Positions 1 to 64,000 of a DNA stretch of 64,000 bases are shown here, one piece after another; the stretch's first letter is position 1, and every line of letters starts with the position of its first letter. The DNA is from Ascaphus truei (Eukaryota; Chordata; Amphibia; Anura; Ascaphidae). Below the pieces are notes generated by a model. It searched no databases and had not been told where the DNA came from. It was given only the letters and a program-made list of their open reading frames with translations. The stretch is from NCBI GenBank assembly GCA_036426205.1, contig CM071570.1, positions 3,115,997 to 3,179,996 on the forward strand, read 5' to 3'. Made by a program: the position numbers and the translations under genes.

Positions 1-904
1 ATCTACGTCTTCAGCCATAACATCCTTTATCATTTATCCATATATATTTGTTCAGTTCTCTCTTGCAGGATTGTTCTGCGTTATCATATCCACAGTAATT
101 CCAAAGTTTTCCACATATGGAGTGAGCCACCCTTGACAAATACTGACTATTTTCGCCAATGTCCCGACACTGATCAGATCCGCTGCTGTGGCTCATTCAC
201 CAGGAATATTAACCCTTCATTGTTTAGTTATTTGTTTTCTCAGGTGACTGGATGTCTAGAAATGACAATGTAACTCTGCATCCTGTGATTAGTTGGAAGA
301 TTTTGACGACAGGAATACTGGATCAACTGAACTCAAGTGCAGTATACACGGTGTTCCTCGTTCCCTGGAGATCCGGTGACTTTTTTGCTTATATTATTCA
401 TTGACATTATAGTCTATATTTTTTGCTCTGGACCATTAGTTTATTGTGCTTCTATTATTGGGGTCTGTAAATGGACACAGGGAATTAGGGAAGTACCTTT
501 GGTCTGTGGGACCTTAGGGAATGGGCTTGAGGAAGGGGTCTTTACCCCGAAACGTTGCCCCCCCAGTTGATCCCCTATTTTTCCCTTTCACCCTTCCCAT
601 ACCTCCCTCTGTGTGGTTTTCCCCTTGTCTATTGTCTCAATATCCCCGTGTTTTCCCCTTACATTTACACTTGGAATCACGCTTTCTTTGTGTTGCTGCG
701 CTCGTGTAGGACATGTTTCCATTTTAATAATCTTGTGCTTCTATTATTACATTTTGGAATTGGCATTATGCTAGTGTTGTTATCATTTTGCGGCAGCGAG
801 TGCTGGGAACCGCTGGGTTCTGTGATAGTTATGTGAAGTGATTCAAGGAACGTCCCTTGTATGTGGGAGAGAAGGCGGCTCAAACATCAAGAACTAAGAA
901 ATGG
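1..904. other. Unassigned sequence
   Basis: No exon, repeat arm or RNA gene could be supported here apart from the hammerhead-like motif at 527-553. Open frames are under 100 codons and overlap in several frames, as expected by chance. The C/T-rich stretch after the motif (about 555-720) may be the tail of an old retroelement, but this is inference only. Confidence 0.5.
527..553 (+). other. Hammerhead-like core motif
   Basis: The sequence reads TTGAGGA, then GGGGT-CTTT-ACCCC (a perfect 5-bp stem with a 4-nt loop), then GAAAC. This matches the hammerhead layout CUGANGA / stem II / GAAA except for one change at the first core position (T for C). Stems I and III were not resolved. Such motifs are known in Penelope-like elements and retrozymes. 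The family here is inferred, and ribozyme activity is unlikely with the core change. Confidence 0.4.
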
Positions 905-1390
905 GAAAAAGAAGAGAAAAGTGGAAACTCCCATAGTCCTAGTATCAAAAATAAATGAGTGTTCAGAAAGCGGTACAGTAATGTGCGCACGCACAACATA
1001 AACATTCAATATAGGCAATGTGGTATAAAAGCTGTCACCGATCTCCAATATAGCCGGACCCTCGCCTGGACACCTGGTGGGCTGGTGGCGATGGTGTAGG
1101 TAGGCGACGGCACAACAGCTGGGGCAGTATAAAGTGGAGGCTTTTCCTACTGGAGTGGACGCTTATACTGCCCCAGCGGTTGTGCTGTCGCCTACCTACA
1201 CCATCGCCACCAGCCCAACCGGGTGTCCATGCGGGGGTCCGGCTGCACTGGGGATCGGTGACGGTTTTTATACCACATTGCCTATATTGAAGGTCTATGT
1301 TGTGCATGCGCACATTACCTCTTTCTGAACCACTAGATTATTTTTGGTTCTGCACTGTGGGAGTTTGCGCTTTTCTCTTTTTTTCCACTC
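905..1390. repeat. Long foldback (inverted repeat, ~228-bp arms)
   Basis: The left arm (about 905-1132) is the imperfect reverse complement of the right arm (about 1163-1390), around a 30-nt loop at 1133-1162. The inner arms hold matching blocks such as GGCAGTATAA / TTATACTGCC, and GTGTAGGTAGGCGAC paired with its complement on the other side. Similarity fades outwards. A snap-back DNA transposon or foldback MITE is the simplest explanation. No transposase frame and no clear target duplication were seen. The small frames inside are shadows of the repeat. Confidence 0.75.
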
Positions 1391-1538
1391 CTGCACTGGG
1401 TAGTATGTGTACTGATCTTTAAATTGGGAGACACAGAACCAGCTGATGTAACCATGGGGAACCCTGCACCTGAAGTGCCACAAGGTAAGGTTGTGTCAGT
1501 CAGTACAGGGGCTGAACTTTAAGGTAATTCAAATCCCA
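1391..1538. other. Unassigned spacer
   Basis: Short unique-looking stretch between the foldback and the minisatellite. Nothing recognisable. Confidence 0.4.
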
Positions 1539-4500
1539 ACCAAAGCTGAATGGGTATATCGCGCTGAATGGGTATGTCGCGCTGAATGGGTATATCACGC
1601 TGAATGGGTATATCGCGCTGAATGGGTATATCGCGCTGAATGAGTATATCGCGCTGAATGGGTATATCGCGCTGAATGAGTATATCGCGCTGAATGGGTA
1701 TACCGCGCTGAATGGGTATACCACGCTGAATGGGTATATCGCGCTGAATGGGTATATCGCGCTGAATGGGTATATCGCGCTGAATGGGTATACCGCGCTG
1801 AATGGGTATATCGCGCTGAATGGGTATACCGCGCTGAATGGGTATACCGCGCTGAATGGGTATACCGCGCTGAATGGGTATACCGCGCTGAATGGGTATA
1901 TCGCGCTGAATGGGTATATCGCGCTGAATGGGTATATCGCGCTGAATGGGTATACCGCGCTGAATGGGTATATCGCGCTGAATGGGTATATCGCGCTGAA
2001 TGGGTATACCACGCTGAATGGGTATATCGCGCTGAATGGGTATATCGCGCTGAATGGGTATACCACGCTGAATGGGTATACCGCGCTGAATGGGTATACC
2101 ACGCTGAATGGGTATTCCGCGCTGAATGGGTATACCGTGCTGAATGGGTATTCCGCGCTGAATGGGTATACCGCGCTGAATGGGTATACCACGCTGAATG
2201 GGTATACCGCGCTGAATGGGTATACCCCGCTGAATGGGTATACCGCGCTGAATGGGTATATCGCGCTGAATGGGTATACCGCGCTGAATGGGTATATCAC
2301 GCTGAATGGGTATACCGCGCTGAATGGGTATACCGCGCTGAATGGGTATACCTCGCTGAATGGGTATATCGCGCTGAATGGGTATACCGCGCTGAATGGG
2401 TATANNNNNNNNNNNNNNNNNNNNNNNNNNNNNNNNNNNNNNNNNNNNNNNNNNNNNNNNNNNNNNNNNNNNNNNNNNNNNNNNNNNNNNNNNNNNNNNN
2501 NNNNNNNNNNNNNNNNNNNNNNNNNNNNNTCTGCACTGGGTGGTCGTAACCGGGCGGTTCTCAGTCTTACGGGTATATTATCGCGCTGAATGGGTTTCCT
2601 CGCGCTGAATTGGTTACCGCGCTGAAAATGTATATCGCGCTGAATGGTATCTACGCGGTGCCGTGTCGACCACGCTGAATGTTAGTAGTCACCTGAAGGG
2701 TATACCACGTCTGAATGAGATATCCGCGCTGAATGGTATAGCCGCGCTGAATGGGTATATCGCGCTGAATTGGTATACGCGCTGAATGGGTATAGCGCGT
2801 CTGAAATGGGTATATGCGCGCTGAATTGGTATAAATCGCGCTGAATTGTATACCGCGGATGAATTGGTAATCGCGCTGACTTGTTAAAATCGCTCTGTCG
2901 AAATTGTGCGATCTCTCTGCCTGTTTATACGCAGTCTCTTGAATTGTATATCTCGGCTGATGTGTATCCCGCGCTGAATGTGTATATCGCGCTGAATGGT
3001 TATACCTGCTTATGGGTAGATCGCGCTGACTGTATATACAACCGCGCTTGATGGGTATCTCGCTCTGAATTGGTATACCGAATCGCTGATGTTGTTATCC
3101 CCGTCGCCGAATGCGATTCGCGCTGAATGGGTATAACCGCGCTGAATGGGTATACCGGGCTCTGATGGTTAATAACGCGCTGAATGGGTATATCGCGCTG
3201 AATGGGTATATCCCGCTGATTGGATATATCGCTCTGATGGGTATATCGCTCTGAATGTGGTATAATCCGCGCTGAATGTTATAAATCTGCGCTTAATGGT
3301 TATAGTCGCGCGAATGGGTATATCGCGCTGGAATGAGTATACGCGCTGAATTATTAAATCGCCTGAAAGGGTATATCGCGCTGAATGGTATATCGCTCTG
3401 AATGGTTATATTCGCGCTGAATGTGTAATCCGCGCTGAATTGGGATATCGCACTTAATGGGTAAATATCGCGCTGAATGGTATAAATCGCGCTGAATGGG
3501 GGTAAAACCGCGCTGAATGTGTATAAATCGGCTGCATGCGTATGTCGCGCTGAATGGTTAATCGCGCTGATGGGTATATCGCGCTGACAATGGGGTATTC
3601 GCGCTGGAATTGGTATATATCGTTGCTGCTGGGTATCACCGCTCTGAATGGTATATCGCGCTGAATGTTTAATCTCTCGTCTGAATTGGTATAACCGCGC
3701 TGAATGGTAAATCGCCTAATGGTTATCGCTCTGAAATGGTTATAAATCGCGCTGAATGGGTATAACCGCGCTGAAGGGTAAATCGCGCTAAATGGGTATA
3801 TGGTCGGCGCTGAATTGGTATATCCTCTAGAATTTGGTATAATCGCTCTGAATGGGTATACCGCGCTTTAATGGGTATTCGCGGCTGAATGGTATGTCGC
3901 AGCTGAATTTATGCTCGCTGGAATTGGTATGCGTGCTGAAATGGTATATCAGCGCTGAATGGGTATATCGCAGCTGAATGCTTATATCGCGCCTGAAGAG
4001 GTATATCGCGCTGAAATGAGTAGATCGCTCTGATGGGTATACCAACGGGCTGAATGGGTATACCACGCTGAATGGGTATATCGCGCTGAATGGGTTATAT
4101 TCCGCTGAATGGGTAATAATCGCTCTGAATGGGTATCCGCGCTGAATGGTATTCGATCGCTGAATGTGTATATCGCCTGAATTGGGTAACCACGCTGACG
4201 GTTATATCGCGCTGAAATGGGTATATCGCGCTGATGGGTATACCAAACTCTAATGGGTATAACCCGCGCTGAATGGGTATAGACCACGCTGATGGGTAGT
4301 CCGCGCTGAATTGGTATCCGTGCTGAGATTGGTATTCCGCGCTGATGGGGTATACCCGTCGCTGAAGGGTATACCACGCTATGGTTATACGCGCTGAATG
4401 GTGTATACCCCCCCTCGAATTGTAGACCTCGCTGAATGGTATAAATCGCGCTGAATGGGTATAACTAGCGCTGAATGTGTATTCACGCTGAATTGGTATA

Positions 4501-4690
4501 CGCGCTGAATGGGTATACCGCGCTGAATGGGTTACCTCGCTGAAGGGTATCTCCGCTTAATGTGTATACCGCGCTGATGGGTTATATTCCCACGCTGAAG
4601 GGGTATACCGCCTGAATGGGTATACCGCGCTGAATGGGTATACCGCGCTGAATGGGTATACCGCGCTGAATGGGTATATCACGCCTGCAG
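1539..4690. repeat. 18-bp minisatellite array
   Basis: Tandem copies of an 18-bp unit, GCTGAATGGGTATACCGC, with an alternating TATATCGC variant. Copies at 1539-2404 and about 4610-4680 are almost exact. From 2530 to about 4600 most copies carry single-base insertions or deletions. The unit is a multiple of three and stop-free in several frames, so long artificial frames arise on both strands (for example 1500-2300 minus, repeating YPFSAI). These are not genes. An assembly gap interrupts the array. Confidence 0.95.
2405..2529. other. Assembly gap (125 N)
   Basis: Run of N inside the 18-bp array. The flanking copies are in the same orientation, so the gap is probably more of the array. Its true length is unknown. 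Confidence 0.98.
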
Positions 4691-6566
4691 ACTGGAAGAG
4701 GAAAGCCGGAGCACGAAACGCAGAAGTCTTTCCGCTCAGATGTAAGTGGAGATGAAAGGTTGAGCTGAAGGATTACACGCAGCTGCTTGGAAAGCTGCCA
4801 GGTAATAATGGCTGAGGCCGTGTGACCCGTGGGGTGTGACAGAGGTCACAGCGCTCTGATTCAGTGATGTCATCCAGTCACTGGGGAAGAACACTTATTG
4901 TTATTGTATTTTATATAGCAGGACTCTACACTGGCAGGGGTGTCAGTCAAACTCAACCGTCAAGGGCCACCAACAGGACAGATTTTATGGATATCCCTGC
5001 TTCAGCACAGGCAGAGCCACTTATTTCCAGTAATACTAAGGGTTCGATGCTTTGTGGGGAAGACAGAGCTAAGTGCTTGGTGAAGGTATGGGTCGCGGGT
5101 CGCAATATCCACGTAGATCTGGTGGAGTATGTATCTGAGTCAGGTAGGAGGCGCTGTCATCCATTAGAGGAGCAGATAGTGAAGTCCGGGGTAGTAAAGA
5201 AGTCGGACCCTGAGCATTATTATTAATCCGGTTCAGTAGTTTAGCTGCATAGGGCCAAGGGTTCTCTAGGAAAGGAGATACCAGTTATGCCATACTGGTA
5301 ACTATGTACAGTGTTGTTACATGAATGTATATGTACTGTTATGTTCAATTTCTTGGTTGTTGGTACAGTAAATCGATGGTATATATATTGTATTCCTCAG
5401 CGAGGTTGTGAGAGGTTTTTCACCAAAAGGAGGGTGTAGCCTAGTTCCCTGGCTATCATCTTTTCTTTGGCCCTAACAGTATAAGTCCTGTTAGACACAA
5501 GCAATGTGGGGGGTAAGCTCGCTCATGGAGGCCAAGCTTGTTGTTGTAGCCTGGATACACTTGCTGTATCCAGGGATGGGCCTAAAAACCAGAGAGTGTC
5601 ATCCCTGGGGAGGATACTGGCTCGGTCACATGCCATGATGTGATGCCTGAGAGTATCGGACCTGCCCTGTTATGGGGCAGGGTTACAAGCCCGTCCACCA
5701 GGGTACAAAAGCTGACACTTCCAGAAGTCAGGAGCTCTCTGGGAATAAGCTCTTCAGACATAAAAGTAACATTAGGAAAAGGAGTCCCTGCCCCAAAGAT
5801 CTTACAATTTAATTAGTGTGAAGTGGCCATTTGGGGGCGTTCCCGGCCCAAAATCCCCAATGAAGCCTATGGGGATTTTTGGCATGAAAACCACCAGCAC
5901 GGCTGCTTAGAAGGATACAGAATAAGGCCCAAACTGACGTGCACAATGTCACAAGGAGCTGCCACTGGGATTTCAACGGAATTCTCCCACTTCAAAGGCA
6001 ATGCGGTTACCACCAGACACTGCATGTCCCGTAACTATGAGAGTGCCTGTTCCCAGTGACGCGTCAACAAACGAGGGGTCTCAGGCACTCAGCCAATGTG
6101 ATCACGGGTCTGTCTATCCATGACACTGATCTGTATTCTCAGGGGGCAGGAGACAATAGTGTCAGTCATCAGGCGCGGTTACTCCATGTGCGGCCGGCCT
6201 GGGCATACTTACAGCTGATGGTCGTGTTCAGGGATAACAAGGTTAGCCCTTCCTCTCCCCATGGAAATGAACACGCTGAGCTGTAGAACTGATATGTCTT
6301 CATCTGCTTCTGTGTAGTGCAGCAATCCATTAAATGCTGTACGCATTTAGGGCTGGATTCACTAAACTCCGCTATCCTATATAACGTGAATGTTAAACTT
6401 GGCAAACATCCATTAATAGTACCGTAGTAATCACTAACGCAAACAGCGAGGTGTTAACTCGGATTCACCCCGGCGCAGAGCGGGATGTTATCACTAACGC
6501 CGTTATTCTATGTTATATGCAAATGAGCTAATTATAGCTTAAAGCGGTGCGCAAACTGGAGGGCGT
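4691..6566. other. Mostly unassigned, with a hAT-like MITE arm
   Basis: At 4935-5035 there is one arm of the hAT-like foldback family: CAGGGGTGTCAGTC at the end, then the block GGATATCCCTGCTTCAGCAC that recurs near 19.1, 32.5, 49.6 and 53.0 kb. The 120-codon frame at 4864-5226 begins by reading through this arm, so I do not call it a gene. A block near 5820-5880 resembles one near 49.9 kb. About 6350-6540 resembles another dispersed repeat beginning GGCTGGATTCACTAAA. The rest is unrecognised. Confidence 0.4.
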
Positions 6567-6835
6567 GAAATTTCCAGGGGGGGGGGGGGGGCGGTGCTTA
6601 CAGAGGCCCGCAGTCTTCACCGCAACATTTAAATACAATGCGCGCGAGGCCTCTGTAACTGCTTCTTACTGCTTTCTGGGGGCTTCTGGCGACAAAATGG
6701 TAACGTGTTGCCATGGCCACGCGACGTCACATGATGTCGTGACGTCAACTTATGCCGGTGAGAAGGGGAGACGCGAGCAGGGGGGGGGGAGAGCGGGCAG
6801 GGGGCGCAAAGAAAAAAGTTTCTGCACCCCTGGCC
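6567..6835. mobile_element. GC-rich hAT-like MITE
   Basis: A G-rich start, a central ACAGAGGCCC block, a CRE-like block (GACGTCA near 6742) and an end reading TGCACCCCTGG are shared with the copy at 22279-22562 and partly with 31440-31710. The terminal pattern CAGGGGTG...GCAC resembles hAT family ends. No transposase is present. Boundaries are approximate. Confidence 0.5.
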
Positions 6836-7384
6836 TAGAGCGTATTCTTCCCGTATTCACTCAGCTCCGGTAAGGTTAATACTGGGAAGTAACGTACATA
6901 ATTATTATAAACACAGTCTCGCCATTAATAATCAGTATTTTTACATTCAAATGCTATTTGTTGGATCGGAACCACCAGGCATCTCTGTACAGTGCCGACG
7001 GATCAGCGTGAAAGGAAAGATCTTCGGTGGGCCGCAGGAAACAGTCTGTTACGGCAACACCGGCACAAAGTGTGTTGTGGGGTTTTTTCTCTCCAAACAA
7101 TTATCACTTGATCGCTCAATTAAAATAATGACATTTCGGGAAGTCAGCAGAAGCTAAGAGGAATCTAAAAGCCAAGCATTCCCGTGAGGGGGGGTGGGCG
7201 TCATTTCACAAGATATAAATAGCACGATGCTCTTTGCCCGGCGCTGCCGAGAAACGTCGGCGTTTTAATGTCATTTCCCTTTTTTTGCAGCCAGGAAAGG
7301 GATATTATCCCAGTGATTCCCAATCATTTTCAGCCCAGCCCCCAAATGTAAGGAGCGGCTCAGGGAGTTAGGACACTGATTCTG
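6836..7384. other. Unassigned
   Basis: No exon-like frame, RNA gene or recognised repeat seen. Several short CR1/SINE-like words occur but do not align over length. Confidence 0.4.
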
Positions 7385-7558
7385 TAAACAATGACACAAA
7401 GTTAGAATCAGGGGAACCTGATTCAATTCCCGGCTCCTTGTGACCTTGGGAAAGTCACTTTATCTCCCTGTGCCTCAGGCACCGACATCATAGATTGTAA
7501 GCTCACTGGGCAGAGACTGTGTCTGTAACATTCCTATGTGCTGCGTACCGCGCGCTAT
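7385..7558 (+). mobile_element. MIR-like SINE, 5' part (interrupted)
   Basis: It contains the classical MIR-type core words GTGACCTTGGGAAAGTCACTT and CTGTGCCTCAGGC. A tRNA B-box-like TTCAATTCC lies upstream. The same sequence occurs at 23215-23400. The element breaks off at GCTAT (7554-7558), where a 1.94-kb insertion begins, and resumes at 9499. Confidence 0.75.
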
Positions 7559-9498
7559 TGTGACGGGAGGGGGTAACCAGGCTATCTAATAAAGGTTAAG
7601 CCCTCTGGTTACCCCTGAAAACGTGGGGTCCCTGGTAGCTACATGAGCCAGGGGACCAGGGATAACACATGTGGATAATAAAGTTACCCCCTCTTTTTCC
7701 GTTTTCATGTTCCCTTGGCCCTAGAACTGTGAGGTTTCTTGTGTGTCAGTTTTTGGGGGGATATTTGGGTAGAAATGCAATGATTTTGGTTGCAGAAGTC
7801 CGGGGGCTGAAGTTACCGGTAATCCTTTAATTCTCCCCCGTGAGCAGGCATGATTTGCCGGTACGTGGGATGAATTACGCAGAGGCAACCCAGTGTCCCC
7901 CAGACTCCTGGATTACGAGCCCAAATATCCCAAAACTATTTGCCTTATAAATTTAAGGTCCCCCAACTTTATTAAAGTGTATGTTATAATGTTTTAGACA
8001 TTTGTTATAAGACTCTACACAGTCAGCTAGGGCACCAGCATCGACGCCAGCATGTCTGCATAGAGTCCGTAGTTCAAAGAGGAGACAGGATGTTGATAGG
8101 TGTCGGGGTGCTAAGTGGCTGGGGCAGGGCGGAGTACTGAGTCCGGAGAACAGAGACCCCCTGTGGGGAGGACCCTCTGGTCTGCCAGACTCAGTGGAGC
8201 CTGCCCAGTAGGAGGCAATGGATTGACTGAGGGAAGCGGCAGAATGTCAGCGCGTTTCCCATTTGTCAATTCGTATATCCAGCCCACAGGGCATCCCGAG
8301 CCGGCTTGGCACGCCCCCTCCTCTGACGTCAGCCAAAGGACGAGCCCCTATTCCTATTGGCTGGTGGGGAGGAATTCCCACGCTCTGATTGGTCGCTCCT
8401 CCTACCTCCATGCTGAACATAGAACAGCGGAAGGTATGTAAGGAGAAGCCCCAATCAGAGAACCATGCCATGTTGTGACTTGAGTCGCTGAAGCTAGGGC
8501 GGGCTTTTCAAAGTTCCTCTGTTACAAATAGAAGAGCAACCGGCTTCGTTTGGAAGCTAGGAAAGTCTACCTCGCAGATACTAAGTCCCGTCTTTTGCGG
8601 CCAAGTTCTCCAAATCAATGTAGTTGTATAAGGGATCTATCTGAACATTCAGGATGAATGCTGACAGGAAGTGATATCATCTGGTCCGAAGCCACCACGG
8701 CCATATTGCTTCCTGGCAAATTCTGCCCTTACTTCCCTGGTAGGAAATCAGCCTCTCTTTGGTTGTCATTGCCAGCAGCTGCCTCTGTCCTTTAAAAGAC
8801 AGGCAGTTGCTACTAGTCTTTGCTCGTGCAAAGTACTGGTTACCTTGTCCTGTCTGAGCTCCCTCTTGTCATTGTTTTGCCTGCTGCCTGTCTTGACCGT
8901 GGAACAGAATCTGACTACCACTTTCCTGCCTCGACCTGGGAACTGGACCTGACTACCCTTTGCCTGCGGCCTGCCTCGACCTCGGAACCTGACCTGATTA
9001 CCCTTTGCCTGCCGCCTGCCTCAACCTCGAAACCGGACCTCACTACCCTTTGCCTGCCGCCTGCCTCGACCCTGGAACGTACCTGATTACCCTCGCAACC
9101 CAGGCCTCTGATCCCAGGCCAAGGTTGGTGTATTACTCCCTACCTCTGCCCTGCGGGTCAATATCCTGTTTGCAGTCAGCAACGTTCAAGTGGACACGGT
9201 CAGGATGTCTTGCCGAAATCTGTTCCTATACAATCAGGACTAGGTCCCGATCAGGATTTTCTTCTGAATCCTGGTCCAGGACGTCCGAAACAAGGTTCCG
9301 ATCAGGGTAAGCCCTTGCAAGCGGGAGCCCTGCGTCTCAAAACCCAGACCCCAGTAGGTGTGTATATTTCTGTATTTTGTGTTTTGTTGTATTTCCGAAG
9401 TTTTATCCGAATAAACCCCATTTTATTTCGCTGCCTTGTTTGCCTATTGACTGATCCCAAAAATATAAATGTGTTAAAAAACCTGGCCTACCGTGACA
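7559..9498 (+). mobile_element. Solo LTR (1,940 bp) inserted in a SINE
   Basis: The element begins TGTGACGGGAGG and ends CCTACCGTGACA. The ends form an imperfect inverted repeat and give the TG...CA termini typical of LTRs. It is flanked by an exact 5-bp duplication, GCTAT, at 7554-7558 and 9499-9503. The host SINE continues across the junction. An AATAAA lies about 85 bp from the right end, as expected for a polyadenylation signal inside an LTR. No gag or pol sequence is present, which fits a solo LTR left by recombination. A Ty3/Gypsy-type origin is plausible but not shown. Confidence 0.75.
8925..9095 (+). repeat. ~48-bp tandem repeat inside the solo LTR
   Basis: About three to four copies of a roughly 48-bp unit around CTACCCTTTGCCTGC and GCCTGCCTCGACC. 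Such internal repeats are common in long LTRs. The frames across it are by-products. Confidence 0.75.
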
Positions 9499-9535
9499 GC
9501 TATATACTATAACTGTGACGCGCTTTGAGTCACAT
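9499..9535 (+). mobile_element. MIR-like SINE, 3' part
   Basis: Starts with the duplicated GCTAT and continues with AACTGTGACGCGCTTTGAGT. This is the same 3' sequence as the uninterrupted copy ending near 23400. Confidence 0.75.
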
Positions 9536-10100
9536 TTGGTGCGCAAGAAAGATTTCCAAGATTTGGGGGCTGGGTCTGCCCAATAAGTGGAATATATTGA
9601 TTGTTATTGGTTCAGGAATAAATACTGCCATTTTTTCTGTCACTGCTTCTGACTCCTCTCTGTCTATTTGTCACTCAAATTCCTCTTTTGTATTTGACAC
9701 CATCTCCCATTGTCGGTGTCCCTCATGTTACTCTGAGCAACCCTTGTAAGTCACAGGGAAACCCCATGGGGGTTGGGGGGGAGGGGTTGCAACCCCCATG
9801 TTGAGTAATACTGTAATTAACCCTTCTGGCACCATGAGGCCTCCATAGTTGAAATGACGAGGCCACTTGGGTATTGATGAAGGGGCCGCGATGCGCTCAC
9901 TAATGGAAGTGGAGGGTCTTCTTCTTTCATTCAGATCGTGTTCACGGCTCCAGAGAGCGAACATAATCTACCCATAGAAACTAGAAGATGTAATAATTAT
10001 TGTCAGATTGAGGCATGAGAGCCCACGGGAAAAAACAGGATGTGAAAGCTACTACTGGGCCATGCTAGACACAAGAGCATTATAGAATGACTTGTACTGA
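9536..10100. other. Unassigned
   Basis: No gene or recognised repeat supported. Confidence 0.4.
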
Positions 10101-10248
10101 TACATACATACATACATACATACATACATACATACATACACACACATACATACATACATACACACATACACACATACATACATACATACATACACACATG
10201 CACACATACACACATACATACACACATACATACATACATACACACATA

Positions 10249-10299
<51 letters not shown>

Positions 10300-10466
10300 A
10301 CATACATACATACATACATACACACATACACACATACATACACACATACATCATACATACATACACACCCACATACATACACACATACATACATACACAC
10401 ACATACATACATACACACACACATACATACATACACACACACATACATACATACATACATACATAC
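10101..10466. repeat. CATA/CA microsatellite, left part
   Basis: Tetranucleotide (CATA)n mixed with (CA)n. It is the left half of a microsatellite split by the LTR element that starts at 10467. The right half resumes at 14792. Long Cys/Val/Tyr or His/Thr frames in all six frames are artefacts of the repeat. Confidence 0.97.
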
Positions 10467-11240
10467 TGTGACATAGTCCAAAGATGTTAGGCAGCTTTCT
10501 GCCCCATTTTAGAGCAGAAAGTGCAGGAATAGTTAAAAATGATCCGTTCCACAGCTTCCCATTAACTCAGGCAGCTGGATGGAAAATCCAGACCACAGAT
10601 TACTATGGCTCTAGTTCTCCCTCACCTGCTCTTCTAATCACATGCACAGGTACTTAGAGCAGAGAGGTTTTGCATTTCACTCTCTCTCCTTAGAGCCTGG
10701 AGGCTGGGGGTATCACTGCTCCCCTGTTTCCAGTGTCGGGGTTGACGGCCCCTCCACGTATCACAGTACCAGAGGATTTGCCTGGACACCACAAAACAGA
10801 TAAGCCAAACAAAGATGTATTACTGTTTGTAATGGACTATGCTGTATCTAGTGACCCTAATTGAGAGGGCATTGTTTTAAACTGGGGGAACCAGGTTAGT
10901 TGGCCCAGCAGCAGTTAGAGGCTGATTCTATGTGTAGTTAGATCCCTGAAAGGGATAGGATTTTGTTTATATCATTTGGTTTTATTTCTTGAAATAACAG
11001 TGTGGGAAATATTGTAACACTGAAATATGTGAACTGCTGAATGAAAGTATCTGAGTACCTCTAACCTTCACATGTTAAAGCTGCAGTACCTTACTTGGAT
11101 GAAAATAAAGCAGGCAGAAGCCTGAGTTAAGCAGCATAATACTTTGCATGATCCTGTTTGTTGTATAATTAACCCTAGAAGACTGTGTCGGGAAGAACCC
11201 AGACAGACGTCAGCACTACAAAAGAGGGGCGTTTGTCACA
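10467..11240 (+). repeat. 5' LTR
   Basis: 774 bp, TGTGACATAG to GTTTGTCACA. It matches 14028-14791 over its full length with scattered single-base differences. An AATAAA at 11104-11109 could be the polyadenylation signal. Confidence 0.9.
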
Positions 11241-11258
11241 TATGGTGGAGAATGCGGG
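11241..11258 (+). promoter_or_regulatory. Candidate primer binding site
   Basis: TGGTGGAGAATGCGGG begins two bases after the 5' LTR, where a tRNA primer site is expected. It starts with TGG, complementary to the CCA end of a tRNA. The tRNA species is not known to me. Confidence 0.55.
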
Positions 11259-11459
11259 TCGACACTAAAAAGTCTGTGGGTTTGCAAATAAATGCGGGGG
11301 TTGAAAATGGCCGCCCAGCTGAACTAAAGTACAGATGCTATGAGTGAAGTCTGTCCCACTGTGTATATCAGTTGTGCTTCTAGCATACACAGAGAATGTG
11401 CGAAGTGTGGATGCAATAGCACTTGAACCCAAACAGAAAACCAAAATGTTTTGCTGAAG

Positions 11460-11490
<31 letters not shown>

Positions 11491-11585
11491 TTGCATCTAG
11501 CAAGTGCTGTTTGTTAAAGCTATGCCTTTTTGCGGAATTGGTGAATTTGCAGCTAGCAAGTGCTGTATGTAAGTTGCTGAAGTGA

Positions 11586-11873
11586 GTGAAATCAGCTAGC
11601 AAATTGTCTCTGCCGGGTTTTATAAATGGCCGACGTGGGAATGTTTGTTTGCAATGCACGAATCTTGAAAAACAGTGTCCCTTCAGGCCATACGATGATG
11701 ATGACGACGACTCGTATGTGGCCCCTGGAGGAGAGCCGTACCCACAGATGAATTTAGTATGCTGGCCTTGTCATGAAGTAGGTCACATGGAAGATGTGTG
11801 TCCCAAAATTTTCAAAGACAAACAGCTGCAAAAGCAAGCATGCCCTGTGAGTGCAAGCAGATGTGGAAGCTGA
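11586..11873 (+). CDS. Gag-like zinc-knuckle protein fragment of the LTR element
   Basis: A 95-codon frame inside the LTR element. Near residue 60 it has CWPCHEVGHMEDVC, an exact CX2CX4HX4C zinc knuckle, the nucleic-acid-binding motif of retroelement Gag proteins. A second Cys group (CLQCTNLEKQC) and a run of six Asp lie upstream. A Cys-rich stretch around 11325-11420, in another frame, may be an earlier part. The next frame (11851-12045) overlaps its end, so a frameshift, natural or from sequencing error, probably separates one original ORF. I infer nucleocapsid-like function from the motif and position only. Start codon uncertain; the element appears decayed. Confidence 0.6.
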   Translation: MKSASKLSLPGFINGRRGNVCLQCTNLEKQCPFRPYDDDDDDSYVAPGGEPYPQMNLVCWPCHEVGHMEDVCPKIFKDKQLQKQACPVSASRCGS

Positions 11874-12045
11874 TACCAGTGAGTGTGTGCCCAGTACCAC
11901 TGATATCTCTGGAGCTAATAAAGCAAAAAGAAAAAGAAGAAAAAGAAAACGTTCCTCAAGTCCAGGGGAAGTGACGAGCCACTTGAACCTGCGCTGTCAG
12001 CACATGCTGTCAGAAAGGCGCCAGATGTGCTGCATACCGGAGTGA
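11851..12045 (+). pseudogene. Basic-tract fragment of the LTR element ORF
   Basis: A 64-codon frame overlapping the zinc-knuckle frame. It contains KAKRKRRKRKRSSSPGE, a strongly basic stretch like a nuclear-localisation or RNA-binding signal. It is probably a continuation of the gag-like ORF after a frameshift. Function is inference. Confidence 0.45.
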
Positions 12046-12106
12046 CCAGCAGAATTGTCATGGGAACAGTGGCAAGGAAAAGGAGGAGCAAAGGGAAGCT
12101 GAATCC

Positions 12107-12640
12107 TTGAACCAGGATAAAGAGGCTTTGGTTTCTGCACTCCAAGCTGCCCGCCATGATTATGAAGTCCTGCGGCAGGGATTGATGAAGAGGCGAGAAT
12201 GTTGGAAGAAGGAGAAAGAATCTAACAATAAGGTGCGAGAATGTTGGAACAAGGAGCGAGAAGCGAACGCCGAGTTACAGAGGTGTATACTCCCAGCTTT
12301 ACAAGAGCACAGGCTTTGAAGAAAACAGAGTCTCTCTTACGGAGTGAGCTGGAAGAGTGACGACTAATCTGGAAAAGGCCAACACCGTAATTGCCACCAT
12401 GGATGGAAAACAGATTAAGTCTGACAATTGATTGCTATCCTAAAACAGAATACGGAAGACTCACAAGAGGTTCATGGCGCTCAGCACAGAGGTGCACACT
12501 TACGCCTGGAGGGCCACTTCTGACCACAGAGCTGGGAATGTGTAAGCAAACCCAGGAGAATGCCCTAAGTGAGTTAGAGACTGTAACGCAAGAAAATGAG
12601 ACTCTGAAATTGGAAAATTCAGATTGACTGACCAAGCAGA
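12107..12640 (+). pseudogene. Coiled-coil-like segments of the LTR element ORF
   Basis: Frames 12107-12319 and 12391-12627 encode charged, helix-favouring sequence, for example KKEKESNNKVRECWNKERE and LSELETVTQENETLKLEN, with heptad-like spacing and no proline in the core stretches. They lie in different frames separated by stops, so this is read as one decayed or mis-sequenced coiled-coil region. No retroviral enzyme domain is visible. The origin is unknown; together with the IQ motifs downstream it suggests captured host sequence. Confidence 0.45.
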
Positions 12641-12859
12641 AAAGTAAAGAAACAGTTGACTCAGGAAATTAGAAGTGCAGAAGCACTGATGCACACTCAG
12701 AGCCAGCACCAGAAGAATGTGACGCTCGTAAACAGAATTGCGACATGTATGCACAAAACAGAATTCTCTCTCGTGGAGGAACTTAACATTTTGAAAAAGA
12801 GAAAAGCATTAAATAATTCAGAAGCACTGCAAAGCTCTTGTCCAAGGAAGAGGGAAAGA

Positions 12860-13430
12860 GAAATTATCGGCGTAAACGCGCCGCAACTATTCATCCTACA
12901 GGCTCCTACAGAGGGATTAAAATTCGTCGGTTCATCACCGAATAAAGCAGCCTGTGTTCTTCAATCATTTTAACCGTGCCCGCATGGTACGAAACAGGTT
13001 CCCTCATTATAAAGGAGCAACTATAAAAATCCAGTCTCTGACTAGGATGACACGAGAACAGGATTCGCTATCAAACCCGAGAAATGCGTCACTGTTTATC
13101 CAGCGGTACTTCCGCCTGAATAAATGTAGACCTCAGGAAAGAGAGGTCCAAGACACAGCCTGCCGGCTGCAAAGGTAAAATACCACAGGGTACAGCCGGA
13201 GTTAGTGAGAGCCCCATCAAGGTGAAGGTGCTCCAGGTAATCAGTGCTTCATCTTCTAAGTACCATAAAGGTTCAAAGGTCGCATCCAAAAGCGACGAAG
13301 GTCAACGCTGGGCCTGAATTTTTCCGGATCGCCCACTCTGGGCACACAATATAAAGACAAAGACTATCCGGCCCCAGAGTTCCGTCAGAAGCTAAAGAAA
13401 CAGTCCAGTCATTTGCAGTTTCGCAGCGCC
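12860..13430 (+). pseudogene. Decayed IQ-motif repeat region in the LTR element
   Basis: At least three IQ-like motifs appear across shifted frames: AATI..., then SYRGIKIRRFI (about 12870-12935); KAACVLQSF continuing as NRARMVRNRF after a one-base shift (about 12945-12998); and ATIKIQSLTRM plus ASLFIQRYFR (about 13015-13120). The spacing and the phrase RNRF....ATIKIQS..RM recall the IQ repeats of ASPM-type spindle proteins, where IQ motifs bind calmodulin. That resemblance is from memory and needs a search. A separate frame near 13345-13431 ends in a stop after FRSAYE. The region contains frameshifts and stops, so it is annotated as broken. An IQ region is not a standard part of LTR retrotransposons. 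Confidence 0.5.
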
Positions 13431-13431
13431 T

Positions 13432-14010
13432 ATGAATAAAGTCAGGAAATGTAATGGACTGGAAGTCAAGAAAAAAAAATGTGTTTGGGGGAATTGACCG
13501 ATTTTTTTTTGTTATTACACGTGTGGACTATGTCACGGACACTTAACTATGCAAATAAGCTATTGTGTTAAGGTATATTAGGCCTCTAGAATAAGCATTT
13601 TGTCAATGTTACATGTTTATTTGGTTCTCTGTGTTGAAAATTTAGCAAACTACAAATTAATATACAGGGTTGATGGCCCTTTCGGTTGGTAAATATATAA
13701 GAGGTTCAATTCTACAGTAAAAACACCCGGGAGAATATGAATTGTTTGTTTTGTGAATATATTTAGCATATCCTGGGTTGTAAGAATGTGTGCTAGACAC
13801 TTATTTTTCAAAATAGTTCCCTAATAGAGAGCAACAAAATATGTTTGCCAAGTATAGTCTCTTATGACGAAACCTAGTTGTCCATAATTGCCATGGAAAA
13901 AGTTCATATTCGTATCATGTGAATACTTAATGTTGTACTGAGAGTTAGCTCAAATTTCAGGTAGGACGCTCACCCCAGTGAGGTCCATGCCGCTCACCCC
14001 AGTAGGTGTG
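13432..14010 (+). other. Non-coding 3' interior of the LTR element
   Basis: AT-rich with no frame of note. It leads into the polypurine tract at 14015-14025. Confidence 0.6.
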
Positions 14011-14014
14011 AGCT

Positions 14015-14027
14015 GGGGAGGGGGATA
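14015..14027 (+). promoter_or_regulatory. Polypurine tract
   Basis: GGGGAGGGGGATA immediately precedes the 3' LTR start TGTGACA. This is the standard position for plus-strand priming in LTR retrotransposons. Confidence 0.85.
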
Positions 14028-14791
14028 TGTGACATAGTCCAAAGATGTTAGGCAGCTTTCTGCCCCATTTTAGAGCAGAAAGTGCAGGAATAGTTAAAAA
14101 TGATCCGTTCCACAGCTTCCCATTAACTCAGGCAGCTGGATGGAAATCCAGACCACAGATTACTATGGCTCTAGTTCTCCCTCACCTGCTCTTCTAATCA
14201 CTGCACAGGTACTTAGAGCAGAGAGGTTTTGCATTTCACTCTCTCTCCTTAGAGCCTGGAGCTGGGTATCACTGCTCCCCCTGTTTCCATGTCGGGGTTG
14301 ACGGCCCCTCCACGTATCACAGTACCAGAGGATTTGCCTGGACATCACAAAACAGATAAGCCAAACAAAGATGTATTACTGTTTGTAATGACTATGCTGT
14401 ATCTAGTGACCCTAATTGAGAGGGCATTTGTTTTAAACTGGGGGAACCAGGTTAGTTGGCCCACAGCAGTTAGAGGCTGATTCTATGTGTAGTTAATCCC
14501 TGAAAGGGATAGGATTTTGTTTATATCATTTGGTTTTTATTTCTGAAATAACAGTGTGGGAAATATTGTAACACTGAAATATGTTGAACTGCTGAATGAA
14601 AGTATCTGAGTACCTCTAACCTTCACATGTTAAAGCTGCGTACCTTACTTGGATGAAAAAAAGCGGCAGAAGCCTGAGTTAAGCACATAATACTTTGCAT
14701 GATCCTGTTTGTTGTATAATTAACCCTAGAAGACTGTGTCGGGAAGAACCCAGACAGACGTCAGCACTACAAAAGAGGGGCGTTTGTCACA
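14028..14791 (+). repeat. 3' LTR
   Basis: 764 bp, same ends as the 5' LTR. Most differences are single-base deletions relative to the 5' copy, some in homopolymers. Part of the apparent divergence may therefore be sequencing error, and age estimates would be unsafe. Confidence 0.9.
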
Positions 14792-15002
14792 ATACATACA
14801 TACATACACACACACACACATACACACACACATACATACATACATACACACACACATACATACACACATACACACATACACACACACATACATACACACA
14901 CATAAATACATACATATACATACATACATACATACATACATACACACACACATACACACACACACACATACATACACACATACATACATACATACATACA
15001 TG
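14792..15002. repeat. CATA/CA microsatellite, right part
   Basis: Resumes directly after the 3' LTR with ATACATACAT. It is the other half of the array that starts at 10101. Confidence 0.95.
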
Positions 15003-16518
15003 GAACCATGTGTAGCGCCCCATACAGGGAGGTTCATGTATCCGGGCCGGTGGTCACATGATCATTCTAACCCAGCCTGGGTTGCCCTGGGAAACGATAG
15101 ATTGTTAAAGGCAGATTTAAAGACAAGAAGATAGACAGAGAGACAGTTAAAGGAAAATGAAGCGTCCAAAATGCATAAATAGGAGAAGAGCCGGGCACCA
15201 CGGACTTTACGTCAGGAAATGTATTTTGCCAAAAGATGCCAACGTTCCGGCTGGACAATGCAGCCTTTGTGACGGTGAGGGTTAAACAGAATGTGTATAC
15301 ACAGCAGTATATACCCTAAATATTCACTAAAACACAGCAGATACCCACGACAGCTTCTCACTGTAGGTCATGTGATTGTGCCGTTCCTGCTGACGTCAGC
15401 ACAGCGGTGGACACGCAAAGAGTAAGTACATGACCACCCCATATATATATATTACATAGTGTATAAATAAGTGGAAAAGACAATATGCATAAAATAGCGC
15501 GCAAAAAACGTAAGCGAGTTGCACAGCAAAAATACTGCAAAAGGAGGCAACTCGCTCAGAGCTAAGTGACGCGGGTAAAGGTCCGTCTGGAAACTATGCA
15601 AGTGATCCACCCAGATATAATAAAAATGTGTTCGTTTTCGTCATAACCATATTGCGAAACCACAAATAGTTAATGAGCAGAAAAGGGGAGAAAGTAGGAG
15701 TTATGCTCATTAAAACCTCTTCTAAAAATGAAGAGTTCAGACACGACAGGTCAGAGAAGGAGGTAAAGGAAGTAAAATGAGGATTAAAGTATAAAAGTGA
15801 GATAGAAAGTAAGAATGAAAGACAGAAAGAGACAAAAGGTTATAAATAAGACCAGATTATAGTAGTTAAGTAGAATAAATGAATGGGTAGATAGTTGGTT
15901 AATGTGTTAAGTAGAGAGGCATGTAGGTAATTATAATAAGGATCTCATGTCTGAGATAGGGATTAGTATAGAGACAGAGGAAAGATAATAACATATATTT
16001 GGATACATAGATTTGCTTGTATAGACCGAGCAGGAGACACATAGAGCTGGTACAATAGAGGGCGAGAGCGTACAAAGGGCAGAAAGTGAGTAAATATTTA
16101 GAAAGAGACACCCATTCACTGAGTCTGCACACAGGTTATATAGGTCACGCATGACAATAGAGACAGACAAGTAATGAAGATGGCAGGTCACAGAGTGTCA
16201 CACACACAGTACACTTAATAGAGACTGAAGCCATAGGGACAGTGATGGTGTCCTGGGAGGCTCCACTAGGTGAGGTTCTTCACTTAATCGCCTTTGTTTG
16301 TTGTGGGGAAGGAATAGGACCAGAGTATAGTGTGACAGTGACACGTCAAACCGGAGTCTCCTCAGGACGACGACGACCCAGCTAAGTGGGGCAGCAGCAG
16401 CAACACTCATTGTTATTACCAACTGACCACCCCCCATAATCCGGCACACCGCCAAAGCGGGTCCCCGGCGTTATTTTATACAGCTCTCACAGAGGAATTG
16501 CAGACCCTCTCCATCTTA
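15003..16518. other. Unassigned, with one retroelement-tail fragment
   Basis: At 15188-15280 (minus) a fragment matches the one at 30597-30680 in its words CCGTGG.GCC and GGAACGTTGG. The remainder (AT-rich, with AGAAAG-type low complexity at 15740-15900) shows no gene. Short frames are chance. Confidence 0.4.
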
Positions 16519-16908
16519 GGCCTCGGACACGCTTACCGCTGGCGTGCTGAGGCGTGCTGAGGCTCAGGGAAAGCGGGTGCTTTCCCTGGCCTTGCGGTTG
16601 CTTACCGCAAGCGCTCTCAGCAGCCGTCACGGGGCGGTCCGGGGGCGGGCGCGTCACTGGCCGGGGGCGGGCCAGTGACGTCACGGAGCTGGTTCGCCCT
16701 CATTGGGTGAACCGCTCACGTGACCGGCCTGTCTCGCCGGCAAGCGGGGGAATTTTAAATTCCCCTAAGACCTGCGCTTCCGCAAGCGCGCGGAAGCGCA
16801 GGTGAGCCCCTACTAAAGCCGCTCTAATTGCGACTGTAGGGGCTCAGTGCTGAGCGGGAGCGCGCGTCAGCACGCTTCCGCCAGCAAGCGCCAAACATGG
16901 CCAAGGCC
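16519..16908. mobile_element. PIF/Harbinger-like GC-rich MITE
   Basis: Flanked by TTA on both sides (16516-16518, 16909-16911). The ends GGCCTCGGACAC and, inverted, GGCCTTGGCCAT match partly. A 3-bp TTA duplication is the hallmark of PIF/Harbinger. Inside are a perfect CRE (TGACGTCA, near 16677), an inverted CCAAT box (CATTGG) and an E-box (CACGTG). Related copies lie at about 20106, 20992 and 42554. No transposase. Confidence 0.65.
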
Positions 16909-16979
16909 TTACATGTACACTGCATATATCAATCTATGCCCTGGCAGGTGAAAGAACCAATCAGAATGGTACTAAACAG

Positions 16980-17705
16980 ATGGTAGAGCTCTTCTCGGAC
17001 CGCACTGGGACCGCACTGGGACCGCACTGGGAAGGTATCGAGATTGCACTGACATTGCAAAGTATTTCTGCTGAGTTAACAGTGAAATTATTTTTTGGAC
17101 TTCCAGTACTTGCAGCAGAGGTTATATTTATTTTTGTAACAATTGCAAAGGGAATCGAGATCTTATCTTACATTAAACGGGCAATGGCTGAAAGGGAAGT
17201 AAACATAATGATGCCCCTTTATAAAGCATTAGTAAGACCACACCTTGAGTATGGAGTACAATTTTGGGCACCAATCCTTAGAAAATACTTTATGGAACTA
17301 GAGAGAGTGCAGAGAAGAGCCACCAAATTAATAAAGGGGGTGGATAATCTGATTTATGAGGAGAGGCTAGCTAAATTAGATGTATTTACATTAGAAAAGA
17401 GGCGTCTAAGAGGGGATATGTTAACAATATACAAATATATTTTGGGACAATACAAGGAGCTTTCAAAAGAACTATTCATCCCACGGGCAGTACAAAGGAC
17501 TCGGGCCATCCCTTAAGGTTGGAAGAAAGGAGATTTCACCAGCAACAAAGGAAAGGGTTCTTTACAGTAAGGGCAGTTACAGTGTGGGATTCATTACCCA
17601 TGCAGACTGTGATGGCAGATACAATTAATATCTTTAAAAAAAAAGGTTGGACATCTTTTTTAGAAAGGAAAGGTATATAGGGATTTGCCAAATAAGTAAA
17701 CATGG
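16980..17705 (+). pseudogene. CR1-type LINE, 3' ORF2 fragment
   Basis: From about residue 60 the frame reads MPLYKALVRPHLEYGVQFWAP..., then LERVQRRATKLIKGV and LEKRRLRGDM. This is the conserved C-terminal part of CR1/L2-group reverse transcriptases. The frame is interrupted at 17516 and continues in another frame (FFTVRAVTVWDSLP..., to about 17620). It is 5'-truncated, as usual for LINEs. The first 50-60 codons of the open frame are unrelated upstream sequence. An inverted relative lies at 23697-24375. Not functional. Confidence 0.8.
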
Positions 17706-17940
17706 GAAGGATGTTCAAGCATGAATCCAACCCAAATTGTCTATTATATATGAATATAGGTCATATTAAAATGAGTACAAGAGGTGGAGACCGGACAAAA
17801 GTTCTATCCCAGAGAGAAACCGTCTGGATCTACTGTAGAAAACTTAAAACATTGGATCCCAACCGTCTTAATATAGACATACTATAGATCTCAGTTCTTT
17901 CATAAGAGATTAACCCCTTTTTAAATACACTATATTTGTA

Positions 17941-17971
<31 letters not shown>

Positions 17972-18504
17972 TTTTTATAATAAGCTTTTACAATTTTTAT
18001 TCTTTTATATTCTAAATAAAATACAAAATACAGGTGTTTTTCCATGTTTAATATTTTAATCATGAATTGATGTATTGGTCAATGAATGAATGAATGAATG
18101 GTGAACCCCTCTCTGTAACATTTAACTCTCTTATGTTCATTTAGTGCATTAACTTATGTCCTTTTCCCCCTTTTTTTCCCTTTTATTTTAGTTTGCTAAG
18201 TTTTTGTAGTGTTTTTCCCTACCCAAATATTTACTATTATCTACAAGGCCCTTTAATCTTGTGCATTTCGCCATTATGCTGTTTATAATGTGGCCAGACT
18301 TGCATCAGCTGCAGTAGTTACTGTTGCCTTCTGTTTGGCAACAATTAGATTAATTCTAGCTACAATGCTATGCAGTAAGATCATGTGATCAGAGTGTTCC
18401 TCCAATCAGCATGTGAGGATGCCGTCAGCCGCGCCTGTGACGTCACGGGCGCATGAAAATTGCCGGGTTTTAAAAGAAACTGGATCCTCAAACCACAGGA
18501 CCCC
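17706..18504. other. Unassigned AT-rich stretch with TA repeat
   Basis: Contains (TA)n followed by a T tract at about 17936-17976. No gene seen. Confidence 0.5.
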
Positions 18505-18532
18505 CTGAGGAAGTTACCAGGAGTAGTGAAAC
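18505..18532 (+). other. Hammerhead-like core motif
   Basis: CTGAGGA (an exact fit to CUGANGA), a 16-nt segment with only weak pairing, then GAAAC followed by GCGTAGGGCAG. The same downstream words occur at 36225-36240. A CRE (TGACGTCA, near 18437) and a CCAAT box lie just upstream. Activity is doubtful because stem II is poor. Confidence 0.4.
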
Positions 18533-19107
18533 GCGTAGGGCAGCAGTAGAGGTGACACATTGGAGGGGCACAAGCCCAGCTGACGCTCTGCAGTCCCATT
18601 TTTGTGTTTGTGCAGACCGGCCGGATTTCTGGAGAGTTGCTGCAGCGGGAGAAGATCCACACCACAGCAGACAAGCAAAACTGCTCCCGCAGCCAGCTGA
18701 TCTCCGAAATTCCATTTGCACTATGTATTTTCCTCTCTTATTCCTGAGGTGAATACGGAAGTTTCTGCATCTACCCAGACCCACAGGAGAAGGGTCATTG
18801 TCATTACCGCTGGTAATCCTGCGACCCTCGTGAGCGCATTAACTGTATGTTACCCCAAGAAGACATCATTGTTAAACTTTATTGCACTATTTGTATTTTC
18901 TCTGTGTTTATCTCCGCACGTTACCCCGGGAGGATTTGCACCCTGTCTCTCTAGTTTGTATAGCCAATGGAAGACTTTACATTAATATCTTAACTCTTTG
19001 TGACTCTGTTGCCCCAAACTCTGAATTGGGGGTTCTACTTTCTGAATTGGCGTTGGCGCTGCGTTTTCTTCTTTACGACATGGCTTTTTTTGCCACTATG
19101 TCTAAAC

Positions 19108-19243
19108 CAGGGGTAGCCCACTCCAGCTCCAAGAGCTACCAACAGTCTTCGACTGAGCCACTGATTGAGCCACCTGTGCTGAAGATGGGATATCTCAAAA
19201 ACCTGACCTGTTGGTAGCTCTTGAGGACTGGAGTTGGTCACCT
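19108..19243. mobile_element. hAT-like foldback MITE
   Basis: Starts CAGGGGTAGCCCACTCCAGC; the right end is roughly its reverse complement (GGACTGGAGTTGG). The centre carries GAGCCACCTGTGCTGAAG, shared with the other family members. A CAGGGGTGG-type end is typical of hAT elements. Confidence 0.6.
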
Positions 19244-20105
19244 CGGATCTAAACTGTAAATCCGGCCCCATTGTCATTGCCACGAATGCAGCTGTAGCAG
19301 AGGTGGGAATCTCTCCTGATTGCCGACTTATCATTTCATATACACCGTACACCAGGCACTCTCGTTTGTCATTGACACTACGCACCCCCTCCCACCTCCG
19401 TCTGTCTCTCTCCAGGAAAAATTACTGCATCGGCTTATCCTTAATCTAAGTCCATTCCTGTAACAGAGGGATGATGTCAGGATTAATGATGCGCAGGGTT
19501 AGGGTCACTAATGATATCACCCAGCTTAAAAGGCGCAGATAAAAGCTTCCCCCGTCCTCCCCCTCCTCTGTCTTTTCCCCCCACGGGTGCAGTTTGTGAT
19601 GCGGGGAAAGGTAGTCATGGCAACACAAGGCCCACACCGGCCTAGCAACAGAGCCTCTGCTACTGCCACGCATGGCTGCATGGGCCTGAGATAACCGTAG
19701 CAGTGGGATATTCACCTGGATTACCCAGTCATGTCCATGGCCGGCACGGAGTTATTATTTGCATGACTCTTAGGTAAGCGGTTATAGGATGTGAGCGGCG
19801 TTTCCTTTGTGTATAGATTATACGGGCACATATAGATTATTCTGTGGATAGTATAGATTGAACCCTTCACTGCCAGAGGGGCCCTTACAGCACAGTGAGG
19901 CCAGGCCAGCACTTTGCAGCCGATACATTATTTAAGAGGCTATTTCCTCCTGCTGAAGCTGTTTGACCTTACAGAGACAGTAGGAGGGTGTTCTGGTAAG
20001 TGCATCTGCAGGGGTCAGGGTCAGTGCATGTGAGATATATAATATCAGCCAACGGAGCTACCTATACGCATCATTAAAGAGGTGGGTTTTAAGAAAGGTT
20101 CTATC
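19244..20105. other. Unassigned
   Basis: No exon, RNA gene or recognised repeat supported. Confidence 0.4.
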
Positions 20106-20643
20106 GCCGTGTCCAGACTGGTTGAGCGCACGCTTGTGCTCGAGCGCCGTGACGTCACGCGCTGTTGTGGCTAGGGTTGCCAGGTGTCCGGTATTGAACT
20201 GGACTGTCCTGTATTTGGATTCTCTGTCCAGTAAACAATGAGAGGTGCTGTAATACTGGACATGTGTGTGCCCGGTATTACCTCCCTGGACATAGTGACC
20301 TGACGCACCTTTCACCATTGAGTCCAGTATTTTTGGAGAAGCCGCCTGGCAACCCTAGAAGGGGTGGGGGGTGATTCCTGGCATGTAAAAATGGGTGGTT
20401 ACGAGGGGGACAGGGGTGTGTTGGGGGCGTGACCATGACATCATGGAGCTTGTTTGCCCTCATTGGGCGAACCGCTCACGTGACGCTCACGTGACCCGGC
20501 CATCGCGTGGCAAATACAAAATAATTTGTCTCCTCATGCTGCTCTCCGGGGTAACGCTCACGTGCGCCCCCGCTCTATGCACAATCACATTGCCCATAGT
20601 ATGTTTGATCGCGCAGCTCGCGCGCTCGCATGTCTGGACGCGG
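20106..20643. mobile_element. PIF/Harbinger-like MITE (host of a nested MITE)
   Basis: Left GCCGTGTCCAGAC and right GTCTGGACGCGGCC are inverted, with TAA at the right flank; the left flank has decayed. The interior has the family block TTTGCCCTCATTGGGCGAAC and a doubled CACGTGAC. It is interrupted by the element at 20174-20355. Confidence 0.55.
20174..20355. mobile_element. 182-bp TA-flanked MITE nested in a MITE
   Basis: Perfect 11-bp inverted ends GGGTTGCCAGG...CCTGGCAACCC, flanked by TA on both sides (20172-20173, 20356-20357). A TA target points to Tc1/mariner-type mobilisation, but a hAT-like family with decayed flanks cannot be excluded. No ORF. Confidence 0.65.
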
Positions 20644-20991
20644 CCTAAAGGTGGAGAGAGAGGGTGCTAACCGGATATTGAGGGGAAGGGAATTCCAGAG
20701 GCGTGGGGCAGTCAGGGAGGGGTTTTAGGCGGGAGAGGGCGTTAGATAAAAAAGGTGCAGACAGAAGACATTCTTGAGCAGAAGGCAAGAGTGTGCAGGT
20801 GTATGAGGCGCCTCAGTTCCTCTGGTTCGTGTCTCTGGGTACGTGCTGAGAGTACACATGCAGTAAATGCACATACAGTTCATGTCTCCGTGCACTACCC
20901 ACACTTCACCTAATTCCACCACTGGTGTCATTTACAGAAATCAGACGTCTCCCACTGAAATGTCATTTCTGCCCAGAACTCCTAAACCTTA

Positions 20992-21345
20992 GGCCTTGCC
21001 CCCGCTGCCTACTACAGCGTCCGCTGTGGCGGACGCTGCACAGACGAGAGCCCTCCTCTCAATGGCGCCGGGCCCGCTGCGAGGGGAGGTCGAAGCGCTC
21101 GGGCGAGAGTTGCTCCTGCTCTCAATAGAATTGAGAGCAGGACTCGCGTCGAGCGATTAGGCACGCCCCCCGGCAGTTCAGCCAATGAGGGCGAACCTGC
21201 CGGGGGACGTCATGGCCGAGCCCCCATCACTCCCCCGCCACGCCCCCCCCCCAGTCTCTCTGCCTGCAGTGAGCTGCAGACCGGGGAATTGGCTGAACGC
21301 GCCGCCAATCTCGCGGGCGCGCATTACAGCGGCGTTACCGGGGCC
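20992..21345. mobile_element. PIF/Harbinger-like GC-rich MITE
   Basis: TTA flanks at 20989-20991 and 21346-21348. The ends GGCCTTGCCCCCG and, inverted, GGCCCCGGTAACG match partly. It carries the family block in reverse (CCAATGAGGGCGAAC) and GACGTCATGG. Confidence 0.6.
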
Positions 21346-22278
21346 TTAACCTTACTCAGCATGAATGTTTGATAGCTATGTATATTACCACGACAAAGTG
21401 CGAAACAATAATAAAAAGTGTGAATTGGCACAACATGGCCTTTTGGTGGGTGCCCTAAAAATGTGGCTATTTATATGTCTGGAATCAGCACTGTTACCCT
21501 TTCTGGTCACTCTCAAAACTTCCCAACCCAGCTTCCCACTCTCTCTCACCTTCTTGTTCACACATTTGCTCACACTAACTGTGGTGACTCTGTCTTATAC
21601 GGACTCACACTTTCTTGTTCACTTTTCCTCTCAGTGGAAAGAATACATGATCTGGGATGTTTCCACTGAACATACACAGAGCACTGGAGATGACCATGTA
21701 TTCTCAGTACGTGTATATAACTGGTATATTTACATACGTCACAAATGGAAAATAATTTAAAAGTGACCCAATTACCGGATTACAGTGTAAATCTGCTTGG
21801 ATGTCGTCTCTTCACAAGGATTTCACGAACAAGAAGTAGCTGGAAAGCCTCTTTGTTTTGATGCCCTGCTGAGATAATCCAGCATGTAATGGATGAACAT
21901 TAACCGGGGATCAGTAAAGTCGCTATATGAACCACCAGCACCTGTACCAACATTTCATTCCCCTGGCTGGATTCAACTACATTTACCCATTTCTTAGGAC
22001 CCCAATCAATCCAGTGGCCTCTAATTAATTTCTTAGCTGCTTTTTCCTCTCATCTCAGCCTCATTTGTAACGTCCTCTGTTTATTTTCCATAGATTTCTA
22101 GCAACCCAAACTCTGGCCTCAGTAAATGTATGTGTACGTTTCACAATGTAGTAAATAGCGTTGACTCGGTATCTTGGATCTGATGGCGCAGTCCACACTC
22201 CCGGCAGGTCTTACATGAATGGAGAGTCCTTGTTATTAGTTAGTGTTTGGGTTCTAGAAGAGGTTCGTTGTAGGAGTC
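21346..22278. other. Unassigned
   Basis: AT-rich. A 131-codon frame at 21365-21760 has a hydrophobic stretch but no recognisable family, and frames overlap on both strands, so no gene is called. Confidence 0.4.
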
Positions 22279-22562
22279 TAATAGAGGGGTGCTCCCCCGG
22301 GGGGGAGTAAGATTTTCTAAGGGGGGTGTGGCACTTACAGAGGCCCCGCACTCTTCCGCAAGGCATGTAAATTAAGTGCCGGGGGATCGCGCGAGTCCTC
22401 TGTAACTTCTCTTACTTTGTCTCCGGCGAAGCGCCACCATGGCTATGCGGCATTAGATGACGCTGCGGGTCACGTGATGCCGGAGACAAAGTAAGGATGG
22501 GGGCACAAGCAGGGGGGATTGCAAACAGGGGGGCGCAGGGGGAAAAGTTTGCACACCCCTGG
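22279..22562. mobile_element. GC-rich hAT-like MITE
   Basis: Same family as 6567-6835: ACTTACAGAGGCCCC near the left, CCTCTGTAACTTCT in the middle, and an end AAAGTTTGCACACCCCTGG whose reverse complement starts CAGGGGTG. It contains GTCACGTGA. No ORF. Confidence 0.6.
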
Positions 22563-22899
22563 TCTAATGTAAAGTCTCCTATAGTCTCTCTAACTGTAAC
22601 TAAGCTTTTAGGAGCCCAGTCTGACAAGGTGGCACACTTAGAGGGACCTATATAATAAACTGCTGGAGAACATCCTAAGGCCCGGAAAACACCTCACAGT
22701 CCATTCACCTGAACACTACTGAGCAATAATAAGGGGTCTTATAGAAATATACCACTTAGTAAGTATGGGCCAGTATTCCCAGCTTAATAATGAGAGGGGG
22801 TCCAGGACATACTTAGAACTGAGAGGTAACACTCAATGTATTTTTTCCTGGTATGTATGTATGTCTTTATTAATATAGCTCCATTAATGTACATAGCGC

Positions 22900-23186
22900 T
22901 TCACAGCAGTAATTCACACGACAATCATATAAATAACAAATAATACAGTGAAAGTACGATGGGAGAGGTAAGAGGAGATCCAGGATAGAGCTTTGTTACG
23001 AATACCAAGAGTATGGAGAATGTGAAGGAGAAGAGGGTGGTCCACAGTATCAAATGCTGCAGAAAGGTCGAGTAATATGAGCCGAGTGTAATGTCCTCTG
23101 TCTTTGGTAGCATAAAGGTCATTAGTTATTTTAGTGAGGGCTGTTTCAGTGGAGTGAGCAGTGCGGAAGCCAGATATGATATACAT
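22900..23186 (-). pseudogene. L2/CR1-group LINE reverse-transcriptase fragment
   Basis: The minus-strand frame reads [20 protein letters not shown], then [18 protein letters not shown]. These are conserved blocks from the fingers/palm of Jockey-superfamily LINE reverse transcriptases; AFDTVDH carries the first catalytic Asp motif. Only about 80 residues remain, with no N- or C-terminal context, so it is a dead fragment. A MIR-like SINE on the opposite strand follows directly. Confidence 0.75.
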
Positions 23187-23214
23187 AAATAAATAACAGG
23201 GTAATCAAACATAA

Positions 23215-23400
23215 TCCCGGTATCAGCTCCTTGTGACCTTGGGCAAGTCACTTTATCTCCCTGTGCCTCAGGCACCAAAAACATAGACTGTACGCTCACC
23301 TGGGCAGGAACTGTGCCTGTAACATTCCTATGTGCTGCGTACCGCGCGCTATACTGTAACTGTGACACGCTTTGAGTCCCATTGTGAGAAAAAGTGCAAT
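23215..23400 (+). mobile_element. MIR-like SINE
   Basis: GTGACCTTGGGCAAGTCACTT and CTGTGCCTCAGGCAC, then ACATTCCTATGTGCTGCG and AACTGTGACACGCTTTGAGT. It is the uninterrupted counterpart of the SINE split at 7558/9499. It ends in an ATT/AAT-rich tail. The tRNA-like head is degraded. Confidence 0.75.
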
Positions 23401-23696
23401 AGGAAATAATAATAACGATAATTATTATTATTAATTGCCTTTACTGCCACAAAGGAGGTTGTAACACCGTTATCTTTCACTCTCTGGAATGAATCGTGCT
23501 GTAACAAAAAGTAACACCAAGTATGACTATACTGTATGCTTCAAGGTCGAAAGACATGTTAGTGAAGCGTCATGCGGCCAGAATAGACCCCTGTCCTGCA
23601 GAGCTTGCAATCTAGGTGGTCATTGTATTAAAGTAAAAGTGATGCAATTCTGGGTGGCGAAAATGCTCCAGATGTATCAAAGAAAAAACTCTATTG

Positions 23697-24375
23697 CCTA
23701 TTGGCAATCGGATGAATCCCTGGATCAACATCCTTCCCATGGTTACTTATTTGGTATATCCCTGTATACCTTTCCTTTCTAAAAAGATGTCCAACCCTTT
23801 TTTTGAAGATATCTATTGTATCTGCCATCACAGTCTCCTTGGGTAATATTCCACATTGTAACTGCCCTTACTGTAAATAACCCTTTCCTTTGTTGCTGGT
23901 GTAATCTCCTTTCATCCAAACTTAAGGGATGACTCTGTGTCGTTTGTACTGCCCTTGGGATGAATAGTTATTTTTAAAACTCCTTGTATTGTCCCAGAAT
24001 ATATAGTTATCAAATCCCATCTTAGACACTCCTAATGTATACATATCTAATTTAGCTGGCCTCTCCTCGTGTCAGATTTTCCACCCCCTTTATTAATTTA
24101 GTGCTTATTTTCAACACTTGTTCTAGTTCTATAATGTCTTTTTTATGGAGTGGTGCCCAAAACTGCACTCCATATTCAAGGTGTGTTCTTACTAGAGCTT
24201 TATTCAGTGGCATAGTTATGTTTACTTCCCTTCCATCCCCCATTTAATGCAAGATAAGATCTTATTTGCCGTTGCAGCTAGTGCCTGACATTGGGCACTA
24301 TTGCTAAACCTAATGTCTACAAGCACTCCTAAATTCTTCTTGATCCTTTTGGCTTGATACTGTATAAAGCCCTTT
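23697..24375 (-). pseudogene. CR1-type LINE 3' fragment, inverted
   Basis: On the minus strand this matches the sequence of 16980-17705. The frame at 24052-24243 reads MPLNKALVRTHLEYGVQFWAP and LKISTKLIKGVENL. Nearer the 3' end, FFTVRAVTMWN-like residues are recoverable only in shifted frames. 5'-truncated and frameshifted, so non-functional. Confidence 0.75.
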
Positions 24376-24430
24376 ATGTTTTCAGCATCTGAGATACACA
24401 GAGATAGTTTACCATATTGTGCTGTAACCC

Positions 24431-25915
24431 CTGTAGTGCCAGAAAGTGCCTTATGTCAGGAGACTGCTCAGTAAAGTCGCATGAAGCTGCCTGTGAATCC
24501 CAAACTGTGATCTTACACTCCAGAGACCAACGCTACAAGCTTCGCGGTTTCCAGACATGCCACTCACATCTCTTCCTTTCTCTCACACATCTGCCCGGGA
24601 AGATGAAGGCAAAGAAAAATGAAATACAGCGACCAGCTGCATGAATTATTCTCCGACAGGAAATCCTCTGAGAAAGACGCAGCTGCGTTTTTGAAGGATA
24701 TAGAGAGAGGACAAACACATCCTTTAAGGTCACAGGTTCCCACGGTACACAGACATCAAGAAACAGATTAAAACACTTATCTTTTGCTTCTGCAGGGTCA
24801 TAAAAAAGTAGCTGTACTCTGTGGCAGTTCAATCCTTTGGTGGTCAGCATTATATAAGAATGAAGAATAATATTCTTCTGATTCGGGACATGTGAGAACT
24901 GTTCTCTGCAGCGGCTGTGACATGATGTCTCCTGGTAGGGTCAGCGGGGGCAAACTGTGCTGGCATGAGGGCTGAATGAACAGCTAAGTGGGAAGAACAC
25001 TGACTTTGAAGTGGGAAAACGTGGTGGGGAAGTCCCATGTGGTGGCCCATGTTTCCTTTTCTGGAAGGCGTCGTATGGTACATTCAAGTGAAAGGCGCCC
25101 TCAGGTGTCTCATGGAATAATACTGACTAGTACATATGGACCATTGTGGCTCAGGGAGCCTCAAAACCATACATTGTAGGCTCCTTGCGGCAGAAACTTG
25201 TGTCTGCAAATATCTGAGCACAGTGCAGTGTACATTGTCAGGACTACTGTATTTGGGAAACAATATACAGCTCAACCCCGTTATAACGCGATACGTTACA
25301 ACGCGAATCCGCTTATAACGCAATGCTAGCGTGGCTCGCAATTTCCATATTTATGAATACTTTACAACACGATTATTGGTGTCTTAAATACTTTATTGTA
25401 CAATGCATACAATTGTACATTATTTCTAACGCCATCCGCTTATAACGCGATGTGATTCTTTGGACCCCAAGCACAGCGTTATAAGGGGGTTGAGCTGTAT
25501 CATTATTGAAACTGTGCTTATAACAAGCCAATACAAGCAGAGAACATCGCAGCAATGAAAGAGCTGGGATGAGACAGTACGGGGAGTATAACGCCCGTAT
25601 TCCATAGGCTTTGAAGAGATGTTACCCATGCTGGACAGCAGCTATAATCAAATGAATGGGAAGGTGGCCTCACAGACCAATGAACAGGGGCCTGAGAGAG
25701 AGAGACATCCGGGACAGGGTAAATGGAGAGAGCAGCAAGAGACATGGAGGACAATGAGAAGAAAGACATTGCGGAGAATGGGCTGGTAAACAATGGAAAG
25801 ACAGGCATGGCGAAGCCCGTGTGCAGGTGTAGGCAATGCAGGTCGGCAAAGGATGAGAGCACGGGGAAGCCGCAGGTTGACCACCGACTGTGGATGAGGG
25901 GACGCTCAGGAGCCC
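24431..25915. repeat. Tandem duplication, copy 1 (~1.49 kb)
   Basis: The sequence starting CTGTAGTGCCAGAAAGTGCC here reappears at 25916, an offset of about 1,485 bp. This copy reads cleanly. It includes the MITE at 25268-25497 and imperfect AGAGAGACATCCGGGACAGG-type repeats near its end. No gene is recognised inside. Confidence 0.85.
25268..25497. mobile_element. 230-bp mariner/pogo-like MITE
   Basis: The inverted ends CAGCTCAACCCCGTTATAACGC and AGCGTTATAAGGGGGTTGAGCTG match almost fully and are flanked by TA on both sides (25266-25267, 25498-25499). A TA target with CAG...CTG ends fits Tc1/mariner superfamily (pogo/Tigger-like) MITEs. No transposase. Confidence 0.75.
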
Positions 25916-27180
25916 CTGTAGTGCCAGAAAGTGCCTTATGTCAGGAGACTGCTCAGTAAAGTCGCATGAAGCTGCCTGTGAAGAATCCCAAATCGTGATC
26001 TTACACCCAGAGCCCAACGCTACAAGCTTCGCGGTTTCCAGACATGCCACTCCATCTCTTCTTTCTCTCACACATCTGCCCGGGAAATGAAGGCAAAGAA
26101 AATGAAATACAGCGACCACGTCATGAATTATTCTCCGCAGGAAATCCCTGAGAAAGACGCAGCTGCGTTTTGAAGGATATAGAGAGAGGACAAACACATC
26201 CTTAAGGTCACATGTTCCCACGGTCACAACACCAAGAAACAGATTAAACCCTTATCTTGCTTCTGCAGGGTCTAAAAAATAGCTGTACTCGTGGCAGTTC
26301 AATCCTTTGGTGTCAGCATTATTAAGAATGAAGAATAATATTCTTCTGATTCGGGACATGTGAGAACTGTTCTCTGCGGCGGCTGTGACATGATGTCTCC
26401 TGGTGGGTCACGGGGGCAAACTGTGCTGTGCATAGAAGGGCTAATGAACAGCTAAGTGGAGAACACTGACTTTGAAGTGGGAAAACGTGGTGGGGAAGTC
26501 CCATGTGGTGGCCCATGTTTCCTTTCTGGAAGCGTCGTATGGTACACTTCAAGTGAAAGGCGCCCTCAGTGTTGTCTCAGGTAAAATCCAGCATATCTGA
26601 TGGACCATTGTGGCTCAGGGAGCCTCAAAACCATACATTGTAGGCTCCTTGCGCGCAGAAACTTGTGTCTGCAAATATCTGAGCACAGTGCAGTGTACAT
26701 TGTCAGGACTACTGTTTTGGGAAACAATATACAGGCTCAACCCCTTTATAACGCGATACGTTACAACGCGAATCCCTTATAACCAATGCTAGCGTGGCTC
26801 GCAATTTCCATATTTATGAATACTTTACAACACGATTATTGGTGTCTTACTATCTTATTGTACATGATACAATTGTACATTATTTCTAACGCCATCCGCT
26901 TATAACCGATGTGATTCTTTGGACCCCAAGCACAGCGTTATAAGGGTGGCTATGTATCATTATTGAAACTGTGTTTAACAAGCCAATACAAGCAAGAACA
27001 TCGCAGCATGAAAGAGCTGGGATGAGACAGTACGGGGAGTAGTATAACGCCCGTATTCCATAGGCTTTGAAGAGAATGTTACCCATGCGACAGCAGCTAT
27101 AATCAAATGAATGGGAAGGTGGCCTCACAGACCATGAACAGGGCCTGAGAGAGAGAAGACATCCGGGAACAGGGAAGGAT
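25916..27180. repeat. Tandem duplication, copy 2 (indel-rich)
   Basis: Aligns with copy 1 over more than 1.2 kb but carries many single-base deletions (for example TTTCCTTTCTGG for TTTCCTTTTCTGG). The contained MITE (26732-26954) has a damaged right end. It may be a true duplication covered by poor reads, or an assembly duplicate. Confidence 0.85.
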
Positions 27181-27450
27181 TGGAAGAGAGAGCAAGACCG
27201 ACATAGAGAGACATGGAGGACAATGAGAAGAAAGACATTGCGGAGAATGGGCTGCAGAGAGACATCCGGGACAGGGTAAATGGAGAGAGCAGCAAGAGAC
27301 ATGGAGGACAATGAGAAGAAAGACATTGCGGAGAATGGGCTCCAGAGAGACAACTGGGGCTGGAAGGTAAAGGGCCGGAGAGAGATGGAAAGACAGAGGT
27401 AGAGATAGAGAGGGGAGAAAAAGAGAGCGGGAGGAGTGCAGGACAGATAG
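27181..27450. repeat. AGAGAGACATCC-type short tandem copies
   Basis: About two to three imperfect copies of a block of roughly 90 bp containing GACATGGAGGACAATGAGAA, continuing the end of the duplication. Purine-rich. No gene. Confidence 0.6.
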
Positions 27451-27534
27451 ACGTGAGAGGAAGGGGCGAGTATGTCCAGGGTGCTTGTGCCAGAGGCGTT
27501 CTATCTACTAGGTGTCCGGTCTACCTTCTTCTGT

Positions 27535-27775
27535 GTAGTCTCTGTTTCATGGGCACGTGTGTCTGTCTCTGGCACCATGTAGTCTCTGTCTCATGGCCCT
27601 GTGTAGTCTCTGTCTCATGGCCCTGTGTAGTCTCTGTCTCATGGCACCGTGTAGTCTCTGTCTCATGGCCCTGTGTAGTCTCTGTCTCATGGCCCTGTGT
27701 AGTCTCTGTCTCATGGCCCTGTGTAGTCTCTGTCTCATGGCCCTGTGTAGTCTCTCTCATGTACCCCATGTAGTC
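27535..27775. repeat. 24-bp minisatellite
   Basis: About nine copies of TAGTCTCTGTCTCATGGCCC plus four bases. Being divisible by three, it opens false frames on both strands. Confidence 0.9.
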
Positions 27776-29490
27776 TGTCTCATAGGTGCCGTGTATTCTG
27801 TCTCATGGGCCCTGCGTGTCTTCCTAAAACAGCTGCTGCTCGCACCCCGTAGCATTGTGTAAACCACCAGGGACAGACAAACCTGTAATACATTGTATGT
27901 ATTGGTGGAAATGCCATTAAACAAAAAGCAGTGGTACTGTGCTTGGCTTTAAGATGTAATCAACGTAAATAAAACCATTTCTCATAAGGTTTATTCAATA
28001 TTTATTCTGCAGCAAGAAAACGGGCTATGTGCTTTTTTTAAATAAATAAATGCTCGTTCAAATAAGGATTCATTACGCACTTTTAAGAGCGCGACCACTT
28101 TGAGTCTATGAGAACCAATTGTATGCGCAAAGAGGTTACCCCGACTCTTATCCCACTGAAATCCATGTGGGAAATAGTAATAAAATAATAAGAGGTGTGG
28201 AAGATGGAGAAAGGGCATGGAAGCAAAGCAATGTCAGGTGCTCCTGGCTTAAGATCCCATTGTAGTCTCTGAGAGCAGCTGACGTGTGTACAGTAAGTGA
28301 GATATCCTGATAGTCAGAGTGCTGTATCCACCATGAGAAAGAGGCCTAATAAATCCCTCCGTGTGATACTGTGCAGAAAAGCTTTAATAGGCCCGTGCAG
28401 CACAAAAGCCGACAGACAGCAAAAGAACAGGTCAGAGGCTAATTCATTTCTTACTAAAAGCCAACGCGTGTCAGGCAGAGAGCAGGAGGAAGGCTGCCGG
28501 TCTGTGATGAGACGCCATGGGCCGTATTTAAACATGTGTACGCCACACTATGCCAGAGCTCCAGGAAACGAGGTCTCACGCACTAAAGTGACCTTATTTG
28601 TCAAGCTGCCACCCCAGGGCAACATAGGAACGTACACCGGGTCCATTAGCTGTATTATAAGTGTAGGTAGCACTTTATATAGTGAGCTGGCAGGTTACGT
28701 AGGAGTTTGTTTAGGAACTGAGTCAGGTTATGGATTGTGGTTGCCCCGGCATTAGTTGTGAAGTGCTAGGCCTGTTGATCTTCTATAGTATACAAGGGGT
28801 TAAATTAGAGTAGCTAGGCTTGAGTGTATATGGGAGCAACGCACTTGAAAACTGAGGTGATACCTCCGTGTTTGTTTAAAGGGCCAACAAATCCTATAAC
28901 CAAACTGTACTAAAGAAAGTGACATGCTTAAGGGGTTACATCTGAGGAATTCATACTTTTTAGCCATCACCTATGTTTACATAACTTCATACAGTCCTCA
29001 AAAAGACTAATAATAGTACTACCTCCCTCCAAAGTAGAACAGATGTGATGCTTCCAAAATTGGAGAGAATTCCTCCACAGCATGTATAAATGATCAGGAT
29101 GACAATGGAGAGTCCATGAATAATATGGCATGTATCTGGCACGGGCTAAGTGTCTAGTGGGGTCCACTTGACCTCCACAGCTTAAACACTATGTGAACCC
29201 AGCCAAGTAACCAACATATAAATAACAATAGCACAGGTATCCATATGTATATATGTTGGGGCACTGCGGCCCTTTACCTTAGTGCTTGCAGGACTTCTAG
29301 ACATCCAGAGCGTGCAGTCCATCCAGGTAAGTAGACAGCAGAAAGCAGGGTGATGATGAGTTGCACAGCCACGAGAATCCAACTCCCAAAGGGACCGGAA
29401 GGTATGAAACAAAAGTACACACTCCAATAATGCAATAGGTCTGGTTTAATGCAGGATGGTGCAGCAACAGGACAACACGAACGCACCTAC
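27776..29490. other. Unassigned
   Basis: A 152-codon plus-strand frame at 28297-28755 shows no recognisable domain and no homologue known to me, and a shadow frame exists on the other strand. I do not call a gene. No RNA gene seen. Confidence 0.4.
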
Positions 29491-29491
29491 G

Positions 29492-29510
29492 CGTTTCGTG
29501 CACTAGGCAC
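29492..29510 (-). other. Partial hammerhead-like motif (stem II + GAAAC)
   Basis: On the minus strand, GTGC-CTAGT-GCAC forms a small stem and is followed by GAAACGCG, but the CTGANGA box is missing. A 14-bp tandem array begins within a few bases. Confidence 0.3.
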
Positions 29511-29516
29511 TTTATA

Positions 29517-29702
29517 TACAATGGGATGGATACAATGGGATGGTTACAATGGGATGGATACATGGGATGGATACAATGGGATGGATACAATGGGATGGAT
29601 ACAATGGGATGGATACAATGGGATAGATACAATGGGATGGATACAATGGGATGGATACAATGGGATAGATACAATGGGATGGATACAATGGGATGGTTAC
29701 AT
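29517..29702. repeat. 14-bp minisatellite
   Basis: About 13 copies of ATACAATGGGATGG with small variants. The false frames read MDTMGWIQWDGYNG. Confidence 0.93.
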
Positions 29703-30596
29703 TACTCTGTGCAGTTTTGACACCGCTGTCATTCTACTTCCCATCGATGCCAGAGGCTCCGGCGGTAAGCATATAAAGTGCCGGAACAGTGCTGCAGAGC
29801 ACTGAGGACGGGCCCCTGAAGGTGTTAGGCCCTGCTGCAGCCGAATTGGCCGTGGTGTTTCCGTCACCGTCTAATACATAATAATAGTATTGACTAGAAC
29901 AGAGAATAAAATATCACTATTTGTGAAGATAAAGTAGATTTGAAGTCAGATCACTGAAGAAATCCAGCGAGGAACACGTGCACACGGCTCTCTGATACGT
30001 TCGTGTGGATGTACACCGAGCATTACGGTCTCACACAGGTTTCCAATAAGGCTTCTGCTCACCAAATGCTGATCCAGTCCAGGCTCTGACACTAGAAAAG
30101 TGCCAGTAAAACAAGCCTTGGAAGTGACTGGTTCTTCCTTTTACGATGGACGAGGACACGGCCTTTGCACGGATATTCATGTCTCGAACCTTCCCCTGGG
30201 TTATAAAAGATCCCCAGTATAGTTATTAAACATTAGGGCAAACCTTTATTGGACTGCGCTGTATTTTAGGATATTTGTGCTGTAGAAATAGGAAGGGACA
30301 CAGGCTTTCTAGAAGAAAACACACCTTTTTTTCTGTACAGAGAAACTGGAAATGTAAGTTTCTAAATAAAAATGTGTGAACACAAAAAAACCCCACTGGT
30401 TAGCAGCCTAACACTTCCTCCGTGGGGCTGAACGTAGTGTGATCACCAGCAGCAATGAGTGCATGTTACCGTGTACGTTATAATAAAGATAAGTGGATGC
30501 TGCACCCCATACAGTAATAATACTGTTCCCGGTGCTCCTGCTCCCGGTATCTCCTGTGAGATAATTCAAGTACATGTGGAAGAAGGGAAAGAAGCA
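29703..30596. other. Unassigned
   Basis: No exon or known repeat recognised. Confidence 0.4.
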
Positions 30597-30680
30597 GGCA
30601 CCACGGATTTACAAAATACAGTGAATTTATTCTGCCAAGGAGTCAACGTTTCGGCCAGTATGGTGGCCTTTCTCAGGAGT
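30597..30680 (-). other. Retroelement tail with hammerhead-like core
   Basis: On the minus strand at 30648-30676: CTGAGAA, then GGCCA-CCATACT-GGCC in which a stem of at least 4 bp forms, then GAAACGTTGAC. The core deviates at one position (A for G in CUGANGA). Downstream words AGAATAAATTCACTG and CCGTGGTGCCTGC recur in decayed form at 15188-15280. It lies next to a CATA microsatellite. A Penelope-like or retrozyme origin is inference. Confidence 0.45.
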
Positions 30681-30682
30681 TA

Positions 30683-31066
30683 ATGGCATACATACACACG
30701 TACACCCATACATACATACATACATACACCCAAACACACATACACCCATACATACATACATACATACACACGTACACATATACGTACATACATACACCCG
30801 AACACACATACACACATACACACATACATACATACACATGTACACACATACATACATACATACATACACCCAAACACACATACACACATACATATATACA
30901 CACGTACACACATACATACATACACCCGAACACACATACACACATACATACATACATACGTACACACACACATACATACATACATACACCCAAACACACA
31001 TACATACATACACCCAAACACACATACACACGTACACACATACACACACCCAAACACACAATATAA
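30683..31066. repeat. CATA/CA microsatellite with CCAAAC variants
   Basis: (CATA)n and (CA)n with interspersed ACACCCAAACACAC blocks. All frames through it are artefacts. Confidence 0.95.
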
Positions 31067-31439
31067 CCCCTTCCCTGCCAGTGGCGTCTGCAATGCATAG
31101 AAAGTTTATCTGACACGGACGTAACCAGTGCTAGCAGAGTGCGTGTGTTGTGTGGTGTGCAGTGTGCTGTGCTATGTTGTGTTCCTTTTTCCTATCCTGC
31201 ACACAATGCACACACGAGGAGTATTGCTGAGCTGCAGCAGTCTGACATTTAGCTGAGTGCAGATGCTTACCCGTGAGAGCCATGAATATTGATCCCGAGC
31301 CGGCAGCACAGATAAATCATTCATGTGCTCTCCTCCCGATCCAGACTTCAGCTCCCAAACCTCCAGGCCAATGAGCAGAGCATTCCTACCCCCTCATCCT
31401 CCCCCTGCTTGTATAATCGGGGCTGACGAGATGGCGGTT
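31067..31439. other. Unassigned
   Basis: Includes TGTG-rich low complexity at about 31140-31190. Otherwise nothing recognised. Confidence 0.4.
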
Positions 31440-31710
31440 CTGTCGGTGTCACTGAACCGCGCCCTGCGCTTAGAGGCCCCGCTGATTACCGGGGGAGCGC
31501 GGGGCCTCTGTAAGGGTTTCTTACCTTGCCTGGCCGCCTCTCCTCCTGCGACGTCTCAATGCTATGGCGCTGCAACGTCACATGGTGTCCCAATTGTCAC
31601 GACAACCTGATGTCACATGGTGTCACGTTTTCATGCCAACATGTCGCGACGTCTCATGATGCCACGTAACGTCGTGACATCCCATGACACCAAGGTAAGA
31701 GGTCCCGCAA
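31440..31710. mobile_element. GC-rich MITE fragment
   Basis: GAGGCCCCGCTG and GGGGCCTCTGTAAGG, followed by a run of GACGTCTCA / AACGTCACATGGTGTC words, relate it to the copies at 6567 and 22279. Ends unclear. Confidence 0.4.
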
Positions 31711-32037
31711 AATTCCCAGCCGGCTCCGGTTGTATTAACAGATAATGTAAGCGGGAGCTTCATGCAGATCAGATCACAACATTACTCATCCTTTTTATTT
31801 TATTTCTTTTTAAATGTGCCTATTGCCTCATTTCACCCAGTTCTAAACATCAGCGCCAACTGGGACTGCACCTTGAAAGTGACATATTCTGATAAACCGG
31901 TGTTTGTTTGTATTGTTATTGGTGATAATGTACTGCAACAATGCAGATGTCTGAGACAGAGGGTTGGACTTTGTTGTCACATTAAACACGTTGTGCGTGT
32001 CCAGCCGATCTTCTGTATGTTATGTACGTAAAAAAGC

Positions 32038-32310
32038 AACCGCAGTAACGTACAGTACTCTCCTTCCTTCTGTGTCTTACTCCAACTCCTCCTCAACCGC
32101 AGTAATGTACAGTACTCTCCTTCCTTCTGTGTCTTACTCCAACTCCTCCTCAACCGCAGTAATGTACAGTACTCTCCTTCCTTCTGTGTCTTACTCCAAC
32201 TCCTCCTCAACCGCAGTAACGTACAGTACTCTCCTTCCTTCTGTGTCTTACTCCAACTCCTCCTCAACCACAGTAATGTACAGTACTCTCCTTCCTTCTG
32301 TGTCTCTTAC
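32038..32310. repeat. 57-bp minisatellite
   Basis: Just under five copies of a 57-bp unit starting ACCGCAGTAATGTACAGTAC. It opens a false frame of 19-residue repeats (STAVMYSTLLPSVSYSNSS). Confidence 0.93.
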
Positions 32311-32425
32311 CGCAATAAACCTCTCTGTATGTGTGACTCAATGCTCAGTTTCAGGTCCCTTACTCTGCTCGAAATACACATATGAATACAAGCTAATAAC
32401 AATAATAATAAGGCATTGGCTGAAG

Positions 32426-32671
32426 CAGGGGGGCTCAACTCCAATCCTCAAGCCCCCCCCCCCCCCGCCCCCCAACAGGTCAGGTTTTCAGGATATCGCA
32501 GCTTCAGCACAGGTGGCTCAATCAGAGCCTCTGATTGAGCCTCTTTAACTGAGCCACCTGTGCTGAAGCTGGGACTGATTAAGCCACCTGTGCTGAAGCA
32601 GGGATATTCTCAACCCCTGACCTGCTGGTGGAGGGTGGGGGGACTTGAGGACTGGCGTTGAGCACCCTTGG
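32426..32671. mobile_element. hAT-like foldback MITE
   Basis: Starts CAGGGGGGCTCAACTCC and ends with the inverted counterpart (GTTGAGCACCCTTG). The centre holds AGCCACCTGTGCTGAAGC in both orientations, separated by a decayed loop, plus a C tract. Confidence 0.65.
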
Positions 32672-33174
32672 GTCGGAGGATAGACGGCAGAGTTGTGGCG
32701 AGCGCGTTCAGAGGATCCGAAGAGGAAGGTGGAGTATGTACAACGTGTCACAAAAGTACAATGGCAGAATACAGCCCTATAATGTCCCCCGCTATGGAGG
32801 AAAGGCCCCTGGGAACCACTGATTCAGCGGACATAATAGTAGTGATATAATGTAACAAAGCACCGCGGAAAGACAGCAGGATGCCAGGTTGTATTAGCAG
32901 CGGAAAGAGCAGGTACAGTAGTATTGGCACTTTACAGATCGTTGGTAAGAACCCACCTAGTATGGTGTTCAATACGGGAGCCCGTATCTCCACAAGAACG
33001 TCAATAAATGAGCGTTTGTGGCAATAAGGCAATATTTATATAGCGCTTTACAAACCCCGTGTCTTTATATTTAGCGTCACCCTGCATCTATCCCCAGCAT
33101 TTATGTATTATTATATTAACCTTTATCAAATGGTGCACAGTCTACATCATAAAACGCATCGGGGGAGACTAAGG
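32672..33174. other. Unassigned, with L2-like tail word
   Basis: The word TATAGCGCTTTACAAA near 33039 is typical of L2/SINE 3' tails. Otherwise nothing recognised. Confidence 0.4.
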
Positions 33175-33500
33175 GTCCTCACCGTGTTCAGCTTGGAGAA
33201 GAGAAGGGAGTGCGGGGCTATAATTGAAACGTTCCAATATATCAAGGTGCAGGAAGCATGTTTCACAGAAAGAGGAGTGATGGAACTAGAGGTCGTGCGG
33301 TGACGCTAGAGGGCGAGATGCTCAGGTGGCATGCGAGGGTGGACTTCTTCACGGATGGAAGTATGGTGGCTTCCTGGAATTGCCTCCCAACAGGGGTCAT
33401 AAACATTAATATCATAATACATAAATGCTTGGGATAGACGTAGGGTGACGCTAAATAGAAATACGCAGGTTTTGTAAAGCGCTATATATATAAATATACA
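33175..33500 (+). pseudogene. L2/CR1-group LINE 3' fragment
   Basis: Frame 33103-33303 contains VFSLEKRRECGAIIETFQYIK. After a frameshift, FFTDGSMVASWNCLP follows (about 33345-33395). These match the C-terminal 'LEKRR' and 'FF...V..WN.LP' blocks of these LINEs. A GTAAAGCGCTATATATATAAA tail follows near 33473. Non-functional. Confidence 0.7.
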
Positions 33501-33697
33501 CATCAAAAAGGGTCGGAGGTTTTCTAACCAGTAGGAAAATAGGCAGACTGTCTGGGCCAAGCGGTTCTTATCTGACATCAAATTCTTTATTTGTTTGGCG
33601 CTATTTTGGATTACGGTCTCATTAATGTTTGAAGATGAGCGAGCTTGGGTACTGAATGGATCACTGTAAGTTCTGCATATTCTTCAGCAGTACACGT
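33501..33697. other. Unassigned
   Basis: Nothing recognised. Confidence 0.4.
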
Positions 33698-33955
33698 GTG
33701 TCACCTCACTCAGTGCTGTCACCTCACTCAGTACTGTCACCTCACTCAGTGCTGCCACCTCACTCAGTGCTGCCACCTCACTCAGTGCTGCCACCTCACT
33801 CAGTGCTGTCCCCTCACTCAGTGCTGCCACCTCACTCAGTGCTGCCACCTCACTCAGTGCTGTCACCTCACTCAGTGCTGTCACCTCACTCAGTGCTGTC
33901 ACCTCAGTCAGTGCTGCCAAATCGCTCAGTGCTGCCACCTCCCTCAGTGCTGCCA
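33698..33955. repeat. 18-bp minisatellite
   Basis: About 14 copies of CACCTCACTCAGTGCTGY. False frames read LTQCCH repeats. Confidence 0.95.
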
Positions 33956-34329
33956 TGCTATAGAAGCTGTCCTTGGTGCAGGATCAAACCGGGTACCAAT
34001 TAACCCCTTCAGAGTCAGAGGGTGCGGACCACTAAACCAACAACTGACACTCCCAACGGAACAAATTCAGTAACACAAATATTCTATTGAGATACACAAT
34101 GATACATGCACACATTACCACACTGACACACGCACACATGCACTTATATACAACCTACATCTAGAACCACTGATATATACAATAAGAAACACAGATTTGC
34201 ACATTCACACTCAGACATGGATTTTATATGAAGATCCACACACCGTTTTATACGATGCCATACCGAACATACACGCTTTACTCCAGGATACAGAATTCTA
34301 ATTCCCAGATCTACATACAGTATACATTT
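33956..34329. other. Unassigned
   Basis: Includes a tRNA-like B-box word (GGATCAAACCGG near 33981) in a possible old SINE head. Not supported further. Confidence 0.35.
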
Positions 34330-34990
34330 CTTGAATCAAGAACAAAAGGAAGGATGGAAACCATAGAAGAAATGGAGTGACAGAGAACAAAGGATGGATG
34401 GAACTCGTGGAAGAAACGGAGTGACTGAGAGAACAAAAGAAGGATGGAACCCGGGGAAGAAACGGAGTGACTGAGAGAACAAAGGAAGGATGGAACCCAT
34501 GGAAGAAACGGATAGACGAGTCCTGGAGAACAATGGAAGGAATGAACCCAATGTAAGAAACGTGATGACTGATGAAGAACAAGGAAAGGATGGAACCCAT
34601 GGAAGAAACGGAGGACTGAGAGAACAAAGGAAGATGGAACCCATGGAGAACGAGTGACGAGAGACAAGGAGGAGGAACCACATGGAAGAACGGAGAACTG
34701 AGAGAACAAAGGAAGATGTGAACCCATGAAGAAACGGAGGGACTGAGAGAACAAAGGAAGGAGGAACCCGTGAAGAAACGGGAGTGACTGAGGAACAAAA
34801 GAAGCTATGGAACCCATGGAAGAAACGGAGTGACTGAGAGAACAAAGGAAGGATGGAACCCGTGGAAGAAACGAGAGTGACTGAGAGAAAAAAGGAAGGA
34901 TGGAACCCATGGAAGAAACGAGAGTGACTGAGAGAACAAAGGAAGGATGGAACCCATGGAAGAAACGGGAGTGGCCGAGAGAACAAAGAC
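34330..34990. repeat. 46-bp minisatellite
   Basis: About 14 copies of a 46-bp unit starting GGAAGAAACGGAGTGACTGA. Copies at 34800-34990 are clean; those at about 34500-34800 contain many deletions. Long minus-strand Ser/Phe-rich frames are artefacts. Confidence 0.93.
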
Positions 34991-35198
34991 TAACACTGCA
35001 TTTCTGCTGCACATTACACGTGACACCATGTGTATTTATCTGTGCTCCTCTCTGACCTTATTTCCAACGTATTCATATTGATCCCGCGCCCTGTCAGGGA
35101 TCTCTCCATCACTTCCCTGCACAAGGTATTTATTTTATGACATGTCGTATTGATATGCTATTCATCCAATCACAATGCCCGCGCTCCAAACAGACATA

Positions 35199-35678
35199 GG
35201 GGCCTATGCAGAGAGCAGCGAATTTTAAAATTGGCGAATTTATTAAAAAGTAGCTTTTTTGGAGAGTTTTAATCTCCATATGCAGAAAAGTGCGAATTCT
35301 GCTATGTTTAACATGGATGCGTGTGGCGAGTTTAAATTGGCGAGATGCGCGCTTCAGAAATGTGTTAAAACAAATTTGCGCCTTTTTTTTTCCCTTTGCA
35401 ATGGCCGCGAGCGGCAGTTTTTTTTGGCGAGGCAAAATGGAGACAATCGCGCCATTTTATTGGCGCGAACAGCCGCTAGATGCCGTTCGCGCCTCTCTGC
35501 ATACGGATATTTTTTAAACTGGCGAGATTGCGGTTCTCGCCAGCCGCGAGGCGAGTTTTACAAATAGAAAAGAAAAATTGGCGCGTTTTTCGGAAATCTC
35601 CATTTTCTGCTGTTTTCTGCGCGATTATCTCCAAAAAATGGCGAATTTCGAAAATTCGCTGCTCTCTGCATAGGCCCC
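35199..35678. mobile_element. 480-bp MITE with 28-bp perfect inverted ends
   Basis: The left 28 bases (GGGGCCTATGCAGAG...) are exactly the reverse complement of the right 28. ATA lies on both sides (35196-35198, 35679-35681). The interior is rich in GGCGA/TCGCC and A/T tracts and has no transposase. Superfamily unresolved; a 3-bp flank suggests PIF/Harbinger-like but is not TTA. Confidence 0.8.
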
Positions 35679-35780
35679 ATAGACTGCATAGTCCAGACAT
35701 AGAAAACAGTGTGCCCCACCAGGAGAAGTTACAATTATTTGCTCTTGTATTTAGTGCATAATTTGAGCCAATAAAGTAAC

Positions 35781-35807
35781 GTTTCGAGGAAACAGCCCCT
35801 TCCTCAG
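35781..35807 (-). other. Hammerhead-like core motif
   Basis: On the minus strand: CTGAGGA (exact core fit), AGGGGCTGTTTCCTC with AGG/CCT pairing, then GAAACGTTAC. Stems I and III not resolved. Confidence 0.4.
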
Positions 35808-35884
35808 ACAATCCATTTACCCTGACCCCTGGCAGACACACTTACCAGAACACCCTCCTACTGTCTCTGTACGTTCTCCACACT

Positions 35885-36050
35885 TACCACTTAGATTGTA
35901 AGCTCTTCGGAGCAGGGACTCATTTTCCTATTATTACTTTTGTGACTGAAACGCTTATTCCCAGAATGTGTTATATGATTATGTCACGTGTATTACTGCT
36001 GTGACGCGCTGTGTACACAGATGATACTATATAAATGAAGATACAGTATA
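35885..36050 (+). mobile_element. SINE/L2-like 3' fragment
   Basis: AGATTGTAAGCTCTTCGGAG, CAGGGACTCATTTTC, then TGCTGTGACGCGCTGTG and an ACTATATAAATGAAGATA tail. It has the same architecture as the 3' half of the MIR-like SINEs here but different sequence. Confidence 0.6.
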
Positions 36051-36115
36051 CATACATACATACATACATACATACTGTACATACATACATACATACTGTA
36101 CATACATACATACAT
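36046..36115. repeat. CATA microsatellite
   Basis: Short (ATAC)n grown from the SINE tail, with CTGTA interruptions. Confidence 0.85.
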
Positions 36116-36194
36116 TGATGCAAAGCGCAACTCCCAGGAACCACACGCGGTGTAGAAAAAACACAATTAAAGGCTTCACAGTTAAACTGCTGTC

Positions 36195-36240
36195 TCTGGG
36201 GCATCAGTACTGAGTATAACTGTGAAACGAGTAGGGCAGG
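36195..36240 (+). other. Decayed hammerhead-like motif
   Basis: CTGAGTATAACTGTGAAACG followed by AGTAGGGCAG, paralleling 18505-18540 (CTGAGGA...GAAACGCGTAGGGCAG). Core degraded. Confidence 0.3.
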
Positions 36241-36664
36241 TCCTTACCAGCGCTGTGACCCCCCTGTGTCCTTTGGGACATCTGTATGCTTCTCCCCTCC
36301 CTCCCGTGGAGGCTGGCGCTGCTAGCATACATTATCTGCCATTGTGGGGGAGGAATCCAGATTGGCGCACCGGCGGAGGTCTGCGCAGCGTCCGCGCAGT
36401 GACCCCGAGAGCTCTCAACGCCTATTTATTTCCTGTAGCATGTCAGTTTAACCCTATATGTGTTACGCTTCTACTTAATTGTTATTACAAGCAAAACTTG
36501 CCCTATGTCCATTTTCCTTCTCTCTATATATACGCACTGAAGAGGATTTCTGATACACCCACAAGCCTTAGGGGATCCTGGACACACCGCTGGGAATATG
36601 ATTTCCATCGTATCCTGAGGCTTGATGTCATATTCCCAAAGCCTAACCGCTGATTGCCCCCAGT
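36241..36664. other. Unassigned
   Basis: GC-richer in part. A 143-codon frame (36222-36653) has no recognised domain. No gene called. Confidence 0.4.
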
Positions 36665-36835
36665 GTAAGGGCAATACATGCCTGCTTCATCCAGCTAACC
36701 TGTGAGTGCATGTATTACCCTCCTACCTCAGAACACACACTTTAATACACACACACACACACACACACACACCTGCCTCATCCAGCTAACCTGTGAGTGC
36801 ATGTATTACCCTCCTACCTCAGAACACACACTTTA

Positions 36836-36878
<43 letters not shown>

Positions 36879-36962
36879 ACAACACACACACACCTGCTTC
36901 ATCCAGTAACCTGTGAGTGCATTTTGCCCTCCTACCTCAGAACACACACTTTAATACACACA
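36665..36962. repeat. ~110-bp tandem repeat with CA tracts
   Basis: Three copies of a block containing CATCCAGCTAACCTGTGAGT and CTCAGAACACACACTTTAAT. The first two are followed by long (AC)n tracts of variable length and the third by a short ACACACAAAT. Confidence 0.85.
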
Positions 36963-37208
36963 AATGACACTATTTGTGTTTTTCTACCCCGCATCGGGTC
37001 CTGGGAGCCGCGCTCCGCCCTTTGCGCCTGTGTTCCCGGTGAGACAGCGTGCAGGGTCTTTTCCATGAAGAAGCTGCCGAAGGGTTTGTATTTGATACAT
37101 TTATTTGATTTGTGTTACTTGTAATATCACTGTTTTTACGTATAGTTGCTTATGCATCCCACTGATTGCTCCCTGTGTATCTGTCTGTTATACACCCGCA
37201 CGCGCTGC

Positions 37209-37235
37209 CTGAAGAAGGCGCTGTGTCCTCCAAAC
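37209..37235 (+). other. Hammerhead-like core motif
   Basis: CTGAAGA (exact core), AGG...CCT pairing, then CAAAC instead of GAAAC. One core base changed. Confidence 0.35.
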
Positions 37236-37849
37236 GCTGCTTTTATCTGATCAAATGATGCACTAATGCAAGAGCAAATATTCAGTTCTGGCGCATTAAT
37301 CTGCTCCACATCCCTGTGGGCTTTTTCTAGCCATTACCTGGTAACCTAACTCCTGCAGTGTGTGTTAAAAACACACACAAAATAGAGATTATTAGTATTT
37401 TATCTGGTAGTGTTAGGACTTGCAACAGGTGTCTCCTTGTCGTGGCTCGCAAGCTTACAAACGCTTTGGCAAAGGGTTAAACTAATTTATATAGATTTTA
37501 CTGTGTATCTGTCATTTGATGTAGCGTTGGGCTTCTCTGTCTTATGTGTGTGATTAAAGCAAGTTACCAGAGGCACCAGTCAGGGCGAAGGAAACTAAAC
37601 CCCATTAGGATTGGCACGCACGCAGGTGGCTCCATGGGGCGGGCGTCTTAGGGGGGTGTTAGGTGGGCGTTAGGGGGTGTTCTCTGTGGTATTCTGGTAT
37701 TCTGGGTTCAACATTTCAAACTTAAAACATCTTAACCCCTTTTGCTGCCAAAAGTGCAGTTCCCTCTGACAGCAAATGATCCGTGTTTCTGACCTGAGTC
37801 TACAAAGTCCAGAAGGTCAGATCCAATACAAGCTCTCCCCCCATGAGGT
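37236..37849. other. Unassigned
   Basis: No gene or recognised repeat seen. Confidence 0.4.
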
Positions 37850-39945
37850 GCCTCTCTCATGCACAATCTGCCTCTCCCTGCATGAGCTGCACCTCTCCAC
37901 ATGACTGAATATCTGCATCTCCCTGCATGAACTGCACAAGATGCCCTCCCTGCATGAACTGCACAAGATGCCTCTCCTGCATGAACTGCACAAGATGCCT
38001 CTCCCTGCATTAACTACACAAGTTGCCTATCCCGCACAACGTCATCTCCCCTCTTACTGAGCGCACAAGTCTGCCACTCCCTGCATGAGCTGCACAAGTT
38101 TGCCTCTCTCCGCATGAGCTGCACAAGTTCCTCTCTGTGCATGAGCGCCTCTCCCTGCATGCGCTGCACAGGTTGCCTCTCCCTGCATGAGCTGCCTCTC
38201 CCTGCATGAGCTACATAGTTGTCTTTCCTGCATGAGCTGCCTCTCTCTGCATGCGCTGCACAAGCTGCCTCTCCCTACATACACTGCACAAGCTGCCTCT
38301 CCCTGCACACTGCACAAGCTGCCTCTCCCGCATGAGCTCCTCCCTCATGTGCAGCAAGCTGCCTCTCCCTGCATGTGCGGCCCAAGCTGCCTCTCCCTGC
38401 ATGTGCGGCACAAGCTGCCTCTCCCGCATGAGCTGCCTCCTTCCTGCACAGCTGCCTCTCCCTGCATGTGCGGCACAAGTTGCCTCTCCCTGCATGAACT
38501 GCACAAGCTGCCTCTCCCTGCACAGGCTGCATCTCCCTGCATGAATTGCACAAGCTGCCTCTCCCTGCAAGCATGCATCTCCCTGCATGAGCTGCACCGC
38601 TGCCGCTCCCTGCATGAGCTGTACAAGCTGCCTCTCCCTGCATGAGCTTGCTTCTCCCTGCATGAGCTGCCTCTCCCTCAGAGCTGCCTCTCCCCTGCAT
38701 GCGCTGCCTCTCCCTACATGCGCTGCCTCTCCCTGCATGAGCTGACAAGTCGCATCGCCCTGCACAAGCTGCCTCTCCCTACATACTCTGCACACTCCTG
38801 CCTCTCCTGCTTGAGCTGAAAGTTGCCTCTCCCTGCATGAGGTACCTCTCCGCACAAGCTGCCTTTCCTTGCTGAGCGGCCTCTACCTGCACAAGCTGCA
38901 TCTCCCTTCACGAGCTGCACAAGCTTCTCCCTGCATGCGCTGCACCCCCTGCATAAGCCATTTCTCCCTGAATGAACTGCAACAATGCCTGCACTCACAT
39001 GCCGCTCCCTGCATGAGCTGTACATCGCTGCATCTCCTGCAGAGCTGCACTCCTGCATGACTGCACACGCTGCCTCTCCCTGCATGAGCTGTACAAGCTG
39101 CGCCTCTCCCTGCATAGCCTGCCTCTCCCTGCATGAGCTGCCTCTCTCTGCCCAAGCAGCCTCTACCTGCATGAGCTGAACAAGCTGCATCTCCCTGCAG
39201 GACTGCATAAGTTGCCTCTCCCTACATACGCTGCACAAGCTGCTTCTCCCGCTGCATGAGCTCCTCTCCTGCATGAGCTGCCTCTCCTGTAGCTGCACAA
39301 GTTGCCTCTTCCTGCATGAGCAGCCTCTCCCTGCACAAGCTGCCTTTCCTGCATGAGTGGCCTCTCCCTGCACAAGCTGCATCTCCCTTCACGAGCTGCA
39401 CAAGCTGCCTCTCCCTGCATGCGCTGCACCCCTGCATAAGCTTTCTCACTGCATGAACTGCACAAGCTGCCTCTCCCTGCATGAACTGCACAAGCTGCCT
39501 CTCCCTGCATGAGCTGCACAAGTGCCTCTCCCTGCATGAGCGGCCTCTCCCTGCATGAGCTTTCCTCTCTCTGCACAATCTGCCTCTCCCTGCATGAGCT
39601 GAACAAGTTGCCTCTCCCTGCATGAGCTGAACATTGCCTCTCCCTGGCAGAGATGCACAGCTGCTCTCCGATACTGTTCAAGCTTCTCTCCCTGCATGAG
39701 CTGATGTCTCTCTCTGCATGAGCTACAAGCTGCCTCTCCCTGCATGAGCTGGTCTCTCTCTCTGCATGAGGTGCTCAAGGTGCCTCTCCGTGCATGAGCC
39801 ATATAAGCTTCATCTCCCTGCATGAGCTGAACAAGCTGCCTCCTCCCAGCATGATCTGAACAGCTGCCTCTCCCTGCTGAGCTGAATAATCTGCCTCTCT
39901 CGGCATGAGGTGCCCAAGGTGCCGCTCCCTGCATAAGCATGTTTA
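37850..39945. repeat. 28/19-bp minisatellite array
   Basis: Mixture of a 28-bp unit (GCTGCCTCTCCCTGCATGAG plus CTGCACAA) and a 19-bp shortened unit lacking the CTGCACAA part. Heavy in single-base indels. Minus-strand frames with CRERQL / HAGRG repeats are artefacts. Confidence 0.93.
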
Positions 39946-41007
39946 GGGTGTATACTGTTGAATACTGAATGTTTAGGTGTGTATACTGTTGAATACTGTA
40001 TGTTTTGGGGTGTATACTGTTGAATACTGTATGTTTATGTGTATACTGTTAATACTGTATGTTTAGGGTTTATACTGTTGAATACTGTATGTTATGGTGT
40101 ATACTGTTGAATACTTGTATGTTTAGTTTGTATACTGTTGATACTGTATGTTTAGGGTGTACTAAACTGTTTGAATACTGTATGTTTATGGTTATACTGT
40201 TGAATATGTATTTTGGGTGTATACTGTTTGAATCTGTATGTTAGGGTGTATACTGTTGAATACTGTATGTTTAGGGTGTATACTGTTGAATACTGTATGT
40301 TTAGGGTGTATACTTTGAATACTTTATTAGTTTATGTGTGGGTGTATCTGTTAATACGTATGTTTGTGTGTATACTGTTGAATCTGTATGTTTATGGTGT
40401 ATACTGTTGAATACTGTATGTTTATGGTGTAATACTGTTGAATACTGTATGTTTATTGTGTATACTGTTGAATACTGTATTTGTTAGGGTGTACTGTTTG
40501 AATACTGTATTTTAGGGTGTATACTGTTGAATACTGTATGTTAGGGTGTATACTGTTGAATACTGTATGTTTTGGTGTTACTGGTTTGATACTGTATGTT
40601 TTTGGGTGTATACTGTTGAATACTTTATGTTTAGGGTGTATACTATTGAATACTGTATGTTTGGGTGTATACTGTTGAATACTGTATGTTTAGGGTGTAT
40701 ACTGTTGAATACTTTATGTTTAGGGTGTATACTATTGAATACTGTATGTTTGGGTGTATACTGTTGAATACTTTATGTTTAGGGTGTATACTATTGAATA
40801 CTGTATGTTTAGGGTGTATACTGTTGAATACTGTATGTTTAGGGTGTATACTGTTGAATACTTTATGTTTAGGGTGTATACTGTTGAATACTGTATGTTT
40901 GGGTGTATACTGTTGAATACTGTATGTTTGGGTGTATACTGTTGAATACTGTATGTTTAGGGTGTATACTGTTGAATACTGTATGTTTAGGGTGTATACT
41001 GTTGTTA
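39946..41007. repeat. 30-bp minisatellite array
   Basis: Unit TGTTTAGGGTGTATACTGTT plus GAATACTGTA. Copies from about 40640 to 41007 are clean; 39946-40640 is indel-rich. Confidence 0.95.
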
Positions 41008-41169
41008 TTGTCTCTTTTCCCTTATTCACCCAACTGGAGTGAAAGGTTTGGAAGTTACACAAGCGTGTGGGTACTTTCTATAGGAGCTGGTATACTATCA
41101 GCGGTATGTGACCACAGGCCGACGTTTCTAATGTCTAAAGCAGAGAGAGAGGAGCGAGAAGCTCAAGGT

Positions 41170-41175
<6 letters not shown>

Positions 41176-41226
<51 letters not shown>
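41176..41226. repeat. (AT)n microsatellite
   Basis: About 25 AT dinucleotides. Confidence 0.95.
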
Positions 41227-41228
<2 letters not shown>

Positions 41229-41499
41229 TAGGTTTCAGTGAGCGCCATGTGCAAAGTAAATGCATCATATGGTTTTTCTTATAAACATAAAAGCGGAAAT
41301 CTTTGTTCTATGATAATAAATAACAGGAAAGATGAGAATCACAGGGGAACGTATGAAACGGCTTTTCTATCACCCAAAATTACCCACGTGTGGCTCACAC
41401 ACTTCCACGAGAGCAGTGTTTCCCTTCCGCAAGTTGTAATGCGTTATTGTGCGATTTGTAATTCAATACAGTGGAGCCGCAAGGTTTAGCCACTCACTG

Positions 41500-41670
41500 C
41501 ACAATAACGCAATAATAACGCAATAATAATGCAATAATAACGCCATAATAACGCAATAATAATAATGCCACAATAATGCAATAATAACGCCACAATAACG
41601 CAATAATAATGCAATAATAACGCCACAATAATGCCGCCATAATAACGCCATAATAATGCAATAATGTTGG
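41500..41670. repeat. 11-bp AT-rich minisatellite
   Basis: Copies of AACGCAATAAT with ATGC and CCAT variants. Confidence 0.85.
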
Positions 41671-42553
41671 TTACATCTGTACCATGCAATTTAACAATGC
41701 ATGAAACAGCAGATTATAGTATATTGGACAGCAGGATAATTAAGATTAACCCTGTTGCTAAAACAGCTGGTCATTGTAAGTGTGTGTCTCACTTTTATCC
41801 CACTCATTCTCTTACACACCAGTTCCCCCCAGTGACTTCAGGGAGATTATCCTCTTAAAAGTCAGGAACGCTTCATGACACCTTCTTTCCTACTAATGGC
41901 CCCAGAGTTGTTACCCTGTTACCCACATCAGCTGATACTATAATACGGTATAGTCCTGGGTGGATAGTAGTGCTCAAAAGGATACGGTACGTATCAAGAT
42001 CCTTCATATAAATAAAGCCATTTCAATGTCCAGAGTTCCCTTATTTAAATGACCACAGGTGAATGCTGAGGCTTGTGCCAGGAAGATGGCGCCGGCCTGG
42101 AACATTCACCATGGAAAATGCACAGTAGCCGGGAGTACCAGCGTCATCAACTTCTTCAATAATCTCATATATGGTAACACAGCCTTGCAGTGGAGAACAG
42201 TCTGAGCATGACGTTTCCGAGAAGCGATACGCTCATCTGCTCTGAATCGTGTGTCATAGGGAGATCTTCAGTGTGCACTTCCGCTGGGCACAGGAACAGC
42301 GAGAGAGGTTTAATAGCGCGATGCACAACCAAACTGAGGAACAAATACTCGGAGAGGTGAACTCCAATAAAAAGTCTCTTGATAATGTACGAAACGCGCA
42401 GGGGGTTTCTTTACCTCCGTTTTTAACATGACTAAAATAAATCTTTATATTTTTTATTGGAGAAGTATTTTTTCCTAAAGTTGGTTGCGCAGCGCACTGT
42501 AAAACCTTTCCTACCGATACTATAACATGCATGGGGTCGCCCGCTTAATATTA
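41671..42553. other. Unassigned, with weak hammerhead-like words
   Basis: TTGATAATGTACGAAACGCG at 42379-42398 and, on the minus strand near 42208-42238, a GATGA...GAAACG arrangement are degraded members of the recurrent motif. No gene. Confidence 0.35.
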
Positions 42554-43167
42554 GGCCTCGTTCAGGGTGGATAGATGCTGCTCGGCCGTGCTTTTCCTGG
42601 CCGGCTAGGTGCGCGCGTGCGTCTGGGGGCGTGGCCTCTACGTCACAGAGCTGATTCGCCCTCATTGGGCGAACCACTCACCTGACGCGCTTGCGAGCGG
42701 CAAATTCAAATTTGCTCGCTCGGCAAGTGGCTGAGCGCCGAGCAGGCGTGCCCGCCCGCTCACGCAGGACACGTGCATTGTTGCAACGTGTCTACTGTGA
42801 GGCTGCAATCCCAGTCAGCACTGTGGCACTCGCCCGGCGGTGGGGGGGCGGCACGTGCACAGCGCTAACCGCGATCTGCGGTCTTCCAGGGAAAGAGGGA
42901 GATTGCGATGGGAGGGGGCGTGGTCGGGGTTTTGCGGGGGCATGGCCATGAGCTCACGCGGCTGATTCGCCCTCATTGGGTGAACCGCCGGCGCAGACGT
43001 GGCCACGCCTCCGTCGCAAGTTCTAAACTCAATTTCATTGAGTTTAAAAAACCTTGCAGTATGGCGCGGCTGCACCTTCAGCGGGAAGGTGAGTACTGGG
43101 CCCAGCCCAGTCACTGAGACCGCAGCCTGACCGTGTGCGCCCGCTCAGCGCCACCCTGGACGAGCCC
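42554..43167. mobile_element. PIF/Harbinger-like GC-rich MITE (614 bp)
   Basis: TTA flanks at 42551-42553 and 43168-43170. The left end GGCCTCGTTCAGGGTGG and the inverted right end GGGCTCGTCCAGGGTGG match at 15 of 17 positions. The family block TTCGCCCTCATTGGG occurs twice (about 42655, 42967), so a second copy may be nested inside. No transposase. Confidence 0.7.
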
Positions 43168-43544
43168 TTACAGGGAGCCCCCTCTTGCGTACATCCGCTT
43201 CCCCTAAAGACTTCCTTATTAATAACCTCGTAGGCTCACCTTCTTACCCAACATTTACACAAATAGCCTTCAGCAGGGCCATTCTCCTCTAAGCCAGTGC
43301 TGCTCTTTCAAACATCATTTGTTCCCATATACTACAAACTCTCCTTCATATGGTACGTGAATAAATAGGGTGACTGTTATAGAGCTGGGACCGGTTGGGT
43401 TCCAGTTGGCTGGATGTCATCATTTCTAGAAAGCGCACTTGGGGGTTAACTTTGTCCATAGCTTGGTGCTCCAATATACACATTTGGAATACAATACATA
43501 TATACACAAACAAACACACACACACTATATGGATTTATATGCAC

Positions 43545-44215
43545 ACGTGTCGACAAATCACCAAAAAAAATCTACTCGCCACCTAGTACCACACGTGTGC
43601 TGCTTGGGCCAATAGGAGCTCGCCACGATGTTAAATCCACTCGCCCGGGGCGTGCACATGTATAGGTTTGTAGAATATATATACACACACACACACACAC
43701 ACACTCACACAAGAAAGCCTGCAACTAACTGAACTAAATGACTTAAGTTGCTATAATCAAAAAGTAGGATCAAATAAATTATAATAATGACCTAATGACG
43801 GTGCTAGGGACACAGAAGTATATGAAAAAAAGGAAGAGAAAGAATCCCATCAAAAGCACTCTAGCAACAATAAATAATAATAGAATTTATTCAATAGAAA
43901 AATACATGAATTACACAATACAAAATTAAAACAGTCCCCTCAGAACCCCAAAAAGGAAAATATGATTCCCTGGTGAATACACCCTAAATTGGATTGTGTA
44001 CTGAATTAATACCAGGAAATTGAAGTAACCTACTCATGTAACTCAAGACCGGCTGGTCAAAAAAGGAGGGTTAGTAAAAATTGGACACGGGATCTATATA
44101 TGAATAGTACCACTCAACAACCACGATAAAATTGTGTATAAAATAAACTATAATACTAGGTGGCGAGTAGATTTATTTGTTCGGCGGGTAGATTTTTTTG
44201 GTGATTTGTCGACCA
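43545..44215. mobile_element. MITE with ~45-bp inverted ends
   Basis: Left GTCGACAAATCACCAAAAAA...CTACTCGCCACCTAGTA and right TACTAGGTGGCGAGTAG...TTTTGGTGATTTGTCGAC are inverted; the right arm has an extra internal repeat. The interior is AT-rich with CA repeats and no transposase. Outer CAGTGG-type end suggests hAT, not proven. Confidence 0.65.
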
Positions 44216-44216
44216 C

Positions 44217-44261
<45 letters not shown>

Positions 44262-44285
44262 AAAGCCGTATATATATATATATAT
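44216..44285. repeat. TG/TA microsatellites
   Basis: (GT)n then (AT)n, broken by an A-rich segment. Confidence 0.85.
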
Positions 44286-44647
44286 TAGTGCAGAATAAAT
44301 GAGTTCTTCAGTATTAGGTGATACCTTTTTTATTGGACTAACAATTTATGTCATAGGACAAGCTTTCGAGAGTTATCCTCTCTTCTTTAGGTCAGCAATA
44401 CTGATATACAGTACACAGGAATCTATGGCTAAAACAGTGTAGAGAAAGGGTGGGAAAAAAACAGCAGATATTTTTGTGGTTTTTTTCCCCTCTCTCTACA
44501 CTGTTTTAGCCATTGAATCCTTTGTATATCAGTATTGCTGACCTGAAGAAGAGAGGATAACTCTCGAAAGCTTGTCCTATGACATAAATTGTTAGTCCAA
44601 TAAAAAAGGTATCACCTAATACTGAAGAACTCATTTATTCTGCACTA
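44286..44647. repeat. Foldback with ~175-bp arms
   Basis: The left arm (GTGCAGAATAAATGAGTTCT..., 44289-44465) and right arm (ending AGAACTCATTTATTCTGCAC) are inverted copies with few differences around a short A/T-rich loop. Each arm contains GAGAGGATAACTCTCGAAAG next to TTAGTCCAATAAAAAAGG, words of a widespread vertebrate repeat whose name I cannot give. The right copy continues outside the arm (GACTAACACGGCTATTTTC). Confidence 0.75.
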
Positions 44648-44689
44648 TCGCAATTGGACTAACACGGCTATTTTCTGCTTTATATATAT

Positions 44690-45930
44690 ATATATATGTG
44701 TGTGTTAAGGCTACATTAATAGATACTGTTTACTTTGCTATAACCTCTGTGCTAGCGCGGGCCTGCAATGCATCACAGCAAAGAAATGATGAAGCACCCA
44801 TTCTGTTGTGGGTTTGGACATCTGCTTCTTCTCTCTCCTCTCATGCTTTATAAGTGTTTATGCAAACAAGCACACAGGATCAGAAACACCAATGAGGGCT
44901 GCAATCTTACATGTGATCCGCATACTGTACAAGGCATATGGTATTTCACTGGAAGCAGCTACGCCGTGCCCCAGAAGTCAGTATGAGTGTAACTCAGATC
45001 GTGTTAGTTTCTCGTCCCTTGATTTAAAAAGAAAATTATGTCTTGGTGTTAAAAATCATGATTTCCCAAATCTTCCAGCTTCTGAAGCTGCCATAACTGG
45101 TAACTGGCACAGGGCCCTGGAGAGAGCTCCATTTTAATCTCAAAATTTAAAATTCTTATGTCCTGTGAACGAAGTATCAGATTGAATAAATAATAACGGT
45201 GTTGGAAGAACAGATATTTTGAAGGCGCAATCCATGCAGTCGCTTACATGTGTTTTTTTGTTGTTTGCTTTTAATAAACCAGTTCTGTAGTATTAGATCA
45301 TACTTACTAAAAAAATGTTTAATTCCACTTTAATGCCATTTTGAATGAGTTTTAATACACTGAGCAGCCTTTTAATTTCTATAGCAGTGTTTAGCAACCT
45401 CCCCAGCAGTGCAAGATCTGTGTAACACTTTCCTGTTTGGGATATTTTGTTGCCAATGTTCCCAGCAGTTTGAGTTGCAAACTGTAACAATAGATAATGT
45501 TACCTTAGTAATTTAAACAAAAAAAACATTGTAGCTGCTGAGTTACACAGACTGAAGGATTGATTGATTGAAACGGAAAGGCAGCCATTAAGTGAACCCT
45601 GGGAAGCAGGATCTTTGCTGATCAATTACAGAAGAACTAATCGATCGGAAGCTTAGGTAATTCGTGTTCAATAAAGGTAATCAAAGGCTGTATATATTAA
45701 AACAAAAAATATATAAAGTTTAAAGTATCACTTAAACTGCCCCTATAAAGTACTGTAAGAGAAAAAACTAAAATGCAAATGCTGTAATACTGCGTACGTG
45801 GCCCGTCCCCATTATAGGGGTCCCGGGTTATGCCACGGACAAATGTTTGCTTTTCAGGGGCAGATGGGGCTGTCTGATCCAAACTCAGGTGAAGCTCCCT
45901 CCACCTCCGGTACCCCGGGCCCGATCACGT
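44690..45930. repeat. Probable dispersed repeat, unassigned
   Basis: Sequence such as CAGCCATTAAGTGAACCCTG and GGAAGCAGGATCTTTGCTGA resembles dispersed repeats I associate with frogs. No exon structure. The 109-codon frame at 44808-45137 has no known domain and overlaps another frame. Confidence 0.35.
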
Positions 45931-45933
45931 GAC

Positions 45934-48900
45934 GCGCAGTGCCGGGTGCGGGGGCACGGAGCAGGCTATCACGTGACGCACAGTGCCGGGGTGCGGTGGC
46001 ACGGAGCAGGCTATCACGTGACGCACAGTGCCGGGGTGCGGGGGCACGGAGCAGGCTATCACGTGACGCACAGTGCCGGGGTGCGGGGGCACGGAGCAGG
46101 CTATCACGTGACGCGCAGTGCCGGGGTGCGGGGGCACGGAGCAGGCTATCACGTGACGCGCAGTGCCGGGGTGCGGGGCACGGAGCAGGCTATCACGTGA
46201 CGCGCAGTGCCGGGGTGCGGGGGCACGGAGCAGGCTATCACGTGACGCGCAGTGCCGGGGTGCGGTGGCACGGAGCAGGCTATCACGTGACTGCGCAGTG
46301 TCGCGGGTCGGGGGCACGTAGCAGCTTTCACGTGACGCGCAGTGCGGGGTGCGGGGCACGGAGCAGGCTATCACGTGACGCGCCAGTGCCGTGGTGCGGG
46401 TACACGGAGCAGGCTATCACTTGACGCGCAGTGCCCCGGGGTGGCGGGGGCACGGAGTCAGGCTATCACGTGACGCACATGCCGGGGTGCGGGGGCACGG
46501 AGCAGGCTATCACGTGACGCGCAGTGCGGGGTGGCGGGGGCACGGATCAGGCTATCACGTGACGCGCAGTCCGGGGGTGGCGGGGCACGGAGCAGCTATC
46601 AACGTGACGCGCAGTGCCGGGGTGCGGGGGCAACGGAGCAGGCTATCAGTGACGCGCAGTGTCCGGGTGCGTGGGCACGAGCAGGCTATCACGTGACGCG
46701 CATGGTCGCCGGGGTGCGGGGCACGGAGCAGGCTATCACGTGACGCGTCGAAGTGCCGGGTGCGGGATCAAGCAATAACGAAGTGCCGGGTGCGTGGGGA
46801 AGCTATCACGGTTTGCGGCATATCGGAGGGGGTGCCAAGGGGGGGGGGGATCGGGGGGGGGGGTGGTCGAGGGAGCAACGGATCGTTCCAGGCACGTGAC
46901 GCGCAGTGCCGGGTTGCGGGGCACGGAGCAGCTATCACGTGACCGCGTTGCCGGGGTGCGGTGGCACGAGCAAGGCTAGTCACGTGACGCGCAGTGCCGG
47001 GTGCGGTGGCACGGAGCAGGCTAATCACATTGCAGGCGGTTGTGAACACGTCCAGTTCGCAGTGGCGTTAGTGGGTGCTTAGCTGTCACTTGGCAGGCTA
47101 TCACGTGACGCGTCAGGTTCCGAGGGTGCGGTTGGCAAGCGAGCGTCAGCTATCACGGTGAACACGTGCCGGGGTGCGGGCGGGGGGGTACAGCGGCGGT
47201 GCATGGGGGGGTCTATCATGACGCGCATTGCCTGGTGGCGCTATAGGCGACGGAGCAGCTATCACTGACGCACAGTGCCGGGGTGCGGTGGCACGGAGCA
47301 GGCTATCACGTGACGCACAGTGCCGGTGTGTGTGGCACGGAGCAGGCATTCATCCAGCTGACGCGCAGTGCCGCGGGTGCGGTGGCACGGAGCAGGGCTA
47401 ATCACGTGACGCCAGTGCAGGGGTGCGGTGCACGTCAGCAGGCCAGATCACGTGACCGCAAGTCCAGGTGTGCGGGGCACGGAGCAGGCTATCACTGTGA
47501 CGCAGCAGTGCCGGTGCGGTGGTACGGAGCACAATCGGCGGGGGGGGGGGGGCTGACGGACGATTGACGCTGCATCCCGGGGGTCTGCCGCGTTTCAGGA
47601 CGTCTGCACGTTCGTCATGCTTGTCGGGTTCACATTCTCGAGCTTGGTCCGGGGGGGGGCACGGGCGGGTGACGGGGGGGGTGGGTGGTCCGGTGGCGGT
47701 ACGTCGGATTGCCGGGGTCGGGCACGGAGCAAGGCTATCACTGACGCAGCAGTGCCGGGGTGCGGTGGACGGAGCAGGCTATCACGTGACGCGCAGTCGG
47801 GGTGCGGGGGCACGGAGCAGCTATATATCACGTGACGCGCATGTGCCGGGTGCGTGGCACTGAGCAGGCTATCACGTACGGCACAGTGCCGGGATGCGGG
47901 GCACGGAGCGATCACGTGACCGCATGCCGGGTGCGGGGGCACGGACACAGGCTATCACGTGACGCGCAGTGCCGGGTGCGGGGGCACGGAGCAGGCTATC
48001 AACACGTGACGCACATTGCCGGTGTGCTGGGGCACGGAGCAGGCTATCACGTGAACGCGCAGTGCCGGGGTGCGGGGCACGGCAGCTATCACTGACGCTC
48101 AGTGCCGGGTGCGGGGGCACGGAGCAGGCTATCACGTGACGGCAGCGTCCGGGGTGCGTGGCACCGAGCAGGCTATCACGTGACGCGCAGTGCCGGGGGT
48201 GCGGGCACGGAGCAGGCTATTCACGTGACGCGCAGTGCCGGGGTGCGGGGCACGGAGCAGGCTATCACGTGACGTGCAGTGCCGGGGTGCGGGGCACGGA
48301 GCAGGCTATCACGTGACGCGCAGTGCCGGGTGCTGGGGCCGGAGCAGGCTATCACGTGACGCGCATTGCCGGGGTGCGTGGCACGAGCAGGCTATCACTG
48401 ACGCGCTATGCCGGGGTGCGGTGGCACGAAGACGAGCGCTATCACGTGACTCGCAGTGCCGGTGTGCGGGCACGGAGCAGGCTATCACGTGACGCGCAGT
48501 GCCGGGTGCGGGGTCACGGAGCAGGCTATCACGTGACGCGCAGTGCGCGGTGCGGTGCACGGAGCGGCTATCACGTGAAATCGCAGTGCCGGGGTGGGGT
48601 GTCACGGAGCCAGGCTATCACGTGACGCGCAGTGCCCGGGGTGCGTGGCACGGAGCAGGCTATCAACGTGACGCACAGTGCCGGGGTGCGGTGGCACGGA
48701 GCAGGCTATCACGTGACGCGCAGTGCCGGGCTGCGGGGGCACATGCAGCTATCACGTGACCGCATGTGCCGGGTGCGGGGGCACGGAGCAGCTATCACTT
48801 GACGCGGCAGTGCCGGGTTTGGGGGCACGGAGCAGGCTACACGTGACGCGCGTGCCGGGGTGGCGGGGGCACGGAGCAGGCTATCACGTGAGCGCAGTGC

Positions 48901-49290
48901 CGGGGTGCGGTGCACGAGCAGGCTATCACGTGACGCGCAGTGCCGGGGTGTGCGGGGGCACGAGCAGGCTATCACGTGACGCGCAGTGCCGGGGTGACGG
49001 GGGTCACGGAGCGGTGATCACGTGAGCGCAGTGCCGGGGTGCGGGGCACGGAGCAGGCATCACGTGACGCGCATGCTCGGGGGGTGCGGGGCACGGAGCA
49101 GCTATCACGTGACGCGCAGTGCCGGGGCTGTGGCACGGAGCACTATCAACGTGACGCTCAGTGCCGGGGTGCGGGGGCACGGAGCAGGCTATCACGTGAC
49201 GCGCGTGCCGGGGTGCGGGGGCACGGAGCAGGCGTATCACGTGACGCGCAGTGCCGGGTGCGGTGGCACGGCGAAAAAGGAACAGAGCAG
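45934..49290. repeat. 45-bp GC-rich minisatellite with E-box in each unit
   Basis: Unit of 45 bp starting GCAGGCTATCACGTGACGCG and continuing CAGTGCCGGGGTGCGG. Roughly 70 units. Nearly every unit has TCACGTGAC (CACGTG E-box) and CpGs. Copies at 45940-46290 are clean; most later ones have indels, and a few contain foreign GC-rich inserts (about 46840-46880, 47530-47720). Long frames are by-products (15-residue repeats). Confidence 0.95.
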
Positions 49291-49300
49291 AAGGAGGAGA

Positions 49301-49416
49301 NNNNNNNNNNNNNNNNNNNNNNNNNNNNNNNNNNNNNNNNNNNNNNNNNNNNNNNNNNNNNNNNNNNNNNNNNNNNNNNNNNNNNNNNNNNNNNNNNNNN
49401 NNNNNNNNNNNNNNNN
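49301..49416. other. Assembly gap (116 N)
   Basis: Run of N between the 45-bp array and a 12-bp array. The true content is unknown and could include more of either. Confidence 0.98.
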
Positions 49417-49530
49417 GAGGCTGGCAGGGAGGCTGGCAGGGAGGCTGGCAGAGAGGCTGGCAGAGAGGCTGGCAGGGAGGCTGGCAGGGAGGCTGGCAGA
49501 GAGGCTGGCAGAGAGGCTGGCAGGGAACGG
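49417..49530. repeat. 12-bp minisatellite
   Basis: About nine copies of GAGGCTGGCAGG, ending near 49530. Confidence 0.93.
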
Positions 49531-49582
49531 CAGAGCAATGTTTTGCTGGCATTTGTTGCAGATAAGGGGAAGGACAGGACAG

Positions 49583-49754
49583 TATATAACAGAGGTCTCA
49601 AACTCAGTCCTTAAGGGCAACCAAAAGGCCAGGTTTTATGGATATCCCTGCTTCAGCACAGTCTTCGATTGAGCCACCTGTGCTGAAGCAGGGATATCCA
49701 TAAAACCTGGCCTGTGTGGCCCTTGAGGACTGAGTTTGAGACCTCTGTTATATA
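49583..49754. mobile_element. 172-bp near-perfect palindromic hAT-like MITE
   Basis: The left half (AACAGAGGTCTCAAACTC...) and right half are almost exact inverted copies around a loop at about 49663-49675. It lies in intron 1 of KIF3C. The flanks GTATATAA and TTATATAG agree at 6 of 8 positions, compatible with a decayed 8-bp hAT duplication. The block GGATATCCCTGCTTCAGCAC is shared with the other family members. Confidence 0.7.
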
Positions 49755-50386
49755 GCTTACCCCTGTCGGAAGGCTTATATTTTATTTCCACTACCCACAG
49801 ACTGGGTTAGAGCAAGATGTCTGCCTGCAACTTCAATACTTCTGGGTCACCACTCAGGCTATTCTCAGTAGCGCAATACATTCCAAGGTGTCTGAATCTG
49901 GCCTTATTCTTCAGTATAAACTCCTAAATGGCCGTTTTCAGCTGAAAATCCCTATTGAAGGCGATAGAGATATCTGCCCGAACGCCCCCGCTTCGCACCC
50001 TATAGATTTACCCAATGTGGGCTCCTTATACTAAACTATGCAGCGCCCAAAATCAAGTATTTAAACTAGGGAGTCACCAAATCCAAAGCTGCAATGTCAT
50101 CTCACAATGATGTCACAGCCTTCTATTGGCTGCTAGAGTGAGGCTGACCTCGGCGGCCATATTGTTTCTCCCGGACAAGAATTGTTCTAAGGGAACTTAA
50201 AAATGAAATATCTTAGGAACCATGGGGTTCCTGTAGGTTTGGGTACCGCAGTTCGGCTTTGAGGGAGCCCTTGTTTCCAGTAATATAGAATATATATGTG
50301 TGTAACAAAGAAAGCAGCAGCACGAATTGCTGCTTTAACAGAAGTACCAACAAATACATCTTTATTCAGGAGTCAGTAGGACTTAC
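49755..50386 (-). other. KIF3C intron 1, proximal part
   Basis: Sequence downstream (on the minus strand) of the exon's splice donor. Includes a block resembling 5820-5880. No second exon was found here or further left. Confidence 0.6.
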
Positions 50387-50389
50387 CTT
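50381..50389 (-). other. Splice donor of KIF3C coding exon 1
   Basis: On the minus strand the exon ends ...AAATTTAAG followed by GTAAGT, a full consensus donor. The break falls after Lys471 in phase 0, at the place where vertebrate KIF3 proteins continue with AMESKLL. The six codons that stay open past this point are intronic. Confidence 0.9.
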
Positions 50390-51799
50390 AAATTTTACAG
50401 CCAGCAGCTCTGTGGCCTCTTGTTCCTTGGTCAGATCTTCCATCATCTTCTCCTTCTCCTCGATCAGCTTCAGTTTCTCTTCAGCCAGCAAGCTGTGGTC
50501 GTCCTGAATGGCGGCCTTCTCCTGCTCCAGCCTCTCAGCCTGCTCCTTCAGGTAACTCCCAATGTTCTTCTCAATTAGGTTATTATCATTCTCTTCCTCT
50601 GTCTCTGTGTCCAGAGCACCCTCCCAGTCTCCTGACCTTTTCCTGCGGCTGTTCCTCCTCCTCTTCTTGCTCAGCATCCCTCGCTTTTCCAGCTGGGCCT
50701 TCAGCCTGGCAATCTCCTCCTGGAACTCCCTCAACAAGGTGTCCTTCGGATCTTCATTGATTCTGGGTTTGTTCTTGATGTTCTTGGCCCTGTTGGCAAA
50801 CCTGAGAGTTGACAAGGTCTCATCATAGTGGTGAGATGCTGGGCCCATTGTGGCCACCATGATGGTCTTGGCATTACCACCCAGAGAGTCCTGGAGCAAG
50901 CGGGTTAGCTTGGAGTCTCTGTAAGGGGTGTGGGTGCTCTTGCCATCCACCAGCGCTGATATCACATTACCAAGAGCTGAAAGTGAGAGATTAATTTTTG
51001 AAGCCTCCTTGGGCCTCTCACCGTTCATCCCCGTTTTGCTCTGTCGCTCACTGCCAGCCAAGTCTACCAGGTTGAGTTTCCCCACTCTGATGTGCTCTTC
51101 GCCATCTACGCCTGTTTCACTGCACTCCACTGTGATGACAAAGATGGCATGAGATCTGGAGCTGTGCTCGTTCATGTTGGTGCTGGCAACGGATCGGGAC
51201 TGGTTGCCTAAGTTCATGACATGCTCTATCTCCTTCACATTTTTGGTCACGAATGAAGAGAGGTCCTTGATATAAACCCCTGACTCAGGATTCTCCTTAA
51301 GCTCCAGCTTCCTGTTCTGGTCCTTGCACAAGAGGTCTCTGATCTCCTCCTGGTAGATCTCCAGGTAAGAGGCCCTCACCAGGTACTGCTGGTTTTGGGA
51401 CCGTGAGATATGGGTGAAAATATGGTCAAAGGAGTTGGGGATCACCCCCTTTTTCTCCGACTCGGCCCAAACACCTTGCATGGTGTAAGTCTTCCCCGTG
51501 CCAGTCTGCCCGTAAGCAAAGATGGTCCCATTGAAGCCCTGCAACACGGAATCTATAAGGGGCCTGACAGTCTCGTCGTACAAGTCAGCTTGCTTGGAGT
51601 TGGCATCGTACACAGCGTCAAACGTGAATGTTTTGGGCAGTTCCCCAGGAGACGCTCGGGGATGCTGGATGGTCACCTGCCCCAGCTTCACGTCCATAGA
51701 CACAATCTTGTTGTACCCGGCTGCCTCTTCTTTCCTGTTGGTGGGGCGGCATCGTACCACCACCTTCAGTGCCTCGCTGCTCTTGGTTTTACTGCACAT
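50387..51799 (-). CDS. KIF3C: Kinesin-like protein KIF3C, coding exon 1 (residues 1-471)
   Basis: KIF3C pairs with KIF3A in a kinesin-2 motor that moves cargo toward microtubule plus ends, mainly in neurons. The exon encodes the complete motor domain: strand 1 RCRP at 17-20, P-loop GQTGTGKT at 97-104, switch [10 protein letters not shown] at 210-218, switch II DLAGSE at 246-251, and [10 protein letters not shown] (neck linker region) near 344-353. A stalk start follows, with a basic patch ([11 protein letters not shown], about 378-388), an acidic patch (about 398-405) and charged coiled coil to 471. [26 protein letters not shown] and [11 protein letters not shown] identify KIF3C rather than KIF3B. 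The ATG follows GGGGCAGCAAG and aligns with the family start. The Gly-rich loop-11 insert of mammalian KIF3C is absent: [14 protein letters not shown] bridges it. A splice donor ends the exon. The tail, about 320 residues by the human length, is not in view. Confidence 0.97.
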
Positions 51800-52270
51800 C
51801 TTGCTGCCCCCCTCCCCTTCTGTGTCTGTCTGGTGCTCTTGTTTATTCCAGGCAGCTCACCTAGGAACACACAGACACACAGAATATTTTTCAGATGCAC
51901 ATATGCCTCGGTAGATTGTATATATATATTGGATTTTTTTCTGCCGGATGCTTCACCTTTTCTTTGCCGAGATGAAGGATTTAATTGGCATAATCCCCTG
52001 GCATCGGCTCCTTACAAATTGCAGAATATCCATTGCACACCATCCCTGAGATGCATGCAAAGCAATGCAGTCCCTTCTCAGTACAAAAGGAGCCAAGCGA
52101 TGTGGACCGCTGCTATATCCTGGGCCAAAAAAATATATATTAACAATAAAAGGATATCATGTAGAAAAGGGCAGGGGGTAGGAGGTACCGCTGTCAGATC
52201 TGGGAGATAATCCTCTCTGTGGTTCCTGAGAGGTCGTGGAAACGCCTAGTCTTGTTTTCAGCTGTGGATG
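51800..52270 (-). other. KIF3C 5' untranslated region / upstream
   Basis: Minus-strand 5' UTR directly before the ATG is purine-rich (GGGGAGGGGGGCAGCAAG). At 51861-51862 a pyrimidine/TG-rich stretch ends in CCTAG, which could be a splice acceptor for a separate 5' UTR exon, but TAGGTGAGC there could equally be a donor. Left open. Confidence 0.4.
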
Positions 52271-52339
52271 CTCATTCATTGCAGTGCGGCCGCTGTCTGT
52301 GAGAATGACAGAGGAAAACGGGGACAGAGGATGGGGAGG

Positions 52340-52380
52340 GATCTGGGAATGATGCTGCTGCTGCTGCTGCTGTTGCTGTA
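52340..52380. repeat. Short CTG repeat
   Basis: About eight CTG triplets with one TTG on the plus strand (CAG on the KIF3C strand), in the probable 5' UTR or promoter. Confidence 0.8.
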
Positions 52381-52574
52381 TTGCTCTGGGGAGGAGAGAA
52401 GGAGAGGGGGGGGGGAAGAGATGCTTCCACTGAATGATCTGCTGGCAGAGGAAAACAGGCAGTCAGATAACAGAACAACATACACACATCAGCCTTCTCT
52501 GTCATATCACAAGCAACCCACCAGAGGCGGAGCTCCTCTGTCCCATGGGATATGTGCTGTTCTCCTGCGGAGGA

Positions 52575-52596
52575 ATTCTGGGGGCTGTAGTTCTCA
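52575..52596 (-). promoter_or_regulatory. ZNF143/THAP11-type promoter motif
   Basis: The minus strand reads GAACTACAGCCCCCAGAAT, matching the ACTACA...CCCAGAAT module (plus strand CTGGG..CTGTAGTT). This motif is typical of proximal vertebrate promoters. It lies about 0.78 kb upstream of the KIF3C ATG, next to a GC-box-like GAGGCGGAGC at 52525. The promoter role is inference. Confidence 0.45.
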
Positions 52597-52797
52597 GCTG
52601 ATTAAAGGCAGTGCCACTGACATTGCTCATGTATAATGCAGACTCCTTTTTGCTGGAGCATTCACTGAGTTGTCACTGTTGTACAGAAGACCTTGCTCCA
52701 TATAACCAGGGACAGGCTCAGACAACTCAATGCAATGGGGACGCCAGGCAGAATGAAAGATGTATTAGTAGGACTGGCTCTCAATGGCATGGCAGGC

Positions 52798-52890
52798 AAG
52801 GATCTGGGACAGGGGTGGGCAAGGATCTGGGACAGGGGTGGGCAAGGATCTGGGACAGGGGTGGGCAAGGATCTGGGACAGGGGTGGGCA
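52798..52890. repeat. 23-bp minisatellite at a MITE end
   Basis: Four copies of GGATCTGGGACAGGGGTGGGCAA minus small variants. The last copy runs straight into the MITE whose terminus is CAGGGGTGGGCAA, so each unit contains ten flanking bases plus the MITE end. Confidence 0.9.
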
Positions 52891-53212
52891 ATGCCAGTTC
52901 TCAAGAGCCACCAACAGGTCATGTTTTCAGGATATCCCTGCTTCAGCACAGGTGGCTCAATGAGTGGCTCGGTCAAACACTGAGCCACGGATTACTGAGC
53001 TACTGATTGAGCCACCTGTGCTGAACCAGGGATATCCTGAAAACCTGGGCTCTTTTAAGGATATCCCTGCTTCAGCACAGGTGGCTCGGTCAAAGACTGA
53101 GCCACTGATTACCGAGCCACTGATTACCAAGCCACCTGTGCTGAAGCAGGGATATCCTGAAAACCCAACCTGTTGGTGGCCATTGAGGACCGAACTTGCC
53201 GATCCCTGTGTT
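52881..53212. mobile_element. hAT-like foldback MITE cluster
   Basis: Starts CAGGGGTGGGCAATGCCAG and ends with the inverted counterpart (GAACTTGCCGATCCCTGTG). The interior holds two foldback units, each with GGATATCCCTGCTTCAGCAC and its complement, so it is a compound of two elements or an internal duplication. Confidence 0.7.
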
Positions 53213-53569
53213 AACCCCCTCCCTGCCAGTGAAGTCAATCAATCTCCAAGGACCGCAATCAGTGAGATTCGGAGTTCTGGACCAAAAACATGGCACAGTG
53301 GGAAACTGATGATTGCGATCCATGAGAATGCACTGAAACGTATGAGACTCTGATACTAAGAAGGATTGGGGCCGGCCTTAAATCAGAGATTCACAGGAAA
53401 TCCATGACAGCTGACACAGCAATCTCCAATGACTTGAATAGAAGCTGCATCATCGATAACTGCGCATTAACCTACACCTCACTATATATTATATATTAGC
53501 GCCCATTGTGAGAGGGGAGTCACTGACCTGAGAGCTTGCAATCTAAAGTCTGTGCGACACAAACACATC
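53213..53569. other. Unassigned
   Basis: Contains a SINE-like phrase (CTGAGAGCTTGCAATCTAAAG near 53530) in a possible L2-like tail. No gene. Confidence 0.4.
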
Positions 53570-56105
53570 AAATAGGAGCATGTGGAAGTGTGTGTTATAT
53601 CATTACATTATAACATGATACAATAGCGGCATGTGGATGTGTGTGTTATATCATTACATATCATTATAACATGATACAATAGGGGCATGTGTAAGTGTGT
53701 GTTATATCATTACATATCATTATAACATGATACAATGGGGCATGTGGAAGTGTGTGTTATATAATTACATATCATTATAACATGATACAATAGGGGCATG
53801 TGGAAGTGTGTGTTATATCATTACATATCATTATAACATGATACAATAGGCGCATGTGGAAGTGTGTGTTATATCATTACATATCTCATCTATAAACATG
53901 ATAACATATTAGCGGATGTGGAAGTTGTGTTATCATATTACTCTATTAACATGATACAATAGGGGAGTGTGGACCAGTGTGTGTGTATATCATACTATCA
54001 TATAACATGATACAATCAGGGGCATGTGGAAGTGATGTGTATTCATACATATCATTATAACATGATTAAACAATAGCTGGCATGTGGAAAGTGTGTGTTT
54101 TATATCATAATCATCTTATACATGATACAATAGGGCATGTGGAAGTGTGTGTTTATAATTACAATATCATCATATAACATGATACAATAGGGGCATGGGA
54201 AGTGTGTGTTATATCATTACATATCATTATAACATGATACAATAGAGCATTGGGGAAGTGTGTGTCTATACTACTATACATATATTAACATGATACAATA
54301 GCGGGCATGTGGAAGTGTCTGCGTTATATCATTACATATCATTATAACATGATAAAATGGGGCATGTGGAAGTGTGTGTTATATCATTACATAATCATAT
54401 AACATCGAACTAATAGGGCATGTGGAAGTGTGTTATATCATTGACATATCATTATAAACATGATACAAATAGGGGCATGTGGAGTGTGTGTGATATCATT
54501 ACATATTTATAACATGATACATAGGGCATGTGGAAGTGTGTGTTATATCATTAATATCCATTATAACATGATACAATAGCGGCATGTGAAGGTGTGTTTA
54601 TATCATTACATATCTTTAAATGATACATAGGGCATTGTGAAGTTGTGTGTCTATCTCATTATCATTAAACATTGATTACAATATGGGCATGTGGAAGTGT
54701 GGTTATATCATTACATATCATTATAAACATGATATCATATACGCCGGCATGTGGAAGTGTGTGTTTATATCATTACATTCATATTAACATTGATCCATAC
54801 AAATGGGCATGTGTAAGTCGGTGTCTATATCATCAATTAAAACATGATACAATAGGGCATGTGGATGAAGTGTGTGTATATCATTACATATCATTAAACA
54901 TGATACAATAGTGGCATGTGGAAGTGGTGTTACTAATAAATTACATAGTCAAGTGTGATAACATGATCATACAGAGGAGATGTGGAAGTGTGTGTATATA
55001 TACCATTCATTAAACATGATACAATGAGGGGCATGTGGGAAGTGGTGGTTATTCATTATACATTATAAATGATACAATGAGGGCATGTGAAGTGTGTGTT
55101 AATCATTACATATCATTATAACATGATACAATGAGGGCATGTGGAAGGGTGTGTTTATCATACAATTTATAACATGATATCAATAGGGCATGTGAGTGTG
55201 GTATCTCATTACATATCATTATAACATGCATTACAATGGGGCATGTGGAGTGTGCTGTTATATCATGACATATCATTATAAATGATACAATGGGCATGTG
55301 GAAGTGTGTGTTATATCATGACTACATTACTAACATGATACAATAGGGGCATGTGGAAGTGTGTGTATATCATTAACATATCATTATAACATGATACAAT
55401 GGGGCAGTGGAAGTGGTGTTATACATTACAATCATTATAACATGATACAATGGGCATGTGGAAGTGTGTGTATATCATTACATATCATTATAACATGATA
55501 CAATGGGGCCTGTGGAGTGGTGTGTTAATCATTACATATCATTATAACAGATACAATAGGGGCAGTGGAAGTGTGTGTTATATCATACACTATCATTATA
55601 ACATGATACCAAGGGGATGTGGAAGTGGTTGTGTTATATCATTACATATCATTATAACATGATACAATAGGGAATGTGGAACGTGTGTGTTATATCATTA
55701 CATATCATTTTAAACATGATACAATAGCGGCAGTCGAAGTGTGTGTTATATCATTACATCTCTATAACATGATACAATAGGGGCATGGGGAAGTGTGTGT
55801 TAATCATTACATATCATTCAAACATGATAACAATGGGCATGTGGAAGTGTGGTTTATATCATACATATCATTATACAGGATACAATAGGGGCATGTGGAC
55901 CATGTGTGTTATATCATACAATCATTATAACATGATACCAAGGGGCAGTGGAAGTGGTGTCATATCATTACATATCAATTATAACATGATACAATGGGGC
56001 ATGTGGGAAAGTGTGTGTTATCATCATTACATTATAACATGAACAATTAGGGGCCATGTGGAAGTGTGTGTTATATCATTACATATCATTATAACATGAT
56101 ACAAT
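53570..56105. repeat. 57-bp AT-rich minisatellite array
   Basis: Unit of about 57 bp containing GCATGTGGAAGTGTGTGTTA then TATCATTACATATCATTATA then ACATGATACAATAGGGG. About 44 copies. Edges (to 53880, and after 56045) are clean, the middle indel-rich. Each unit has TATCAT/ATGATA inverted words. Confidence 0.95.
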
Positions 56106-57015
56106 TTATCATTTAATTAATTAATGATAAAAAAATCATTTAAATATAGTTACGAAAAAAGAGAGAAATCTTCGGCGCTCTATTAACCATAAAAACAAAT
56201 AATTCACCGGAGGTAGTCACATAGTGTAAGGCCAAAGTCCCTCTTAGTGTAGGGGTTCCACCGCATGGCTCAAGGCGTTTGTGCTGGCGCCGAGCTTCCA
56301 ACGGCTCATGTATCAGAATAAGCAAAATGTGATGAAGTGCAACGAGGCAAACTTGAAGTTGTCACAGGGTCTTTGATGAAGCGCTGTGGTCAGCATGAAA
56401 CGCGTTGGGCTATCTTAGTGTTGGATCCATGTACACTTTGTTAATAGATGTTTGCCAATAAAGCTTTAAGTTTTTGAAACTCACCTGTTCTGGTACCTTA
56501 TCTGTGACGATTTCAAGTTTGCCGCCCTACACGTTGCGCTACGTCTTCCCATTTTTGCTTAATAAATATACTTTGCATATATCCCAGGTATCTCCGGTGG
56601 CGCATCTCTTTTCTTTTTTTTTTTAGCACCGGTGTCTCTCTACTGTACGTGTTATGTGAAGGTTGGTTTGCGGGGATATGCAGTATATATAGCACGGTGT
56701 TTACACAAGTAAAATAGAACTCTCCATGTTTCAGGGTGTGGAATTTGAGGGCGAGTCGAATGGGGTCGCATACACTCGAACGGAGGAGAGCGAAGGTCAC
56801 GTTTTAATCCCAAGACGCGAATATCTGTGGTTACGAAACTCAGATGTCGGCGAAAAATGTGCCCATCTCTACTCAGGAAAAACCCCCAGGGGATCATATT
56901 TTGAAAGCGAAACTACACACTAAAATACAAATTGAGCGAGGGGGGATTCTGTGTAAAGGGGCAACACAATGTTCACATCTAAAAGTAGGACACGGCTCAG
57001 TATTTGTGATATGTA
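56106..57015. other. Unassigned, with hammerhead-like motif
   Basis: Apart from the motif at 56373-56401, no gene or known repeat was supported. The sequence after the motif (GTTGGGCTATC...CCAATAAAGC) could be the 3' end of an old retroelement, with AATAAA near 56458. Confidence 0.4.
56373..56401 (+). other. Hammerhead-like core motif
   Basis: TTGATGA, then GCTG-TGGT-CAGC (a perfect 4-bp stem), then ATGAAAC and GCGTTGG. It differs from CUGANGA by T for C at the first position. Same arrangement as 527-553. Confidence 0.4.
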
Positions 57016-58592
57016 TGTAGCCCCGGTGTCCTCTGGCTCCCAGAGATCCCCTCTCTAGTCAGCCGAGCGGTCGCGGGTCCCGCCGGAGCCAGCGACGGGC
57101 CCGCCGGCTGCTCGCAAAGGTGAGGGCCAGTGCAGGGAGCGCTCGGCACCCCTGGAGCCCCGGCGGTGCACCCGGCTAGCGGGGGCCACCATAGCAAGTA
57201 CTCGCACATGCGCAGTGATCGCACATGCGCAGAAGGCTCACAGGAGCCAGGACGAGTTGCGCATGCGCAAGGAGAGTGCGAGGACAGCCCGCGAAACCCT
57301 AGCCTACCAGGGAAGGCTCTAAGCAGGGACTACGAGTACCATGAGCCTCTGCGCACCCCACGTGATGCCAGGGAGCCAATAGGGCTTAGGATCTCCCTGC
57401 AGAGAGGTTTTTAGATACATTTCGCGCGCTGAGCCCACGCTAGTTCAGTTGGAGCTGGGAGCAAGAAGGGGAAGGAAGGGTGTAGTGAGCAAGTGGCTCC
57501 TACACCAGGTAAGGTTCCCCCAGGTCCCAGACAGGCCCCAACTCCCCACCAGATTAGTGGGTAAGTAATAAGGGACGGCCCTAGGTTAGGGACTCTGCCC
57601 TTTGGTTCGTGTGGTGTGCAGTCTTGTCAGTGTCACGGCGGTCAGTGCTGTGAGTGCTGACAAGAAGGCATCGTGTGTGTGTGCAGCGCGTTTGCTGCAG
57701 CTACCAAGCAGGTTGCAGTGCGTTGCTGCAGGTGTTGAGTATTAGGTAGAAGTTAGTCAGAGGGGACCCGGGTGGTAAGGGAGAGGTAGTGTGGGTGCAG
57801 GGGGTCAGCGACCCACCTGCATAAGACAGGCTACCCCGTAGGCCCCTATGAGTTTCCCCTGAAGTCACTTAAGGTTGCTGCGCTGTAGGGACGGCCTATA
57901 GTAGCAGCGAGCATCACCGTTACTATTAGTGTTAGTTAGGGACTCAGCAGAAGCTGCGTGTCCGTCCAGAGCGTTGGGCGCAGATCATCGTTGTTGCTGC
58001 AGAGGCCATCCGGGTGGGATCGCCCCGGACGGTAGTTCCTGGGTTCATCCATCAGCAGATCCTTTGCGAAGCTACGTTGCAGGCCCGAGCACTGGAGTTC
58101 TCGGCAGGTAACCCTCATCAAGTGCACCAACGATACTATTAGACTCACACGGGACCAGTGACTGCGCAGTCATACATATCCTCTCACTAGGAAGGGTGGG
58201 AGACATATTATGTGGTTACTGGACATGGGGTGGGATCACTTGGTGAAGGGAGTAGCATCCTGCGAGACGCATTAGTTAGTGTCTCCTCTCGAGAGGGACA
58301 CCTGTTGATTTATGATACATTCATGCTATGCAGTAAAACCAGTTCTGTTTTACCACTGTTTGCTGAGTGACATATATTGTCCTGCGAGGAACCACTCCCC
58401 CTCTGGTGGGAGCCACCGCAGGTGGAGGCGCTGCACCGAGTACAGGGTTACTCATATTATACTTGCCCCAGATTCCCCATGGCGGAAGCTCAGCCCTCCC
58501 GTGAGCCTAACAGGTAAAGCACCACACCTTGTAACAATAGGTTCTCCGCACTCACACTATATGTGCGATTGGGTGGGGGAATACCCGTTACA
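57016..58592. mobile_element. Probable solo LTR (1,577 bp)
   Basis: Starts TGTAGCCCCGG and ends ATACCCGTTACA, with TGTA on both sides (57012-57015, 58593-58596). TG...CA ends plus a 4-bp duplication fit an LTR. It is GC-rich at the left and contains an NRF1-type site TGCGCATGCGCA at 57259-57270, with two CACATGCGCAG words nearby. Short frames show no gag or pol. An unidentified CpG-rich promoter region is the alternative. Confidence 0.5.
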
Positions 58593-58596
58593 TGTA

Positions 58597-58819
58597 AAAG
58601 CAGTGTCACTGATTACTGAATAGTGGCCTTTGTCAGAGAACATCGTGTGTAGGTCACGGCTGCCCTGCTGTAGTGTGAACAGCTGAGCGGTATTGTTAAA
58701 GGGCCGGTGAGCAGGGTACAGGAGCGCAGGTTAAGGGTGACAATTACTGCACTTTCTAGGGAAGAAAAAAATAATCCGTTCTTCTAGAAATCTGCTACTG
58801 ACCACAAAAGCAGGGCCAA
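58597..58819. other. Unassigned
   Basis: Nothing recognised. Confidence 0.4.
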
Positions 58820-61800
58820 ACATCGAATCCCCCCCTGTTCTCACAGCTCTCTCTTTGGCAAACATCGACATCCCCCCTGTCTCACAGCTCTCTGCTTCGG
58901 CAAATACGGCATCCCCCCTTCCTGTCTCCAGCTCTTCTTCTGGCAAACATCGGCATCCCCCTGTCTCAAGAGCTCTCTCTCATGCCCAACATCGCATCCC
59001 CACCGTCTACAGCTCTCTTTCATGGCCAACACGACAATCCCCCCTGGTCTCACAGTCCTCTCTTCCGGCAAACATCGACATCCCCCCTGTCTCACAGCTC
59101 TCTCTTCCTGGCAAAACATCGATCCCCCCCTGTCTCACAGCTCTCTCTTCTGGCAAACATCGCACATCCCCCCGTCTCACAGCTCTGTCTCCTGGCCAAA
59201 ACTTCGCATCCCCCGTTCTCACAGCTTCCTTTTCTGGCCAACAGCGACATCCCCCGTCTCACGCTCTATCTTCTGGCCAAAATCGACATCCCCCCGTTCA
59301 TCACCAGCCTCTTTCTGCAAATCGGCATCCCCCTCACAGCTCTCTCTTCCTGGCCAACATCGGGCATCCCTCCCTGGTCTCACAAGCTCTCTCTTCCTGG
59401 CAAACATCGGCATCCCCCCCTGTCTCACAGCTCTCTCTTCCTGGCCAAACTTCGGCATCCCCCCGTCTCACAGCTCTCTCTTCCTGGCCAAACATCGGCA
59501 TCCCCCTGTCTCACAGCTATCTTCTTCCTGGCAAACATCAAACATCCCTCCCTGTCTCACAGTCTCCTTCCTGGCCAAAATCGACTACCCCCCGTCTCAA
59601 CAGCTCTCTCTTCCGGACAAAACATCGGCAACCCCCGTCTCACAGCCTCTCTCTTCCTGGCCCAAACATCGGACATCCCCCCCCTGTCTCACGCTCTCTC
59701 TTCCTGGCCCAAACATCGAGCATCCCACCCTGTCTCACAGCTCTCTCTGTATGGCCCAAAATCGACATCCCCCCATCTCAAAGCTTTCTCTTCCTGCCCA
59801 AGCACGGCATCCCACCGCTCACAGCTCCTCTCCGTTCCTGGCAAACATCGGCATCCATCCCGTCTCACAGCTCTCTCTTCTGGCCAAACTCGCATCCCCC
59901 GTCGTCTCGCTCTCCTTCTTGCAAACATCAAAATCCAGCCTGATCTCCACAGCTCTCTTCTGGCCAAAACACGGACATCCCCCCCTGTATCAAAGCAACC
60001 TATCTGATAAGCCAAACATCGGCATCCCCTCCTCACAGCTCTCTCTTCATGCGCAAACATCTCGTGCATAGCCCCTGTCTCACAGCTCTCTTATTCCTGG
60101 CAAACATCGACATCCCTCCTGTCTCCAGCATCCTCTTCGCAAACATCGGCATCCCCCCTGTCTCACAGCCCTCTGCTGGCAAAATCGACATCCCCGTATC
60201 ACAGCTCTCTCTTCTGGCCAAACATCAGCATCCCACCCCTGGTCTCACAGCTCTCTTAACTGGCCAAACATCGGCATCCCCCTGTTCACGCATCGTCTTC
60301 TGGCAAACATGACGCCATCCCGCCCCTGCTCACAGCTCTCTACTTCCTGGGCAAAACATCGGCATCCCCCCGTCTCACAGCTCTCTCTTCCTGGCCAACA
60401 TCGGCATCCCCCCTGTCTCAACAGCTCTCTTCTTCCTGGCCAAACATCGGCATTCCCCATGCTCACAGCTCTCTCATTCCTGGCCAAACATCGACACTCC
60501 CCCCCTGTCTCAACCTCGACTCTTCCTGGCCAAACACGACATCCCCAACCTGTCTCACAGCTCTCTCTCTTGCCTGGCCACAACATCGGCATCCCGCCCT
60601 CTCACACGACCTCTCCTACTTCCTCGCGGCCACAAACATCGACTTACCTGTCTCAAAGCTCCTCTCTTCCTGGCCAAAAAAAACTCATCGACATCCCCCC
60701 CTTATCACAGCTCTCTCTTCCTGGCAAAACGAACTCCCCCCCCTGTCTCACGCTCTCTTCTTGCTGGCAAACTTCGCACCCCCCAGCTCACAGCTCATCT
60801 TTCCTGGCCAAACATCGGCATCCCCCCGTCTCACAAGCTTCTCTCTCCTAGGCCAAACTTCGGCATCCCCCACGCTCACAGCTCTCTCTTCCTGGCCAAA
60901 CTCGATATCCCTCCCGGTCTCACAGCTATCTCTTCCTGGCAAAATCGCATCCCACCTCTCACAGCCTTCTCGGCAAACATCGATTCACACTCGCTCATGC
61001 TCTCACAGAACCTGCCATCTCTTGCCTGGCCAAACTTCGGCATACCCCCCGTTCTCACAGCTCTCTTTCCTGGCCAAACATCGGCATCCCCCTGTCTACA
61101 CAGCTCTCTCTTCTGGACAAAACATCGATTATCCTCCCTGTCTCACAGCTCTCCTTCCTGGCAAACATCGACCCTATCCCCCGGTACTCAGCAGCTCTCT
61201 TTCCTAGGCCTAACATCAGCATCCCCCCGTCTCACAGCTCTCTCTTCCTGGAAAACATCGATCATCTCTCCTGTCTCACAGCTCTCTCTTCCTGGCCACA
61301 ACATCGGACATCCCCTGTCTCACAGCTCTATCTTTCTGGCCAAAATCGAAGCATACCACCCACCGTTCACAGCTCTCTCTTCTGGCAAACATCAACATCC
61401 CGCCTGTCTCACAGCTCTCTCTTCCTGGCCAAAAAATGGCTCCCCCACGTCTCCAGCTCTCTATTCTGGCAAAACATCGGCATCCCACCTGTCTCACAGC
61501 TCTTCTTCTGGCCCAAACATCGGCATCTCACCTGTCTCACAGCTCATCTCATTCCTGGCAAACATCGACATCCCTCCCGTCTCACAGCTCTCTTTCTGGC
61601 AAAATCGGCATCCCCCCTGTCTCACAGCTCTCTCTCCTGGCAAACATCAGCATCCCCCCCTGTATCACAGCCTTCTTACTGGCCAAAATCAGCATCCTCC
61701 TCACAGCTCTCAGCACTGGACACATCGCCTCCAATCTCCAGATCTCTCTTCATGGCAAAACATCGAATTCCCACCTGTTCACAGCTCTCTCTCTGGCCAA

Positions 61801-62110
61801 ACATCGACCATCATCCACCTGTCTCTACAGCTCCTCTCTTTCCTAGCCCCAAAAATCGACAATCATCCCCTGTCCTCACAGCTCTCTCTTCTGCACAACA
61901 CGACATTCAGCCCCCTGTCTCAAAGCTTCTTTCATGGCACATCGGCATTCCGTCCTGTCCTCACAGTCTCTCTTCCTGGCCAAACACTCGACATTCCCCC
62001 CGGTCTCACAGTCCTCTTCTTCCTGCCCAAAACATCGACATCCCCCCCCGTCTCACACGTCTCTCTTCGGACACAAACATCGGCATCCCCCCCTTCTCAC
62101 AGCGCGCTCT
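58820..62110. repeat. 43-bp minisatellite array
   Basis: Unit of about 43 bp containing TCTCTCTTCCTGGCCAAACA then TCGGCATCCCCCCGTCTCAC then AGC. About 75 copies, indel-rich throughout. The 340-380-codon Ser/Pro/His-rich frames on the plus strand are artefacts. Confidence 0.95.
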
Positions 62111-62430
62111 CTCTTCCTTTGAGACTGTGAACCAGACATCTGGGTACCTGCGTCACCGGTCACCAAGCTACTACCTGAGACACATGAAACGAGCCCCATC
62201 TAGTCGGTACCTTGGGAAACATAACAGTCTGTATATGCAGGTGGTAACTACGATCTTAAACCATCCCCTCCCCCCCCCCTACCCCCCCCCCTACATCCAA
62301 CAGGTTAGGTTTTCAGGAATCCCTGCTTCAGCAATAGAACAAGGTAAGAATCAAAAATCCAGCCGCTCCACAACTACCAACCACCAGAGAGGGAAACTCT
62401 CCGAGCCGGTCCCAGTTCACCCCATGCTGA
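62111..62430. other. Unassigned, with hAT-like MITE remnant
   Basis: At about 62270-62335, C-rich sequence plus CCAACAGGTTAGGTTTTCAG and CCTGCTTCAGCA is a truncated arm of the foldback family. The rest is unrecognised. Confidence 0.45.
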
Positions 62431-62800
62431 CGGCTAACTACGCACTGTGACGGGTCCAGCGCCTGGAGGATGCAAGAAAAATTGTGATTCTCCGAGCGGC
62501 GACGCGTCAAGTGGTGCCGTGAAGAGCCAATCAGCGGTCGGTGGGGGCGGGGAGCTGTCAGGAAGCAAGGTTAGGAGGTGTGTGGGGTGTGTTTTGCTTT
62601 ACCTTCCAGAAGAGCAGCCCGAGCCCGTGGAGGGAAAGCGGGGGAGAGTAGTAGGGGTAACTCCCGCTAAGCACGCTCCCCTCCCGCTCAAGCCCCGCCC
62701 ACTCCCGCTCCGGTCTCATATACAGACTGCATTATCGCGGTCTGTGTCTGTCCGCGTCCTCCCGCCTGTCTGCAGTGCGGGCGCGCTGATGAGGGAGTCG
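62430..62800. promoter_or_regulatory. CpG-rich, promoter-like region
   Basis: CCAATCAG (about 62528) is followed within 20 bp by GGGGGCGGGGAG; a second GC box GCCCCGCCC lies near 62693. CpG density is high compared with neighbours. This composition fits a housekeeping-type promoter. No exon beside it is recognised: the 147-codon frame from 62447 lacks known domains and ends in repeat-like sequence. A GC-rich MITE or LTR piece is the alternative. Confidence 0.35.
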
Positions 62801-63172
62801 GGGGGCTTAGCCTTAGGTTCATTTCAGGGCACATTCAAAAACATATGGGTGACCAGAGTTCAAAATGAAAAAACCGGGCACATTAAATAATATTTATAAA
62901 ATAAATTACATCACATGAGCGTAACCCATTGCCATGGCACAACGATACAAGGACGTCAGATGGTGTACATGTTGCCATGACAGTGACTGCCTCGGCGCCA
63001 TTTTGCGTACCGGTGTTCATGTCAACTTGATGCACGCCGTGATGTCCACGAGAGCGGCTGTTGTTTATGGCAATGTGCATACGTGAGTGCGCAGCCATTG
63101 TTAACGGATTTGGGGGGAGGATACACGCCAAAGGCAGATAAATATATAATAAATAGATCTAAAAAAATGTTA
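62801..63172. other. Unassigned repeat-like sequence
   Basis: Words such as GCCATGACAGTGACTGC and TTGCCATGGCACAACG resemble the GC-rich MITE families. No gene. Confidence 0.35.
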
Positions 63173-63174
63173 TC

Positions 63175-64000
63175 TACACACAGAGCCACTGATCTACACA
63201 ACCCACATACACAGAGCAATTGACCCACACACACGGAGCCACGACCCAACAACAAGAGCCATGACCTAACACCCACACACAAGGAGACCACTGACCCACA
63301 CACACAGGGAGCCACCTGACCCACCAACACAGAGCCAATGACCCACACACGCAGGCCAATGACCCACACACGGAGCCACTGACCCACACACACAGAGCCA
63401 CTGACCCATAACACCCACACACAAGGAGCCACTGACCCACACACACAGGGAGCCACTGACCCACACACAGGGAGCCACTGACCACACAAACACAGAGAGC
63501 TACTGACCCACACACAAACACACAAAAAACACAGAGCCAGATTCCCACCACCACACAGACGCCACTGACCCCCCCCCCCACACACAACACACAGAGACTG
63601 ACACACAACACACAACACACAACACACACACACAGCAACACACAAAGGCACTGACCCACACACCACACACAGTAGGCAACTGACCCACACAACACACAGG
63701 GATGCCACTGACCCACACACACAAGGAGCCACTGACCACACAAACACAGAGAGTCCTGACCCACACAACAGAGCCCACTGACCCACACACAAGGGAGCCA
63801 CTGACCCACCCACACACAGGGCAGGAGCCACTGACCACACACACAGGGAGTCACTGACCCACACAAAAACACGAGAGTGAACCCACACACAAACAAACAA
63901 ACACAGAGCCACGAACAAACAAAACACACGACGAACACCCCCCCACACACACCACACAACAGAGGCACTTGACAAACACACACACACACAGAGGGAACTG
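63175..64000. repeat. ~24-bp CA-rich minisatellite (runs to window end)
   Basis: Copies of roughly GAGCCACTGACCCACACACACAGG with many indels. The 321- and 271-codon minus-strand Val/Cys/Trp-rich frames (63022-63987, 63174-63989) come entirely from it. Confidence 0.93.

What the first reader, a model, noticed from the sequence alone, without database searches (positions are those of the whole stretch)
10467..14791. LTR retrotransposon with zinc knuckle and IQ motifs but no visible pol
The LTRs, terminal inverted TGTGACA/TGTCACA, primer-site position and polypurine tract are all in place. The 2.8-kb interior shows a CCHC knuckle, a basic tract, coiled-coil segments and then IQ-like motifs instead of enzymes. 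RNRF....ATIKIQS..RM and ASLFIQRYFR resemble ASPM-type IQ repeats. This suggests a non-autonomous element that captured and mobilised part of a host IQ/coiled-coil gene.
Basis: partly seen in the sequence, partly recalled or inferred. Interest (0 to 1): 0.75.

Follow-up and report, generated by a model that had tools for sequence, protein, structure and literature searches.

The report
Frog LTR element carrying myosin-like gene
A recently inserted, enzyme-less retrotransposon, probably from a frog genome, carries one long coding region that fuses a zinc knuckle to a piece resembling a muscle myosin tail and to calmodulin-binding (IQ) repeats, and a related frog protein carries a lamin-like piece instead, so the element may be a natural shuffler of filament-protein parts.

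Summary
Window 10467-14791 is an LTR element: LTRs 10467-11240 and 14028-14791 (1 substitution, 17 gaps of 1-2 bases), PBS and PPT each 2 nt from an LTR, a target duplication consistent with 4 bp, and no Pfam pol domain in six frames. The frameshifts look mostly like assembly error. The interior maps onto an annotated tailed-frog protein, P0001 (Ascaphus truei, 493 aa): 402 of 463 aligned residues identical, no in-frame stop. P0001 has Pfam IQ repeats (6.5e-8). Its coil matches the sarcomeric myosin rod (MYH7 1401-1583, 2.1e-9; three consecutive MYH7 pieces each 0 of 500 block shuffles). Another A. truei protein, P0003, shares the zinc-knuckle N-terminus and the C-terminus but carries a lamin A/C-like coil (1.8e-9). 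Best reading: a gene-transducing, non-autonomous LTR family in a vertebrate, with captured filament coils exchanged between shared terminal modules. ASPM as IQ source is untested. Copy number, partner, and whether P0001-P0003 are elements or host genes are unknown, because the own-genome search did not complete (16 tries).

The parts
10467..11240 (+). 5' LTR (TGTGACA...TGTCACA); AATAAA at 11104
14028..14791 (+). 3' LTR; 1 substitution and 17 gaps (18 bases) against the 5' LTR
10463..10466 (.). left copy of target duplication, ATAC (consistent with 4 bp by array phase; ambiguous because the target is (ATAC)n)
14792..14795 (.). right copy of target duplication, ATAC
11243..11258 (+). primer-binding site TGGTGGAGAATGCGGG, 2 nt after the LTR; resembles the complement of a tRNA-Ala 3' end (tRNA identity recalled, from no call)
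   Evidence: letters:
14015..14025 (+). polypurine tract GGGGAGGGGGA, 2 nt before the 3' LTR
11688..13218 (+). coding region as mapped by P0001 (residues 2-493): 402 of 463 aligned residues identical, 0 in-frame stops, 34 frameshift steps
11760..11801 (+). CCHC zinc knuckle (CX2CX4HX4C); closely similar N-terminal module in P0001, P0002, P0003
   Evidence: Pfam zf-CCHC on P0001 only E 0.059, below cut-off
12116..12799 (+). myosin heavy-chain rod-like coiled coil (P0001 130-352)
   Evidence: start read
12880..13175 (+). IQ repeats, motif starts 12947, 13017, 13086 and a weaker 13155, plus one near 12880 read by eye (P0001 cores at residues 385, 407, 430, 453)
   Evidence: first start
13275..13494 (+). 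C-terminal module shared with P0003 (within 491-585)
   Evidence: one search score 127 vs shuffle maximum 71, 0 of 300

Best explanation
A young, non-autonomous LTR retrotransposon insertion of a gene-transducing family in the tailed-frog lineage. Shown: the LTR anatomy; no recognisable pol; one protein-coding lineage shared with A. truei proteins; similarity of its middle to a sarcomeric myosin rod and IQ repeats, and of a sister protein's middle to a lamin rod, between shared N- and C-terminal modules. Inferred: host mRNA pieces were joined to the element by template switching during reverse transcription (the rod match runs through what is, from recall, several exons). The element RNA is primed by tRNA-Ala and is copied and integrated by enzymes of an unseen autonomous partner. 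The encoded protein binds nucleic acid through the zinc knuckle and self-assembles through the borrowed filament coil, with IQ motifs that may bind calmodulin or light chains. In that reading it is a stand-in for Gag or an RNP scaffold, and the coil is a replaceable oligomerisation cassette.
For: LTR/PBS/PPT/target anatomy. Six-frame Pfam scan without gag capsid, protease, RT, RNase H or integrase. Near full-length map to P0001 at 86.8% identity with no in-frame stop. MYH7 1401-1583 E 2.1e-9; P0001 against three consecutive MYH7 pieces, 0/500 block shuffles each; one block-shuffled rod query gave no PDB match at E<=10. Window DNA itself: MYH7 1401-1494 score 88, 0/500; MYH7 1325-1390 score 70, 6/500. 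Pfam IQ 6.5e-8. P0003: lamin A/C 1.8e-9, 35/102 identical without a gap, 0/500; its block-shuffled control gave one PDB match, a designed fold at E 1.5. P0003 N module 344 vs shuffle maximum 59, C module 127 vs 71. AlphaFold2 gives helices 126-210 and 219-456 (mean pLDDT 61.3; 10-residue means 59-88 within 131-450). About 30-40% identity to the presumed source with the frame still open suggests long retention under selection (inference).
Against: The third MYH7 piece is at chance on the window DNA (129/500). P0002 against MYH7 1325-1390 was reached by 26 of 500 shuffles, and the first two MYH7 alignments overlap by 15 residues on P0001. On its own the 1325-1390 stretch in the PDB search had i-Evalue 20. 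The window's 110-aa coil piece alone found no myosin. Pfam's myosin-tail family did not appear for P0001 at E<=1; Pfam Filament on P0003 was 17.3 bits against a 40 cut-off. Coiled coils cross-match: SMC at 1.1e-3 in NCBIfam. Structure search was uninformative (best E 0.14). No genomic context exists for P0001 to P0003, so they may be host genes; 'isoform X2' could mean an exon-intron gene model. No autonomous partner or second DNA copy was seen (no other copy in the window). In the frameshift-tolerant alignment a stop costs 6 and a frameshift 9, so some stops could have been stepped round. The Gag-like role is untested.
Confidence: 0.6

Rival explanations
1. The chimeric CCHC-coil-IQ protein belongs to a host gene family of the tailed frog, and this element is a single LTR-mediated retrocopy of one member, without a role in transposition.
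For: P0001 is annotated as a gene with isoforms. Only 3 proteins matched among the 7988 candidates scored, fewer than an abundant family might give. LTR-mediated retrocopies are described in vertebrates (PMC5408686, passages).
Against: P0001 and P0003 share ends with different middles, more like recombining elements. The zinc knuckle sits where Gag's would be in an LTR element (inference).
Confidence: 0.22
2. An LTR element whose own Gag-like coiled-coil protein only resembles myosin and lamin by convergent heptad composition.
For: Coiled coils give spurious matches; no Pfam myosin tail match at E<=1.
Against: Shuffling the MYH7 and lamin pieces in blocks of seven residues keeps composition and local pattern, yet 0/500 reach the score of P0001 for three consecutive MYH7 pieces or of P0003 for the gapless 102-residue lamin match. 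P0001 against lamin is at chance, 231/500. The IQ repeats are a specific motif.
Confidence: 0.1
3. A decayed autonomous retrotransposon whose pol was deleted and whose coding region is dead.
For: 34 frameshift steps in the alignment to P0001.
Against: The LTR pair shows the same kind of small gaps (17) with 1 substitution, a long-read error signature. 0 in-frame stops on 463 aligned codons. An intact homologue exists (P0001).
Confidence: 0.06

Closest known systems
Bs1 of maize (LTR retroelement with transduced host gene segments)
   Same: LTR element with segments of three host genes (passage of PMC13317346; also PMC7264820); the hybrid single ORF is named in a reference title shown there (Elrouby and Bureau 2001). 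That Bs1 is non-autonomous is recalled.
   Different: Vertebrate host; cargo is filament/motor coiled coil plus IQ repeats; related proteins keep the ends and carry different coils; the cargo is strongly diverged from its presumed sources.
TR-GAG / LARD-type non-autonomous LTR elements
   Same: LTRs, PBS and PPT, no pol; a zinc knuckle as in Gag.
   Different: No Gag capsid recognised; most of the coding region resembles cytoskeletal genes. Class definitions recalled; TR-GAG seen only in a search listing.
LTR-mediated retrocopies in metazoans (Tan et al. 2016)
   Same: Host mRNA joined to an LTR retroelement by template switching, as reviewed in PMC5408686 (passages).
   Different: Described there as retrocopies of parental mRNAs; here a multi-source fusion. 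The primary paper was not held.
Acute transforming retroviruses with transduced cellular genes
   Same: Host coding sequence in place of pol-type genes; a helper is needed (recalled).
   Different: No sign of env or of viral Gag in the Pfam scan; diverged cargo.

Membership tests
LTR retrotransposon (order) | near-identical direct LTRs with TG...CA ends | tested here: met
LTR retrotransposon (order) | tRNA primer site and polypurine tract next to the LTRs | tested here: met
   positions and letters; tRNA-Ala match recalled, not computed
LTR retrotransposon (order) | short target-site duplication | tested here: inconclusive
   phase of (ATAC)n fits 4 bp, but also 0 or 8
Autonomous LTR retrotransposon / endogenous retrovirus | gag capsid, protease, RT, RNase H, integrase (env) | tested here: not met
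   six-frame Pfam scan at E<=1: only IQ, E 0.68
Gene-transducing LTR element (Bs1-like) | host coding segments joined in one coding region between LTRs | tested here: met
   MYH7-like rod and IQ; host origin inferred from similarity of 28/70, 28/87, 38/100
Gene-transducing LTR element (Bs1-like) | several dispersed copies sharing the capture junctions | not tested
   own-genome search unanswered 16 times; protein-level sharing only
Gene-transducing LTR element (Bs1-like) | cargo derived from spliced mRNA | tested here: inconclusive
   P0001 rod match covers MYH7 1325-1583 and maps to contiguous window DNA; MYH exon structure recalled
IQ-motif protein | Pfam IQ above cut-off | tested here: met
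   P0001 32.1 bits vs cut-off 20.3; window piece alone 12.7, below
ASPM | similarity to ASPM rather than to other IQ proteins | not testable with these tools
   no ASPM match or sequence at hand; nearest solved relative Myosin-5A
Retroviral/Ty3-type CCHC zinc knuckle | CX2CX4HX4C plus family score | tested here: inconclusive
   spacing met; Pfam 13.9 bits vs 20.8 cut-off on P0001, 12.8 on P0003

The most novel reading that the evidence does not exclude
A vertebrate LTR family has replaced the capsid part of Gag by host filament coiled coils, and swaps them (muscle myosin rod plus IQ lever repeats in one lineage, lamin rod in another) between a constant zinc-knuckle head and a constant tail. 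The borrowed coils would act as interchangeable assembly cassettes for its RNA particle or for riding the host cytoskeleton or nuclear lamina.
Probability: 0.22. Interest if true: 0.88.

Novelty: new variant of a known kind. Interest (0 to 1): 0.63.

Why it matters
Gene capture by LTR elements is documented in plants (Bs1) and, from recall, for transforming retroviruses; the captured piece is often seen as a passenger. Here the open frame has been kept while the sequence drifted to about 30-40% identity with the presumed source, and two related proteins keep the same ends around different filament coils. If the loci prove to be LTR elements, this is a natural system for asking whether a retroelement can build its particle from borrowed cytoskeletal parts, and how new fusion genes arise in vertebrates.

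Tried and rejected
ASPM as the single source: no support could be obtained; the coil matches sarcomeric myosin instead. Decayed gag/pol: six-frame Pfam scan empty apart from sub-threshold IQ; single pieces gave only sub-threshold IQ and DUF3747 (E 0.068). The frameshifts as decay: rejected as the main cause because the LTR pair differs by 17 small gaps but 1 substitution, while one KIF3C-like exon in the same window lies in a 496-aa open frame; that is a single comparison. Lamin in the window copy: not found (P0003 221-400 scored 53, 46 of 300 shuffles as high; LMNA piece 69 of 500). Structure search with the AlphaFold2 model gave only generic helical matches and is not used. The 85-aa IQ piece alone found no homologue, probably because of the tool's length limit. 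The 110-aa coil piece of the window alone found no myosin in the PDB. Window-wide Rfam and tRNA scans found nothing. NCBIfam matches of P0001 and P0003 to SMC, Lrs14, MreC and others (E 1e-3 and weaker), and the sub-threshold Pfam matches Takusan (P0001), Fez1 (P0002) and MOV-10 (P0003), were taken as noise.
Full report
Anatomy. The element occupies 10467-14791. Its LTRs (774 and 764 nt) differ by one substitution and 17 gaps: 13 in the 3' copy (12 single bases and one of two) and 4 single bases in the 5' copy. The ends are TGTGACA/TGTCACA. Two bases (TA) lie between the 5' LTR and TGGTGGAGAATGCGGG, and two (TA) between GGGGAGGGGGA and the 3' LTR. This is what a PBS, a PPT and two-base end trimming by an integrase would leave (established knowledge). 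From recall, the PBS fits a tRNA-Ala 3' end; no call tested this. The insertion split an (ATAC)n array, and the phase of the array fits a 4-bp duplication but cannot prove it.

Frameshifts. One substitution against 17 small gaps is not how LTR pairs normally age. It is the pattern of long-read assembly errors left in repeats (inference). In the same window an exon most like KIF3C (best PDB match KIF3C 6.8e-197, KIF3B 1.7e-194) lies in an open frame of 496 aa. The broken frames in the interior therefore say little about decay. A table passage of PMC12822217 lists a long-read assembly of A. truei; whether the window comes from it is unknown. The single substitution points to a recent insertion.

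No pol. The six interior frames, stops as X, matched only Pfam IQ (E 0.68) at E<=1. PBS and PPT orientation agree with the strand of the coding region.

The coding lineage. Searching the IQ part with lengths set by the whole interior found one protein among 5 candidates: P0001, 'uncharacterized protein LOC142466763 isoform X2' of Ascaphus truei, 493 aa, E 5.5e-17. Searching with P0001 gave 3 proteins at E<=10 among the 7988 candidates scored (a capped list of proteins 0.55 to 1.75 times its length), all A. truei: P0001 itself, P0002 (372 aa, 79% identity over 73%) and P0003 (585 aa, 54% over 41%). A frameshift-tolerant alignment maps P0001 residues 2-493 to window 11688-13218: 463 aligned residues, 402 identical, 0 stops, 34 frameshift steps, 29 extra codons and 8 missing residues. 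P0002 maps at 314 of 351. One shuffled P0001 scored 42 against 1474. Stops cost 6 and frameshifts 9 in that script, so a few stops could have been stepped round. The window is probably from A. truei or a close relative; this is an inference from hits, not shown.

What the protein is made of. Near the N-terminus lies a CX2CX4HX4C knuckle (Pfam zf-CCHC 13.9 bits, below the 20.8 cut-off) and a lysine-rich tract. Residues 170-349 match the rod of sarcomeric myosin heavy chain (Myosin-7 1401-1583, E 2.1e-9; Myosin-4 7.2e-9). A further stretch, residues 130-198 against Myosin-7 1325-1390, lies in order but is weak on its own (i-Evalue 20). Residues 363-458 match the IQ neck of Myosin-5A (1.1e-5) (all). 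Pfam IQ is 6.5e-8, and [ILVF]QxxxR cores sit at 385, 407, 430 and 453. Because coiled coils match each other falsely, I shuffled the MYH7 and lamin pieces in blocks of seven residues. For P0001 against MYH7 1325-1390, 1401-1494 and 1495-1583 the scores were 96, 127 and 120, each 0 of 500 shuffles (residues 131-196, 182-268 and 271-360; the first two overlap by 15). P0001 against lamin was at chance (231 of 500). For P0002 the same three gave 26, 0 and 0 of 500, and lamin 20 of 500. A block-shuffled rod query found no PDB chain at E<=10; a block-shuffled P0003 query found one, a designed fold at E 1.5. On the window DNA itself, MYH7 1401-1494 gave 0 of 500 and 1325-1390 gave 6 of 500, but 1495-1583 gave 129 of 500, so the third piece is not supported by the window copy alone. 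Pfam's myosin-tail family did not appear at E<=1.

A sister with different cargo. P0003's first 100 residues (score 344 against a shuffle maximum of 59, alignment ending at residue 90) and last 95 (127 against 71) are shared with the window element, 0 of 300 shuffles each. Its residues 221-400 (46 of 300 shuffles as high) and 401-490 (104 of 300) are not. Residues 227-335 match lamin A/C 36-144 at 1.8e-9; the local alignment has 35 of 102 identical without a gap and 0 of 500 shuffles. Pfam Filament on P0003 is 17.3 bits, below its cut-off of 40. Its 101-220 stretch has weak similarity to the window (70 against a maximum of 61; 0 of 300), including a block like the myosin-like EKVKKQLTQEKLEVQEALQN of P0001. 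P0003 against the three MYH7 pieces gave 248, 74 and 1 of 500. So P0003 looks like a derivative of the same lineage in which a lamin-like rod follows a remnant of the myosin-like part; this is my reading of two proteins, not a tree.

IQ periodicity. Independently of P0001, a loose motif, widened after the stricter one, forms a chain of four in the window at 69+-3 nt (12947, 13017, 13086, 13155). 1000 codon shuffles gave at most three, twice. A further start near 12880 was read by eye.

Structure. AlphaFold2 on the 3-sequence alignment gave helices 126-210 and 219-456 and little else (mean pLDDT 61.3, pTM 0.26). Foldseek's best PDB match had E 0.14. This supports only 'long helix'.

Mechanism. 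Most likely host mRNA segments were joined to an LTR element by template switching in reverse transcription, as reviewed for metazoan LTR-mediated retrocopies (PMC5408686, passages seen) and in line with the gene segments transduced by maize Bs1 (PMC13317346 and PMC7264820, passages seen). Retention of a 493-codon frame while identity to the presumed source fell to 28/70, 28/87 and 38/100 suggests selection on the protein rather than passive carriage. Annotation favours intact frames, so P0001 alone is biased evidence; the window copy, not chosen for its frame, adds 0 stops in 463 aligned codons, with the caveat above. A zinc knuckle joined to an assembling coil is what one would expect of a minimal RNA-binding scaffold; this last step is inference.

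What is not known. No genomic context for P0001 to P0003, no copy number, no autonomous partner: the own-genome search did not complete (16 tries, listed in Tried and rejected). The window holds no second copy by blastn at 1e-3. Ten literature searches (open-licence PMC only, lists capped at 8 to 15 papers each) listed no vertebrate LTR element with myosin or lamin cargo, judged from titles and abstract starts. Four papers were opened, at passages only.

Classification. It meets the structural tests of an LTR retrotransposon (target duplication inconclusive), fails those of an autonomous one or of a retrovirus, and works like Bs1-type gene-transducing elements. I call it a new variant of that kind because of its vertebrate host, its filament/motor cargo and the apparent swap of cargo between constant ends.

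Noticed in passing
window 50366-51853 (-): Kinesin-2 exon in a 496-aa open frame, best PDB match KIF3C 6.8e-197, KIF3B 1.7e-194: points to an animal, from recall vertebrate, genome.
   Followed up: partly
window 13524-13536: 13 nt just after the coding region are the exact inverted copy of the LTR start (GTGACATAGTCCA at 10468). Role unknown.
   Followed up: partly
window 11460-11486: 27-base A run in the 5' untranslated part of the element, with short repeats CTAGCAAGTGCTGT nearby (read). Possibly a relic of a joined polyadenylated RNA; untested.
   Followed up: no
window 16854-17513 (+): 220-aa open frame that looks like a LINE (CR1-type) reverse transcriptase remnant; label recalled, Pfam gave only a sub-threshold DUF.
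   Followed up: no
window 58814-62110 and 45924-49271: Very long minisatellite arrays (units about 43-88 and 44-45 bp); the first holds open frames up to 605 aa that look like by-products of the repeat.
   Followed up: no
window 12848-12916 against P0002 351-372: P0002 ends in a reading that resembles an alternative frame of the IQ region, so the IQ DNA probably continues in that copy (inference).
   Followed up: partly
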